In this document: positions 1-57,749 of the stretch, one piece after another
How positions within the stretch are numbered: the stretch's first letter is position 1
How the letters are laid out: every line of letters begins with the position of its first letter
Origin: Gammaproteobacteria bacterium bin55
GTDB lineage: Bacteria > Pseudomonadota > Gammaproteobacteria > Pseudomonadales > Azotimanducaceae
Direction of reading: 5' to 3'
DNA length: 57,749 nucleotides
Assembly: GCA_002238665.1 (NCBI GenBank)
Contig: MPMU01000003.1
Coordinates: 1-57,749, forward strand
Made by a program: the position numbers and the translations under genes
Notes under the pieces: generated by a model
The model's input: the letters and a program-made list of their open reading frames with translations, nothing else
What the model was told of the DNA's origin: nothing
The model's database searches: none

Positions 1-556
1 GTCGGAAGAAAGTTATCGCTCTAAGTAAGGAGTGCTTCCGCCAAACGGTTCGGCACCGCAATGACTTACACGCGCTTACCACCGCCATCGTTCTTCATCA
101 CGGGAAATATGTGGCGGTGGAAAATTTACTGATCAAGAACCTAACGGCTCATGGTGGTAATCACAAGCGCGGGCTTAATCGATCAATTCTGGAACAGAAC
201 TGGGGTCAATTTATACAACAACTCGCATACAAGGCTGAAAGTGCTGGTGGCAAGTTAGTGAAGGTAGATCCTAACAATACAACGCAAAGATGTTCCACCT
301 GTGATGCTTTGCCACAAGTAAAGCTCACGTTGGCCGATAGGTGGTTCTACTGTAGTACCTGCGGCCACTCGGAAGATCGGGACATCAATGCGGCGAAGAA
401 CATTCTACTTAAGGGCCTAGAAGCTCTTAACTTGGGCGGGAGTATCCCCGGGGCGTGGGTAGAAGGAAGGGAAACGGAGCGCACTGGCGCACCGTCCACG
501 CAGAACAGTAGCCTTAGTGAATCCTTATGGCACTTAGGTATATAACTCCCAATAAT
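1..556 (+). mobile_element. Right part of an IS200/IS605-type element
   Basis: The element is recognised by tnpB. Its right boundary lies between the tnpB stop (545) and about 556, because methyltransferase-like residues (ending ..RSAEI) can be read on the minus strand down to about 554. In this family the guide RNA scaffold overlaps the 3' end of tnpB and the right end, and the guide is taken from the flank. Here the flank is the methyltransferase gene. I could not define the terminal hairpin. Confidence 0.6.
3..545 (+). CDS. tnpB: TnpB, IS200/IS605-family RNA-guided nuclease (5' end outside window)
   Basis: The reading frame is open from the first base of the window (first whole codon at 3), so only the C-terminal 180 residues are visible. 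Counting from that codon, I see the RuvC-II glutamate in VAVENL (about E40), a zinc ribbon made of two CSTC pairs (C97/C100 and C117/C120) and the RuvC-III motif DRDINAAKN (about D127). The RuvC-I aspartate lies upstream and cannot be checked. Family knowledge: TnpB is the ancestor of Cas12 and cuts DNA guided by an RNA derived from the element's right end. No tnpA partner is visible. The gene runs tail to tail into a methyltransferase gene, which its insertion truncated. The GTG at 111 is an internal codon, not the real start. Confidence 0.88.
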   Translation, partial: RKKVIALSKECFRQTVRHRNDLHALTTAIVLHHGKYVAVENLLIKNLTAHGGNHKRGLNRSILEQNWGQFIQQLAYKAESAGGKLVKVDPNNTTQRCSTCDALPQVKLTLADRWFYCSTCGHSEDRDINAAKNILLKGLEALNLGGSIPGAWVEGRETERTGAPSTQNSSLSESLWHLGI

Positions 557-1549
557 TTCAGCGCTCCTGCAGATTCGACCGGAACGCCACGAACACACAG
601 CCGCAGGGCATAGACCGCCAAACGGTTCCCATACGACATCATGTTTGTCCGTACAAACATCAATTGTCGTATTTACCAACTTCAAAGGTTTCTGGCTACC
701 GTGTAGACTCTTGAACTTCCATCGCATTTTCTGACGTTCACCGTTGACACGCTCATTGCCTCCTACATGCGGATGCTGCCAAACATTTGTTAAACCGATC
801 GGGCAACGGAACTTAGCACGTTGCCGTTCCCATTCGATTGCGCTGAGCGGTGTCTTGCCATTCACACTGAAATAGGGTCTACCAGACGGGTCACCATGTA
901 AATTTGCATATTTCGCAAGTGCACAAAACGCCTCAGGAGGCGGGAAGTACCATAAATGGTCAGTTGTCAGGTACTTTCTGGTTGCTGCATTGACTACACC
1001 ACAGGCCTCATTTGCTTTGGAAAGAGGCAATCCAGCCCGAAGCCATTCATGCCTAAGCCATTTTTGCAGCGTCAGGTTATCGAAGCGAGCAGTCTTGACA
1101 TATTGGACACAAACCTCAGTTATGACAGGAAGCTTGCGGAGAGTCTTTGTATTAGCGTTACCTGCGATATGTCCCATGCCCTTGTTCCATATGTGACAAG
1201 ATCGGTATTCCCATCCCAATTCTTGCAATACCGGATGAACTGTAGCCCAGCCTAATTCTGAATTCCAGAACCAGAGCGTGGTTTGCGGTGTAGCACTATC
1301 CGCCCAAGCTTGAATATGTGGTCGATACCAGTCTGGTAAGTTGACTACATCAGTTAAATCTCCTGGATACCCACTTAATCCATAAGGTCCATCGCTCACA
1401 ATGCAAGTAGGTGTCGGCCAATCCGAGTAAAGATCCTCCGCATAGTTGAGACTAATCTCAACCGTACCCCGTCGATAGAGATTTTCAGTGTTCTGACCCG
1501 GCAGTCGGGTTCTTACTAATGGGACTTCCTGCACCGACAAAGAACTCAT
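347..1549 (-). pseudogene. Site-specific DNA methyltransferase (N6-A/N4-C type), 3' end replaced by the tnpB element
   Basis: This is a DNA amino-methyltransferase. SDGPYG at residues 52-57 is a variant of catalytic motif IV (usual form DPPY), HGSQKPLKL at about 283-291 fits motif X, and WEPFGG at 307-312 fits the S-adenosylmethionine-binding motif I. The order IV-X-I suggests a beta-class enzyme. Family-like sequence runs to about residue 332 (base 554). The remaining 66 or so residues are read antisense through tnpB, so the true C-terminus (probably only 15-25 residues) is lost. It may be inactive or only trimmed. The start at 1549 has a strong GGAGG ribosome site that lies inside a perfect inverted repeat. 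No cognate restriction enzyme is visible beside it. Confidence 0.72.
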
Positions 1550-1568
1550 ACTCGCTCCTCCGAGTATG
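1547..1568 (-). promoter_or_regulatory. Perfect inverted repeat enclosing the methyltransferase ribosome-binding site and start codon
   Basis: On the minus strand CATACTCG, six bases GAGGAG, then CGAGTATG. The two 8-base arms are perfectly complementary. The ribosome-binding purines form the loop, and the ATG of the methyltransferase is the last three bases of the second arm. It could be a translational control hairpin or an operator (for instance for autoregulation by the methyltransferase). This is inference from the sequence only. Confidence 0.55.
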
Positions 1569-1626
1569 TTGCACCTAACCCCATAAACCGATACCCTATC
1601 AGCTGCACCTGTCGAGTGCGTTCCTC

Positions 1627-1681
1627 ACCTTTCAATCTCGCAACCCGTTCATTCACGCAAACTTACACAATATGCCCAAGA
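1627..1681 (+). repeat. Direct repeat copy A, possible IS end
   Basis: It contains GCAAACTTACACAA (1657-1670) with matching flanks (CAATCTC on the left, TGCC.AAGA on the right) shared with a second copy at 2277-2333 in the same orientation. It lies exactly where the HicA-like frame loses similarity, which suggests an insertion-sequence terminus or excision scar. Confidence 0.5.
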
Positions 1682-1716
1682 AGCAAAGCGCCGCCAACGT
1701 CCCGAGGTAGCTTCAA
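1663..1716 (-). pseudogene. HicA-like toxin stub (first 11 codons only)
   Basis: A TTG at 1716 overlaps the HicB-like stop (TTGA). It opens a frame reading (M)KLPRDVGGAL, which matches the usual N-terminus of HicA-like mRNA interferases. The similarity then ends, and the frame stops at 1663 inside a repeated sequence containing GTGTAAGTTTGC. I infer truncation by a mobile element end. It is too short to be functional. Confidence 0.4.
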
Positions 1717-1929
1717 GCCACCATGATCTCATCATGCACGAAATGCAACCTAATGATGTTAGGTCGATCCATCGTTTCGTCGAAGTAGCAGTCAAACGCT
1801 TCCCTGACGTTTTGGCGGATCTCTTCGATGGAGTCACCCTGTGTGTATCCCGTAGTCGAGCGCGCTTGCTGAATATCCACCATCGACTTCGTCTTGGGTG
1901 ATCTCAAATGTGATCTCGGTTCCGGACAT
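1713..1929 (-). pseudogene. HicB-like antitoxin, frameshifted
   Basis: From ATG at 1929 the frame reads MSGTEITFEITQDEVDGGYS and continues ASALDYGIHT before a stop. The continuation QGDSIEEIRQNVREAFDCYF, then ..IIRLHFVHDEIMVA, is one frame over and ends at 1713. Joined, the two halves resemble a small solo HicB-like antitoxin of about 70 residues, a family often mislabelled as an oxoisovalerate dehydrogenase subunit. One base around 1825-1835 breaks the frame. The stop overlaps a TTG start of a HicA-like stub, which supports the assignment. It is most likely inactive unless rescued by programmed slippage or a sequencing error. Confidence 0.6.
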
Positions 1930-2415
1930 TACATTCTCTCCTAGACTCGTGAAATAGGGGCGTCTGGTAACTGGTTCAGAGTTGACGAACGCACTGAATC
2001 ATACCCCTAGTGACACTGCTCATGACGCAATTTCCGAGCAGTCTCGGACCCTAATATCGGTATGCTGACTCGGATGGGACACCCATCGGCTGATTACATG
2101 GATAGGTGTGCTCTCTTTACTCATTCCTTTTCCAGCCCGACGCTAACGAAGTTCCCAGCCGAATACGTCGAGTGAAGCTCGCCGTCCTAGAAGCCGCCCG
2201 CGATGAAGGCGACGTTGAGCTATCTCAACAGCACCGTCCTTCCTGCGTTCGGGCATTTGCCTGTTGACTGCGTTTCACACCAATCAATCTCACTAGCCTT
2301 CGATTTATGCAAACTTACACAAAGTGCCGAAGACCCTACGCGCTTCTACAAGATCTCGGCACAATCGTAAATGAGTACCTGAAATTACCTCTCTAATCTG
2401 AAGCATCAAAACCTG
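1930..2415. other. Intergenic debris between toxin-antitoxin remnant and recA
   Basis: There is no intact gene. On the plus strand near 2158-2290 a frame reads VKLAVLEAARDEGDVELSQQ before a stop, which looks like a decayed coding fragment that I cannot identify. The second copy of the direct repeat lies at 2277-2333. No terminator for recA was seen. Confidence 0.4.
2277..2333 (+). repeat. Direct repeat copy B
   Basis: This is the same 14-base core GCAAACTTACACAA (2309-2322), with flanks similar to the copy at 1627-1681 and the same orientation, about 650 bases away. The two copies may be two remnants of one IS end or the edges of a deleted element. Confidence 0.5.
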
Positions 2416-3444
2416 CTACTCGTCAATTTTCCCGTTCTCTTCCGCTTTACTGTTCTTAGAAAACACGGTTTCTCGTATTTGTGATTCAATCTGCGTCCTG
2501 ATATCAGGTCGATCATTCAACCAAGCAACAGCGTTCTTCCGACCTTGACCGATCCGTTCACCCTGGAACGAATACCACGCGCCAGACTTCTCGACTAAAT
2601 TGTGCTCTACACCGTGATCCAATATCTCGCCGCTTAAATTGATGCCACTGTCATAGAGAATCTCAAACTCAGTCTGCTTGAATGGCGGCGCAAGTTTGTT
2701 CTTCAGTACCTTCACCCGAGTCTGGTTACCGACTACTTCATCACCTTGTTTGATAGCTCCTATACGACGGATATCTAATCGAACTGACGAATAAAACTTC
2801 AGCGCGTTTCCACCAGTCGTCGTTTCTGGACTACCGAACATGACGCCGATTTTCATTCTTATCTGATTGATGAAAATCACCAATGTGCTTGAGTGCATGA
2901 TACTGCCAGTCATCTTTCTTAATGCCTGACTCATTAGCCGTGCGTGCAAACCAACGTGGCTGTCACCCATTTCACCCTCGAGTTCTGCTTTTGGAGTCAA
3001 CGCAGCTACCGAATCAATGACAATCACATCAACCGCACCAGAACGAACGATGCTATCGCAAATCTCCAGAGCTTGTTCACCAGTATCTGGTTGTGCTATG
3101 TACAAATCATCAATGTTTACTCCCAATTTCTCTGCAAAAATCGGATCAAGTGCATGTTCAGCATCGATGAAGGCGCATGTACCACCTTTTTTCTGAGCTT
3201 CTGCAATTACTTGAAGAGTGAGTGATGTTTTCCCTGAAGATTCAGGCCCGTAGATTTCGACAACTCGACCTCGAGGTAACCCACCAGTTCCCAGTGCTAT
3301 ATCTAACCCTAGTGAACCTGTGGAAATCACCGGAACAGAAACTTGCTGACGGTCTCCCAACCGCATGAGAGCTCCTTTTCCGAATTGCCGCTCTATCTGT
3401 GTAAGTGTTGCTTTTAAAGCTCGATCTTTTTCTTTATCTGACAT
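2416..3444 (-). CDS. recA: RecA recombinase
   Basis: RecA forms ATP-dependent filaments on single-stranded DNA, drives strand exchange and triggers LexA self-cleavage. The Walker A motif GPESSGKT is at 66-73, the catalytic glutamate is at E96 in IDAEHALDP, and a near-standard L2 region ([15 protein letters not shown]) is present. At 342 residues it is slightly shorter than the E. coli protein (353), mainly in the acidic tail. The start is supported by an AGGAGG ribosome site six bases upstream. It is divergent from mutS, with a promoter and a LexA-like box between them. The usual recX was not seen downstream. Confidence 0.98.
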
Positions 3445-3466
3445 ATTTCCTCCTATGTGTTAATTA

Positions 3467-3495
3467 ACTATACATAAAAACAGCAATGAAACCAA
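3467..3495 (-). promoter_or_regulatory. recA promoter (TTGGTT-17-TATAGT)
   Basis: On the minus strand a -35-like TTGGTT (3490-3495) and a -10-like TATAGT (3467-3472) are separated by 17 bases, about 23 bases before the recA start. A LexA-like box overlaps the spacer and -10 element, as expected for an SOS-repressed promoter. Confidence 0.55.
3468..3483. promoter_or_regulatory. LexA (SOS) box candidate
   Basis: The sequence CTATACATAAAAACAG matches the gammaproteobacterial LexA consensus CTGT-N8-ACAG with one mismatch (CTAT). It overlaps the recA -10 element. Family knowledge: recA is almost always under LexA control in this class. The repressor gene itself is not in the window. Confidence 0.55.
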
Positions 3496-3556
3496 ATTAA
3501 ATTTGTATTCAAATTTAACTGGTGCAAAATTCCCCTTTCTCTACTAGCTTTTAAGG

Positions 3557-6130
3557 ATGGCATCAATCCAAACCACGCCGATGATGCGGCAATATCTAGC
3601 CATAAAGGCAGAGCACGCCGATGTGTTACTGTTTTACCGGATGGGTGACTTCTATGAGCTCTTCTTTGAAGATGCCAAAGAAGCTTCTGATCTGCTTGAA
3701 ATCACGCTGACCAGTCGAGGTCAGCACAACGGTCAGCCAATTCCGATGTGCGGTGTGCCATTCCATTCGATTGGTCCCTACCTAAAAAAGTTGGTGCTAC
3801 TTGGCCGTTCGGCTGCAATTTGCGAGCAAGTCGGTGATCCTAAATTAGCTAAAGGCACTGTGGATCGAGAAGTCCAACGAATTATCACCCCCGGCACGCT
3901 CATTGAAGAAGACCTGCTGAACGAAGTGCAGGAAAGTGTCTTACTGTCAATCTGCTCAATTACTAAAAAACAACATTCTCTGGGTTTAGCTTGGCTCAAT
4001 CTATCCACCAATGTGCTCAAAGTAGGTGAGGTCAAAGAGTCTGAACTTCAAGCTTTTATTTCGAGGGTTAACCCCAGCGAAATACTGATTCGCGAGGGAT
4101 ATGAACTAGGTATAGCTTCGGTTCCCGTACAGGCGCTGGATGCCTTCCAATTCGACGAGGACCTCGCAATTCGAGCTCTGAAGTCACACTTTCAGATAGC
4201 AGATCTTGCAGGCTTATCCCTAAACGATAAGCCTCTCGTCTGCGGCGCAGTTGCAGCCTTGCTCGACTACGCCAAACACACGATCCGTCAGCCGATGAAC
4301 TTTGTCGATACCCTCGAATGGGAACATTCGGCAGATCACATCTATATGGATGCACAAACACGTCGTGACCTGCAACTCACGGAAAGCAATGGACGTGTAA
4401 CTTCCGACGGTACCTTAGCATCGACAATTGACCATACGCAAACCCCGATGGGTAGCCGCTTGCTAAGAGAATGGATCAGTGAACCTACCACAGACCTGAC
4501 GGTAATCAATCAACGACTTGATGTCGTGGGAACTATTCATAACTCTCAGGTTGTGGACCGAATTCAATCACGACTTAAGCAAGTTGGCGATCTACAAAGG
4601 ATGACTACTCGTCTGTCACTCTACACTGCAACGCCTAGAGACCTGAACCGCATGGCTCATGCCTTGAGAATGTTTGAAGAGCTTCGTAGTGAAATTGCAA
4701 ATCTTGAGATATTGCATGAACAGGCACGGTTTAACCAAGTCACTGATGTCAGCGAAATTGCAGCATCGATCGAAAAGGCAGTGGTAGATAGCCCTCCGGT
4801 GACGATCCGAGAAGGCGGCATGATTCGAGCTGGTTTTAATCAAGAGCTCGACGGGTACAAGGATCTAATTCAGAACTCCAACCAAAAGTTGCAACAAATT
4901 GAAGCTAATGAACAAGCTCGAACCCGTCTCAAAAATCTAAAAGTTGGATACAACCGAGTCCATGGTTACTACATTGAACTGCCAAAATCTGTCAGTAACC
5001 CATTACCCGGCGAATATATTCGTCGTCAGACGCTGAAACATCACGAGAGATACGTCACCGCAGAGCTACGCAAGTTTGAGGAGCAAGTTCTATCCGCCCA
5101 CGCAAATTCGCTGAAATGCGAAAAGGAGGTTTGGCACCAGCTTGTCAACAGTCTTCAAGGACATTGCCCTGTCTTTCGTCTAGTAGCCAATCTCCTAAGC
5201 CGGTTGGATGTTCTGTGCGGATTTGCAATGCTTTGCACACGATTTCAGCTATGTAGGCCTATATTCGTTTCTAATCCTCTAATCGATATTCGAGACGGCC
5301 GACACCTCGTCGTAGAAGCAGAACCAAACATACAGTTTGTACCCAACAGCATCGTACTTAATCCGACTCGAAAAACACTAATTATTACTGGTCCAAACAT
5401 GGGAGGAAAATCCACCTATATGCGACAGACTGCTCTGAACGTGATCCTTGCATATAGTGGTTGTTTCGTACCCGCGAGCTACGCAACATTGGGACCGATT
5501 GATCGAATTTTCACTAGGATCGGTGCACAAGATGATCTCACAGCTGGGAGATCCACCTTTATGGTCGAAATGAGCGAGACGGCCAACATCCTGCACAATG
5601 CGACGCAGAAATCACTGGTATTACTTGACGAAGTTGGACGGGGAACCAGTACCTACGACGGCCTAGCGCTAGCTTGGACCATTGCAGAAGAACTTGCAAA
5701 GCGAACCGGTGCATTCGTTCTGTTTGCTACCCATTACTTTGAAATGACAGCCCTTGCGGAAGAACACGGGCAAGTCCATAACGTGCATTTTGACGCCGTC
5801 GAACATGGTAACGAAGTGGTTTTTCTGCACAATGTACAGGATGGTTCAGCATCAAAAAGCTATGGTATTCAGGTCGCCAAGTTAGCAGGTATCCCGGGAC
5901 GAGTAACGAGAAAGGCGGTAAACCGTCTACATATGTTGGAGGCGAATGAAGCCGTTAATAAAAATCCTTCTGGTGAGATATTTAGTACACCCGAACCTGT
6001 CGTCAGTCCATTCGCAGACGAGATAATTTCTGAATTGGAAGATGTCGATGTGGATTCCCTCACTCCCAGGGATGCATTGCTTCTGATCTATTCCCTAAGA
6101 GACAAAATTGCAGAACAGAATAAGGAGTAA
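3557..6130 (+). CDS. mutS: DNA mismatch repair protein MutS
   Basis: MutS recognises mispairs and signals to MutL using ATP. The mismatch-inserting F-Y-E motif is at 32-34, the Walker [10 protein letters not shown] at about 612-620, followed by [14 protein letters not shown] (Walker B/signature) and the helix-turn-helix ATPase dimer region. The length of 857 residues is normal. The ATG at 3557 gives the expected N-terminus (TPMMRQYL), although AAGG sits only two bases before it. It leads a run with an aminotransferase-like gene 9 bases downstream. Confidence 0.97.
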
Positions 6131-6139
6131 TCCATCGCC

Positions 6140-7384
6140 ATGGAAAACCAACTTTTAGCGCAAAGACAACGGGTCTTTGGCCAAGGATCAGCATTGTTCT
6201 ATGCTGAACCGCTGACGATCATTCGAGGTGAAGGCGTTGAGTTATTCGACGATGCCGGAAAACGCTTCATTGACATGTACAACAATGTACCTTGCGTGGG
6301 CCATAGTCACCCTCACGTTGTCTCTGAGGTGTCAAAGCAACTTGGTCAGCTCAACGTTCATAGCCGATATTTACACGAGAGTATTCTTCGCTACGGCGAA
6401 CGGTTAACCAGCCTACACCATTCTGGGATTGAAAGTGTGGTATTCAGTTGCACTGGAACTGAAGCGAACGAAGTCGCCTTAATGACCGCGCGAGCTCACA
6501 CCGGAGGCGTCGGCATCGTCTGTACCGATGCTGCATACCACGGTAACAGTTTTGCGGTACGTCAGTTGTCTCGTCCGAGCAACAATCCCCATGTTCGGTC
6601 GATACCTTTCCCAGAGAGCTATCGATGTGAAGCTACGAATCCTTGTGACTTTTTTATCGAAAAGCTGGAAGAAACCATCTCAGGATTTGCAGAAGACGAC
6701 ATTCCTTTTGCCGGCATGTTGGTCTGTTCGTTGTTGGCTAATGAAGGACTGCCAAATATCCCAGAAGGCTTCATGTCAAAAGCCGTAGAGTTGGTTCATC
6801 GGGCCGGTGGGGTAATGATCGCTGACGAAGTACAAGCAGGTCTTGGCCGCTCGGGTCATTGGTGGGGCTATGAAGTCTCAGACTTCATTCCAGACATAGT
6901 TGTAATGGGTAAACCGATTGGTGCGGGAATACCTCTAGCAGCCACGGCTGCCAGCCGTGAATTGGTCGAGTCGTTTCGGAAATCTACCCGGTATTTCAAC
7001 ACCTTTGCATCTAGTCCCGTTCAAGCTGCTGCTGGCAACGCGGTATTGGATGTATTCGAAAATGAGAATCTCTTGGAAAATGTCAACAAAGTTGGCATCC
7101 AACTGGCGGCAGGTATTCGTGAGCTTGGTTCAGATCATCCCCAAGTTGGCGATATTCGATCACACGGTCTATTCATAGGGATTGAGTGGGTCAAGTCTAG
7201 TGACAGCAAAGAGCCTGATGCGCGTGGCGCGGTCGTTAAAGTCAATGAGCTGAAAGAACTGGGATTTCTTATTGGCAATGCCGGTGCTTATGGAAACGTC
7301 CTAAAGATCAGGCCACCATTAGTTTTCTCAATGAAGAACGCTGAAGATTTTCTGCAGGCACTCGGCCACGTACTGGCTCACTAA
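6140..7384 (+). CDS. Class III PLP-dependent aminotransferase or amino-alcohol phosphate phospho-lyase
   Basis: This is a fold-type I PLP enzyme: ADEVQAGLGRSG (D229, cofactor pyridine contact) and MGKPIGAG (K258, Schiff-base lysine) are clear, and the length of 414 residues is normal. It is 9 bases after mutS and is directly followed (stop TAA, then GTG) by an APH-fold kinase. Known examples pair such an enzyme with an amino-alcohol kinase, as in hydroxylysine kinase plus phosphohydroxylysine phospho-lyase, or ethanolamine-phosphate phospho-lyase. I therefore infer a kinase/phospho-lyase pair acting on a small amino alcohol. An ordinary aminotransferase is the alternative. The substrate is unknown. 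Confidence 0.75.
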   Translation: MENQLLAQRQRVFGQGSALFYAEPLTIIRGEGVELFDDAGKRFIDMYNNVPCVGHSHPHVVSEVSKQLGQLNVHSRYLHESILRYGERLTSLHHSGIESVVFSCTGTEANEVALMTARAHTGGVGIVCTDAAYHGNSFAVRQLSRPSNNPHVRSIPFPESYRCEATNPCDFFIEKLEETISGFAEDDIPFAGMLVCSLLANEGLPNIPEGFMSKAVELVHRAGGVMIADEVQAGLGRSGHWWGYEVSDFIPDIVVMGKPIGAGIPLAATAASRELVESFRKSTRYFNTFASSPVQAAAGNAVLDVFENENLLENVNKVGIQLAAGIRELGSDHPQVGDIRSHGLFIGIEWVKSSDSKEPDARGAVVKVNELKELGFLIGNAGAYGNVLKIRPPLVFSMKNAEDFLQALGHVLAH

Positions 7385-8377
7385 GTGAATGCAAAAAACC
7401 TAGAACAAGATGCATCGAAAGCCATGCAGTCTTGGGATATCGACGTAGAAAGTGTCAAGTTCATAACCGTATCAGAGAATATCTCTTTCCACGTCGTATC
7501 CAAAACAGGTAAGCAATACGTACTTCGGTTTCATCGGCCCGGATATCACGACTACCAAGAGTTGATATCAGAACGCATATGGACCGATGATTTAATCGCT
7601 ACTGGTCTGGATTGTCCAGTAGGTGTAAAGGCGCGCGAGAATCAAGACTTCGTCCAATCCCGAATCAACGGACAAACCCGTTATGCCGGTGTATTGAAGT
7701 GGGTCGATGGACAACCACTCTGGCAAGTGCTCGAAGATGCCGACTCCCACATTAGTGAATCCGTGCACCGTTTTCAGATGATTGGAGAGCTCGTCGCAAA
7801 TTTCCATGAACAGGCGCAACATTGGCAACCACCACCCGACTTTAAGCGACCAGTGCTCGACGAGCATGGTTTTATGGGAGAACAACCGTTCTGGGGTAGA
7901 TTCTGGGAATCGAAAGATCTATCAAAGAAGCAACAGGGATTTCTGACTGAAATACGGGACGCGTGTTTTGAAATACTCGCCAATCTCTCGAAGGCTCCTG
8001 AACACTATTCCATGATTCATGCTGACCTGCATCCAGGTAACATCATCAAGCATGGATCAAGACTTCATGTGATCGATTTCGATGATGCCTGCTTCAGCTG
8101 GCACCTGTACGACTTCGCCGTAACAATGTTGAGTTATACAGACGATGAAAATTATCGATCCTTGTTAGATGCCTTCTTCAAAGGTTACAGTAACCTTCGT
8201 TCACTGCCACCAAAACTCATGCCATCATTGAATTTTTTCTATCTACTTCGGGTATTGGCTCATATTGGTTGGCTTGCGGACCGACCTGAGTTGAATAAGT
8301 ACGGTGCGACTCAGGAGCATATGGAGCTAATTGAAAGTGACGCAGAGAAAATCATCCGCGCGTACCACAATGCTTAA
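7385..8377 (+). CDS. APH-fold phosphotransferase (amino-alcohol or homoserine kinase-like)
   Basis: This protein-kinase-like small-molecule kinase has HADLHPGNI (catalytic D214) and VIDFDDA (metal-binding D231), the signature of the APH/choline-kinase/homoserine kinase II group. The GTG start at 7385 abuts the upstream stop, so the two genes are probably translationally coupled. Tandem placement with a class III PLP enzyme suggests that it phosphorylates the amino alcohol which the partner then eliminates (hydroxylysine- or ethanolamine-like). At 330 residues it is typical. The substrate is inference only. Confidence 0.72.
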   Translation: MNAKNLEQDASKAMQSWDIDVESVKFITVSENISFHVVSKTGKQYVLRFHRPGYHDYQELISERIWTDDLIATGLDCPVGVKARENQDFVQSRINGQTRYAGVLKWVDGQPLWQVLEDADSHISESVHRFQMIGELVANFHEQAQHWQPPPDFKRPVLDEHGFMGEQPFWGRFWESKDLSKKQQGFLTEIRDACFEILANLSKAPEHYSMIHADLHPGNIIKHGSRLHVIDFDDACFSWHLYDFAVTMLSYTDDENYRSLLDAFFKGYSNLRSLPPKLMPSLNFFYLLRVLAHIGWLADRPELNKYGATQEHMELIESDAEKIIRAYHNA

Positions 8378-8486
8378 TTTTGTCCCCTAGAAGTCCGCAT
8401 AAATTCGATTTCGATTAGCTAAAATTCCGATTTATGTGACTTCGATATTCAAGAAGTCACACTGTGTTGAATGGATGCAACTCACA

Positions 8487-8630
8487 ATGAAAAGACTTCA
8501 GAAAATTACCCTTTTTGCAACCGTTGTTTTCCTCGGTTTGTTGACATTGACGTTTTCAGGCTGTGCTGCGCAACCATGTGCAGATGGCTCGTTCCAATGT
8601 AATGCAGCTACGACCGAGATGCATGATTAA
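8487..8630 (+). CDS. Small lipoprotein, 47 residues, unknown role
   Basis: The product starts MKRLQKITLF, has a hydrophobic core and a lipobox ending FSGC, and leaves a mature peptide of about 23 residues containing one more cysteine pair-like spacing (CAAQPC..C). I chose ATG 8487 because it places the signal peptide at the N-terminus. The frame is open upstream to 8436, but that would bury the signal. No family was recognised. It lies between the kinase gene and fdxA. Confidence 0.55.
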   Translation: MKRLQKITLFATVVFLGLLTLTFSGCAAQPCADGSFQCNAATTEMHD

Positions 8631-8670
8631 GGGGTAGTTTCTTTCTCGATTGAGAATCGAAAACTGAAAG

Positions 8671-8688
8671 AACTCCTTAAAAGGAGTT
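8671..8688. promoter_or_regulatory. Perfect 8-bp inverted repeat between lipoprotein gene and fdxA
   Basis: AACTCCTT, two bases, AAGGAGTT. It is 41 bases after the lipoprotein stop and 131 bases before fdxA. It lacks a following T-run, so it is not a classical terminator. It could be an operator or an RNA hairpin. Confidence 0.4.
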
Positions 8689-8819
8689 AACCGTGCCGTC
8701 GTTTTGTCGATGGTTCATTTACAAATAACTAATCCTTGGCGTCGCGGTATTTCGCGATTTAGTCAGAAATTGACAAGCGAATGAAGTTCAAGCCAAATTC
8801 CTTGAGGAGATTTTTCTAA

Positions 8820-9143
8820 ATGACCTTTCTGGTGGGGTCTGCTTGCATTAAGTGTAAGCTGACAGACTGTGTTGAAGTTTGTCCTGTGGACTGTTTCTAC
8901 GAAGGTCCCAATATGCTCGTCATCCATCCCGACGAATGCATTGATTGTGCACTTTGCGAACCAGAGTGTCCGGTAGACGCGATCTTTCCAGAGGATGAAA
9001 TTCCCGAGGGAGACGAACCATTCTTAGAGCTCAATGCCGAACTCGCAGAAGTCTGGCCCAACATCGCTCTAAAAAAAGACCCGCCACCCGACGAAGCCGA
9101 ATGGCGGGAAGTCAAAGACAAAATTAAGTTTTTAGAGAAGTAG
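8820..9143 (+). CDS. fdxA: Seven-iron ferredoxin FdxA ([3Fe-4S][4Fe-4S])
   Basis: At 107 residues this is nearly a textbook match to the Azotobacter ferredoxin I family. The N-terminal half carries CIKC, then CVEVCPVDC and [12 protein letters not shown], the cysteine pattern for one 3Fe and one 4Fe cluster. The long acidic C-terminal extension ([12 protein letters not shown]) is also typical. It acts as a low-potential cytoplasmic electron carrier. In P. aeruginosa fdxA lies between mutS and rpoS. Here rpoS is absent, and a kinase/PLP-enzyme pair and a lipoprotein gene intervene. A GAGGAG ribosome site precedes the start. Confidence 0.96.
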
Positions 9144-9146
9144 TCG

Positions 9147-9164
9147 AAGCGAACTTTCGCTTTT
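9147..9164 (+). terminator. Probable fdxA terminator
   Basis: Just after the fdxA stop, AAGCGAA-CT-TTCGCTT forms a short stem followed by TT. The T-run is weak. It sits in the 61-base convergent gap with the LysM/LytM gene. Confidence 0.45.
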
Positions 9165-9204
9165 CGCCTAAACGTCTTTCTGTAATCCTGTGTAGACGGG
9201 ACCT

Positions 9205-10053
9205 TTAATCCGTCATCATTTCACGCGGATTGATAGTCGCCCCGTTTTTCCATACCTCAAAATAGAACTGGTCGTAAGCGTTGGCACGCGGTGCAGATGG
9301 ATTGGTTGGCTTATTGATGGTAGCTATGACCTGCCCTTTCTTGATCTGACTGTTCTCTTCTACTTGAATATCTGAGTTGAATTCATAGGCAATCACGTAC
9401 CCTTTTGGTGTCGTCGTAATCACGATGTGGCGATAGGTCCCAAGTCCCTGCTTGGCGTAGATGACCTTGCCATCGGTTACTGCACGAATTGCGGTTTCAT
9501 CCTTGAGCTGATAGGCATAGCCTCGCTTCGAAACTCCAAATTCCTGAATTGGCGTTTGATCGACTGGCCATTGCCAACCACCTGATTGCGCTCGAATTGC
9601 TGCATTTGTTGCCGGTTTTGCAGGAGATGGCGTAGCTACCTTCTGTGCACGATTGGTACTTGGAGCGGGTGCAGGTTTAGATGTGGGTGCCCGAGTTGGT
9701 TGTGTCGGGACAGCAGCTGGTTGTGTATGAGCTGGGGCTGGTACGGGCTTTGGTGGTGTAGGCCGTTGTTGTACAGCTGGTGCAGGCGGATTCTTTCTAG
9801 GAAAATAGACTACCTGTCCAACACTTAATGTATAAGGCGGCGCAAAGTTGTTGTAGACCGCAATCTCATTGACTTTGAATCCTCTAGTCGTAGAGATGCT
9901 ATAGAGTGTTTCGCCTTTTTGAACTTTATGCGGCGCGTAATCTTGAGTAGGTTGAGCGTGTGCGAGATTTGAAGGCACCTCTAAAACGCAAACAACAAGA
10001 GCTACTGTGAACGCGCTTGTTATGTACCTAAGTAATCTTCCTTTGTCTTTCAT
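9205..10053 (-). CDS. nlpD: NlpD-like LysM/LytM (degenerate M23) cell-division protein
   Basis: It has an N-terminal signal peptide (cleavage likely after AHA), one LysM domain at about 42-86 (HKVQKGETLYSIS), a Pro/Ala/Thr-rich linker (about 88-155) and a C-terminal LytM/M23 domain. The zinc-ligand histidines are missing: YEFNSD replaces the usual Y-H-N/Y-H-L region and FYFEVWKNG replaces LHFEIRRNG. It should therefore be a non-catalytic amidase activator, as known for NlpD/EnvC. Unlike E. coli NlpD there is no lipobox. Its start overlaps the popT 3' end by 26 bases. The position next to truD and fdxA fits nlpD. Confidence 0.85.
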   Translation of the reverse strand: MKDKGRLLRYITSAFTVALVVCVLEVPSNLAHAQPTQDYAPHKVQKGETLYSISTTRGFKVNEIAVYNNFAPPYTLSVGQVVYFPRKNPPAPAVQQRPTPPKPVPAPAHTQPAAVPTQPTRAPTSKPAPAPSTNRAQKVATPSPAKPATNAAIRAQSGGWQWPVDQTPIQEFGVSKRGYAYQLKDETAIRAVTDGKVIYAKQGLGTYRHIVITTTPKGYVIAYEFNSDIQVEENSQIKKGQVIATINKPTNPSAPRANAYDQFYFEVWKNGATINPREMMTD

Positions 10054-10900
10054 AGAACAGAACCGTCATCATGACTAAAAAACTTCCTGCCATAAGTGTA
10101 ATCACTCGAATGTTCTGCCACACATCAGAATCGTAATTAGGCAGAAATATTTGGTTTGATTCTTGCTGCCATGGCCAAACTTGGAGCAGACTACCTAGTA
10201 AAAGCCCGCAAAAAACCGCGACAATCTGATGTCGATGTGATTTGAGCCATCGCTTTAGATACTTTGGTACTAACAATATTGAGACGATCATGCCAAGGAT
10301 AAAAGAGCTAATCAGGTCAATTTGGAACTCTGCAAACGCATTAATCATGACTACCCAGATTCCTAGTATCAGCAACATTAGAGAACCAGAAACACCTGGA
10401 AGAATCCAAGCAGTAAAAGCAAAAAATCCACCTACAAAAATCAACCAATACGAAGGAGCGCTCTGTTCAGAGTGTCCAATGTTCAGCCAAAATATCCCAA
10501 GGGCGAAAAGCAAACCTACGACACCGTATGTCAGCAAATACCTAACGCTTGAATCTCTAGCCATCTGAACAACCGCACCTGCCATCAGTCCGAAAATAAG
10601 CGCAAGCACCTCAACTGCGTAATCGTCTAGCAGACGGTTGATCAAAAAGATCATCAGCGCTACGCCTAGAAGCATTCCAATCCCAAGCGGTAAAAGAAAC
10701 GGAAGTGCTCCTCGAATGCCTAGCCAGACATCCAATACTTCCGTTCGAGACAGCTTTTGAGGTACGCAACTGGCTATTGAATCTACCAAACGAACATAGA
10801 TTCCCGTGATGTACGCAACGGTACCACCTGAAATGCCTGGCAGAATCTCTGCGATTCCCATGAGGAATCCTTTTAGAAAAACACTGATATGAGATTTCAT
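10028..10900 (-). CDS. popT: DUF368 / PopT-type polyprenyl-phosphate transporter
   Basis: This multi-pass membrane protein begins MKSHISVFLKGFLMGIAEIL and contains the DUF368 signature PGISGGT near the N-terminus and a second, similar PGVSGS near the middle, which is the internal repeat of this family. Members have been reported to flip undecaprenyl phosphate back across the inner membrane. I prefer the ATG at 10900 because it overlaps the truD stop as ATGA. A longer start at 10936 lies inside truD. It occupies the slot where surE and pcm lie in Pseudomonas. Confidence 0.8.
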   Translation of the reverse strand: MKSHISVFLKGFLMGIAEILPGISGGTVAYITGIYVRLVDSIASCVPQKLSRTEVLDVWLGIRGALPFLLPLGIGMLLGVALMIFLINRLLDDYAVEVLALIFGLMAGAVVQMARDSSVRYLLTYGVVGLLFALGIFWLNIGHSEQSAPSYWLIFVGGFFAFTAWILPGVSGSLMLLILGIWVVMINAFAEFQIDLISSFILGMIVSILLVPKYLKRWLKSHRHQIVAVFCGLLLGSLLQVWPWQQESNQIFLPNYDSDVWQNIRVITLMAGSFLVMMTVLFYERQRKIT

Positions 10901-11874
10901 GCGAGACTTAGATTTTGCGTGACCATCCCTAGGCATTCAGGTTGCACAATTTCATGTAAAACAGTGGTTGCATAACATCCTGAGAGTAAGTCGAATTCAA
11001 GCGTTAAGTGCGATCCGTCAGTAGCAACTTTCAGGTTATCTGTTTCACAAATCAATGACCTTCGTTCTTGATTCAATCCCGACCACTCCAGGATTTCAGT
11101 GATTGGCGCATGTGAGTCCCCAATGTTCTGTTCCAGCTCACCGACCAATTCCGTAGTTTGCAGTCTCCCTCGTCCCCACAAGGGACCAGTGGGTAAATTC
11201 TCGCCACTTGGCTCACCTTCTTGCAATGAAGACCATGTATCCTGCTTAACCCGTTCTGCTAGCACAGCATTGAATAGATAGGCGCGCAAACTCGAGAGGT
11301 ATATACCCTTCAGAAATCGCTGCTTTCTACCTCTTATCCAATCCTTCTTCCGGAGTGCATTCTTGAGATTTTGCCCCTGTTTTCCAAACCTTTGCGCCCC
11401 GAAGTAGTTCGGTACCTTTCTCAGCGCATCGATGTTGGGTTCGGAGGTTACATCTCTCAACAGGATGCGAAAGTGATTGATTGCAACATCGCCTATACGT
11501 AGTTTTTTCGTGTGGTACGCTTGCTTGAGTACTCGTACACTGCCGTTAGTGAACGAACCGATTGCTTCAGTTTTCGGTAGGCGAACACTAAACCACTGTC
11601 TACATACCGCGTGACGATCTTTCATTCCCGCGTAGCCGACATCTACTAGCGGTACTTGGTAAATCCGGGCTAAGTCAGTTTGTACGTCGCGTGTATTGGT
11701 GTTGGTTTTCTCAATGTACAGGTACAGGTGTTCACCTTCTCCAGATAGTTCAAATCCCAGAGATTCTTCAACGCAGAAATCGTCAGGTTGCTGCTTAAAT
11801 TTCGCTCGAATTAGAGGTGCAGAAGAGGCGCGAATCCAATCTTCGCTCCAAACATACTGATCTTGAGAGATCAC
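10897..11874 (-). CDS. truD: tRNA pseudouridine(13) synthase TruD
   Basis: TruD converts U13 of tRNA-Glu to pseudouridine. The family motif GYAGMKDRHAVCRQWFSV holds the catalytic aspartate, and NYFGAQRFG and the N-terminal FKQQPDDFCVEE are also diagnostic. The length is 325 residues, slightly short of the E. coli protein. It starts 8 bases after the eno stop, directly replacing the usual ftsB-ispD-ispF interval. Confidence 0.95.
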   Translation of the reverse strand: MISQDQYVWSEDWIRASSAPLIRAKFKQQPDDFCVEESLGFELSGEGEHLYLYIEKTNTNTRDVQTDLARIYQVPLVDVGYAGMKDRHAVCRQWFSVRLPKTEAIGSFTNGSVRVLKQAYHTKKLRIGDVAINHFRILLRDVTSEPNIDALRKVPNYFGAQRFGKQGQNLKNALRKKDWIRGRKQRFLKGIYLSSLRAYLFNAVLAERVKQDTWSSLQEGEPSGENLPTGPLWGRGRLQTTELVGELEQNIGDSHAPITEILEWSGLNQERRSLICETDNLKVATDGSHLTLEFDLLSGCYATTVLHEIVQPECLGMVTQNLSLA

Positions 11875-11882
11875 GTAGCACT

Positions 11883-13154
11883 CTACGATCCTGCATACAC
11901 AGGATTTTCTAGCTCCTGATTGATCTGGAGGAGTCGGTTGTATTTCGCAACGCGTTCGGAACGACTCATTGAACCAGTCTTGATTTGACCAGCGCTGGTG
12001 CCTACCGCCAAGTCTGCGATAGTAGTGTCTTCTGTATCACCAGATCGGTGAGAAATTACTGTACCTAGGCCATGAGACTGAGCTATTTGAATGACCTCTA
12101 AAGTCTCCGATAAAGTACCAATCTGGTTTAACTTAATCAGAATCGCATTAGCCCACCCATCTGCTATCCCACGATTCAACAATCCAGGATTGGTGACAAA
12201 CAAATCATCTCCCACCAGCTGCATTTTCGATCCCAAAGCTTGATTTAGCTTCTTCCAGCCTTCGTAGTCAGATTCATGAATCCCATCCTCAATCGAGGTT
12301 ATGGCTGGAAACTGACTTGAAATTTCTTCCATCTCGTCGATCCACTCTTCACGGGTGAGAGTCCTATTCTGGGATTCCAGTCGATAGTGACCATCCACAA
12401 AGAACTCCGTAGCGGCGCAGTCCAAGGCTAGATTGATTTTCTCACCTAATTGCCAACCACTGCGTTCGATGGCAGTAATTAAGAGTTCAATAGCTTCAAT
12501 ATCCGAGCTCAAGTCAGGTGCAAACCCACCTTCATCTCCGACAGCGGTGGAAATGCCTTTCGAAGCGAGATTCTGCTTGAGTGTGTAAAAAATCTCCGCA
12601 GCAGCTTGAACCGCTGTCGAAAAATCTTCTACTCCTGAAGGCACAACCATAAATTCTTGAATATCTACGTTGTTGTTCGCATGTGCTCCACCATTCAATA
12701 CATTAAGCATGGGCACAGGTAGCGTCATCGGCGGGTTCCCGACCAAATCATTGATGTGTCGATACAGAGAAAGACCTTTACTTGCCGCAGCCGCATGAGC
12801 GTTTGCCAGAGAGACACCCAGGATGGCATTCGCGCCCAATCGAGCCTTGTTGGGTGTTCCATCCAGATCGCACAGTGTTTTGTCAATCTCGGCTTGGTCC
12901 TCAACCGATTTACCAACTAGCGCACCTTTGATCTCTTGAGTGATACCTTGTAGAGCTTTGCGGACACCGCGTCCTTGAAATCGACCGGCATCCCCATCTC
13001 TCATCTCGACTGCTTCCAAACTTCCTACCGAAGCACCCGAAGGGACTAAAGCCGAGCTCTTATGACCATCGCTGGTCGTTACTGCGGCGAGGATCGTTGG
13101 ATTTCCACGTGAGTCAAAAGCTTCAATCCCATTGACATCGACAATCCGGCTCAT
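11883..13154 (-). CDS. eno: Enolase
   Basis: Enolase interconverts 2-phosphoglycerate and phosphoenolpyruvate. [21 protein letters not shown] and SHRSGDTED contain the metal ligands and catalytic lysines. The N-terminal loop reads [10 protein letters not shown] where most enolases have SGASTGxxEA, a small deviation. The length of 423 residues is normal. It overlaps kdsA by four bases (ATGA), indicating coupling. ftsB, which usually follows eno in this class, is absent. Confidence 0.96.
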
Positions 13155-13987
13155 TCGATTTGATCTTCGAGATATGGGTGTCTTTTGACCACCTCATCCA
13201 GTTCTAGGAGTTCTTCCAGCAAAGGTTCCATTAAGTGCAGTGGCCAGGCGTTCGGACCGTCTGATTTAGCTTCAGCGGGATTGGGATGTGTTTCCATGAA
13301 CAACCCATCGACTCCCGCTCCCACCGCAGCTCTGGCGAGAACCGGTACCATCTCTCGTTGCCCGCCACTTTTGTTGCCAAGCCCACCTGGCATCTGTACG
13401 GAATGAGTCGCATCAAAGACAACCGGACACTCAGTCGATCGCATGGTTGCGAGTGAGCGCATATCTGAGACCAGGTTGTTGTAACCAAAGGACGCTCCCC
13501 GTTCACATACCAAAATCTTTTCGTTGCCGGTCGCCTTGGCTTTGTCAACGACGTTCACCATATCAGCAGGCGCTAGGAATTGACCTTTCTTGATATTCAC
13601 CGGAAGATTCTGTAAGCACACCTGAGTAATAAAGTCTGTCTGTCGACACAAAAAAGCAGGAGTTTGCAGCATGGAAACCACATCGCTCACTTCATTGAGG
13701 GGTGTGTATTCATGCACATCTGTGATCACGCCCACATCCAATTTCTTTTTAACGTCGTCGAGAATCGCGAGTCCCTCGTCCATCCCTAGTCCACGATAAC
13801 TACTGATTGACGACCGGTTTGCCTTGTCGAATGAACTCTTAAAAACAAAGCCAATACCCAGTCGACTGGTAATCTCTTTAAGCCGGCCAGCGGTATCCTG
13901 AGCAAGTTCGTTGCTTTCAATCACACATGGACCGGCGATCAGGAAAACAGGCTTTTGATGACCGATTTCAAATCCACACAATTCCAT
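13151..13987 (-). CDS. kdsA: 3-deoxy-D-manno-octulosonate 8-phosphate synthase
   Basis: KdsA condenses phosphoenolpyruvate with arabinose 5-phosphate to make KDO-8-P for the lipopolysaccharide core. The motifs [21 protein letters not shown] and [12 protein letters not shown] are typical. The length of 278 residues is normal. It is co-directional with pyrG (10 bases upstream) and coupled to eno. Confidence 0.97.
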
Positions 13988-13997
13988 ATACGTTTCT

Positions 13998-15629
13998 CTA
14001 GTTAATGCTTGCAGCTTCTATGAAACTACGGAAAATCGGGTGGGCACCGTACATCGTCGAACTAAATTCAGGATGGAACTGACAAGCTAGGAACCAACGA
14101 AGATTGGGCAACTCGATCATTTCAATCAGATTCTGATCTTTACTCACACCAGTGAACCTCATACCTTTCTCTGCAAAGTGTTCTCGGTAACGGTTGTTGA
14201 CCTCGTAACGATGTCGATGTCGTTCTGAAACTGTGGACTTGCCGTAGACCCGGAACGCTAGTGAATCTTTTTCGATCTTGCAATCCTGCAAGCCTAGACG
14301 CATCGTACCACCAAGGTCAGATTTATGGTCTCGTATAGCAAGTTCCCCATCGCGCTCTTCCCACTCTTCTGCTAATGCGATCACCGGCTGCGGTGTGTCT
14401 GGGTCGATTTCGGCAGAGTTTGCTTGTTCCCACTGAAGCACGTTACGTGCAAACTCAATCATTGCAACCTGTAATCCATAGCAAATGCCTAGATACGGGC
14501 GGTTATTTTCGCGTGCAAATCTTGCCGCCTTGATTTTGCCTTCCAGGCCTCTCTGACCAAAACCTCCAGGTACGAGAATCGCGTCAAGAGTTTCCAATTG
14601 GCCCGCGCCATTGACCTCTAATTCCTCTGCTTTTATGGGTATAACTTCGACTTTGGTTTCTGTTTCGAGTCCTGCATGAGTGATCGCCTCAAGTAAGGAT
14701 TTGTAGGCATCTGTTGACTCTACATATTTTCCAACCAAGCCAATTTGCGTACTGCGAGTGAATTTCTCGGCGTTGCGTACGCGAGACTTCCAGTCCTGTA
14801 GCTCCGCTTTCGGACAATCAATGTTGAATTTGCGGAGTATGAGGTCGTCGAGCCCCTGATCGTTCAATAATTGTGGTACTAAATAGATTGAATCCACATC
14901 GACTAACGAAACTACACCAGCTATGTCGACATCTGTGAATAGCGCGATCTTGTCCCGCATCGTTGACGGCATTTCTTCCGGACCGCACCGACAAAGCAGA
15001 ATGTCGGGCTGGAGACCTATTGACCGAAGCTCTTTAACTGAATGTTGCGTCGGTTTCGTCTTGACTTCCCCCGTAGAAAGTCTCGGAATCAGCGTCAAGT
15101 GCACATAGAGCACGTTTGCAGACCCTTCCTCTATGCGAATCTGACGAATCGCTTCTAAGAAAGGTTGCGATTCAATATCGCCTACAGTACCCCCGGTCTC
15201 GACGATGACAATATCGTAAGGCTTATCGTGGTCATCTCTTTGGTTCGCGCGAATTCGAGATTTGATTTCGTCGGTAATATGAGGTATGACTTGAACCGTC
15301 TGTCCACCAAACTCACCTCGCCGTTCTTGACGTATAACGGCTTCGTACACGCTCCCTGCGGTAAAGTTATTCGACCTTCGCATGCGGAGATTGGTCATCC
15401 GTTCGTAATGACCTAAATCCAGGTCAGTTTCAGCACCATCCTCTGTAACATAGACCTCTCCATGTTGCTCTGGATTCATTGTTCCTGGGTCCAAGTTGAT
15501 GTACGGATCCATCTTGACAATGTTCACTCGCAGGTTGCGAGCGAGGAGAATAGCCGCTAAAGACGCCGTGGCGACACCTTTGCCTAGACCAGAGACCACA
15601 CCGCCGGTGACAAAGACGTATCGGGTCAA
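13998..15629 (-). CDS. pyrG: CTP synthase
   Basis: PyrG aminates UTP to CTP using glutamine. The N-terminal synthetase domain shows [16 protein letters not shown] and HYERM. The C-terminal class I glutaminase has GGFGQRG, the cysteine in YLGICYGLQ and the His-Glu pair in FHPEFSS. The length of 543 residues is normal. It is in the conserved kdsA-pyrG-tilS order and 69 bases downstream of tilS. Confidence 0.97.
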
Positions 15630-15698
15630 TCTAGAACCTTAGAAAGCAGCTGCGAGGAATGGGTGGGATCGGATGTTGAGATTTTAGTGCCTACTCTT

Positions 15699-16940
15699 TC
15701 ATCGGCTGAAATCATCGCCAAAATTTCTGGGTTTCCAGCTAGGTAGCCATCCGCACTTGTCTGGCGTCCAAAATTGATCTGCGATAGCAACGTTCGGTAC
15801 ACAAGCAATTTCATTCCCAGAATAGAGAATAGGCCATGTACTGCGTTGCCATGGAGGGATTCTCGCCGCTTGCATCAGTGACTTGACTTTTTTCTTTTGC
15901 CTTCGATACCTAATGGTTTCTCCACCTATTCTCTGGCCTAGCCGAAGCGGAGTGTCTTCGACCAAACCTGGACCTCTATGCCAAGTTAGACACCCGAAGT
16001 CTCCACTCATGTCTGTACCGATCGATAGAGTCCTTGCTTCTGGCGTAGCACTTTTACGCACAATGTGAAACTGTCCCCGAAATCTTCGTATGGAAAGCCC
16101 GTTGTACAGATTTACGTTGACCTGTGCATCGTCACGCGCTAACTGCTGACTGGCAATTTCGACTATGGATTTGTCTGTTGGGAACAGACCTGCTCTATGC
16201 AACCAAGACTTGATTTGCACCGGCGATATACGCCCTCGTGTAAGGTCCAATGGTTGGTATTCGTAGCCAGTCAGAAATACGTCGGGAAACCGGCGTAGGT
16301 TTCTCTCCAATCCAGGGAACTTCGAGCGCAATGCAGGTGTTAAGCCGTGACGAATCCAATTGCGATCGAATGATTGATCCTGATTGCTCTCATCCTCAAT
16401 CCACCGCCATCTTTTCGCTTCCGCTATTTCTTTTAGATCTTCTTTGGTGAACCCCAGCAGTGGGCGTAATAACCATCCTCTACCAAACGGTCGGCATTTC
16501 GGAATACCAATATGAGCTCGACCGGTGAGGAATTGCCAAAGGACTGTTTCAGAGAAATCATCTGCATGGTGCGCCGTGACAACAATGTCCCTATCTTGCA
16601 TCCATTGCTCAAACACCTTTAGGCGTTGTTTGCGTGCACGTAGCTCAGTATTACCATCACCAACATCTAAACTCGCCACAGCAAACGACACTCCGAGTTC
16701 ACTCGTGACCTCGGCACAATGCATTTCCCACTCGGCTGCGTTCGGACTCAATCCGTGATTGACGTGTACCGCGAGACAGTGCGACGGGGACATGTACCTA
16801 ATACATAGATTGAGCAGTACTGTTGAGTCCAACCCACCACTAAAACCGATGACAAACTTGGAATCAGGACCAGCGGGAAGTTTGGCTATATCGGCATCTA
16901 GCTCGCTTATCAGCAGGCCTAGAAGATCTCTCTCAGACAT
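15699..16940 (-). CDS. tilS: tRNA(Ile)-lysidine synthase
   Basis: TilS modifies C34 of the tRNA-Ile that reads AUA. The PP-loop ATPase motif SGGLDS is at 34-39, followed by HVNHGLSP and TAHHADDFSETVLW, all diagnostic. The C-terminal part holds the extra tRNA-binding domains. The length of 413 residues is normal. Upstream is dnaE with a 63-base gap. accA, which usually lies between them, is missing. Confidence 0.93.
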   Translation of the reverse strand: MSERDLLGLLISELDADIAKLPAGPDSKFVIGFSGGLDSTVLLNLCIRYMSPSHCLAVHVNHGLSPNAAEWEMHCAEVTSELGVSFAVASLDVGDGNTELRARKQRLKVFEQWMQDRDIVVTAHHADDFSETVLWQFLTGRAHIGIPKCRPFGRGWLLRPLLGFTKEDLKEIAEAKRWRWIEDESNQDQSFDRNWIRHGLTPALRSKFPGLERNLRRFPDVFLTGYEYQPLDLTRGRISPVQIKSWLHRAGLFPTDKSIVEIASQQLARDDAQVNVNLYNGLSIRRFRGQFHIVRKSATPEARTLSIGTDMSGDFGCLTWHRGPGLVEDTPLRLGQRIGGETIRYRRQKKKVKSLMQAARIPPWQRSTWPILYSGNEIACVPNVAIADQFWTPDKCGWLPSWKPRNFGDDFSR

Positions 16941-17003
16941 GCGTCGTTACTGAGTAAACATCGGTCGCATATTGCTTCAGAAAAGAGCTTGGGGCAAGAA
17001 TTT

Positions 17004-20000
17004 TTAACTGCTCGATTTGTAATCAACCCAAACGGCGTGGGGACTCAATATTTGAGCGAGCTCAGACAGCAACCCATCGGACATTGAAACCTTCCAATCA
17101 GCTCCAGCTTTCAGCTCATACTGCTGTTCATCTGTTTCAATGACGAAGGAAAAACCTTTCTTACCTTTGTGCTGTTGCAAAAGATCAGCAACTGCTGAGA
17201 ATTTATCACAACTATCTCCATTGAACCGGACATTTAGTTGCTTACCCCACTTATCCCGGGCTTCTTCAAGAGAAAGCAACTTTCTGCCATTGACACGAAG
17301 TCGACCGTTATTACCGTTGCTTACCTGACATTCAACGACAGCATAATCCAATTCGTTCAATCTCGACTCCGTCTCATCCACATTGTCAAAAAAAGCTACA
17401 TCGCAATTTGCTGCACCATCCTGTAGTGTTGATCTCAGCATTACATTGCCGTTATTCGTCACCACACGGTTGACTTTCACCACTTTTCCGGCGATTCGAG
17501 TGCGCGTACGCCCATTGGTCGGTTTTAAATCTGAAAGGGGATAGTCGGAAATATGTCGACACTCTTCAGAGAAATGATCAGACAAACTGACAGTGAACGT
17601 AAAACTCAAGAGTTTGTTTTCTGTAGAGGCAAGCTCTTCCCAACTCAGGGGTACGACAGATTTGAGGTCAAGTGTCGGAGTCGCTTGATCCTCACCAAAC
17701 AATCCAACCACTCCATTGGCCTTTTGTTTCACCTTTTCTTTTTCGGAGCGCAACCCGAGATTACAACTCTCAATTAGCCAAGCTCTTCCTAAGCAGACAT
17801 CACAGGACTGAGGGTATAACTCATCTAATGCGCCACATTGGATCATTTTTTCAACGACAGATTCGTTGACTTTCTCGAGACTGACACGACTGCAGAAATC
17901 CGCCACATCCTTGTAATCACCGTTCTTTCGTTCTTCAACAATTCCTCTAGCCAGGTCCTCTCCAATACCTTTAATAGTTGCTAGACCAAAACGAATTTTT
18001 CCTTGTTCAGTTGTGAACAGCACGCCACTCTTGTTTACCGACGGTGGCAATATTCGGACATTCACGCGATCCAATTCTCGAAACAAGGAAGCCATTTTGT
18101 TCGCGTCGCTACTGTCAAATTCCGTGGACATGTAAGCTGCCATGTACTCACTGAAAAAATTTGCTTTTAGGTACGCTGTTTGATATGCGACCAACGCGTA
18201 TGACATCGCGTGTGCTCGAGGAAAGGCGTACTCTGCAAATACCTCAATCCTGTGGAACACTTCGTTCGCGATTTGCTCTGAGACTCCTTTTTCTTTCGCC
18301 CCAGAAATGAACTCAGCTTTCGTTTCCTGCATTTTTGCACTGTCTTTTTTGCCCATGGCACGACGTAAGAGGTCAGCTTTACCAAGCGTAAACCCCGCTA
18401 GAGCGCGACTCACGTTCATGACATCCTCTTGATAGACCATCTCGCCGTAGGTCTTGTCAAGCACGGGCTCCAGCAGTGGATGTGGATATATAACCTCTTG
18501 GATGCCTTTCTTTCGATCGCCATAGGATTCGATTGCATTATTCGCCATCGGGCCCGGTCGATAGAGCGCGTTGAGGACACCTAGGTCTTCCAATCTGTCA
18601 GGTTGCAATCTTCGGATCGTGTTCCGCATACCTTCGGATTCAAGCTGGAACACACCGTCCGTGTGAGCGTTTTGGATGAGATCAAAAGTGGTGGTATCGT
18701 CTAATGGCAAGGTATCTAAGTGCACATGTTCATCGGGACTGCGAGACTCGTTAATAGCGGCAAGCGCCCAATCCATAACTGTGAGTGTCTTTAAGCCAAG
18801 AAAGTCAAACTTGACTAAACCAACTGCCTCGAGATCGTCTTTGTCGAGTTGAGCGATCGCGACACCATCGCTGTGCTCCGTATAGAAGGGAACGTAGTCT
18901 TCCAATGGTCCGGGTGCGATTACGACTCCACCTGCATGTTTACCTAAGCCGCGAATCATGCCTTCAATCTGCACTGCTAGATCCATTGCGTCCTGATATT
19001 CAGGGTCTTCGGCGATGAGAGCTTTGAGAGGCTCATTTTCTCTTAAGTGCTCTGCCAAAGTCTGCTTGTTGATCGGCGGTATACACTCTGCCAATCGCGA
19101 TCCTTCGTGGGGCTTCATTGCCAGATGCCTGAATGCATCGTGAATGACTGAACGAGCTCCTAACGAGTTAAAGGTCACTATCAGACCTACACGATCACGT
19201 CCGAATAAGTCGATGATGTAGTTAATGACTTCGCCACGTCGTTGCTGGCAAATATCAATATCAAAATCAGGTAATGACACTCGATCAGGATTTAGAAATC
19301 GCTCAAAAAGCAGGTCTAACTCAAGAGGATCCAGCATGGTAATGTCAAGTAGGAGCGCAACCAGTGACCCTCCCCCAGAACCTCGACCGGGGCCGACCGG
19401 AATTTTTTGTTCCTTCGCCCAAACCACGATTTGGTGAACAATGAGAAAATAGTCCGCAAAACCCATCGAATTTATCGTCGCGAGCTCCGACTCTAATCGC
19501 TCACGGTATGCGCTTTCTGGAAACTGTAGGTTGTCCCCTTTTTGCTCAATGTACTCACTCAACGCTACCTTTACTTTCTCAGTTAAAACGTTTTCTGCAG
19601 AATCTTCGAGATCAGTCAGTTTCGGCAGATGCACCTCTCCTGTAGGAAGAATGAGATTACATCGCTTGGCTACCTCAACAGCATTGGCGAGCGCATCTGG
19701 CAGGTCCGCAAATACTTGCTGCATTTCTTCTGAGGAGCGGAGGTACTGCTGATCAGAGTACTTTTCTCGCCATTTATCGTCCTTTCTTAAGACAGGATTC
19801 CCTATGCTAATGCGCGCCCCGTGTGCTTCATGCTGATCTGCTTTGATCATGCACACGTCGTTGGTTGCTATCAGAGGTATTCCGAGTTCGTCAGCCAACA
19901 ACACTGCCAAATGGTTGTACCGAGTTTCATCGCGTCTGCCAGTTCGTGAAACTTCGAGATAGAACCGATCCCCAAACGCCTCCTTATATCTGAGTGCGGC

Positions 20001-20456
20001 TTCTCTTGCTTCCAATTCACGATCATCAAGAAGGAGACGCCCGATCTCACCATCCTTTCCGCCCGACAAGCAAATTAGTCCTTCGTTATAGCTCGCCAAC
20101 TTGTGGAAACTAATAACGCCGAGTTTTTCCGCATCCCGATAGGAGTACGAAATCAGCTTCTTGAGGTTTATAAAGCCAACGCCATTCTGTGCAAGCACGA
20201 TGAACCTAGAGGCGTGATCTACGTCTCCATGGTCATCCTGAAGGCTATCGCATCGCAGGTCTGCACCTAATATAGGTTTTATCTGATTTTGTCGACATGC
20301 CTTGTAGAACTTCAACATGGCAAACATGTTGCCTAAATCGGTCAACGCTAGAGCTGAAATACCCCTCTCTCGAGCGGCATTAGCTAATTCATCAGGTCGA
20401 ACCACGCTATCTGCGACAGAAAAATGGGTATGAATGGAGAGATGCGAGAAGGTCAT
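17004..20456 (-). CDS. dnaE: DNA polymerase III alpha subunit
   Basis: This is the replicative polymerase, 1150 residues. The N-terminal PHP domain starts FSHLSIHTHFSVADS. The palm region contains GPGRGSGGGSLVA and LPDFDIDIC with catalytic aspartates. The beta-clamp-side and OB-fold regions follow. Its ATG overlaps the stop of the broken rnhB copy (ATGA), which shows that the two genes were once coupled. The current promoter must lie in the pseudogene or the insert. Confidence 0.97.
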   Translation of the reverse strand: MTFSHLSIHTHFSVADSVVRPDELANAARERGISALALTDLGNMFAMLKFYKACRQNQIKPILGADLRCDSLQDDHGDVDHASRFIVLAQNGVGFINLKKLISYSYRDAEKLGVISFHKLASYNEGLICLSGGKDGEIGRLLLDDRELEAREAALRYKEAFGDRFYLEVSRTGRRDETRYNHLAVLLADELGIPLIATNDVCMIKADQHEAHGARISIGNPVLRKDDKWREKYSDQQYLRSSEEMQQVFADLPDALANAVEVAKRCNLILPTGEVHLPKLTDLEDSAENVLTEKVKVALSEYIEQKGDNLQFPESAYRERLESELATINSMGFADYFLIVHQIVVWAKEQKIPVGPGRGSGGGSLVALLLDITMLDPLELDLLFERFLNPDRVSLPDFDIDICQQRRGEVINYIIDLFGRDRVGLIVTFNSLGARSVIHDAFRHLAMKPHEGSRLAECIPPINKQTLAEHLRENEPLKALIAEDPEYQDAMDLAVQIEGMIRGLGKHAGGVVIAPGPLEDYVPFYTEHSDGVAIAQLDKDDLEAVGLVKFDFLGLKTLTVMDWALAAINESRSPDEHVHLDTLPLDDTTTFDLIQNAHTDGVFQLESEGMRNTIRRLQPDRLEDLGVLNALYRPGPMANNAIESYGDRKKGIQEVIYPHPLLEPVLDKTYGEMVYQEDVMNVSRALAGFTLGKADLLRRAMGKKDSAKMQETKAEFISGAKEKGVSEQIANEVFHRIEVFAEYAFPRAHAMSYALVAYQTAYLKANFFSEYMAAYMSTEFDSSDANKMASLFRELDRVNVRILPPSVNKSGVLFTTEQGKIRFGLATIKGIGEDLARGIVEERKNGDYKDVADFCSRVSLEKVNESVVEKMIQCGALDELYPQSCDVCLGRAWLIESCNLGLRSEKEKVKQKANGVVGLFGEDQATPTLDLKSVVPLSWEELASTENKLLSFTFTVSLSDHFSEECRHISDYPLSDLKPTNGRTRTRIAGKVVKVNRVVTNNGNVMLRSTLQDGAANCDVAFFDNVDETESRLNELDYAVVECQVSNGNNGRLRVNGRKLLSLEEARDKWGKQLNVRFNGDSCDKFSAVADLLQQHKGKKGFSFVIETDEQQYELKAGADWKVSMSDGLLSELAQILSPHAVWVDYKSSS

Positions 20457-20458
20457 CT

Positions 20459-20955
20459 AAATAAAAACTGGTTTACTTCGTGGACAGGTTGGAAACTATG
20501 ACGATGGAGTTTACAAGGTTCATACACCTGCAGTGCCATCTAGTGAGCGCGAGTCGCGTTACCCTTATGTTTGTCGACTCCATAGACTGGAAAGAAACGA
20601 CTTGCATCTCGCATGTTGTGGTCTCAAGTTACTTTAGCGACGATTGAAGCAGCACTGATTTCTGGAACTGAGCTAGCTCCTTTGATTACCGCTTCACAAA
20701 GATGGTGTCGGTTTAGTGCATGAGTCCCATCGACAAGAACTTTTTTAATTGAACACCTGAGTATTTCGTCAAGAGTAAACATGAACATTGCATAGCAAGC
20801 AATGACGTTTACGGTATTTCGAGCTCCTCATATCCTCCACGGAGGCTTGAGCTACTGCCAATACTCTGCGCGGGCCATGATATCCGCATCAATTTCCTCA
20901 CGAACCCTGCCAGTTAAGACTTTTGACTCATTTAATCCTGTGATCGGTTTACTTT
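20459..20955 (-). pseudogene. rnhB: 5'-truncated, decayed second copy of rnhB
   Basis: The DNA is clearly homologous to the 3' 500 bases of the intact rnhB (24647-25146), with many substitutions and small indels that break the frame. It lacks codons 1 to about 33, including the catalytic D-E of GIDEAGRG. It abuts dnaE: its final codons (..QFLFR, stop) overlap the dnaE ATG. I infer that this is the original rnhB 3' end and that the intact gene now uses a new 3' end supplied with the insert. Confidence 0.85.
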
Positions 20956-21261
20956 TGCGTCGCCAGAAGCCTTCTCTGCGACATGAACGTATTCACGGCC
21001 ACATGCAGGTCAAGTATTCCCATGGTTGTGCGTCACCGATGAATTGATGTCTATAGAAGTATGTCTAATTCAGCCCACAGTTAGAACGCAGGAAAGCTCT
21101 CGCACGATTTGTTGGCGAGGTCGCCGCGGGGAAGAGCGACAACACTCTTTGGTATCGTGGTGTACTTAAATGTACACGATTGTACGTTTTTGTAGATTTT
21201 GCCTCCTTTCTCACATTCTTCGACCACACATTCCATCCAAGATACATGATGGACTACACCT
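20956..21261. other. Non-coding stretch in the rnhB insert
   Basis: No convincing gene. Several short frames exist in both directions, but none has a signal, motif or ribosome site I trust. Confidence 0.4.
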
Positions 21262-21885
21262 TCATCCGTCGTCCGTATTAGTCTCTACGCAATCAAAATT
21301 AGTTCTAGTCTTGAATGGAGCGCCACAAGTCTCAGGATCAGTCTCAAATACTCCGTCGTCGGAGCTCAGCAAATGCCGACTTTTCTTTGTCCGTATATTT
21401 TGCGGTGGACTTTGTTCACTAGATCCTGCGTTCACCTCTAGTTCTAATATCGACCAACTGTGCTCCGCATCATTCGTGAACGCATACAGTCGATCTCCGA
21501 ACATCAGCAATGGATTCACATTTAGGTCAATACCTAGGTTATGGGCATCCAACTCAGGGAACGATGGGTCATCGATTCGAACCGAACCCTGGAAAATATG
21601 AGAATCCGAGATTGCACCAGCACTGTTCTTCTTCAGGACAATGCTACTAGTCCCGTACCTAAGGACGAAGCTACAAACGCCTTCACAGACTTCTATAGAG
21701 TCCGATATCCCGCTATCGAGATTTAACGAATAAAACCAAACAAAAGATGTAACAAGGCTGGCTTGCCTCTCCGGAGCTTGATGAGCTAGAAGATCTTTCT
21801 CCTCAGCCGCGTTAATGGCATCGCCTGACCCAGCCATAGTAATGTATGGAATAGCTGTGAAGAGAAATGCGGATCGTATCAGCAA
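21262..21885 (-). CDS. Exported protein of unknown function
   Basis: The protein has 207 residues and an N-terminal hydrophobic stretch (LIRSAFLFTAIPYITMAGSG) that looks like a signal peptide. The rest is polar with several cysteines and no family I recognise. The start is a TTG at 21885. The frame stays open upstream without an ATG, so the start is uncertain. It is the last of three genes in the rnhB insert, all pointing the same way. Confidence 0.45.
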   Translation of the reverse strand: MLIRSAFLFTAIPYITMAGSGDAINAAEEKDLLAHQAPERQASLVTSFVWFYSLNLDSGISDSIEVCEGVCSFVLRYGTSSIVLKKNSAGAISDSHIFQGSVRIDDPSFPELDAHNLGIDLNVNPLLMFGDRLYAFTNDAEHSWSILELEVNAGSSEQSPPQNIRTKKSRHLLSSDDGVFETDPETCGAPFKTRTNFDCVETNTDDG

Positions 21886-22270
21886 ACCTATTCTTGACCT
21901 ATACGTTTGGTCTTTTCCTAATAGTTGATTAGGTGAAATGCGATGTCCCGCTCTACTCTGACATTTTTTCGATGTCTGATTTGTTTTTCAATTGTTTGGC
22001 TCATACGGTAAGAGCCTTTAATTTAGTACTCCAAACGGAATCCCACAAATAGCCTTTACTGCCATGAGCATTGAAGACATTGACACATCCTTAGTATACC
22101 CATTAGGCTAGGAGATATAAGTACCAAACCTCTTTGAAAGCATGCAGAATCTCAGTCCGTAAGAGTTCAAATTCAGAATTCTCGCAATTGATTTTGTGGT
22201 TTAGGGTATTGTGAATGTGACGCTGGTCTCAGACGTCGCAACGTTCGATGGTCCTTTGAGCCATAGACCA
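21886..22270. other. Intergenic stretch in the rnhB insert
   Basis: No gene seen. An inverted repeat GATGGTC...GACCATC (22247-22272) lies at the end of the gene ending at 22271. Without a T-run it is only a weak terminator candidate. Confidence 0.35.
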
Positions 22271-23584
22271 TCAGTTGGCATCAAGCGCGTGAGAAGTCAA
22301 CTCAGTTGTTTGCATCTCTATGCCTAGATCGGCAGTACGGTAGATCAAGATGCTATGTTCTTTGGGTGAACCCGGAACCTTTCCACTCACCACGAACATG
22401 CTACCTTCGTGGGAGAAATCGAAGGTGCCTTCTTCTATATTGGTGTCGAACTGTAACAGGAGTTGTGCCAGATTGGGCTGTAGTCTATGAATCATGACTG
22501 TTCCTGAGGAAGTCCAAGAAAGTACGAGATCCGAGGATTGTGGGAAGAACGTCACTCTATTAGGGTGTCCTACGTATGTTGTTGAATCTTTGTAAAAAAC
22601 CCAGCGATGTGTTTCTTCTAGACTGTTGGTGTCATATATCACACTATAGACATCGGTCGGCTCTTCAAGAGGGTGAGCTATCGGCCAGAGGAAGACGAAA
22701 CGAGACTGATCGCGAGATAACGAAAATCCCCTCGTAGTGAGAGGTCCGTCCTTAGACAATAAGAGCGTGTTCTCCCGACGAGATTCTCGTCCGAACAAGC
22801 GAGATAACAGACTTCGTTTCGTTGTATTCCCACTCTCATATACAGACACTATTCGCGCGGACCCTGGATTGTCTGCTCTTTTACCCGCTTCTCTAGATAC
22901 AAGAAATGCATCTTTCTCGCGTAATTTGTAATAAACACTGATTCCTGTTGGCACAGGATGGTACTCTTGCATCGGTTCGGTGCCGTCTATACGGACCTTG
23001 AACAACGTACTTTGGCTGGAATAGTCTCGACTCCATCGTACACCCAAGACGTATAGTCCGTCGTCGGAAAATCGCAAGCCACCGTAGTTTCCTTTCTTCA
23101 GCACTAGGCTTGATAAGGGGAGACAGCTGGACGTATCATAAACATATGGAATATAACTTCCTTTTACACCGAGATTTAGATTGCGCCATAAACGATCTCT
23201 CGAACGTATTGTGGGGGTAAGAACTAGGAGTTTCGTACCATCGGGTGAAAACTCTATATAAAATGGTCTGCCTTGGCTATCCCATCGACATCGAATCTCG
23301 CCAGTACCGATTTCCCTGAGGGTTATTGACGCATTCTGAGAACCCATGCCATGATTGATATAGGCGACGAGGTTCGTCGCCTGTGAAATATTCGCGAAAA
23401 TTGTTTGTTCATATTCTGACCAATGGATGATGGGCAGAATTTCAGTGCGAATGTTCGCATGTAAACCTACACTAATGGTCAGTACGCTAAACACATAAAG
23501 GACCTTTCGTACAACGGAAGATACGCGTACACGATCTTCCGTCGTATCGAATGTTAGAGGTAGTCTACTCGATATTCGAGGCAC
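22271..23584 (-). CDS. Exported beta-propeller (WD40-like) protein, unknown function
   Basis: The protein has 437 residues. A signal-peptide-like segment at about 25-43 (VRKVLYVFSVLTISVGLHA) follows a 24-residue N-terminal extension. The mature part has repeated blade-like phrases (FYIEFSPDGTKLLVLTP, LRFSDDGLYVLGV, SLSRDQSRFVFLWP, FDFSHEGSMFVVSG), typical of WD40/PD40-like propellers. I see no catalytic motif. It is 12 bases downstream of the thrombospondin-repeat gene and probably in one transcript with it. Its role is unknown. Confidence 0.6.
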   Translation of the reverse strand: MPRISSRLPLTFDTTEDRVRVSSVVRKVLYVFSVLTISVGLHANIRTEILPIIHWSEYEQTIFANISQATNLVAYINHGMGSQNASITLREIGTGEIRCRWDSQGRPFYIEFSPDGTKLLVLTPTIRSRDRLWRNLNLGVKGSYIPYVYDTSSCLPLSSLVLKKGNYGGLRFSDDGLYVLGVRWSRDYSSQSTLFKVRIDGTEPMQEYHPVPTGISVYYKLREKDAFLVSREAGKRADNPGSARIVSVYESGNTTKRSLLSRLFGRESRRENTLLLSKDGPLTTRGFSLSRDQSRFVFLWPIAHPLEEPTDVYSVIYDTNSLEETHRWVFYKDSTTYVGHPNRVTFFPQSSDLVLSWTSSGTVMIHRLQPNLAQLLLQFDTNIEEGTFDFSHEGSMFVVSGKVPGSPKEHSILIYRTADLGIEMQTTELTSHALDAN

Positions 23585-23596
23585 GAATCGACCTAC

Positions 23597-24019
23597 CTAT
23601 CTCCCACCCCCAGCAGGGACGAAAATAAGACCTCCAACCAAGCACCCCGCTTCATTGTCACCACTCCCGGGTTGCCAAGCACCTACAGTAATATCTTTAC
23701 CTTCACTATCTTTGCCTAGATATTCAGAACAGTATTTTTTGAGTCTTGATTTATACTCCCACGGATTATTGAAATCCGGGATAGGTAACACGATATCTGC
23801 TGTTTGAAGAAGCTCTTTAAACGCCCATCCTGTATAGTACGAGACCGCATTCCAAGCATCCGCTAGACAATTCCATAATCGACGCCAGCTACACCGCCAA
23901 CACTTGTTGGTTGAATCATTTGGACATATATCTATGTCGTCAGGGATACCGTCTTGGTCTCGATCATTGGCTATGTTTATTCCTGGTCCACCGCCGCCAG
24001 GCATTTGGGCGAAGACCAC
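23597..24019 (-). CDS. Possible exported protein with a thrombospondin type 3-like calcium repeat; signal peptide interrupted
   Basis: From a GTG at 24019 the frame encodes 140 residues: a Gly-rich start, then DRDQDGIPDDIDICPND (a calcium-binding thrombospondin type 3 repeat) and a Cys/Trp-rich part. Upstream in the same frame one reads IGLIAVTYATVILPHSLIPQ, a good signal-peptide core. It is preceded by a TAA stop near 24103 and then MNLMQMLVISCTRFV. So either translation begins at a non-standard codon or the gene is broken by a nonsense change in the signal peptide. Confidence 0.45.
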   Translation of the reverse strand: MVFAQMPGGGGPGINIANDRDQDGIPDDIDICPNDSTNKCWRCSWRRLWNCLADAWNAVSYYTGWAFKELLQTADIVLPIPDFNNPWEYKSRLKKYCSEYLGKDSEGKDITVGAWQPGSGDNEAGCLVGGLIFVPAGGGR

Positions 24020-24625
24020 ACTACCCGAGTTATCGATGAGGCGTTGAGGTATGAGAGAATGTGGCAGGATGACTGTAGCATAAGTGACAGCAATGAGTCC
24101 AATTTAGACGAAACGCGTACAGGATATTACGAGCATCTGCATTAGGTTCATGAAATGCTGGAAGAACCGTACATGAATATGTGTTGACGGGTTTTCCTTT
24201 TGCAACATTTCGAACATGAACTTCTCCTTAGAAAAAGGTTTAGTTTGATTTGAGATTTACAACTTGAAAAAAGATTACACATCTCGGGAGATATGTCAAG
24301 TATTTTCTGCAAATTTCTTTTGTGTCGGTTGCGCTGACCCACATATAGGTGGATCAGCACAAATCGACGATGAGTGTCGATTGTGCCGCCTCCTGTAATG
24401 TCAAGACTAATTTTTGCGCATCTCTGTCTAGTCCGATCGCTCCGTTCTGAGATAGCATCTACTCGTCACCCAGTGATCGTGGGTTTCTGCCAAGAACACC
24501 TGATTGACTCGGTCGTTGATGTAGACAATCATGAAGCAGATCTTCGAAACCTTGTGGCTAGGAATTACCTTCGATTCCTTAAACGAAGAGGCAACGGGAG
24601 CGAGGGAGCTATACCGAAAAAGTAT
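24020..24625. other. Long gap between insert genes and rnhB
   Basis: It contains the interrupted signal-peptide region of the preceding gene (to about 24150), an AT-rich stretch, and an inverted repeat GCTGA.CCAC-6-GTGG.TCAGC at 24333-24358 that could act as a hairpin terminator. No gene is supported. Confidence 0.4.
24333..24358. terminator. Hairpin candidate in the rnhB insert
   Basis: A 10-bp stem with one mismatch and a six-base loop. On the minus strand it lies about 270 bases after rnhB and upstream of the insert genes. There is no strong T-run. Confidence 0.3.
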
Positions 24626-25246
24626 CTAATCAACTGGATAGGCTCGAAATAAAAACTGCTTTGCTTCGTGGACAGGTTGGAAACTATGACGATGGAGTTT
24701 ACAAGGTCCGTACTCCTGCAATGCATTCAAGTGAGCGCGTGTCGCATAGCCCTTATGCTCATCGAATCCGTATTCTGGAAAGAAACGGCTTGCATCTCGC
24801 ATGATGTGGTCTCGAGTCACTTTAGCAACGATTGAAGCAGCACTGATGTCTGGAACTGAGCTATCTCCTTTGATTACTGCCTCACAAGGATGTGGTAGGT
24901 CCGGTGTATGAGTCCCATCAACAAGAACTCTTTGAATTGAAATACCTGAGTATTTCGTCAAGAGTAAACACGAGCGTTGCATAGCAAGCAATGACGCTTG
25001 CAAAATATTGAGCTCATCAATCTCCTCCACGGAAGCCTGAGCTACTGCCCAATATGTTGCGCGGTCCATGATCTCCGCGGCCAATTCCTCACGAACCTTG
25101 GCAGATAAGACTTTTGAATCGTTTAATCCGGTGATCCGTTTTTCTGGATTCAGTACAACGGTGGCTGCCACCACTGGACCGGCTAACGGGCCGCGCCCTG
25201 CCTCATCTATCCCAGCAACGTAATCGTGATTTTCGAGTTTCTTCAC
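24626..25246 (-). CDS. rnhB: Ribonuclease HII
   Basis: RNase HII removes ribonucleotides from DNA and RNA-DNA hybrids. GIDEAGRGPLAGP carries D14 and E15. LVDGTHTPDL (D110) and ISAASIVAKVTRD (D146) complete the D-E-D-D site. The length is 206 residues. The end differs from the decayed copy beside dnaE: after ..QFLFR it continues AYPVD before the stop, reading into the insert. The N-terminal end retains its normal neighbour lpxB (18-base gap). Confidence 0.95.
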   Translation of the reverse strand: MKKLENHDYVAGIDEAGRGPLAGPVVAATVVLNPEKRITGLNDSKVLSAKVREELAAEIMDRATYWAVAQASVEEIDELNILQASLLAMQRSCLLLTKYSGISIQRVLVDGTHTPDLPHPCEAVIKGDSSVPDISAASIVAKVTRDHIMRDASRFFPEYGFDEHKGYATRAHLNALQEYGPCKLHRHSFQPVHEAKQFLFRAYPVD

Positions 25247-25264
25247 GCAGCGAAGATTAGCAGG

Positions 25265-26425
25265 TTATGAATGTCTTGCTGCATTTAAAACAATTTGCGC
25301 GGCTGTGAAAGCTGCGTTTTTCCGTAATTCTCTATGAATACGCGTGAATGATTCCAACAAAGCAGAATCATCTACCGCATTTTTCATTTCTGTTGTAAGT
25401 GCATGAGCCATTACATCGGGTTCCATGTCTTGTTGAATGAACTCCGGAACAAGCATTGAATTAGACAGGATATTGGGTAGTGCAATGTACTTCGTCTTGA
25501 GCATTGGCGATACCACTCGATAGGTGACCTCTCCTATCCTGTAAGCAACCACCATCGGCGTTTTGAGCAACATGGCTTCTAGTGTAGAAGTGCCTGATTT
25601 CACCAACGCTACATTCGCCGCGGCTAACGCCAACGCACTCTGTTGGTGTATCAAGCGTACTGAGACGTTTTTAATTCCCTTGGCTTTCTCTGTCATCCAA
25701 AGCATCGACTCATCACGCACGACTGGAATGACACACACTATTTTCTTCTTTATCAGTTGAGCAAACTGAGAGCTGGCATCAAGGAACAAATCGAAGTGAA
25801 ACTTCAGTTCAGAGTTTCTACTTCCAGGAAGCACTGCCAAAACAACATCACCAGTTGAGATGGCCAATTCTCTGCGAGCATTCGCCATTAAGTCCTTTTT
25901 CAGAGCGTCAGGATCGTACTGATCTGCTAATGGATGACCCACAAATTCAGCTCTAATCTGACTATCCAGATAGATCTGGCGTTCAAACGGAAACAAGGTC
26001 ATGACCACGTCCGTGGCTTTGCGAATCTTCCTGATTCGACCTTGTCGCCAGGCCCAAACAGAGGGACTCACGTAATGAACCGTCGGAACTCCACGACGCT
26101 TGAGACGAAGTTCGAGCATCTGGTTGAAGAAATTGAAGTCGATACCTACGACCACCGAAACCTCAGCACCAATGAGTTTTCGGACTAATGTTTGAAGATC
26201 TAGATAAAGACTGGGTAAGCGTTTGATCGGCTCTACAAACCCATTGACCGCAAAGCGCTCCATACTTACGATAGATTGAAGACCTTGCTGAAGCATTGTG
26301 TCGCCGCCAACACCGATAAACTCGACATTTTCAGTCTGTTGTCGGATTGCCGACATTAGCGAACCGCCCAGCAGGTCTCCCGAAGATTCTCCAGCTACTA
26401 GCCCGATCTTAAGAGGAGATGACAC
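25265..26425 (-). CDS. lpxB: Lipid-A-disaccharide synthase
   Basis: LpxB joins UDP-diacylglucosamine and lipid X at the inner membrane. The N-terminal VAGESSGDLLGG, the region SPSVWAWRQGRI and VLPGSRNSEL are diagnostic of this GT19 family. The length of 386 residues is normal. It starts 16 bases after the fabZ stop, leaving no room for lpxA, which usually sits between them. Confidence 0.96.
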   Translation of the reverse strand: MSSPLKIGLVAGESSGDLLGGSLMSAIRQQTENVEFIGVGGDTMLQQGLQSIVSMERFAVNGFVEPIKRLPSLYLDLQTLVRKLIGAEVSVVVGIDFNFFNQMLELRLKRRGVPTVHYVSPSVWAWRQGRIRKIRKATDVVMTLFPFERQIYLDSQIRAEFVGHPLADQYDPDALKKDLMANARRELAISTGDVVLAVLPGSRNSELKFHFDLFLDASSQFAQLIKKKIVCVIPVVRDESMLWMTEKAKGIKNVSVRLIHQQSALALAAANVALVKSGTSTLEAMLLKTPMVVAYRIGEVTYRVVSPMLKTKYIALPNILSNSMLVPEFIQQDMEPDVMAHALTTEMKNAVDDSALLESFTRIHRELRKNAAFTAAQIVLNAARHS

Positions 26426-26441
26426 TGATTCACAAAGTCAA

Positions 26442-26888
26442 TCAGGTGTGGCTTCCAGCGACCATGATCTCCGTCGTACACACCGTTTCCCCGTCAACTT
26501 TTGCTTCACACTCGAACTTATTTATGTCACTCCTCTCTTGAAAAAGATGTGCGTGCATGTGGAGCTGATCGCCAGGGTAGACGGGTTTTTTGAATCGTGT
26601 ATTGTCGATGCCGGCTAAATAGAACAAATAGCCACTCTCTAGAGTCAAACCCCTTCTTTTTAATGCGAGAATGCCAGCAAGTTGTGCCATCGCTTCAACA
26701 ATCAACACTCCAGGCATGATTGGCTTGGTTGGAAAATGACCTTGGAAGAACTGTTCGTTCATAGACAGATTCTTCAATCCGGTGATCTTATCGTTCTCTA
26801 GATCGATGTCAAGTACGCGATCTACCAGCAAAAATGGATATCGATGAGGGAGAAATTGCTGAATTTCTTCGATTTGCATAGCGGTCAT
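26442..26888 (-). CDS. fabZ: 3-hydroxyacyl-ACP dehydratase FabZ
   Basis: FabZ dehydrates 3-hydroxyacyl-ACP in fatty-acid elongation. [12 protein letters not shown] (catalytic His) and [20 protein letters not shown] (catalytic Glu) are clear. The length of 148 residues is normal. It is between lpxD and lpxB in the lipid A cluster and competes with LpxD for the same substrate. Confidence 0.96.
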
Positions 26889-26910
26889 TAAGGTGCTCCC
26901 ACTTCGTCTT

Positions 26911-27945
26911 CTATTCTGCCAAAAGTTCTTTAATTTGCCGCTCTAGCCGATCTACCTTCTTGTGTAGAGCATCTAGATCGTTTAACCGAATCGCATTCCT
27001 TCGCCACTTCGAATTAGAAGAGTGCAAGGTATGTCCCGAATAAATGCCGGGCTTGTCAATACTTCGACTAACAAAAGTCATCGCACTCACGTAAACCATG
27101 TCCGTTAACTCCAACGGACCATCGCCGGCGATGCCTACGCCTCCTCCTATCATGCAATCTTTTCCGATCGTTACGCTTCCGGCCATGCCTGCACATCCAC
27201 AGATTATGGTGCGATCTCCTATCTGACAGTTATGTCCAATGTGAACTTGATCATCCATCTTCACCAGATTTCCAATCACCGTATCCTCTAAGGCTCCACG
27301 GTCGATGGTTGTCTTAGCGCCGACATCCACATCGTTCCCGATTCGTACACCTCCCAATTGTGCAATCGGCTCGTTTCGTTGGTTACCTTCGGAAGCATAT
27401 CCAAAGCCATTTGAACCAATGACACAACCTTCCATGAGTAGACATCGGTCTCCGACATGGATATCATGCGATAGAGTAACGTGACTCTTAAGTACGGTAT
27501 CTGCGCCAATAGAGCAACCGCCACCTATCGATGCGTGGTCGAAAATCTCTACTCTATCTCCGATGTTCGATTCTGCACCTACCGTTACAAAAGGTCCGAT
27601 ACGTACATCTTCGCCTAGATTTGCAGATGCATCGATGAATGCTGTCTCGTGGACACCAATAGGCACTCTCGGCCGTTTATCGAACAGTTGTGAAGTCTTT
27701 GCATAGGCTACATACGGATGATCCACAACGACAGCCACCGTTGGACACTGAGCCTGGTCTGACTCAGTAAGTATCACCGCAGACGCGTTGGTACTAGCTA
27801 GATATTGCCGGTACTGTGGATTGGATAGATGCGCGATCTGACCTGAGTTAGCGGAATGGATGGAACCAATGCTGGAGATTTTGACTGATCGATTTCCAAC
27901 TACGTACCCGTCGATATGATCAGCGATTTGACCAACTGTGTACAT
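26911..27945 (-). CDS. lpxD: UDP-3-O-(3-hydroxyacyl)glucosamine N-acyltransferase
   Basis: LpxD adds the second acyl chain in lipid A synthesis. The N-terminal uridine-binding domain is followed by a long left-handed beta-helix of hexapeptide repeats (such as [15 protein letters not shown] and [15 protein letters not shown], with the catalytic His in the latter region). The C-terminal helix ends in a Lys/Glu-rich coil. The length of 344 residues is normal. Confidence 0.96.
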
Positions 27946-27983
27946 GATTTATCAAGGTCAAAAATCTCACACTAACTTGGGGT

Positions 27984-28505
27984 TTACTCCTGATCTAGAT
28001 TGTTGAGTTTTTCCGTAACTCTGCGCGTAATATCGTGCTTGGGATTTACATACAGGAAGAGTCTTTGATCGGCATTCAGCACGAAGTCGTATCCCTCTAG
28101 CTCAACAATGTCTTCAAGGACAGCATTGAATTTAGGTGTCAGATTCTCCAGCACTTTAGTTTGTCGTTCCTGAAGATCCTTCTCCCAACGTTGGCCGCGA
28201 TATTGAAATTCGTCGCTCTTGTCCTCGATTTCCTTTTGAAGGTCTCGAGCTTCTGCAGCAGACATCACGCTTGCATCTTTTGTGAAACGCTCATTAAGCG
28301 CTTTGATTTCGTTTTGCAAATCCTGAAGTTCTTGTTGTTCCGGAAGCAGGTCTTTCTCAATATCGGAGAATGCCGCCTTGGCATCTTCAGTTTCAAACAT
28401 TGCCTTGGTAGCGTTAACCACAGCCACCTCTATTTCAGCAAAAGCCACATGTGAAGCAAGCGTCAACAGCATTGCTACAACAAACAAATTACGTTTGACT
28501 TTCAT
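27984..28505 (-). CDS. skp: Periplasmic chaperone OmpH/Skp
   Basis: The 173-residue protein has a signal peptide (NLFVVAMLLTLASHVAFA). The body is largely alpha-helical with charged heptads (ELQDLQNEIKALNERFTKDA) forming the coiled-coil tentacles of the Skp trimer. It escorts outer-membrane proteins to BamA, whose gene lies immediately upstream in the same operon. Confidence 0.92.
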   Translation of the reverse strand: MKVKRNLFVVAMLLTLASHVAFAEIEVAVVNATKAMFETEDAKAAFSDIEKDLLPEQQELQDLQNEIKALNERFTKDASVMSAAEARDLQKEIEDKSDEFQYRGQRWEKDLQERQTKVLENLTPKFNAVLEDIVELEGYDFVLNADQRLFLYVNPKHDITRRVTEKLNNLDQE

Positions 28506-28602
28506 AGATTCTCCAGGATACGAAACATGGATATAGGCAGGACGGGTTGAATTATAAGAATGGATAGAAACCTGCCTGTCCTATCCCACTCTGTCGATTT
28601 GA

Positions 28603-30936
28603 TCAGAAATTCGACGTCAGTTCAAACGAGAATAATTCCTCTTCGTCGAAAGGTCCAGCATTCAAAGGCCAAGCAATTGCGAATGACATTGGAGCAAACT
28701 GCGTAATCAATGACACAGAGAATCCAGTTGAAAACCTGAGTTCATCGACGCTCGGCCCGAAGCAATTTACGTTGTCAGGTGGACATTGTGTGTTGAATAC
28801 ATTACCACCATCAATGAAGTAAACGGTCTGGAGCGTTGCAGGCAAGTCAACGAATGGCAACGGGAAAATCAACTCACCAGATAGCTCGGTTAACACATTA
28901 CCGCCATACGGTAGACCCTCAACATTGATCAGACCAGTCGAGGAAGAACTGCGAGGCCCCAACGAGCTTCGTTCATATCCGCGAACAGATCCAAACCCGC
29001 CTGCGAAGAAGTGCTCATAGAATGGAAAAGTTGTGGTATCTCCGTACACACCACCAAACCCAAGAGTTGACCGCAGATGAACTGTGAAATCAGGATGCGG
29101 TAATGGGATATAGAGTTCGCCGTCGTACTGAACTTTAAAAAACTGCAGATCACTCGCAGGCAATGATGCTTCAACACTAAGTGTCTGTCGATGACCTCTG
29201 TCGGCAAATATGGCTCGGTTGCGAGAATCATTTGCCCAAACTCCTTCCGTCTTGAAGTTCAGGAATTTGGTACCTTCGTTCTCTATAAATCGGCGTATAT
29301 CAGCGGCCTGAGATCGACTATCACTGATATCCGTGAGTTCCGCTCTCGCTGAAAACTGAAGCCTGCGAGTTTCGCCGATCGGGAAGCCGAATACCGCACC
29401 AGTACCAATGGATTGAGTTGAGAACTGATTTAGGTTGTAAACACCGTAGTCTGTATCTCTGACGTAAAGACTGATTCCCCTACTGATACCATCAGACGTG
29501 AAGTACGGATTGGTGTACGTATAGAGAATGGATTTCTGGAAGTCATTCCAATTGATCGCGAATCCGAGATCTTTGCCTGAACCGGCAATATTGGACTTCT
29601 CAATGCCTGCCTGAAGAGTTAGACCTGCCAGTTTTTGGTAGCCAAAACCGAACGTGATTGATCCGGTATTTTCTTCTTTAAGACTGATGTGTACATCAAT
29701 CTCATCGTCAGATCCGGCAACGCTGGGGGTCTCTACGGCAATATCGCTGAAATACCCCAATCGCTCTAGACGTAACTTGGAAAGGTCAATCAATGAGGAC
29801 GATGCCCAACCACTTTCCATCTGTCGCATCTCTCGTCTCAATACGTGATCTTGAGTGACTGAGTTTCCAAAAAAGGTCAGTCTTCGAACATAGGCTCGTT
29901 TGCCTGTATTCACAAGGAATTTGACTTCAACCTGCCCGTCTTCTTTGATATCTGGAACACCAGACGCTGTGGCGAACATATAGCCACTAGTACTTAGTGC
30001 ATTTGTAATTCTTTGCTCTGAGGCGGTTACCATAGCACTGGAGAAAGTATCTCCTGGCTCTACGATAATGAGTTTTTTCAACTGCTCCGGGTCAATGTCA
30101 TCCAAGTCGCCGACGAGTTCGACGCCATCTACCACATGTTTGTCACCTTCCAGCAGATTTAGCGTGATGAAGACACTCTTACGATCCGGTGTCATGCTGA
30201 TTTGCGTCGATTCAATCCTGAATTCGATATAGCCTCGGTCCCGATAATAAGACTCGATTGATTCAAGGTCACCCTGCATTTTTTCACGTGAGTATCGATT
30301 CTCACCTTTAAAGATGCCTACCCAGGTCGGCTGTTTCAGTTCCATGACGTTAAGTAGCTCTTCAGACGAGAACACTTCGTTACCTACGAAGGCAATCTGT
30401 CGGATTCCGGCGTTCTTGCCTTCATCAACCGTAATTTCGATGGTGACTCGATTTCGAGGTAAAGTGATGATGTCCGTTTCGATGGATGCGGCGTACTTAC
30501 CTTGTGCGACATAGAGTCGAACTAGCTCAGATCGAACGCGTTCTAGCGTTGATTGCTTGAAGATTTCACCTTCTTTTAGGCCTTCCGCAGCCAATCCTTC
30601 CAGAAGTGCTTCTTCTTTGACCGCTTTTTCACCTTCGATTTTTATTTCAGAAATCGACGGTCGTTCCACCAACTTAACAATCAGGATGTTGTCTTCCCTA
30701 GCAACCTCTACCTCCTCGAAATACCCGGTTTTGAAGAGATCACGTATCAATTGACGGACAGTCAGCGCGCTGGCGGTGTCTCCAACATCAAGAGCAATCT
30801 CATTGAAGACAGTTCCTGCGGACACACGAGTCAGGCCCTGAAGTCGAATATCAGCAATCTCGAAACTCTCTAGGGCTGAGGAACTAAACGCGCTGACAAG
30901 CAACGCAAGTGAGAGTAACGCGAGTAGACGTCTCAT
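28603..30936 (-). CDS. bamA: Outer-membrane protein assembly factor BamA
   Basis: BamA inserts beta-barrel proteins in the outer membrane. It has a signal peptide (LLALLSLALLVSAFSSSA), five POTRA domains over about residues 25-420 and a C-terminal 16-strand barrel with the VRGY-type motif (GSVRGYERSSLGP) and a terminal phenylalanine (..FELTSNF). The length of 777 residues is normal. It is between skp and rseP as usual. Confidence 0.96.
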   Translation of the reverse strand: MRRLLALLSLALLVSAFSSSALESFEIADIRLQGLTRVSAGTVFNEIALDVGDTASALTVRQLIRDLFKTGYFEEVEVAREDNILIVKLVERPSISEIKIEGEKAVKEEALLEGLAAEGLKEGEIFKQSTLERVRSELVRLYVAQGKYAASIETDIITLPRNRVTIEITVDEGKNAGIRQIAFVGNEVFSSEELLNVMELKQPTWVGIFKGENRYSREKMQGDLESIESYYRDRGYIEFRIESTQISMTPDRKSVFITLNLLEGDKHVVDGVELVGDLDDIDPEQLKKLIIVEPGDTFSSAMVTASEQRITNALSTSGYMFATASGVPDIKEDGQVEVKFLVNTGKRAYVRRLTFFGNSVTQDHVLRREMRQMESGWASSSLIDLSKLRLERLGYFSDIAVETPSVAGSDDEIDVHISLKEENTGSITFGFGYQKLAGLTLQAGIEKSNIAGSGKDLGFAINWNDFQKSILYTYTNPYFTSDGISRGISLYVRDTDYGVYNLNQFSTQSIGTGAVFGFPIGETRRLQFSARAELTDISDSRSQAADIRRFIENEGTKFLNFKTEGVWANDSRNRAIFADRGHRQTLSVEASLPASDLQFFKVQYDGELYIPLPHPDFTVHLRSTLGFGGVYGDTTTFPFYEHFFAGGFGSVRGYERSSLGPRSSSSTGLINVEGLPYGGNVLTELSGELIFPLPFVDLPATLQTVYFIDGGNVFNTQCPPDNVNCFGPSVDELRFSTGFSVSLITQFAPMSFAIAWPLNAGPFDEEELFSFELTSNF

Positions 30937-30993
30937 AAGCTACTTCTTAGGGCTACAGGACTAAAGACATTTTAAAGTCAGGATTGGTTGCAG

Positions 30994-32313
30994 CTAGTTC
31001 GCAAATATCCGAGACACGTCGTTGTAGACGAGAAAAATCATCAAGCAGAAAACTAACACCATGCTCACTTGATTCCCGACGATTCTTATCTGCCGAGAAA
31101 CTTCCTTTCTTGTGACTATTTCGATTAGCGCATACATGATGTGGCCACCATCGAGAATAGGAAGAGGTACTAGATTGATGAGTGCGAGGAATATGGAAAT
31201 CAATGCCAGCACAAATAGAAACGATTCGAGCTGCATGGTCAATGTCTGACCGGCGATTTGGGCAATACCGATTGGGCCGGCCAAGGAATCTGTACCCATG
31301 TTTCCAGTAATCAACTTGCCCATCAGTTCAATCGTTTGAACGGTATGGCGCCACGTTTCTTGTGCAGCCTTCGGTAGGACAGTGATTGCGGTATATTCGA
31401 CCTGTTGCTGCCCGCTATCGAATTCGATTCCTGCCCAACCGTATTCAGCCCCAGCCTCACTGATCTGGAGTTGGGGAATGAGAGTAAGAGCTTTTTCCAT
31501 TCCTTCTCGATTCACGAGAGCTCTTACCTCAGTCGCCGGATTGGCACGAATAGCGTCCGCAACCTGACTATATGAACTGACGCCTACGCCGTTCATGGCT
31601 AGAAATTTGTCGCCTGGAAGAAAACCTGCTTGATCCGCCGGTGAATTAAGCATCGTGTCTTGGACCACTGCAGGGATACCAAATCGAAATCCCAGGGTAT
31701 TGTTCAGATCAAGACTGCCTTGTTGCATGATCCATTCTGAAACTTGAAGGCTGAAAATACCTTTATCCGTAGCTAGGCGAATAACGGTATCGTCATTCAT
31801 GTACCGGATTAGCTCGTTAACAGCATCGTAATAATCCTTGACTTCCTCGCCATTGATCGATTCAATGGTTGACCCCGAAATCACACCCGCTTGTTCTGCG
31901 GGAGTATCAGGGAGAACTTCACCAATATACGGAGGTCGGACATTGACTGTACCGACAAAGATGAGGCAAAATACCAAGAACGCCAACACAATGTTGGCCG
32001 CCGGGCCGGCTCCGGCTATGGCTATTCGCCACAGAGGTGACTTTCTGTTATATGCAAATGGTTTGAGTTTGTCAGGCACCGGATGATCATGTTCATCAAT
32101 CATCTGAACGTAGCCTCCGAGAGGAAGCCAGCCTATCTGAAACTCGCAACCCCGTTTGTCGACCCAACGCACGATCCCGCGTCCAAACCCAATTGAGAAG
32201 CGTAGGATTCCTACGTTTGCTAAGCGTGCGACTGTGTAGTGTCCGAGTTCATGTGCAGTCACCAACACCAAGATCAGAATCACAAAGCCGATGATCGACA
32301 ACAATACTTCCAT
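30994..32313 (-). CDS. rseP: Site-2 intramembrane metalloprotease RseP
   Basis: RseP cleaves anti-sigma factors such as RseA in the membrane during envelope stress. The zinc motif HELGH is at 21-25, there are two central PDZ domains, and the second metal-binding motif is LPILDGGH near residue 385. The length of 439 residues is normal. Its upstream neighbour in most relatives is dxr. Here a divergent pair of metabolic genes occupies that place. Confidence 0.95.
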   Translation of the reverse strand: MEVLLSIIGFVILILVLVTAHELGHYTVARLANVGILRFSIGFGRGIVRWVDKRGCEFQIGWLPLGGYVQMIDEHDHPVPDKLKPFAYNRKSPLWRIAIAGAGPAANIVLAFLVFCLIFVGTVNVRPPYIGEVLPDTPAEQAGVISGSTIESINGEEVKDYYDAVNELIRYMNDDTVIRLATDKGIFSLQVSEWIMQQGSLDLNNTLGFRFGIPAVVQDTMLNSPADQAGFLPGDKFLAMNGVGVSSYSQVADAIRANPATEVRALVNREGMEKALTLIPQLQISEAGAEYGWAGIEFDSGQQQVEYTAITVLPKAAQETWRHTVQTIELMGKLITGNMGTDSLAGPIGIAQIAGQTLTMQLESFLFVLALISIFLALINLVPLPILDGGHIMYALIEIVTRKEVSRQIRIVGNQVSMVLVFCLMIFLVYNDVSRIFAN

Positions 32314-32459
32314 TATCGGACCTCAGCGAGTTCAAGATTATCTTCTTGCAACGGGTAGTAAATAACTTTATCCTTTACTATCAATTTCTTAAATTTGGTT
32401 GAAAACATTCTGGTACTTAGCCACCAAACAACCTACAAATACGCACGCATGTACTAATT

Positions 32460-33320
32460 ATGGAAGTGATACCACTCACCAATAGCAAATTCGCGGCTGA
32501 AATTCAAGGATTCGACGCCAGCCGTTTTAATGAAGATGAATTTCAACAGTTGTATGCAACCTGGCTCAGTTATGGTGTCATTCGCCTGAGAAATCAATCA
32601 ATGGATGACGAGCAACTCATGCGGTTCAGTCAGGAATTCGGACCACTCGAGTACTCACCCATGGGTAAGGTTACCGAATCTGAACGAGCACAAGTGCCAA
32701 ATCCGCATGTATTGACCATTTCCAATATTCGTAAGAACGGTAAACCAATCGGCGGTTTAGGTGCAGGAGAAACATCCTGGCACACTGATATGTCCTACGT
32801 AGAGAATCCACCCAAAGCCAGTCTTCTATACGCCGTCAAAGTACCTCCTAGTGGTGGCGACACGCACTATTGTTGTATGGAACTTGCCCTCAAGGAATTA
32901 CCACTCGAGCTTCGAGAACGGTTAGAGACCATCGAAGTAAAGCACGATGCAGCACACGATAGTATCGGTAAACTGCGTCGAGGGTTTGATCAAGCGGACA
33001 CGCCGATAGCCGCACCTGGAGTCTATCATCCAGCGATTCTGGAACACCCAGAGACATCAGAGAATGTTCTGTTTTTAGGTCGACGTGACGAAGCCTATAT
33101 CAAAGGTCTATCACTATTAGAGAGCGAAGAGTTACTTGACGAGATTTGTCAATATGTCGCAAAACCCTCACATGTGTGGACCCAGGAGTGGCAAGTAGGT
33201 GATCTACTCATCTGGGACAATCGTCGTCTCATGCACAAGCGTTCCTCTTTCAATGACTCAGATCAGAGACTTATGCGTAGGACGCAGGTACAAGGTGAAA
33301 TCGCAGTGGCACTAGCATGA
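32460..33320 (+). CDS. TauD/TfdA-type Fe(II)/2-oxoglutarate dioxygenase
   Basis: The enzyme oxidises an unknown substrate with O2 and 2-oxoglutarate. The iron ligands are H108 and D110 in SWHTDMSY and H259 in IWDNRRLMHKRS. An arginine in LMRRTQVQG (273/274) should hold 2-oxoglutarate. The length of 286 residues is normal for the TauD fold. It overlaps the next gene by four bases (ATGA), so the two act together. The pair sits on the opposite strand between rseP and cdsA, in the normal dxr slot. Substrates in this family range from taurine to hydroxylated acids, so no specific name is justified. Confidence 0.8.
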   Translation: MEVIPLTNSKFAAEIQGFDASRFNEDEFQQLYATWLSYGVIRLRNQSMDDEQLMRFSQEFGPLEYSPMGKVTESERAQVPNPHVLTISNIRKNGKPIGGLGAGETSWHTDMSYVENPPKASLLYAVKVPPSGGDTHYCCMELALKELPLELRERLETIEVKHDAAHDSIGKLRRGFDQADTPIAAPGVYHPAILEHPETSENVLFLGRRDEAYIKGLSLLESEELLDEICQYVAKPSHVWTQEWQVGDLLIWDNRRLMHKRSSFNDSDQRLMRRTQVQGEIAVALA

Positions 33321-34483
33321 AAATAACGGAAATAAAGACCTTCTGTTTTTTTGATGAATCTAGACGAAAGTACCTCATCGTCAAGGTAGAAACTGATGAA
33401 GGATTGAGTGGACTGGGCGAAGTTGGGATCTCAAATTGGGGTGGCGCGATTGATGCCGCGGTACACCATCTAGCAGATTTGGTAGTGGGTGAGAATCCGC
33501 TCGCAACCGAATATCTTTGGCAAAAGATGTTCCGGCGCAGTTTTTTTCCTGCCGATAAGGTCTACTCCTGCGCGCTAAGTGCGATAGATATTGCACTGTG
33601 GGACATTAAAGGTAAAGCTCTGGGTGTACCTACCTATCGACTGCTCGGTGGTCCGGTCAGGGACAAAGTCGTTTGTTATCCCCATAACGGCGGCGCGAAT
33701 CTTCACGAGTTAGTTCAAAACTGTGAGGAAACGACCAATCAAGGCTGGAAATTCTGTAGGTTCGACATGCCAGCGCAACTTGATGTTAACGACGACAAGC
33801 CATACGCATCCTTACTTGAGCCGAGAGAGTCAATCGAGTTAGCGGTTGAGCATGTACGTGCGGTGAAAGAGGCCGTTGGAGATGCAATCAATTTATGTAT
33901 TGATGTCCATACTCGGCTAGATACCACACATGCCGTGCAACTCTGTCGGAAGCTAGAGCCATTCGATATGTTCTTCATTGAAGATCCTTTGCGTTCGGAG
34001 AATCCGGCAAGCTACCGAACACTTTCACGTCAAGTAGCTACACCGATTGCCGCAGGAGAACAGTGGTCTTCAAAGTGGGGATTCAGGGAGGTGATTGAGG
34101 AAGAGTTGATCAATTACGCGCGGATAGATCTTTGTATTGCCGGCGGATTGACTGAAGCTCTGAAAATCACTCATTGGTGTGAAACGCACTTTATCGATAT
34201 CGTACCTCACAACCCACTCGGTCCCGTGAGTGCTGCGGCCGGTGTTGCTCTATGTATGTCGGCACTAAACGTCGGTGTACAGGAAATGCCGCGCGCTCCG
34301 CAGACCTATGCAACTGAACTCTTCCCGGTTCAATTGAATTTTGAAGACGGGCATGCCTATCCTCAAGAGCTCCCGGGCTTAGGCGTTGAAATGAATGAGG
34401 AACTTGCGCTAGAAAATAGCGCTCCACTCAACGGTTGGCCACCTGAGCTCCATCGAAGAGATGGAAGCTTCAATAACTGGTAA
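33317..34483 (+). CDS. Enolase-superfamily sugar-acid dehydratase (mandelate racemase/galactonate dehydratase-like)
   Basis: The enzyme abstracts an alpha-proton from a carboxylate. The metal ligands D196, E222 and E248 sit in CIDVHTRLD, FIEDPLRSEN and AGEQWSSKWG. H198 (DVH) and H298 (VPHNPLGPVS) match the acid/base pair of galactonate- and mannonate-dehydratase-like enzymes. The length of 388 residues is normal. Coupling to a dioxygenase gene suggests a short route for an unusual hydroxy acid or sugar acid. The substrate cannot be fixed from the sequence. Confidence 0.8.
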   Translation: MKITEIKTFCFFDESRRKYLIVKVETDEGLSGLGEVGISNWGGAIDAAVHHLADLVVGENPLATEYLWQKMFRRSFFPADKVYSCALSAIDIALWDIKGKALGVPTYRLLGGPVRDKVVCYPHNGGANLHELVQNCEETTNQGWKFCRFDMPAQLDVNDDKPYASLLEPRESIELAVEHVRAVKEAVGDAINLCIDVHTRLDTTHAVQLCRKLEPFDMFFIEDPLRSENPASYRTLSRQVATPIAAGEQWSSKWGFREVIEEELINYARIDLCIAGGLTEALKITHWCETHFIDIVPHNPLGPVSAAAGVALCMSALNVGVQEMPRAPQTYATELFPVQLNFEDGHAYPQELPGLGVEMNEELALENSAPLNGWPPELHRRDGSFNNW

Positions 34484-34511
34484 GAATCAGGTCTGTTTAT
34501 TTAGCATGCTC

Positions 34512-34532
34512 GAGTGACAAAAGTTGTCATTC
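34512..34532. terminator. Hairpin in the convergent gap after the dehydratase gene
   Basis: A 9-bp stem (GAGTGACAA / TTGTCATTC, one G-U pair) with an AAG loop, 28 bases after the dehydratase stop. It has a partial T-rich continuation and probably ends the plus-strand operon. Confidence 0.45.
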
Positions 34533-34549
34533 TTGGGATTGATTTGCTT

Positions 34550-34567
34550 GTGGAATGCTTATTCCAC
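34550..34567. terminator. Second hairpin in the same convergent gap
   Basis: A perfect 7-bp stem GTGGAAT-GCTT-ATTCCAC, 43 bases from the cdsA stop. It may serve the cdsA transcript coming from the other side. It lacks a clear T-run. Confidence 0.4.
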
Positions 34568-34609
34568 GGCGTACCTCAACGAACGCACCAGAGGTTAAAC
34601 TCGCCTAAG

Positions 34610-35437
34610 TCAGGTTAAACCCGGCATTGGCATGAGGGAGAGTATCGCAGTAGTCGGCAAAATCGAATCAAATCGATCTAGTACGCCTCCATGACCAGGT
34701 AATAGATTGCTTGTGTCTTTCACCTTCGCTACGCGTTTCATGGCGCTGAAGAAAAGGTCTCCTAGAACAGCACAGACGATCATGATCGGCACCATGTACC
34801 AAATCGTTGTCAACCTGAGGAATGAGTCATCGATCGCAAGTAGCACAATGCTTGCAACTATCCCGAATACGCAACCTCCTATGAATCCTTCAAGTGTTTT
34901 ATTAGGACTGATATGGTTGAAGAACGGTGTCTTGCCAATGAGTTTTCCCACAAAGAATGCACCAGAGTCGATCAGCCAGATTATTGCCAGTAAACCGATG
35001 AACGTCGTAAGGCTCGTATTCAAAAATAAGTACGCGATCGAATGAAGACTTCCACCTATCAACAAGATGCCAAATATGCACAACCATGAACTAGGGATTA
35101 GGACGCGTAATCTATCCGGTCGAATCAATAAGACTGCCAGAAAACACACCAGCCAATCAATTGCGATCAGCCATTGAAATACATATTGAGGCACCGATTG
35201 GGTTCGATCACCAAAAATAAAGGCAATACAAACTCCAGTAACTACCGCAACCAATCCCCAAATGGTCTTTTCTGTATTACTGAATCTCCGCCATCCAGAT
35301 AATGACAACCACTCAGAAACGAGCACGGTAAAGATTACTAGAACTACCCATTGATGCAACAACCAATGGGGTAAATAACCCAGCCCAAGAACTACCGCAA
35401 CTATGGCAATTATTGCCGTCGCTAGGCGTTTAACCAT
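34610..35437 (-). CDS. cdsA: Phosphatidate cytidylyltransferase
   Basis: CdsA makes CDP-diacylglycerol, the precursor of phosphatidylethanolamine and phosphatidylglycerol. It is a multi-pass inner-membrane protein with the C-terminal signature LLPGHGGVLDRFDSI and the upstream SPNKTLEGFIGG. The length of 275 residues is normal. It is 20 bases after uppS. The following gene in Pseudomonas is dxr, which is absent here. Confidence 0.95.
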   Translation of the reverse strand: MVKRLATAIIAIVAVVLGLGYLPHWLLHQWVVLVIFTVLVSEWLSLSGWRRFSNTEKTIWGLVAVVTGVCIAFIFGDRTQSVPQYVFQWLIAIDWLVCFLAVLLIRPDRLRVLIPSSWLCIFGILLIGGSLHSIAYLFLNTSLTTFIGLLAIIWLIDSGAFFVGKLIGKTPFFNHISPNKTLEGFIGGCVFGIVASIVLLAIDDSFLRLTTIWYMVPIMIVCAVLGDLFFSAMKRVAKVKDTSNLLPGHGGVLDRFDSILPTTAILSLMPMPGLT

Positions 35438-35457
35438 AGAGAGATCCGCGAGAGTAG

Positions 35458-36219
35458 CTAATTCGCCAGAGGTAGAACCTCTTGTTCTAACCGACGACCA
35501 AACCGTCGGTCTCTTGAACCGTAGTCTCTAATTGCTTTGACTAACTCTTCTTTGCTGAAGTCTGGCCAGTACGTCTTCGAAAAATACAGTTCTGTATACG
35601 CCAACTGCCAAAGAAGAAAATTGCTTAGTCGTTGATCTCCGCCGGTGCGAATGCAAAAATCGGGATTGGGTATACCGTCCGAATCAAGAAAGTCCTCGAT
35701 CGTATTCTCGTCTATGCAACCTGCATCCAACTCACCATTCTGGACAGCAAGACCGATTCGTCTTGTGGCCTGTGCAATTTCCGAGCGCCCACCGTAATTC
35801 AAGGCGATAGACAATGTCAGCGAGCGGTTGTTTGCTGTCTTCATCTCTGACTCGTGAAGTAACTTCCTCAAGCTAAGCGGGAATCGAGAAAGATTCCCAA
35901 TGTATCGCACGCGGGTATCACGTTCGTGCAGTTCCTGGATGTTCTGATTTAACGTAGAGCGAATGAGTTCAAATAAAAGGTCAATTTCGTGCTTTGGGCG
36001 TGCCCAGTTTTCAGTACTAAAGGCAAACAGAGTTAAGTACGTAACACCCAAGTCCGCACAATACTCAGCAATAGGTCGAACATTCTTTGCACCTACACGA
36101 TGTCCTACACTACCTGGTAGACCCTGTTGTCGCGCCCAACGATGGTTGCCATCCATAATGATGGCTAGATGTCTGGGAACTGTACTTAGTGTCGAGTGGC
36201 CATTCTTGGCAAATTGCAT
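35458..36219 (-). CDS. uppS: Undecaprenyl diphosphate synthase
   Basis: UppS (IspU) makes the C55 lipid carrier from farnesyl diphosphate and isopentenyl diphosphate. IIMDGNHRWARQQG holds the catalytic D23, and LTLFAFSTENWARP and RTGGDQRLSNFLLWQ are the other conserved blocks. The length of 253 residues is normal. Its need for isoprenoid precursors matters because the local MEP-pathway genes are missing. Confidence 0.96.
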   Translation of the reverse strand: MQFAKNGHSTLSTVPRHLAIIMDGNHRWARQQGLPGSVGHRVGAKNVRPIAEYCADLGVTYLTLFAFSTENWARPKHEIDLLFELIRSTLNQNIQELHERDTRVRYIGNLSRFPLSLRKLLHESEMKTANNRSLTLSIALNYGGRSEIAQATRRIGLAVQNGELDAGCIDENTIEDFLDSDGIPNPDFCIRTGGDQRLSNFLLWQLAYTELYFSKTYWPDFSKEELVKAIRDYGSRDRRFGRRLEQEVLPLAN

Positions 36220-36269
36220 TAGTGCTTCCTAGATGTTTTGCTGGATTTTCAGTCGGTGAAAGTCCTTAG

Positions 36270-36827
36270 TTAGATGGTCATCAGATCAGTTTCTTTCTCA
36301 GCCAGTAGCTCGTCAATTCTGTGGACATGATTGTCGGTAAGTTTCTGGGCATCCGTCTCTCCCGTATGGCCTTCTTGTTCAGTAGACATCTTCTCTTTGA
36401 CGACCTCTTTAATATCCTTGATAGCCTGTCGACGGATGTTTCTAATAGCCACCTTCGTCTGTTCCGCTTCCGACTTGGCATGCTTTTTGAGTTCGCGTCG
36501 ATTTTCCTCGGTGAGCGGAGGAAGCGCCAATCTGATTACATCGCCATTATTCGCAGGTGTGACCCCCAGATCCGATGCAAAAATGGCTTTTTCAATTGCG
36601 CCAAGAATGGCTTTTTCGTAGGGAGAGATAACAAGAGTCCTACCTTCTTCCACATTAATTCCAGCAATGTGTTTCAAAGGTGTGTCAGAGCCGTAATAGT
36701 CGACCGTTACAGAGTCCAACAATGCAGGATTTGCTCTACCACTACGAATTTTCGAAAATGTGACTTGCAACGCGTGAACCGATTTATCCATGCGATCATT
36801 CGCATCTTCTAGTATTTCCTCGATCAT
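36270..36827 (-). CDS. frr: Ribosome recycling factor
   Basis: RRF splits terminated ribosomes with EF-G. At 185 residues it has the full family pattern, including KIRSGRANPALLD, LALPPLTEENRRELKKHAK and the C-terminal helix. It is in the conserved pyrH-frr-uppS order. Confidence 0.97.
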   Translation of the reverse strand: MIEEILEDANDRMDKSVHALQVTFSKIRSGRANPALLDSVTVDYYGSDTPLKHIAGINVEEGRTLVISPYEKAILGAIEKAIFASDLGVTPANNGDVIRLALPPLTEENRRELKKHAKSEAEQTKVAIRNIRRQAIKDIKEVVKEKMSTEQEGHTGETDAQKLTDNHVHRIDELLAEKETDLMTI

Positions 36828-36874
36828 ACGCTCTCTCCGGTCTCAAACCTGTGTTCTAGTAATTGACTCTGATA

Positions 36875-37603
36875 TCAATCCGAAGTAACCAAAGTACCTT
36901 CGTTCTGACCTCTACAAATACGGTCCAACGCTCCTTCTGATGTCAATTTATAGACAATCAACGGCACCTTATGTTCACGGCATAAAAGAATAGCGGATAG
37001 ATCCATGACCTGCAATTCTTGCCGTATGACCTCATCGTAGGTCAGTTTAGCCCTACGTTTAGCATCAGGAAATCTTACTGGGTCTGCATCGTAGACACCA
37101 TCCACCTTGGTTGCCTTTAGAACGAGATCAACGCCCAATTCGATACCTCGAAGACTTGCAGCGGTGTCTGTGGTGAACAATGGGTTGCCGGTGCCGCCGG
37201 CTAGAAGAACGACCTCTCCTCGATTGAGAGCTGATCCAGCGTTTTTGACACTATAACCCTCTGTGATCGACACGACTTCATGCGTGGAAAACACGTGAGT
37301 CGTTAGTCCTAAGCGTTCGAGAGTTTCGCTGAACACCATCGCATTCATGACAGTGCCTAACATGCCGATTTGGTCAGCCGTGACCTGATTTAAAGGATGT
37401 TCTAATGTGGGATCGGTTAGGTCATTCCCTCGGAATATATTGCCTGCGCCTATGACGATCGCAATCTGAACATTTTGGCGTGAAAGATCTACTAGCTCAT
37501 TGCCGAGTGTTTGAATGACGGCTGGGTCGTATCCAGTCCCTTTCGAGCCACCAAGCGACTCACCGGATATTTTCAGAAGGATGCGTTGATATTTCAATTC
37601 CAT
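36875..37603 (-). CDS. pyrH: Uridylate kinase
   Basis: PyrH phosphorylates UMP and is allosterically controlled by UTP and GTP. The motifs RILLKISGES, IGAGNIFRG and DADPVRFPDAKR are typical of the amino-acid-kinase-fold bacterial enzyme. The length of 242 residues is normal. It is separated from tsf by a nuclease-like gene, which is unusual. Confidence 0.97.
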   Translation of the reverse strand: MELKYQRILLKISGESLGGSKGTGYDPAVIQTLGNELVDLSRQNVQIAIVIGAGNIFRGNDLTDPTLEHPLNQVTADQIGMLGTVMNAMVFSETLERLGLTTHVFSTHEVVSITEGYSVKNAGSALNRGEVVLLAGGTGNPLFTTDTAASLRGIELGVDLVLKATKVDGVYDADPVRFPDAKRRAKLTYDEVIRQELQVMDLSAILLCREHKVPLIVYKLTSEGALDRICRGQNEGTLVTSD

Positions 37604-37700
37604 GTAAAGAGTATCAAAACTTTTTCTGAGTCTAGTATGCGATTCAACGTCAGTTTATAGAGACGCCACAACTTATTCATATGTGATTGTGCAGGTCTGT

Positions 37701-38921
37701 TTAGGGTATCCACCACTCAACCGTGTTAGACACATCTAGCGGTCCAGACTGGGTAATTACAATCTTTGCAAGTCTCGCAATAAGATTGTTCTTAGCTTGG
37801 CTTATCAAGTTGTAGTTAAACCTGTAACCTAGTTCAATATCCATTATGCGTGCAGAAAAACTAGGGTTTTTGGAGACCAGCTGAGGCATTTCTGTCGATA
37901 CCTTATCGTAATAAGACTCGGCACCGTCATAATGAAGACTGGCAAAATACCTCATGATGCCTGTGCAAACATGAGCCGCATTCTGCTCTACTTGCCAATG
38001 TTCTGACGGTAGTTTGCGCCAAGCTCGAGGCGATGAGCGCTTGTTCAACGCAACAGTTCCTGTTGCCGTTTCGAATTCTTGAACTTGATCTCGATCAGTT
38101 ATCTTTGATTCAGGTCCTGCCTCATTGGTGCTCTGTTCGGAAGAAATTTCTGATGCAAAGTTCGCGCGTTTAAGACTCTCATCGATCCGATCTTCAATAA
38201 ATTGAGGAAAAGATGTGTTCCATGCTTCTCGAACTAACCTGATGTTCCTAACGTCCGCACGAGGCAGGTGGTCAGATTTTTTAATGAGGTATTTAAGGAA
38301 TTCCTCGTCAATTGAATTCGGGCTGAGATGTTGTTGTAGCCATTGATTCAACCAAGTACAAATTCGCGAATCTAATGCAGAGTCGACCGCCTTCTCTAAA
38401 TCCAAACTTGGACCCATAATCTGCGTCAAGAATTTCACTTCCCGTTTCTCTGGAGCTAGTGCATTGTGAATTAGAAATGGCTCCATTACTTCACCGTTGC
38501 TTCTATCGGAATCTCGCGCAAACCATCGCCATTCAGCTCCATTTGTCAATGCCACAAACTCAGCTGAACCAACGGTCATCAAGTAAGAGCGAACTTGCGA
38601 CGTTCCTTCCCTATTCAAATCTGTATTTACCTTCTTAGCCTCTACAAGGATTCGGGCCTTTCCATCGTCATCTAGGATGGCATAGTCAACTCTGGTATTT
38701 AAGTGGTGATCAGTTGAAAACTCGAATCGCACTTTCCGAGGATCTTGTACGTCGTGCCCCAAGACCTTGATGAATGGATTGATGAGGCTTACTTTGGTTT
38801 GCTGTTCCGAATCGCAATGTTCTAAGTGCGGACCTACGTTCTCCGCATAGGCGCGGAGATCCGATAACAGATTGCTTTCACGTTCATCTTGTCCAGCGAA
38901 TTCACTCTGACTACCACTCAT
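37701..38921 (-). CDS. Solo HsdR-N-type PD-(D/E)XK nuclease-like protein
   Basis: The N-terminal half resembles the type I restriction HsdR N-terminal domain: E40 before VSLINPFIKVLGHDVQDPRK, then D79 (VDYAI) and E94-x-K96 (ILVEAKK), a complete PD-(D/E)XK core. No helicase domain follows. The remaining 240 or so residues have no motif I recognise, and the product is 406 residues. There are no hsdM or hsdS genes. It lies between tsf and pyrH, a position that is nearly always empty. It may be a restriction or phage-defence protein. The function is inferred only from the domain. Confidence 0.7.
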   Translation of the reverse strand: MSGSQSEFAGQDERESNLLSDLRAYAENVGPHLEHCDSEQQTKVSLINPFIKVLGHDVQDPRKVRFEFSTDHHLNTRVDYAILDDDGKARILVEAKKVNTDLNREGTSQVRSYLMTVGSAEFVALTNGAEWRWFARDSDRSNGEVMEPFLIHNALAPEKREVKFLTQIMGPSLDLEKAVDSALDSRICTWLNQWLQQHLSPNSIDEEFLKYLIKKSDHLPRADVRNIRLVREAWNTSFPQFIEDRIDESLKRANFASEISSEQSTNEAGPESKITDRDQVQEFETATGTVALNKRSSPRAWRKLPSEHWQVEQNAAHVCTGIMRYFASLHYDGAESYYDKVSTEMPQLVSKNPSFSARIMDIELGYRFNYNLISQAKNNLIARLAKIVITQSGPLDVSNTVEWWIP

Positions 38922-38935
38922 TTTTCTTAACCCTG

Positions 38936-38950
38936 ATTAATCCGATTAAT
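38936..38950. promoter_or_regulatory. Palindromic site before the nuclease-like gene
   Basis: ATTAATCCGATTAAT, symmetric apart from its centre, begins 15 bases upstream of the gene's ATG. Its position would suit an operator controlling the start of transcription or translation. No regulator gene is nearby. Confidence 0.3.
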
Positions 38951-39227
38951 TGGGTATGTGAGATGACATTCTCTATACCTCGCAATTTGAAGACTAAGAG
39001 TAGTCGGCCTGATGTGCATTCTCTCCTAGCCACTAACATTGCTATGCTTCGAGATCGCAGGCCAACTTGTGCACATTACGATGATACTCAAGCAAGTACA
39101 TTGTGAAAGACCAATTGGGAATGACTAAGCAAAGTCCATTGCTAATTCTTCATTCCCTGGACTGGTCCCGGCTAACACAACAGTTTGAGGTGTTATCGGT
39201 GTCAGAAGACTGAAAGATTGTGATCGA
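38951..39227. other. Gap between nuclease-like gene and tsf
   Basis: Together with the palindrome this is about 300 bases without a gene. I see no clear terminator for tsf and no convincing promoter, only short AT-rich stretches. Confidence 0.35.
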
Positions 39228-40031
39228 CTAAGAGGTAGCTTCACCTACTTGATATCGAACAAACTTCAGAACCTCTGCCTTGGCATCTTTTAAAACCTTT
39301 GAGACTGATACTTTGGGATCACGTACAAACCCTTGACTCAATAAGCAAGATTCAGACTCGAATTTCTTTAGCTGACCACCGACCATCCGTTCAATGATGT
39401 TGTCAGGCTTACGGTCTTCCGCAGATCGTGCACGTTCCAGGAGAATCTCTCTTTCCTTATCGACAACAGACGCTGGAAGTTGATCAGCGCTGACAACCAA
39501 GGGGGACATCGCCGTGATGTGCATAGCCATGTCGAGATTGATCGAGTCCGATCCTTCTTTAATTTCTAACAAAGTACCCACAGTACCGTTCGTGTGTATG
39601 TAAGACACAATTGTCCCTGGAGCACCTGACAATGTCGCCGCTCTGCGCAGAGAAACATTTTCACCCAGCGTCTGAACCAGTTCTTGTCGAGCCTGTTCAA
39701 AATCATTCAATGAATCAGGGCCGTTTTCTAACACACCGTCAGCTACCGACTTGATGAATTCAACAAATCTCTCATTCCTCGCCGCAAAATCAGTCTCTAC
39801 GTTAACTTCAACGATTGCACCTACACTAGCATCATCGTTGATGCTTGCCATCAATCGACCTTCGGCCGCATTACGGTCCGCTTTTTTCGTGGCCTTAACC
39901 GAACTCTGCTTGCGGAGATAGTCTATTGCCGCTTCTATATCCCAATCGGACTCAATGAGAGCCTTCTTACAGTCCGAAAGACCTGTACCGGTTCGTTCGC
40001 GTAATTCCTTTATCTTTACAAGATCTGACAA
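39228..40031 (-). CDS. tsf: Translation elongation factor Ts
   Basis: EF-Ts recharges EF-Tu by exchanging GDP. The N-terminal UBA-like segment (ELRERTGTGLSDCKKAL) and the core TDFAARNERFVEF are diagnostic. The length is 267 residues, slightly shorter than the E. coli protein. It is co-transcribed with rpsB, 57 bases upstream. Confidence 0.97.
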   Translation of the reverse strand: MSDLVKIKELRERTGTGLSDCKKALIESDWDIEAAIDYLRKQSSVKATKKADRNAAEGRLMASINDDASVGAIVEVNVETDFAARNERFVEFIKSVADGVLENGPDSLNDFEQARQELVQTLGENVSLRRAATLSGAPGTIVSYIHTNGTVGTLLEIKEGSDSINLDMAMHITAMSPLVVSADQLPASVVDKEREILLERARSAEDRKPDNIIERMVGGQLKKFESESCLLSQGFVRDPKVSVSKVLKDAKAEVLKFVRYQVGEATS

Positions 40032-40088
40032 CGTATTTGCTCCTGATTTAGCGCTAAAAAATAGCTGGTTTCGGTGTGTGGTTGCGTT

Positions 40089-40973
40089 CTAGGAGGGTGC
40101 TGAATCTGCTTTTTCTTCGTTGCCTTCAGCAACCGGTTCTGTTGCAGTTTGTGCCTCAGCCGCTGGCTCCTCAGATACCGGTTCAGCAACAGATTGTGCC
40201 TCTACCACCGGTTCCGCTTCCGCTGATTCCGCAGCAGATGTCTCTTCGGCTTCTTTCGCCTTGAAATCCGCTTCATGGACAGTTTCTTCGGCCATTTCGC
40301 GCCCCGCCACTACTTCGTCAGCAATTGCTTTAACGTAAAGCTGCACCGCTTTATAAGCATCGTCGTTGCCCGGGATTACCCAATCAACACCTGAAGGATC
40401 ACTATTGGTATCGACTACACCGATTACTGGTATCCCTAGTTTGTTCGCTTCGTTGACTGCAATGCGCTCGTAATTGACATCTACCACAAACATTGCATCC
40501 GGAAGCCCACTCATATCTTTGATACCGCCGAGGTTTCTTTCCAACTTGGCTAATTGACGACGTTTTTGTAGAGCTTCCTTCTTCAGCAATATGTCGAACT
40601 GGCCTTCCTTCTCCTGATCCTCAAGGTCCAGAAGACGATTGATTGAAGCCGAGATCGTCTTGTAATTGGTGAGCATCCCACCTAACCATCGTTGATCGAC
40701 GTATGGCATACCTACGCGTTGTGCTTGGTCGCGTATGGTTTTTTGTGCCGAGCGTTTGGTGCCAACAAACAAGATTGTTTTGTCTTGTGCTGACAGTAAT
40801 CGAACCACTGCCAACGCATCTTTGATTTTGTCAACGGTGCGTTCTAGGTGGATGATGTGAACGCGATTCCTAACTCCAAAAATATAAGGAGCCATTCGGG
40901 GATTCCAGTATCGTGCTTGGTGTCCAAAGTGAACTCCAGCATCCAACATTTCCCGCATGCTGATTTCAGCCAT
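40089..40973 (-). CDS. rpsB: 30S ribosomal protein S2 with an acidic C-terminal tail
   Basis: S2 binds the 30S head and helps recruit S1. The family start ([14 protein letters not shown]) and the later [19 protein letters not shown] are present. The protein has 294 residues, about 50 more than E. coli S2. From about residue 225 the chain is an Ala/Glu/Val/Pro tail with loose repeats of the form E-P-V-x-E. The DNA of the tail is repetitive. It is the first gene of the rpsB-tsf transcript. Confidence 0.96.
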
Positions 40974-41031
40974 AAAATTCTCCGGGTTAATACGACTAGC
41001 GTGTTACCGTATCTGGCTTTAAGTTGAATAC

Positions 41032-41046
41032 GTGGTCAAAAACCAC
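41032..41046 (-). promoter_or_regulatory. Hairpin in the rpsB leader
   Basis: GTGGT-5-ACCAC, about 59 bases before the rpsB start. rpsB leaders in this class carry conserved hairpins used for autoregulation by S2. I cannot confirm that this one belongs to that motif. Confidence 0.3.
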
Positions 41047-41125
41047 CACCCGCAACCAAGCTCGGTCAGATAACGGTGTATCTTTAAGAGCGTGAACTCC
41101 TATGTGGTTATGAATTTTAGAAAGC

Positions 41126-41155
41126 TATAGCGAAATCTGAACACCAATACGTCAA
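41126..41155 (-). promoter_or_regulatory. Candidate rpsB promoter
   Basis: On the minus strand a -35-like TTGACG (41150-41155) and a -10-like GCTATA (41126-41131) are separated by 18 bases. This leaves a leader of about 145 bases before rpsB, long enough for translational feedback. Confidence 0.4.
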
Positions 41156-41193
41156 TATCAATACTGAAGTAACAATTAGACCTACCTAATTTC

Positions 41194-42000
41194 ATGACCA
41201 TTCTGACCGAATCTGAAATCGAAAAAATGCGCGTCGCTGGCCGCTTGGCAGCAAGCGTGCTGGAAATGATTGGAGAATATGTTCAACCCGGCACTTCAAC
41301 AGAGGATCTAGACCAGCGATGTCATGAGTTCATAACTAACGATTTAGCCTCTATCCCAGCGCCACTGAACTACGGTGGTAAAAACGGCCAACCTCCGTTT
41401 CCGAAGTCAATCTGTACTTCAGTCAATCACGTCGTCTGTCACGGCATACCTTCGGATTCAAAAGTTCTAAAGAGTGGTGACATTGTGAATATCGATGTGA
41501 CCGTCATCAAGGATGGCTTTCATGGCGACACTAGCAAAATGTTCTTTGTCGGCAAACCAACGGTATTGGCAAAACGACTCGTTCAGGTCACTCAAGACTG
41601 TATGTACCGGGGCATTGAAACCGTGAGAGATGGGTCTACCTTAGGTGACATTGGCTACGCAATCCAAGAGTACGCTGAACGCAACCGATTCTCCGTCGTA
41701 CGAGAATTTTGTGGGCACGGCATTGGTCGAATATTCCACGATGACCCACAGGTATTGCATTACGGATACAAAAACACCGGTCAGCGACTCACAGCCGGCA
41801 TGGCATTCACGATTGAACCCATGATCAACGCTGGCCGACGGCAAATACGCCTCCTACCTGATCAATGGACTGTGGTGACCAAAGACCACAAACTTTCTGC
41901 ACAGTGGGAACATACCATTTTGGTTACCGAGACAGGTGCAGAGATACTGACGCTTCGCGATGAAGAACAAAGAACAAGATTCACAGACGCTTCCGCTTAG
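41194..42000 (+). CDS. map: Methionine aminopeptidase type I
   Basis: Map removes the initiator methionine. The metal ligands lie in VNIDVTVIKDGFHGDTSK (two Asp), CGHGIGRIFH (His), FTIEPM (Glu) and QWEHTILVTE (Glu). The length of 268 residues is normal. It is divergent from rpsB, as in most relatives, and overlaps glnD by 41 bases. Confidence 0.96.
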   Translation: MTILTESEIEKMRVAGRLAASVLEMIGEYVQPGTSTEDLDQRCHEFITNDLASIPAPLNYGGKNGQPPFPKSICTSVNHVVCHGIPSDSKVLKSGDIVNIDVTVIKDGFHGDTSKMFFVGKPTVLAKRLVQVTQDCMYRGIETVRDGSTLGDIGYAIQEYAERNRFSVVREFCGHGIGRIFHDDPQVLHYGYKNTGQRLTAGMAFTIEPMINAGRRQIRLLPDQWTVVTKDHKLSAQWEHTILVTETGAEILTLRDEEQRTRFTDASA

Positions 42001-44593
42001 TGCTCTAAAAACTCGAATCCAGAGGGCTGACCAAAACCTGTTTGATAGTTTCTGGTCGAATGCGGACGTAGAAGCACTCGTAACCCGCCGCTCAACGTTT
42101 ATCGACGGCTTTCTGAGTGAGCTATGGCAGCAGTGGTTCCATAAAGACCAAAACTACGCATTGATGGCGGTGGGTGGTTACGGTCGCGGCGAACTCCATC
42201 CAAAGTCTGACGTGGATTTACTGGTTCTTGTCAAGTCTGCTTCCCATAAAAATGAAACTGTCGAAGCATTCATCAGGCTTCTTTGGGATCTTGGCTTGGA
42301 TATCGGCATCAGTGTTCGAACTCCGTCAGACTGTCTGCAGAACGCCAGAGATGATCTCACAGTAATGACTTCGTTGATTGAACGTCGATTGATCTGTGGA
42401 TCCGGGAAATTGGCACAATTACTCGATCGACAACTTGACAAGCGCAGTTTATGGCCGGCAAAGAAATTCTTTCAGTCAAAGGTTTCAGAACAGGAAGCGC
42501 GGCACGAGAGATTTGCAGATGTTGAGTATGGACTAGAACCTGATATCAAGAGTTCTCCAGGCGGACTTCGGGATATCCAAACAATCTGTTGGGTAACTAA
42601 CCGAGCATTTGGTACGGACGACCCACATGAATTGTGCGAGCTAGGTGTATTAACCAGCCGAGAATCTGAAACCCTCCTGCAATGCAAGCGATTTCTGTGG
42701 AAGATTCGATTCGCATTACACGTGGTCTCAAATCGAAAAACTGATCAACTGCTGTTTGATTATCAAAGAGAAATCGCAGAGCGATTTGGTTATCAGGATC
42801 AAGAAGGACTGCAGGCGATTGAGATCTTCATGCGCGATTACTATCGCCATGTGCTGGACCTGCGTGAAGTCAACGACATAGTCATCCAGACAATCAAAGA
42901 GAATTTTCGAGAGCGATTCTTTACAGGAAGAATTCGACCTATCAACGATAGGTTCCGGTTACGTTCTAACTATCTTGAGGTCAAATCTCCAGATGTATTC
43001 AAGGAACACCCGCCCGCTCTTATGGAGTTGTTTGTTCATCTCGCCAACAACAGAGGTGCTCGAGGAGTTCGCGCCGATACGATCAGGTTGGTCCGTGAGC
43101 ATCTCTACCTAATAGATGAAAATTTCCGAAAACTACCTGAGGTATCTGGATATTTCCTTGAACTATTAAGGTCCCCTCACCGCCTGGTAAGCCAACTGAC
43201 AAGACTTCGCCGCTACGGAATCCTCGGTAGGTACATCCCAGAGTTTGGTCGAGTGATCGGGCATATGCAACACGATCTTTACCACATCTACACGGTTGAC
43301 GCTCACACCATGATGTTGGTGAGAAACCTACGACGATTTTTCATGGAGGATTTCGAACAGGACATTCCACTGATCGAAGATGTCGCACCTGCCATAGACG
43401 AAATCGAACTGTTATATCTTGCGGCGATATTCCATGACCTTGGCAAAGGTCTAAAAGGCGATCATTCAAATCTCGGTGCTGAGAATGCGTTGCAGTTCTG
43501 CAAGCAACTCCGGTTAAACGAAGAACAACAAGATTTAGTCGTCTGGTTAGTCCAGAACCATCTTCTCATGTCAACCACATCGCAAAGGAAGGACATCTCC
43601 AGCCCGGAAGTGATTCGACGGTTCGCAGAGCAGTTGCACTCTATGAGATATTTGAACTACCTAGTGCTTCTCACCGTCGCTGATATCAAAGCGACCGCAC
43701 CCAAGCTTCTCAATTCTTGGCGGTCTTCTCTCCTACAGCAACTCTATTGGAGTACACGAGCTGTCTTAGAAGAAGGAATTAACGTCGAAAGCGATGTCAG
43801 AAAGAACATCGAAGAAAAGAAGCGCGCGACCGCCAGGATCGTTCGCGAAAGAGGTCACCAGGTCACTAATCTGGACTACCTATGGGACGATACAACCGAT
43901 GGGTTCATCCTTAACCACAGTAGTGAGATGCTTGCAACAATGGCAATCTCGTTGGATCAAAGAACTAGCTCAACTCATCCAGTCGTGTTACTCGAACACT
44001 CTGCTATCAATTCAACGGTTCACAACCTCTATGACCTCTTTATCTGTTCGCCCAATAGAAAACGGCTGTTCGCGGATTGTGTCACAGCAATCGGGCACCT
44101 AAACCTTGAAGTGATGAGTGCGAGGATTTTTACAGGACCCTCAGGTTCCTGCTATGACTCATTTGTCGTCATGACGCAGGAAGGTGTTGAACTTAGCAAG
44201 AACGAACTAGATCGCACCATAAATACAGTCAAACGCGTGCTCTCAGGTGAGCGAGCTATCAAGAAACGTAATCAACGAATCCCGCGGCGATTGAAACACT
44301 TCAATATTCCGTCCAAGATTTCAATTAAAGACAGTGCCACAGACGGACGAAGTGAGCTGGAACTGGTTGCCGCTGATCGCGCCGGGTTGCTGGCATTGGT
44401 TGGCGATTTCTTTGACGAAATCGATATTGACATTCTGGCAGCGCGGATATCGACATTTGGCGAACGAGTGGAAGATTATTTCACCATAGCTAATCGAGAC
44501 GGCACCGGCAAGCTATCTGAAGAACAGTTACATCAGATTTACGAGGTCCTGCCGAAACGGATCAATATGGATCTTGTAGAAGCACCCGCATAG
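41960..44593 (+). CDS. glnD: Bifunctional uridylyltransferase/uridylyl-removing enzyme GlnD
   Basis: GlnD senses glutamine and modifies the PII protein. The nucleotidyltransferase motif GGYGRGELHPKSDVDLL is at about 70-88, the HD phosphohydrolase motif FHDLGKGLKGDHS at about 490, and two ACT domains lie at the C-terminus (ELVAADRAGLLALVGDFF in the last). The length of 877 residues is normal. The ATG at 41960 lies inside map, and no later ATG precedes the catalytic domain. Confidence 0.96.
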   Translation: MKNKEQDSQTLPLSALKTRIQRADQNLFDSFWSNADVEALVTRRSTFIDGFLSELWQQWFHKDQNYALMAVGGYGRGELHPKSDVDLLVLVKSASHKNETVEAFIRLLWDLGLDIGISVRTPSDCLQNARDDLTVMTSLIERRLICGSGKLAQLLDRQLDKRSLWPAKKFFQSKVSEQEARHERFADVEYGLEPDIKSSPGGLRDIQTICWVTNRAFGTDDPHELCELGVLTSRESETLLQCKRFLWKIRFALHVVSNRKTDQLLFDYQREIAERFGYQDQEGLQAIEIFMRDYYRHVLDLREVNDIVIQTIKENFRERFFTGRIRPINDRFRLRSNYLEVKSPDVFKEHPPALMELFVHLANNRGARGVRADTIRLVREHLYLIDENFRKLPEVSGYFLELLRSPHRLVSQLTRLRRYGILGRYIPEFGRVIGHMQHDLYHIYTVDAHTMMLVRNLRRFFMEDFEQDIPLIEDVAPAIDEIELLYLAAIFHDLGKGLKGDHSNLGAENALQFCKQLRLNEEQQDLVVWLVQNHLLMSTTSQRKDISSPEVIRRFAEQLHSMRYLNYLVLLTVADIKATAPKLLNSWRSSLLQQLYWSTRAVLEEGINVESDVRKNIEEKKRATARIVRERGHQVTNLDYLWDDTTDGFILNHSSEMLATMAISLDQRTSSTHPVVLLEHSAINSTVHNLYDLFICSPNRKRLFADCVTAIGHLNLEVMSARIFTGPSGSCYDSFVVMTQEGVELSKNELDRTINTVKRVLSGERAIKKRNQRIPRRLKHFNIPSKISIKDSATDGRSELELVAADRAGLLALVGDFFDEIDIDILAARISTFGERVEDYFTIANRDGTGKLSEEQLHQIYEVLPKRINMDLVEAPA

Positions 44594-44604
44594 TAATTTC
44601 AACC

Positions 44605-45795
44605 GTGAATCCATATCTCAAGAACCTAGAACAATACCCGTTTGAACGGCTAGACACCTTAAAGTCTTGTCTCGAACCCAAAACGACCCAACCTCATATT
44701 TCTCTAGCACTCGGTGAGCCAAAGCATGACCCACCTGAGTCTGTCGTCTATCTTCTTAGTAGCAGGGAAATGGTGATCCAGGGATTGTCTTCCTACCCCA
44801 CGACTCGAGGTACTCTAGAGCTACGTCAGGCAATTTCCGATTGGAACTTGAAACGCTACGACATTTCGCTGGATCCGTACACTCAAGTTCTACCCGTAAA
44901 CGGCACACGGGAAGCCTTATTCTCGTTCGGGCAGGCCGTTCTCAGTGGCAAAGAAGGTTCCCGAGTTGTATTTCCAAATCCGTTTTACCAAATCTACGAA
45001 GGCGCGGCGCTTCTGCGTGGCGCTCGACCCTATCTAATACCTAATACCGAAGCACCAATTTATCAGGAAGTCCCCAATGAAATATGGGAACAAACTGAGT
45101 TGGTCTACATCTGTTCGCCTAACAACCCATCAGGACATGTGATGGACTCGGAAGATCTAAGTTTCTTGATCCATCAAGCGCTCGAGTATGACTTTGTAAT
45201 CGCGTCGGACGAGTGTTACTCAGAAATTTATTACGACGAAAATCATCCGCCGAACGGATTGCTAGAAGTAGCAAGATCCGTGGGAAATCCGGAATTTACC
45301 AACTGCGTGGCGTTTAACAGCCTCTCAAAGCGTTCAAACTTACCAGGCTTGCGGTCTGGGTTTGTTGCGGGCGACAAAGCTCTCCTTGCTCAATACTATC
45401 AGTACCGCACCTACCACGGTTGTGCCATGTCCACCCACTCTCAAGCCGCTAGCAAATGGGCGTGGAGCGATGAAGCGCATGTCGTCGAAAACAGAGCGAT
45501 CTATCGAGAAAAATTTCGCGCAACTCGAAAAATTCTCGAGCAGACTCTGGACATCCATCAGCCTGAAGGTGGTTTTTATTACTGGCCCCTACTCCCCGTA
45601 GACGATCAAGAATTTGCTGCTCAGCTATATGTTCATGAGAACATTACTGTTCTCCCCGGTTCCTATCTAGGTCGTAGTTTTGGGGCAGGAAATCCAGGCT
45701 TGAATCGAGTAAGGCTTGCATTAGTAGCCCCTCTGGAAGAGTGCATCAATGCAATCACTCGACTTTGCGAGTTTCTTCAAAAGGTGAAATCTTGA
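44605..45795 (+). CDS. dapC: Succinyldiaminopimelate transaminase
   Basis: DapC is the PLP aminotransferase of the succinylase lysine pathway. VYICSPNNPSGHV, ASDECYSEIY and the Schiff-base lysine in FNSLSKRSNLPGLRSGF are clear. The length of 396 residues is normal. The start is a GTG 11 bases after glnD. The stop overlaps the dapE start. The glnD-dapC order matches Pseudomonas. Confidence 0.92.
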   Translation: MNPYLKNLEQYPFERLDTLKSCLEPKTTQPHISLALGEPKHDPPESVVYLLSSREMVIQGLSSYPTTRGTLELRQAISDWNLKRYDISLDPYTQVLPVNGTREALFSFGQAVLSGKEGSRVVFPNPFYQIYEGAALLRGARPYLIPNTEAPIYQEVPNEIWEQTELVYICSPNNPSGHVMDSEDLSFLIHQALEYDFVIASDECYSEIYYDENHPPNGLLEVARSVGNPEFTNCVAFNSLSKRSNLPGLRSGFVAGDKALLAQYYQYRTYHGCAMSTHSQAASKWAWSDEAHVVENRAIYREKFRATRKILEQTLDIHQPEGGFYYWPLLPVDDQEFAAQLYVHENITVLPGSYLGRSFGAGNPGLNRVRLALVAPLEECINAITRLCEFLQKVKS

Positions 45796-46928
45796 AAGAC
45801 GAGGTCCTTGACTTAACCAAACAGTTGATCAGTCGTCGTTCGATCACACCTGAAGATGCTGGCTGTCAAGACTTGATCGCCGACATCCTCAAAGATTGCG
45901 GTTTTGCAGTAAAACACATGAAATTCGGAGATGTCGACAATCTCTGGGCAACGTATGGCGAACAACAGCCTCGTTGTGTTTTCGCGGGACATACCGACGT
46001 AGTACCTACAGGCTCTTTGAATCTCTGGGCATCGGACCCATTCGAGCCAACTATTCGCGACGATCACCTCTTTGGACGAGGGGCCGCTGACATGAAGTCA
46101 AGTATTGCGGCGATGGTGATTGCCGCAAAAGAATTTTGCCGTGAACACCCTGAACCGAAAAGCTCTATCGGATTCCTAATCACGAGCGATGAAGAAGGCG
46201 AAGCCGTCAACGGTACCGTTAAAGTGATTGACGAGCTTTACGCCAATAACGAGACTTTTAACTACGCCATCGTAGGCGAACCCTCTTCCAGTGAAACTGT
46301 CGGAGATGTCATGCGAGTCGGCCGTCGTGGTTCGCTTTCTGGTCAACTGAAATTGACCGGAACACTCGGCCATGTGGCATATGCAGACATCACACCAAAT
46401 CCTATCCATGAACTCATCCGTACCTTTGTGTCGCTCGTTGAGCGAACCTGGGATCACGGCAATGACTTTTTTACACCCACAACATTTCAGATCTCCAACC
46501 TGAACAGCGGCACGGGTGCATTGAACGTGATTCCTGCGGAATTGCTACTCGAGTTCAATTTTCGGTTCAATACTGAGCAGACCAAAGAGTCGCTCATAGC
46601 GGTCGTCGAGCAACAGATTGATGCAATTCACCCTGAAATCAAGTCAGCAATAAAGTGGAACCAATCCGGCCAGCCTTTTCTGTCTAGTCAAGCGAATCTC
46701 ACTGAGGCCGCGGTTGGCGCGATCGAGGATGTAATGGGGATTCAGACGTCGAAATCCACCTCAGGCGGCACCTCAGATGCACGTTTCCTAGTACCCAAAG
46801 GTATCGAAACCGTCGAAATCGGCCCGGTAAATCACACGATACACAAGATTAATGAGTGTGTGGCAGTAGACGAACTCGAACCTCTAGCAAACATCTATTT
46901 AAGAACGCTCGAACGACTACTTCTATGA
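45792..46928 (+). CDS. dapE: Succinyl-diaminopimelate desuccinylase
   Basis: DapE is a dinuclear zinc hydrolase giving LL-diaminopimelate. The metal-binding blocks FAGHTDVVPTG, GRGAADMKSS, TSDEEGEAVNGT and GPVNHTIHKINE are in order. I choose the TTG at 45792: it overlaps the dapC stop as TTGA, is preceded by AAGGTG, and gives the usual N-terminus (VLDLTKQLISRRSITPEDAG). A start at 45741 would add 17 residues lying within dapC. The protein has 378 residues. Confidence 0.94.
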   Translation: MKDEVLDLTKQLISRRSITPEDAGCQDLIADILKDCGFAVKHMKFGDVDNLWATYGEQQPRCVFAGHTDVVPTGSLNLWASDPFEPTIRDDHLFGRGAADMKSSIAAMVIAAKEFCREHPEPKSSIGFLITSDEEGEAVNGTVKVIDELYANNETFNYAIVGEPSSSETVGDVMRVGRRGSLSGQLKLTGTLGHVAYADITPNPIHELIRTFVSLVERTWDHGNDFFTPTTFQISNLNSGTGALNVIPAELLLEFNFRFNTEQTKESLIAVVEQQIDAIHPEIKSAIKWNQSGQPFLSSQANLTEAAVGAIEDVMGIQTSKSTSGGTSDARFLVPKGIETVEIGPVNHTIHKINECVAVDELEPLANIYLRTLERLLL

Positions 46929-47665
46929 AATGGGTCGGTATTGGTTTAGCCATTGCGATCACATTCTGCATTTTGTTTTTGATACTGGCACCAGCACGAT
47001 TTGTCGTCCAAAGAATTGATCCAAATCAACAGTTTCTCCGTGAGGCAACGGGCACAATTTGGGTAGGTCAGGTAAATACCTACCATCGAACAGCATTGCT
47101 AGGTCACGTGGCTTGGCAAGCCAAGCCAGCATCGTTATTACGCGGCAAAATAGCCTACTCGCTAGAGTACATAGGACATGGTGTCAGCCTGGAAGCCGAA
47201 ACGGAGCGAGGCTGGTCGACGCTAAGTGTCGTGTTAAACGGACAGATCGATCCTCAGGCAATCAATCTCATACTTTCGCACTACGAGATGGATATCACTG
47301 GTAGCTTGGAGATACAAGACCTCTCCATTTCATTGACCGATGACGGTGTAATCAATCTGGCAGAAGGTGAAATTCACTGGGCCGGAGGCTCAGTTCACTA
47401 TGGATTAGGTTCAAATGTACACCAAACTCGCCTGCCCGCGATGGTTGGTCGCTTCCATAAGCAAAATGGAGGTATTCAGTTAACGATTTCTGAAGGCGAG
47501 CGAGAACTAATGCTGATGACCGCGATGTACGATCCAGCCACCGGAGAGATAGCGATCTCAGCCTCAAATCGACTGGTGGTCCTGGCCGATGCACCATGGC
47601 TCACGAAAGGCGAGGAGAGTGACATCGCATTCACCGTTTACGAAAAACTGTTTGAGCCGGACTAA
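46925..47665 (+). CDS. gspN: Type II secretion system protein N
   Basis: GspN is an accessory inner-membrane protein of type II secretion. One N-terminal membrane segment (WVGIGLAIAITFCILFLILA) is followed by a periplasmic domain with GTIWVGQ and LHG-like beta repeats, typical of the family. The start ATG at 46925 overlaps the dapE stop as ATGA. A longer frame from 46856 lies inside dapE. The protein has 246 residues. gspC and gspD follow. Confidence 0.75.
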   Translation: MKWVGIGLAIAITFCILFLILAPARFVVQRIDPNQQFLREATGTIWVGQVNTYHRTALLGHVAWQAKPASLLRGKIAYSLEYIGHGVSLEAETERGWSTLSVVLNGQIDPQAINLILSHYEMDITGSLEIQDLSISLTDDGVINLAEGEIHWAGGSVHYGLGSNVHQTRLPAMVGRFHKQNGGIQLTISEGERELMLMTAMYDPATGEIAISASNRLVVLADAPWLTKGEESDIAFTVYEKLFEPD

Positions 47666-47874
47666 AGCACACAGTGTCGGTTATTGCAGGTTTTCCTAAG
47701 AAAGACACTACGACCTCTAAAATCCAAAGGCTGTCCCGCAACTTATCGAGGCCCAGAGCTATCTAACGTTCACTATCTTCTCAATCTCGTACGAACAGTC
47801 AACGTGAAACACGGACCATTACACCCGTCGAGTAGATTTAGGAACACTCCACCTAGCAAAAAACTGTTACAACA

Positions 47875-48720
47875 ATGTTCTACTCCCGAAAACTATTGAC
47901 CTGGCTGGAAAATCTGGCCTTACCGGTAACGGGGGTCTCTATACTAATCGGGCTATTCGTACTCGCTAATGCGATCTGGTACTTCGTGAGTGGACCACCA
48001 GTGAGTGCGACGGAAAACGCCTACACACCACCGGCAGAGAAAGTCAGAATCACCGATATCGAGACAATATCCAAGGCTAATCTATTTGGAGTCGCTGGCG
48101 CAACAACCACCACCCAGGAAGTGATTCAAAACACCAACCTGCGTCTGAAACTTCACGGATCATTCGTATCGGATGACCCTGCATCATCGATTGCATTGAT
48201 TTCCACACAATCGCAGAGAAACCCAGAGAGTTACGGCATTGGCGATACAGTATCTGGAATTGCGAGACTGGAGGAAATTCGCCAAGACCGAGTAATCCTC
48301 AGCCGCGGAGGAAATCGTGAACAGCTGTTGTATCACCCTGATGGACCTTCCATTTGGCCAAGTCCAGAGGAAAAAGTAGCATCGTTGAGTTCGCAAAGTA
48401 CTGTGAATGCGATAAGTGAGGACAATTCAATACCACGAGCGGACAACAAAATCAATACTGCTATTAGCGAATTGTTCACTCATATGAAACAGGCACGTGA
48501 AGGCGACGACTTGGTTTTTGGTGACGAGATTCAAGATGATAATCTTCAGCGGTACGGATTGGAGCCAGGTGACAGAATAGTGTCAATCAATTCGCTGTCT
48601 ATTTCCACTCTTCTCGATGATGAGAATTTTGCTGAGAGTTTAAGTGATACTGACTTCTTGAAAATGGAAGTCAAGAGAGGACAAAGAACCTTTGCACTCG
48701 AAATACCTGTGGGGCAGTAA
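47875..48720 (+). CDS. gspC: Type II secretion system protein C
   Basis: GspC couples the inner-membrane platform to the secretin. It has one membrane segment at about 15-40, a homology-region domain (ISKANLFGVAG.. LRLKLHGSFVSDD) and a C-terminal PDZ-like domain (LEPGDRIVSINSLSI). The length of 281 residues is normal. A gap of 209 bases after gspN holds no supported gene. The gspD GTG starts right after its stop. Confidence 0.85.
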   Translation: MFYSRKLLTWLENLALPVTGVSILIGLFVLANAIWYFVSGPPVSATENAYTPPAEKVRITDIETISKANLFGVAGATTTTQEVIQNTNLRLKLHGSFVSDDPASSIALISTQSQRNPESYGIGDTVSGIARLEEIRQDRVILSRGGNREQLLYHPDGPSIWPSPEEKVASLSSQSTVNAISEDNSIPRADNKINTAISELFTHMKQAREGDDLVFGDEIQDDNLQRYGLEPGDRIVSINSLSISTLLDDENFAESLSDTDFLKMEVKRGQRTFALEIPVGQ

Positions 48721-50637
48721 GTGAGACGGCACCTAATTTTGGCATTGATCGCGTTGGCGAGTCTAACGGTTCAAATTGTCGCCGCTCAAAATGACAACTG
48801 GACGATCAATGTCGATAACGTCGATATTAAGCAATTCATTGCTGACATCGCCAGAATCACAGGCCGCACAATCGTTATTGAGCCTAGAGTCTCTGGGAAT
48901 GTAACGGTATCTTCTGACCAAAGTCTGTCCGTCGATGGCGTATGGATGGTCTTTCGTTCGGTGATGCGAGCTCACAGTTTCGAGATCATCGAAAACGAAG
49001 GTATCTACACAGTGGTCTCAACCGCAATCGCCCGGACATTCGGAGGCGCGAGAAGCGAACTCGAAGACTCATTAGACAATCGATTAGTCACCAAGTTAGT
49101 CAGACTAACTCACATAGACTCTGTTGAGATGGTGAAATTAGCACGCAACATTTCGCCGAACTATGGGCATTTAGCGGCCATCTCTGACCCGAATGTACTC
49201 ATTATCACAGACTATGCTGACAACACCGAAGCCTTAGTCAATCTGATTCAAGACCTGGACCAGCCTCAAGAAATAGATCTCAAAGTTATCAAGCTTGAGA
49301 AGTCCTTGGTGAGCGACACCGCCAGACTAATCGAAGAATTGGGATTTATCACAGATGGCGATGACGTTCGGGTAATCGCCAATGAGAATAACAACACTCT
49401 GGTGGTTCGAGGACAGCCAAATAAAGTCAACGAAGTAGTCAGGGCAATCAGCGTACTCGACCAAGAATCCCAACAAGGTAAAAACGTAAGAGTTTTCAAT
49501 CTCAGGTTTGCCGACGCAGCGACTACAGCCGAGTTAATCAGGAAGATCATGAGTCCTGATGGTGGTGGGCAATCAGTCGGTGCCGACACGGTGAATAGTC
49601 GGATTGAAGCAGACGAGCAACAGAATGCGATTGTGGTCAGAGGTTCATTAAGCCAAATCGCAGACGTCGAATCGTTAATCGCTGATCTCGATGTACGTCG
49701 GGCTCAAGCTTTGATAGAAGCTGCTATTGTTGAAATTACGCTTTCAGATAGCGATAGCTTTGCCATCGAATTAGGTGTCGCTGATAATGCAAACGAAAAC
49801 AGCCCCGTGATTACTACTTCGGTAAGTGGATTAATCACCGCACTCATGCAAAATCTACAGTCGGGAACCGGCAACGGAGAGGACTACAAGGCTTCAGACG
49901 CGCTGGCTACCTTTAATTCCCCGACTTTGGGAGTTGCGAAGGTAGACCCAGATGGGTTGTCCTTTGGAGCAATTATGAATGCGTTGGCAACTCAGACCCA
50001 AGCAAACTTCCTCTCGACACCTCACATCACAGCACTGGATAATGCTGAGTCCCAAATAATAGTTGGGCAGGAAATCCCCATACGAAGTGGAAACATTATT
50101 TTTCAAAACACTGGGACACCGGTACCCCAAACTCAAACAACCCGAAAACCAATAGGAGTTGAGCTAACTGTAACGCCCTTCATAAATCACGACGACACAA
50201 TACGAATGGTCGTTTTTCAAAAGGTTGAAAACGTGATCACTCCAGAGTTGGGGATAGGACAAGCAGGATTTGCAGACATCGTTACTTCCGTGCGAACAAT
50301 CAAAACTGAGGTTATTGCAGATAATGGGCAAACCATCGTATTGGGAGGACTGATTGGGGACCGAGAAACGAATAGTGTTCGCAAAGTACCCTTACTAGGG
50401 GACATACCATTGCTCGGAAACCTCTTCCGAAGCAGGTCTAACACAGTTGAGAAGCGACACCTATTGGTATTTATTCGTCCCACAGTACTTTTATCCCCTG
50501 AAAAGATTCAAGCGGAAAATGAACGAAAATTCAAACCCATCTGGGAGCTCAATCTAGAGGCTAATGGAAAGGGTGATAATAATGCTGAAGACTCTGTAAC
50601 AGAAACGCCTGCCCTTGAGGATTACTTCGATAGATAA
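48721..50637 (+). CDS. gspD: Type II secretion system secretin GspD
   Basis: GspD forms the outer-membrane channel. It has a signal peptide (HLILALIALASLTVQIVAA), N0 to N3 domains (DVDIKQFIADIARITGRTIV for N0, and repeats such as NNTLVVRGQPNKVNEVVRAI) and a C-terminal secretin domain (VGQEIPIRSG, LGGLIGDRETNSVRKVPLLG). The length of 638 residues is normal. The start is a GTG abutting gspC. gspE to gspM are not in the window. Confidence 0.93.
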   Translation: MRRHLILALIALASLTVQIVAAQNDNWTINVDNVDIKQFIADIARITGRTIVIEPRVSGNVTVSSDQSLSVDGVWMVFRSVMRAHSFEIIENEGIYTVVSTAIARTFGGARSELEDSLDNRLVTKLVRLTHIDSVEMVKLARNISPNYGHLAAISDPNVLIITDYADNTEALVNLIQDLDQPQEIDLKVIKLEKSLVSDTARLIEELGFITDGDDVRVIANENNNTLVVRGQPNKVNEVVRAISVLDQESQQGKNVRVFNLRFADAATTAELIRKIMSPDGGGQSVGADTVNSRIEADEQQNAIVVRGSLSQIADVESLIADLDVRRAQALIEAAIVEITLSDSDSFAIELGVADNANENSPVITTSVSGLITALMQNLQSGTGNGEDYKASDALATFNSPTLGVAKVDPDGLSFGAIMNALATQTQANFLSTPHITALDNAESQIIVGQEIPIRSGNIIFQNTGTPVPQTQTTRKPIGVELTVTPFINHDDTIRMVVFQKVENVITPELGIGQAGFADIVTSVRTIKTEVIADNGQTIVLGGLIGDRETNSVRKVPLLGDIPLLGNLFRSRSNTVEKRHLLVFIRPTVLLSPEKIQAENERKFKPIWELNLEANGKGDNNAEDSVTETPALEDYFDR

Positions 50638-52966
50638 GCCGAATGGAACGGAATCCCGCCTCAAGTTACCATTCACCTACCGCTGTTATCGAAAGTTTCT
50701 AAAACTCCTCATTAGACCGACGATTGTCGGGCAACTTGAACTGCAGGATCGATTGTCTATCTATGCGTTACAGCATCGATCTCTCACCGATATTGCCACT
50801 CTGCAAATTGCGTGTGAGAAGGCAAATTTATCGGATCCTTTCGAGTCTCCTCCCGGAGTAGCCGAGGACCGATCATTCTTCTGTCTACGACGTAGCGCTG
50901 GTTTTAAACGACGCTTGGTCATGTTCCGATTTTCAGAAAGATTTCGAAGAATCCATCAAGCACACATGACCGATGAATCGCTACGACTACATCTAGTTCC
51001 TGTCAGCATCTTCTGGGGGCGAGTAAATAGAAAGTCCAATTCCTTTCTGCAGGCCATTTTTTCTGAACAATCAAGCATCTCGCTCGGATTCCGTCGCTTG
51101 CTCTGTCTCGTATTTAGTCGAAGCGATATTGTGATTCACTTCGGTCCCTGCCTCGATTGGCAGAACCTGATCAATCGAAAACACACGCACGTTCAGAACC
51201 TGAGACATGTAGGTAGAGAGTTGCGGCATCATTTGGTAGAAAATCAACACCGGGTCATAGGTCCGATCAATCCGGCCCCACGAGAAATAGAGCGTCTGGT
51301 GGTTTCGCGCTCCTCAACCACTCAAACCCCTCAATCGAAAGACGAGCAAGACAAATCCCGAAAACTCGCAAAGACCTACTACAAAAACATCCGGACGAAG
51401 TTTTCCTACCCAGTGATCAAGTTTTTCAGTTTGCTTCTTCGACCTTACTGGAAACGCTGTTTCTCTGGAATCGAGGTACACGGAATAGAGCAACTGGCGG
51501 AGCACTCTGCTGAACGTACAGTCGTCTACGTACCAAACCATCGTTCCCACTTGGATTACATCTTGCTTTCCTATGTGCTCTTTACACGCGGTTTTGTGAT
51601 TCCACACGTCGCCTCGGGTGATAACCTGAACTTACCTGTGGTTGGTGGGATTCTGCGTCGCCTTGGCGCTTTCTACATCAAGCGCAGTTATCACGATCTG
51701 AAAGTCTATCGGAATGTGCTGGAGTCATACCTCTACGAAATTATCCGCTTAGGTAATCCAGTGGAGTTTTTCGTTGAAGGAACACGTAGCCGTACCGGAT
51801 GGATGCTGCCACCCCAATATGGTCTGATCCGAACTCTGCTTGAGTGTCACGAAAAGGGGTTGGAGCGACCGATTTCTATCGTCCCGGTATATGCCAACTA
51901 TGAGCGCTTATTGGAGATGAATGGCCACATCTCCGAACTCAAAGGTGCAAAAAAACAAAGTGAAAATGTGTTCGGCTTAGTGCGAAACCTGCTAAAGCTG
52001 AGCAGTCGAATGGGCACGCTTAGCATTTCGTTTGGCGATCCATTAAACGTCGCTGAATACAGTGACTCCAATCAGGATATCCGAAGCACAACCGAACGTT
52101 TTGCCTTTGACGTAATCCACTCCATTAATGGTCTGGCAACAGTAAATGCCATGAATCTTGTTTGTATGGCTATTTCATGTGGAGAAGATAGAAATATCAG
52201 GCTATCCGATCTTTTGGATCGAATTGAATTCATTCAGACTCTACTTCGGCTGGACTCTTTGAATCACTCACATCTATTTGCGCGTGATCCGGCGATGGTT
52301 CTATTGAAAAACGTCTTAGAGATGTACGAAACCAAGATTGAGGGTGAAAAGGTAGAAATACCAACGAGTCTCAGGGAAAGCGCGTTCTGGTACCGAAATA
52401 ACTCACTACATACCCTCTTTGTACCGGCACTGTGTATCTACGTCGTGAAGTCCAGCAATTCACTGAGTAAATCCCAATTGCATCAGCGAGTATCTGAATT
52501 AGTTGGTCTCTTTGCAAATCTCTTGGTCTTTCGCAACGACGAGAATGCATCTGCGCGCTGGATCCAGCACTTGGAAAACGCCCAGATCTTCATTGCTTAT
52601 CGAAACCAAATGACTTTAAATGACGAAGCCAAGATGCAGGACCGTACCAAGCTGTTGGCAACCTGGGTTGAGCCTTGGTTCCTTGTATCAAAGGTAATTC
52701 TCACCGACAAACACGCCACCTCAGACGATAAGTCAGCTAGTCACAAGCCCGAAGAAGCGCTATTGTCAAAAACTCAGACTATCTTTGAGTCGAGAAATCT
52801 CGAACTGCCTATTGAGTTCAATACGAATTCACTGAAGACCATAAGTAGCCAAATCGATCAGTACTTGGTTGAACAGGCGGCCATACAAAACCGAGAGCAG
52901 TCCAAGATTCAGAGTGCAATGATTGAACGTTTGGTGGAAAAGCCTCTGGGTCAGGTCTCGGATTGA
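50615..52966 (+). CDS. plsB: Glycerol-3-phosphate 1-O-acyltransferase PlsB
   Basis: PlsB starts phospholipid synthesis at the inner membrane. The acyltransferase blocks are clear: VPNHRSHLDYILL (H309 and D314), GAFYIKRSY and FFVEGTRSRTG. The length is about 783 residues against 807 in E. coli. No ATG is well placed. The TTG at 50615 overlaps gspD by 23 bases and is the best available start. The stop shares a TGATCA palindrome with the rsmJ stop on the other strand. Confidence 0.93.
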   Translation: MRITSIDKPNGTESRLKLPFTYRCYRKFLKLLIRPTIVGQLELQDRLSIYALQHRSLTDIATLQIACEKANLSDPFESPPGVAEDRSFFCLRRSAGFKRRLVMFRFSERFRRIHQAHMTDESLRLHLVPVSIFWGRVNRKSNSFLQAIFSEQSSISLGFRRLLCLVFSRSDIVIHFGPCLDWQNLINRKHTHVQNLRHVGRELRHHLVENQHRVIGPINPAPREIERLVVSRSSTTQTPQSKDEQDKSRKLAKTYYKNIRTKFSYPVIKFFSLLLRPYWKRCFSGIEVHGIEQLAEHSAERTVVYVPNHRSHLDYILLSYVLFTRGFVIPHVASGDNLNLPVVGGILRRLGAFYIKRSYHDLKVYRNVLESYLYEIIRLGNPVEFFVEGTRSRTGWMLPPQYGLIRTLLECHEKGLERPISIVPVYANYERLLEMNGHISELKGAKKQSENVFGLVRNLLKLSSRMGTLSISFGDPLNVAEYSDSNQDIRSTTERFAFDVIHSINGLATVNAMNLVCMAISCGEDRNIRLSDLLDRIEFIQTLLRLDSLNHSHLFARDPAMVLLKNVLEMYETKIEGEKVEIPTSLRESAFWYRNNSLHTLFVPALCIYVVKSSNSLSKSQLHQRVSELVGLFANLLVFRNDENASARWIQHLENAQIFIAYRNQMTLNDEAKMQDRTKLLATWVEPWFLVSKVILTDKHATSDDKSASHKPEEALLSKTQTIFESRNLELPIEFNTNSLKTISSQIDQYLVEQAAIQNREQSKIQSAMIERLVEKPLGQVSD

Positions 52967-53674
52967 TCAATTTATCCTCTGATATACGTCAAAACGAATC
53001 GTCTTGCCAGTAATTGACCAGCTGGCTTTAGGAGGCTCTACAGTTGAGTCCTTACGCCTTTGTTTTACAACAACTCTACTCGTGGCCACATCCATCGCTA
53101 ATTCAAAGACTTCCAATGTGCTCGATTCCCCACTGAGTTGTGAAAGTACTTCCAGTTCTCTCCGCGACTTCGCTCCTGTTGGATGGGCTGGGAACATAGG
53201 GTCTAGATAAACAATATCGAAACTCACGTCCACTGATTGCAGTAGTTCCCGCACGTCAGAATGTCGATGATGAGCTGGGAAATTCAATCGTCTAGACAGG
53301 TCTAATTGCAGGCCATGAACCAATGGATTGATCTCACAAATCGTTACATCAGCCCCATTTAACGCCATCGTGAGTCCGTCCACGCCCCAGCCTCCAAATC
53401 CGTCAAGAATACGTTGTCCCCGTGAGGCACTACAAGCCTTGATTAGCTCAGTGGCTTCTTTCTGTTTCAGTCTTCGAGTCACGCTTTGAGTACTGAGCTG
53501 CATCGTAGGTTGTTGTGGGTGAGCTAACTCAAGCTGATCTCGACCGATCACCAAATGCCAATCGTTCGGCCGTTGATCACAGTCAAGTACCTGTACTGGC
53601 AATTCACTCAGCCATGCAGGCAGTGTTTGATCAGTTCGTTCCTTGAAAACCTGAATTAGTTGGTTTTCTTCCAT
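52967..53674 (-). CDS. rsmJ: 16S rRNA (guanine1516-N2)-methyltransferase RsmJ
   Basis: This S-adenosylmethionine-dependent methyltransferase acts on 16S rRNA. ILDGFGGWGVDGLTMA is motif I, ICEINP motif II and VYLDPMFP the catalytic block that is highly specific for RsmJ. The length of 235 residues is normal. Its start overlaps tsaB by 19 bases, and it converges with plsB with no gap. Confidence 0.88.
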   Translation of the reverse strand: MEENQLIQVFKERTDQTLPAWLSELPVQVLDCDQRPNDWHLVIGRDQLELAHPQQPTMQLSTQSVTRRLKQKEATELIKACSASRGQRILDGFGGWGVDGLTMALNGADVTICEINPLVHGLQLDLSRRLNFPAHHRHSDVRELLQSVDVSFDIVYLDPMFPAHPTGAKSRRELEVLSQLSGESSTLEVFELAMDVATSRVVVKQRRKDSTVEPPKASWSITGKTIRFDVYQRIN

Positions 53675-54261
53675 GGCGTATCGCCTGTGACGTAGATAGG
53701 TAGAGCAAATTGTGGGTCATGCCACTCCTCGGTGCGTTTAGCGGCGATTTCTAGTACCAATGTAGCACTCAAATTGAATAAATCGTCGTGTACCACATTG
53801 CTCGTATCAGGTACATCTGATTCACGTTCGAGTTGCTCCTCGATCAGAGTAAAATCGTCTTTGTCTTGGTCTTTACATAACTTCGCGACATAGACCCATT
53901 CACGTCTTGATCGCCTAACCGTGATCAATTCTCTACCCACCCTGCCTAATGGTCGAGCAACTTCAGCAAGAACCAACGCTGAAGGCACACAATAACTTTG
54001 ACAATTCAATCCTGTTGCTATTGCTTGAGTCACCGAAGCACCGAGTCGAACTCCGGTAAAAGAACCAGGTCCTGCGGAAAATGCCACGCAGTCAATCTGT
54101 TGTTTTTCATAGCCACTATGCTTAACCACCGAATCTATCATTCCCAAGAGTTGCTCATTATGTTTTCGAGGAATATCTCGTGAGTCCTCTAGATAGGATT
54201 CCACTGTTCCGATAGCGACCGAACAGATATTTGTTGTAGTTTCCAAGGCTAGGATGACCAT
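53656..54261 (-). CDS. tsaB: tRNA threonylcarbamoyladenosine protein TsaB
   Basis: TsaB is the TsaD partner in making t6A37 in tRNAs that read ANN codons. The ASKHA-fold start ILALETTTNICSVAIG and FSAGPGSFTGVRLG are diagnostic. It has 201 residues, a bit shorter than the E. coli protein. Its ATG overlaps that of the divergent moeA by eight bases. The adk remnant beyond moeA fits the known tsaB-adk neighbourhood in relatives. Confidence 0.9.
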   Translation of the reverse strand: MVILALETTTNICSVAIGTVESYLEDSRDIPRKHNEQLLGMIDSVVKHSGYEKQQIDCVAFSAGPGSFTGVRLGASVTQAIATGLNCQSYCVPSALVLAEVARPLGRVGRELITVRRSRREWVYVAKLCKDQDKDDFTLIEEQLERESDVPDTSNVVHDDLFNLSATLVLEIAAKRTEEWHDPQFALPIYVTGDTPWKKTN

Positions 54262-55501
54262 ACCACCTCAATTGCTTTCCATAGAAGATGCTCTAGACCG
54301 TCTAGGAGAAATTGTTACACCAATTGCAGAGACCGAACACACCAAGTTAGTCACGGCTGCAGGTAGAACCTTAAAGAATGCCGTGCTCGCACCTATCGAT
54401 ATGCCGCCATTTGACAGTTCCGCAATGGACGGATATGCCTTACACGATTCTGTTCTTGACTCAGGTGAAACAACGTATACGGTGATCGGAGAAAGTCGTG
54501 CCGGCCATCCGTTCACAGGAGTCGTTGCCAATGGTCAATGTGCTCGAATATTTACGGGTGCTATGTTACCCAAGGGCGCAAATTCCGTAGTTCTGCAGGA
54601 AGATGTAAGACGCCTAGAGAATACGATAACAGTGAGTCCTGATGAGACGATCAGACATGGAATGAATATTCGCTTCCAAGCATCTGATGTTGCCAAAGGC
54701 AAGAAGCTACTTCACCAAGGACAGATTCTCAATGATTTTCATATCGGCTGGCTGGCCGCCTGTGGAGTCGAATCTGTTTCCACCTCACGCAAACCCAAGA
54801 TCGGGTTGTTTTCGACAGGAGATGAACTTCAGGATCCAGGTTCTGTACTCTTGCCCGGTCAAATCTATGACTCGAATCGCATTTCCTTACAACAGTTAAT
54901 TCGACATCACGCGGTAGAGATCGTAGATTTCGGGAGATTGCCGGACGATCAAGAGATTACACGAAATTGCATAGACCAAGCCACGCAGGAAGTTGATTTA
55001 CTGTTAACCAGTGGTGGGGTATCGGTTGGTGAAAGTGATTTTGTCAGACCTGTAGTAGAAGAAATCGGTGAATTGACGTTCTGGAATATTGCCTTAAAAC
55101 CCGGTAAACCTCTTGCGGTGGGTCTGATTCGAGATTGCGTATTTTTCGGTCTGCCAGGTAATCCTGTTTCCACCATTGTCACGTACTTGCTTTTTGTAAA
55201 CCGAGCTATCGAACTGATTTCTGGGGCGAATCCTAGTAGACCACTCAAGTTAAGTGCCATATTGACGAACGACCTACACCATTCTGTTGGTCGGCGCGAA
55301 TATCAGCGAGGCACTCTATGGAAGAACGATAGTGAGCTTTCAGTAACAACAGTTCTTGACCAAGGATCGAACCGTCTAACTTCGTTTGCCGAAGCTAACT
55401 GTTTGGTGGAGGTGCCTGAATCTTCAGGAAACTTAGTTGCTGGATCTCGAGTCGATGTTGTCCTGCTCAGCGACAAAACCAACCACATCTGGTCAGTTTA
55501 A
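54254..55501 (+). CDS. moeA: Molybdopterin molybdotransferase MoeA
   Basis: MoeA inserts molybdate into adenylylated molybdopterin. PPFDSSAMDGYAL, FTGAMLPKGANSVVLQED, TSGGVSVGESDFV, GKPLAVG and FGLPGNPVS are in the expected order. The length of 415 residues is normal. The start codon overlaps that of tsaB on the other strand, so its upstream signals must lie inside tsaB. Confidence 0.95.
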   Translation: MTIPPQLLSIEDALDRLGEIVTPIAETEHTKLVTAAGRTLKNAVLAPIDMPPFDSSAMDGYALHDSVLDSGETTYTVIGESRAGHPFTGVVANGQCARIFTGAMLPKGANSVVLQEDVRRLENTITVSPDETIRHGMNIRFQASDVAKGKKLLHQGQILNDFHIGWLAACGVESVSTSRKPKIGLFSTGDELQDPGSVLLPGQIYDSNRISLQQLIRHHAVEIVDFGRLPDDQEITRNCIDQATQEVDLLLTSGGVSVGESDFVRPVVEEIGELTFWNIALKPGKPLAVGLIRDCVFFGLPGNPVSTIVTYLLFVNRAIELISGANPSRPLKLSAILTNDLHHSVGRREYQRGTLWKNDSELSVTTVLDQGSNRLTSFAEANCLVEVPESSGNLVAGSRVDVVLLSDKTNHIWSV

Positions 55502-55514
55502 AAATTACTAGATC

Positions 55515-55703
55515 TTAATCTGAGAGAACTTTTGCAATCGACTCGAAAATTGCATCGACAGAGCCAGTACCCTCTATCACCGCATAGCTACATGGATAAT
55601 CCTTGTAGTAACGAAGCAACGGTTCGGTCTAGTTCTTTTAGACGCTGATTCGCTCATAGACTGTAGCTTCTTGATCATCCGGACGTTGAATCAACGCTTC
55701 ACC
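55515..55703 (-). pseudogene. adk: Adenylate kinase, 3' remnant with two stop codons
   Basis: The minus-strand frame reads GEALIQRPDDQEATVYERIS, then V-stop-K-N-stop, then TEPLLRYYKDYPCSYAVIEG and ..TGSVDAIFESIAKVLSD. This is the C-terminal 60 or so residues of Adk (LID end to the last helix). The stops are TAA at 55638-55640 (where Y is expected) and TAG at 55629-55631 (where Q is expected). The 5' two-thirds is gone, replaced by transposase sequence. Adk is essential, so a working copy must be elsewhere. Confidence 0.8.
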
Positions 55704-56241
55704 CTTCTCCTATTGAAGAAACTAACGCGCAAGCATCCGTCTGGGACTCCGATTCCAGCACACCTGCTGGATCGACCGAGAAACTACCAACGGTTTCTGA
55801 AAAAACTGGGTAACACTTCGTATCTCGTCAATGATGAGCACATTGTGAAGGATGCCCAATGGGATGGTCTACATGGGGTAATCACCAATTTATCCGATAC
55901 CACCGAAGCAGGTGATGCGATGGATTATTACGCCGAGCTATGGCAGATCAAACACTGTTTCCGAGTCACTAAACATGAGTTCAAGATACGTCCAATCTTT
56001 CACTGGACTCCGAACCGCATTCGTGTGCATGTGGCTATTGCGTTCATAACCTTAACTTGCGTTCGCAATCTCTCTCATCGGACCAAAATTCAGGGCACTG
56101 TAATGTCCGCATAGTCGATCCGAGTGGCATTGGAAACTACCAGTGGCATGATTTTTCAAGACGAGCATACGTTAAAACACTTTGTGCATGCGACCTCCTT
56201 GGATGGGCACTGTAAAAAGCTGTATCACTACTTCGGCTTCT
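55704..56241 (+). pseudogene. DDE transposase remnant, IS4/IS1634 type
   Basis: The C-terminal third of a transposase: VKDAQWDGLHGVITNL, YYAELWQIKHCFRVTKHEFK (catalytic-Glu region) and RPIFHWTPNRIRVHVAIAF. The frame is cut by a TAG at 56112-56114, but homologous sequence continues (SIRVALETTSG.. GHCKKLYHYFGF) to a stop near 56241. The N-terminal part is missing. It adjoins the adk fragment and probably caused that gene's loss. Confidence 0.65.
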
Positions 56242-56599
56242 AGCCGTATCGTTATCCTTATTCCATTGATCTGAATTAACTTCAGTTTCACCCCTTCTTA
56301 AAGACACGAAATGTAGTACCTAAAGCAAACTGTGTTTTTTAAACAATCACTTAGGCACTTCAACCGTGGAAGTCAGGGTGTTTTTCCACGCGGGTTGTTC
56401 ACGGCGTTTGCTCACTAGAGGACATCTCATGCAACCAAATTAGGTTCGTGTTACCTCTACTAGTCGAAATGGATTCGTGTAACGAATCGTGGTGTTCGTT
56501 ATGTTAATAGTGGATGGCTAGCTGAGAAAATCGTTGTAAACAGCGACTAAAAACGAGCAAGAACGGTTCTGAAGGCAACACTCCTACGTGATTGCACGC
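56242..56599. other. Gap between transposase remnant and the lipoprotein gene
   Basis: No supported gene. It probably holds the decayed right end of the insertion sequence. I could not find a clean terminal inverted repeat. Confidence 0.35.
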
Positions 56600-57721
56600 T
56601 CATTCCTCACTAGGCTTAGGTTGCCAATCTAATGAACCGCTGTCACCGATCTGTAGTAATTGATCGCGGCTTGCACTATAAGCCATCGTCGATCGCACGG
56701 CTGCTGCCCATAGTCTGGGATCCAATAACTCCTGCGTGATGAGTTCGAATGACTGGTCGGAATGAGGGTCTATTCTATACACTACTTTCCAGAAATTTTC
56801 GCCATACTCAAGGAAGAGATATTGGTCTCCGTCGTATTCAAATACTTGCATGAAATTCAGATCCTCCTTAAACAACACATGCTCCTTGATTGCAATTTTG
56901 ATGCCGTCAGTTGTCGAGATCCTATAGATAGCGATTTGATAATCGTTATAACGATCGCTCGATTCTTCCTCTGTAATGATTTCGTCGACACCATCGCCAT
57001 CGGTGTCATGCGTAATCATCGATCGAATGGGGCATGGAAACTCGATGGAGTGGAGCGGTTTCAATCCGTCCGTCGTAAATCGGTCTATCTTCAACGAAAA
57101 TAAATTCTCGTCTCCTTCGAGACCAGAGTTTTCCTCATAGACTGCATACGCGATCTCCAGAACGCTGTCACCATCCGCGTCAAGAAGCGCTGCATCAATG
57201 ATTGGAAGGTCGCTTGCGGTCGCTAGGACAAATCCGTTCGAATCCCAGTCAAGTACGAAAATTCCTTGATTGCCATCACAGGGATTCTGACTGGTGCAGA
57301 TCAGTACTAGCTCGGATTGGGGATCCAAGTCGACATTCCCCAAAACGAACCTGGTTGCTTTTGGTACTTCAGTCTGTGGTTCAGATGGCCATTTGCTTTT
57401 GATGCCCCCGTCTGAAATATTCCCTACTCTGAGCGTAGCGAAATCTAGCCCCTCGGTCGAGTCAAGGAATATAAAATCCTCCTCGTCGTCTCCGTCTACG
57501 TCCGCAAAAGCGACAGCGTCGACTGTATAGGAACTATCGGGAAGAAAGATCGAATCCGAATAAAACTCGGTCTCGCTCTTCGGCGCTGAACACCCATTCG
57601 TAAGCAAAGTCACTAAGAGTGTCGACACAAGAGAATGCACGATCACGTTCGAGTTACTTGGACGATGATCTTTGAAGTATGGACATCGCTTGAGCAAGAA
57701 TACGATGGATATTGGAGTCAT
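56600..57721 (-). CDS. FG-GAP/VCBS-like lipoprotein, unknown function
   Basis: The protein has 373 residues with a lipobox LLTNGC (Cys44) after a hydrophobic segment. The mature part has at least four repeats with calcium-loop-like acidic motifs (DVDGDDEEDF, NVDLDPQSELV, DADGDSVLEI, DTDGDGVDEI), typical of integrin-like FG-GAP beta-propellers on the cell surface. The ATG at 57721 adds about 25 residues before the signal. A GTG at 57646 would put the signal at the N-terminus. No partner genes are visible. Confidence 0.65.
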   Translation of the reverse strand: MTPISIVFLLKRCPYFKDHRPSNSNVIVHSLVSTLLVTLLTNGCSAPKSETEFYSDSIFLPDSSYTVDAVAFADVDGDDEEDFIFLDSTEGLDFATLRVGNISDGGIKSKWPSEPQTEVPKATRFVLGNVDLDPQSELVLICTSQNPCDGNQGIFVLDWDSNGFVLATASDLPIIDAALLDADGDSVLEIAYAVYEENSGLEGDENLFSLKIDRFTTDGLKPLHSIEFPCPIRSMITHDTDGDGVDEIITEEESSDRYNDYQIAIYRISTTDGIKIAIKEHVLFKEDLNFMQVFEYDGDQYLFLEYGENFWKVVYRIDPHSDQSFELITQELLDPRLWAAAVRSTMAYSASRDQLLQIGDSGSLDWQPKPSEE

Positions 57722-57749
57722 GAACTTCCCTACTTCAGATATTTAGCAG

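Follow-up and report, generated by a model that had tools for sequence, protein, structure and literature searches.

Prophages of the e14/icd type integrate in the end of a gene, where the element restores the 3' end and the native end is displaced. Among E. coli recombinants, a duplication product was found in 56 of 60 cases (14 sequenced; duplications of 109-950 bp), which was attributed to a single crossover by shortened, re-circularised molecules (PMC3240628). At FBA1, the yeast WHO elements provide the full-length gene with a new 3' terminus; cargo follows, and 3' fragments of about 400 bp are displaced and decay (PMC7282813). In S. pneumoniae, merodiploids made by transformation carry tandem duplications of about 100-900 kb that arise during exchange with repeated DNA (PMC3784515). 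Judged by title and abstract start, literature searches on gene-fragment-flanked islands, long bacterial target site duplication and sponge symbionts turned up no report of the pattern described below, which does not prove that none has been printed.

The locus lies in a stretch of 57,749 nucleotides (the window) from Gammaproteobacteria bacterium bin55. Between the native upstream neighbour lpxB (25265-26425, minus strand; Pfam LpxB, 5.5e-95) and the native downstream neighbour dnaE (17004-20456, minus strand; Pfam DNA_pol3_alpha, 1.8e-87), a 3,693-bp insert (20951-24643, delimited by alignment) separates an intact rnhB from a decayed copy of its 3' end. The intact gene (24626-25246, minus strand; 206 aa; Pfam RNase_HII, 8.3e-41, and alignment) adjoins lpxB, and the fragment (20456-20950, minus strand) touches dnaE. 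In a blastn self-comparison the fragment aligned with 24644-25141 of the minus strand, i.e. with codon 36 to the last native codon of the intact gene. The alignment has 498 columns, an identity of 84.9% (E = 1.25e-157) and three single-base gaps, every one on the fragment side. A separate repeat search recovered the same repeat as pieces with a spacing of 4188-4191. The copies are direct repeats around the insert; the upstream one completes the gene and the other one is truncated. The order full gene, cargo, 5'-truncated gene, as proposed in the original prediction, is borne out by this alignment.

The homology between the copies ceases at the last native RnhB codon. The fragment ends with ...CAG TTT TTA TTT AGA TGA, corresponding to the native RnhB end ...FLFR, whereas the intact gene ends with ...TTT CGA GCC TAT CCA GTT GAT TAG and reads LFR-AYPVD. 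The five codons of the different tail noted in the original prediction (24629-24643, minus strand) are insert sequence. The insert has a GC content of 45.2%, close to the 46.8% of the window, so its composition gives no sign of foreignness.

The fragment begins at codon 36 of 206 and contains three in-frame stops, and its TGA overlaps with the start codon ATG of dnaE; the decayed copy that was said to abut dnaE corresponds to the last 495 bp of rnhB and is 85% identical to the intact gene. In 9/9 relatives examined the rnhB–dnaE gap is empty and the rnhB stop touches or overlaps the dnaE start. Because the window keeps the ATGA junction and the two genes are in contact in all these relatives, the dnaE-side fragment can be identified as the displaced native end, in agreement with the prediction. 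The contrary outcome considered at the time, a plain tandem duplication with nothing added, is not what the locus shows. That a large stretch was duplicated in tandem and partly lost again was also rejected, as the blastn self-comparison of the insert gave only the rnhB repeat and no copy of dnaE or lpxB. An RnhB query against the own assembly matched nothing beyond the intact gene and the fragment, the latter also with a second, small piece.

The assembly is 87.8% complete, in 183 contigs. An artefact, i.e. strain variants wrongly joined, might be suspected in such a fragmented assembly. We consider it highly improbable: the fragment is a frameshifted pseudogene with an ancestral-type dnaE junction, which is not the product of a chimeric join, and the same layout is present in other genomes. 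We note separately that the fragmentation also counts against the crossover reading discussed below.

The suggestion that the intact rnhB is a hybrid with a foreign 3' half is unsupported at this locus. Comparison of the two copies gives a dN/dS of 0.45 (bootstrap 0.27-0.75), which matches the median of 0.44 in simulations of duplication followed by neutral decay of one copy. The comparison of the two parts of the gene with relatives revealed nothing unusual: the identity of RnhB is 63.2% in the 5' part and 48.5% in the 3' part, and this ratio of 0.77 falls within the relatives' own range of 0.74-0.90, 4/29 being as low. At third positions, the GC content amounts to 48.6% over the 35 codons of the 5' part and to 41.6% over the 3' part, the codons being too few for judgement. 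At the 42 codons that differ in residue, comparison with the 29 relatives favoured the intact copy in 32 cases and the fragment in 6, with 4 ties. It had been named as evidence against the prediction if the fragment were as distant from outgroups as the 3' half of the intact copy; their identities to relatives are in fact unequal (37.3% and 48.5%), but decay accounts for the inequality. In the intact RnhB no more than the five C-terminal residues are visibly new, and the donor of the rnhB segment, if there was any, may have been the same or a near strain.

The cargo consists of orphan ORFs and IS debris. ORF B (22271-23584, minus strand; 437 aa) is an orphan with no match in Pfam, PADLOC, plasmids or 292 other sampled genomes of the order; a plasmid origin was rejected, as tblastn gave 0 matches among 72,556 plasmid records. 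ORF C (23597-24019, minus strand; 140 aa) has a weak TSP3-like stretch below the cut-off. ORF A (21262-21885, minus strand; 207 aa) has a homolog inside another insert flanked by gene-end repeats (L138), and a genome search with that homolog returned only the L138 and window copies. No integrase was found among the four insert ORFs scanned, and no nuclease was matched in Pfam or PADLOC by ORFs A, B and C. These results bear on a WHO-like homing element, in which a cargo endonuclease would drive insertion at the 3' end of a gene and supply its own gene end. The layout is that of the yeast elements (PMC7282813), and one insert in a congener (L262, see below) carries a Uma2 putative endonuclease. 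However, the rnhB insert has no recognised nuclease family, rnhB shows no foreign allele signal, and the check for further integrations into rnhB that had been suggested found none, with one rnhB match per genome in 37 relatives. This explanation has very little chance of being correct.

The side of the insert next to the intact gene holds two repeated segments. R1 (24288-24490, minus strand) is a transposase remnant of the Mutator/IS256 type that derives from the 3' end of the gene; copies are dispersed in the genome, the one in L041 matching Pfam Transposase_mut at 2.2e-18. R2 (24487-24636), a 150-bp segment, recurs on contig C106 (78%), where it directly adjoins the duplicated end of mnmC. 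R2 was dismissed as a known protein, since its pieces have no Pfam match; one match of 28 bp to another genome in the same family, within a gene read as a phosphoesterase, is probably chance. R1 was likewise dismissed as the element's own terminus, being a dispersed remnant that is present also where no repeats were seen. The flanking rnhB repeat, ~498 bp at 85%, is not one of the short att repeats or the short target duplication tested for. An IS-mediated tandem duplication, in which unequal exchange between sister chromosomes or replicative transposition via a junction IS would be followed by decay of the IS and addition of cargo, could draw on R1 and R2 here, on R2 beside mnmC, on a 39-bp match to the IS end adjoining the L138 repeat and on an IS1595 fragment within the mnmC insert. 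On the other hand, IS ends at both edges were found in no insert, the window insert having the IS256-type remnant on one side only, and four R1 copies (L042, L044, L045, L048) have no flanking direct repeats seen in their stretches. We regard this route as unlikely.

The layout of gene, insert and gene fragment recurs in this genome at mnmC (L043), a TauE-like gene (L138), two further genes (L158, L160) and an ABC exporter gene (L233), and in two congeners at a metZ-like gene (L194) and an Nramp gene (L262). The duplication is ~178-498 bp long across the eight structures with an intact gene. In 5/6 3'-end cases (rnhB, ABC, Nramp, L158 and L160, but not TauE) the stop codon, or a point no more than ~20 bp from it, is where the homology ends. 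The cargo differs among the loci, one cargo family occurs at both L233 and L194, where the flanking repeats come from different host genes, and cargo paralogs are scattered through the genome. An unselected sample of the own genome (40 stretches totalling 530,513 bp, each the first <=20 kb of a contig, with the contig numbers spaced out) contained three clear cases (L138, L158, L160) and three unclear repeats (L136, L148, L157); tandem genes, internal repeats and short repeats were excluded, and whole-gene tandem copies (L129, L143, L148, L163) were treated as a separate kind. For comparison, 200 kb of congener G015 gave 6 direct matches with one such structure (L194), and 340 kb of G009 gave seven repeats of >=70% identity, one being L262 and the other six uninspected and 65-103 bp long. 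None was judged of this kind among 34 matches in 200 kb of G006, mostly long or internal repeats that were not individually inspected, and nine dnaE loci of relatives (160 kb) gave two uninspected matches at 68-69% and none higher. An enrichment of such structures in this genome is only suggestive. The layout may reflect a repeated route of DNA addition at gene ends and not a single event.

The dN/dS was determined for ten pairs. For rnhB, L160, L138, L233, L194, L227, L236 and L262 it fits self-duplication followed by decay, i.e. rnhB and seven more pairs need no foreign allele. The L158 pair has a dN/dS of 0.11, and 0/1000 simulations were as low; the copies diverged while both were functional, which indicates that one was imported. 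It is the only pair that, on this measure, clearly needs an imported allele. The DNA past the L158 fragment holds a defence-like gene at the contig end, a candidate backbone only, and L158 may be another kind of structure. The mnmC pair has a dN/dS of 0.18 (126 codons, open part) or 0.24 (all 142 codons). A smaller run had given 1/500 simulations as low for the open part; the rerun gave 17/1000 or 38/1000 by the stretch used, for which reason mnmC is called marginal and our estimate for a crossover was lowered.

Tentatively, by a small margin and as a reading somewhat short of probable, we favour homology-driven additive integration by a single crossover at rnhB. A donor molecule, in which the cargo was linked to an rnhB 3' end from the same strain or one nearly identical to it, would have recombined once within rnhB, possibly as a re-circularised fragment. 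The rnhB 3' end (~500 bp) would thereby come to lie in two copies, with 3.7 kb of DNA holding orphan genes and IS remains inserted ahead of dnaE. The upstream copy would become the working gene, with cargo sequence straight after the last native codon, and the native end would be displaced toward dnaE and then decay. The direct copies around the insert, the empty site in relatives, the recurrence with other cargo, the imported allele at L158 (with mnmC marginal) and the E. coli precedent (PMC3240628) are consistent with this, and homology ending near the stop is expected if the donor gene end preceded donor-specific DNA. The import of an allele, indicated at a sibling locus (L158) and not at rnhB, gives a measure of support to the predicted kind of mechanism. 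Against the crossover, rnhB and seven more pairs need no foreign allele, no donor strain with the cargo beside rnhB was found, and the cargo family shared by L233 and L194 would require several donor arrangements; the ComEC and Ku results given below also count against it.

Nearly as plausible is a duplicative illegitimate insertion, in which the repair of a break, or of a stalled fork, near the end of rnhB would involve copying of cargo from elsewhere and a return ~500 bp upstream, by template switching or by the filling in of widely staggered nicks. The duplication would be self-made, with no donor homology. The dN/dS of eight pairs (mnmC departing only marginally), the variable duplication length, the one cargo family amid repeats of different host genes and the dispersed cargo paralogs agree with it, but it accounts neither for the L158 pair nor for the homology ending at the stop codon. 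Ku was found in 0/18 genus genomes, and a ComEC domain was found in 1/18, a congener, as a 40-position fragment match, which are also in its favour. The own genome (87.8% complete) and 16 congeners gave no ComEC match; the model was positive in 10/14 control genomes, and divergent forms could escape it. Classical transformation is doubtful, as the search yielded no more than this fragment in one genome.

Gene-end-duplicating insertions are known from laboratory crosses; here they apparently recur naturally, at unrelated genes and in three or more genomes of a single genus. In each structure the decaying fragment serves as an internal clock, and the constraint between the copies allows the origin to be tested, so that one can ask how small DNA with no recognised integrase enters genomes where no complete ComEC domain was found. 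The new C-terminal tails show that conserved genes are edited in the process as well, as with rnhB beside dnaE. A bolder idea, which we consider improbable, is that integrase-free mobile cassettes join host gene ends across the genus and spread orphan (some Sel1-like), defence-like or Uma2 nuclease cargo. If true, they would carry or create a copy of the target end of a few hundred bases, replace the last codons of the working gene, displace the native end, and be a bacterial counterpart of the yeast WHO elements with many target genes.

Compared with the known systems, the rnhB insert differs from prophages of the e14/icd type in having no recognised integrase. The S. pneumoniae merodiploids (PMC3784515) likewise involve duplication during exchange, but on a far larger scale and via transformation, whereas the search here yielded a ComEC domain only as a fragment in one of 18 genomes. 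The WHO elements (PMC7282813) share the new 3' end on a full-length gene, the cargo and the displaced, decaying fragment; here the organisms are bacteria, no homing endonuclease is recognised, and several genes are targeted instead of one. The E. coli pJA2 integrants of the Campbell type (PMC3240628) likewise have an insert flanked by a gene that is completed and by a truncated copy of its end, with duplications in the same range as the ~178-498 bp found here. In contrast to these, rnhB carries no foreign allele signal, and the present structures are natural, old, decayed and located at several genes, their donor and its circular form being inferred.

On the minus strand, the native neighbour lpxB (25265-26425) is followed by the intact rnhB (24626-25246), a 3,693-bp insert (20951-24643), a decayed rnhB 3' fragment (20456-20950) and the adjoining dnaE (17004-20456). 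Alignment of both copies confirmed the layout of full gene, insert and 5'-truncated copy. The copies are 84.9% identical over 498 alignment columns, with three 1-base gaps, every one of them in the fragment, which also contains three in-frame stops. The repeat begins at codon 36 and extends through the final codon of native rnhB. After that codon the fragment has a TGA that overlaps the dnaE ATG, and the intact gene reads on into the insert, adding the residues AYPVD. The GC content of the insert is near that of the window (45.2% vs 46.8%), so its foreign origin is based on position and orphan content and not on composition. We note that two stretches of the insert, 22039-22106 and 23557-23628, match another contig of the same genome (C155; L047 9548-9616 and 8268-8333) with 83% and 74% identity, and that the window holds an 84-bp direct repeat at 1608-1691 and 2260-2343 (75% identity, 652 bp apart). 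The assembly is fragmented, and gene names without Pfam support are our own readings.

In 9 out of 9 relatives examined, there is no gap between the stop of rnhB and the start of dnaE: the two abut or overlap, with start codons as we read them from the sequence. The ancestral order was therefore gapless, and the fragment next to dnaE is the displaced native end, as the original prediction held. A single rnhB match was found per genome in each of 37 relatives. At 42 codons with differing residues, a number that includes the three gap codons and the three stops, 29 distinct relatives side with the intact copy at 32 and with the fragment at 6 (4 ties). Over the duplicated segment the intact copy is on average 48.5% identical to these relatives and the fragment 37.3%; the relatives are distant (about 50% identical in RnhB), with no close strain among them. 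Judging by the isolate labels, the named relatives are presumably sponge-derived.

It had also been proposed that the intact rnhB is a hybrid, and this was not borne out. Duplication followed by neutral decay of one copy, with the other under selection, is expected to give a dN/dS of about 0.5. The observed value is 0.45 (bootstrap 0.27-0.75) and the simulated median is 0.44 (95% 0.29-0.78), which fits self-duplication. The identity of RnhB to relatives is 63.2% in the 5' part and 48.5% in the 3' part, and the resulting ratio of 0.77 lies within the range seen among the relatives themselves (0.74-0.90; 4 of 29 are as low). Third-position GC is 48.6% in the 5' part, which at only 35 codons is too short to decide, and 41.6% in the 3' part, as compared to 46.7% in dnaE and 45.5% in lpxB. 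The sequence gives no sign of foreign rnhB other than the five-residue tail; a donor that differs little at synonymous sites may be compatible with these values.

Similar structures occur elsewhere in the bin55 genome. Two loci were selected for resemblance to the insert. In L043 (contig C106) a 2.7-kb insert adjoins the 5' side of an intact mnmC, and past the insert lies a second copy (91%) of 472 bp made up of the mnmC 5' end and upstream DNA. In L046 (C137) a 1.2-kb insert is flanked by two copies (73%) of a stretch of about 266 bp that comprises an acyltransferase gene end and intergenic DNA. An unselected sample of the same genome (40 stretches, 530,513 bp) yielded three intact genes with a 3' copy past an insert, namely a TauE-like gene (L138), the L158 gene and a TPR gene (L160). 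Selection by cargo led to L233 (C79), where an ABC exporter ends in TTEPAGDPA and the fragment counterpart reads TTEPVQDREL. An enrichment of gene, insert and fragment structures in this genome is at most suggested. Among congeners, L194 (G015) has an insert carrying a 317-residue orphan between two copies of a metZ-like gene's 5' end. In L262 (13449-15727, G009:C60:120001-140000) about 178 bp from the 3' end of an Nramp gene occur on both sides of an insert that encodes a Uma2 putative endonuclease, and the Nramp fragment abuts the end of a gene that appears SCO1-like in our reading. No structure of this kind was recognised in a 200-kb sample of G006. In G009 the 3' end of the L233-type exporter recurs about 140 bp downstream of the gene (L241 3727-4238, C49; 73% nt), and in G017 the whole gene is duplicated in tandem (L249, C88; 77% nt).

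In the rnhB insert, ORF B (22271-23584, minus strand, 437 aa) has no match in 292 other sampled genomes of the order, plasmids, Pfam or PADLOC. The one known homolog of ORF A (21262-21885, minus strand, 207 aa) in the genome lies inside the L138 insert between the TauE-gene repeats (29% identity, E 9.7e-16). The two-gene cargo of L043 (11471-12675, G000:C106) pairs a Panacea-like ORF, below the Pfam cut-off and matching PADLOC PDC-M19A at 1.2e-10, with an ORF whose product matches Proteasome; the two are near an IS1595 transposase fragment. In L158 (1474-6538, G000:C80) the two copies of the gene 3' end enclose an insert whose ORFs are of the SLOG cluster 3 and AAA/TniB-like types. A sequence of about 130 bp is present three times in this insert, and the left neighbour matches PADLOC PDC-S11 (8.4e-116). 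The L194 orphan is a member of a family whose Sel1 matches are weak and fall below the Pfam cut-off; the family is present in 10 of 18 genus genomes, in multiple copies and at times in tandem (L194 9358-10311, L129, L233, L236 and others); from the N-termini its members are apparently secreted. Of 12 loci of this family considered with their flanks, three have direct repeats on either side of the cargo: L233 (the ABC gene end), L236 (a repeat that we read as an IS and that has no Pfam match) and L227 (where the repeat is internal to a Sel1-like gene). L228, L229, L231, L235, L237 and L238 have none around the cargo, and L230, L232 and L234 end too close to it.

Ten repeat pairs were compared with simulated duplication and decay. 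The dN/dS was within the simulated range for rnhB (0.45), L160 (0.53), L138 (1.09), L233 (0.41), L194 (1.09), L227 (0.30), L236 (0.34) and L262 (0.28). The L158 value of 0.11 is far under it (0 of 1000 simulations as low), by which measure its copies diverged while both were functional. The departure of mnmC appears marginal, i.e. 0.18 over the open 126 codons (17 of 1000 as low) and 0.24 over all 142 (38 of 1000). Template-switch insertion accounts for every pair except L158 (nine of ten, with mnmC a marginal fit), and we regard it as nearly as likely as a single crossover. Homology-driven single-crossover integration may have built the rnhB structure, a reading that we favour by a narrow margin: a near-identical donor would leave self-like pairs and a diverged donor the L158 pair. 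Because mnmC is only marginal, we lowered our estimate for the crossover and raised that for template switching.

The repeat ends bear on the same question. In five of the six 3'-end cases (rnhB, ABC, Nramp, L158 and L160) homology ends at the stop codon or at most about 20 bp away, for which a single crossover with a donor gene end would account; part of this agreement in pairs of lower similarity may stem from non-coding DNA decaying faster. The exception is the TauE-like gene, whose repeat breaks off 72 bp inside the gene, with a further, weaker repeat past the stop. A 150-bp segment, R2 (window 24487-24636; L043 10393-10545), is found at the duplicated ends in both the rnhB and the mnmC insert, about 8 and 5 bp away, respectively, from the ends of two unrelated genes, and is adjoined by an IS256-type remnant. 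Within the genus, the Pfam Competence (ComEC) model has a match in one of 18 genomes, covering 40 of its 270 positions, and Ku has a match in none of the 18. Entry by transformation or Ku-based joining is therefore doubtful, although a diverged ComEC might escape the model.

Among known systems, the yeast WHO elements (PMC7282813) have the same layout as rnhB, but unlike them the rnhB insert has no recognised nuclease. An experimental precedent for single-crossover integration is found in E. coli: of 60 recombinants, 56 had a duplication product, and the duplications measured 109-950 bp in the 14 clones that were sequenced (PMC3240628).
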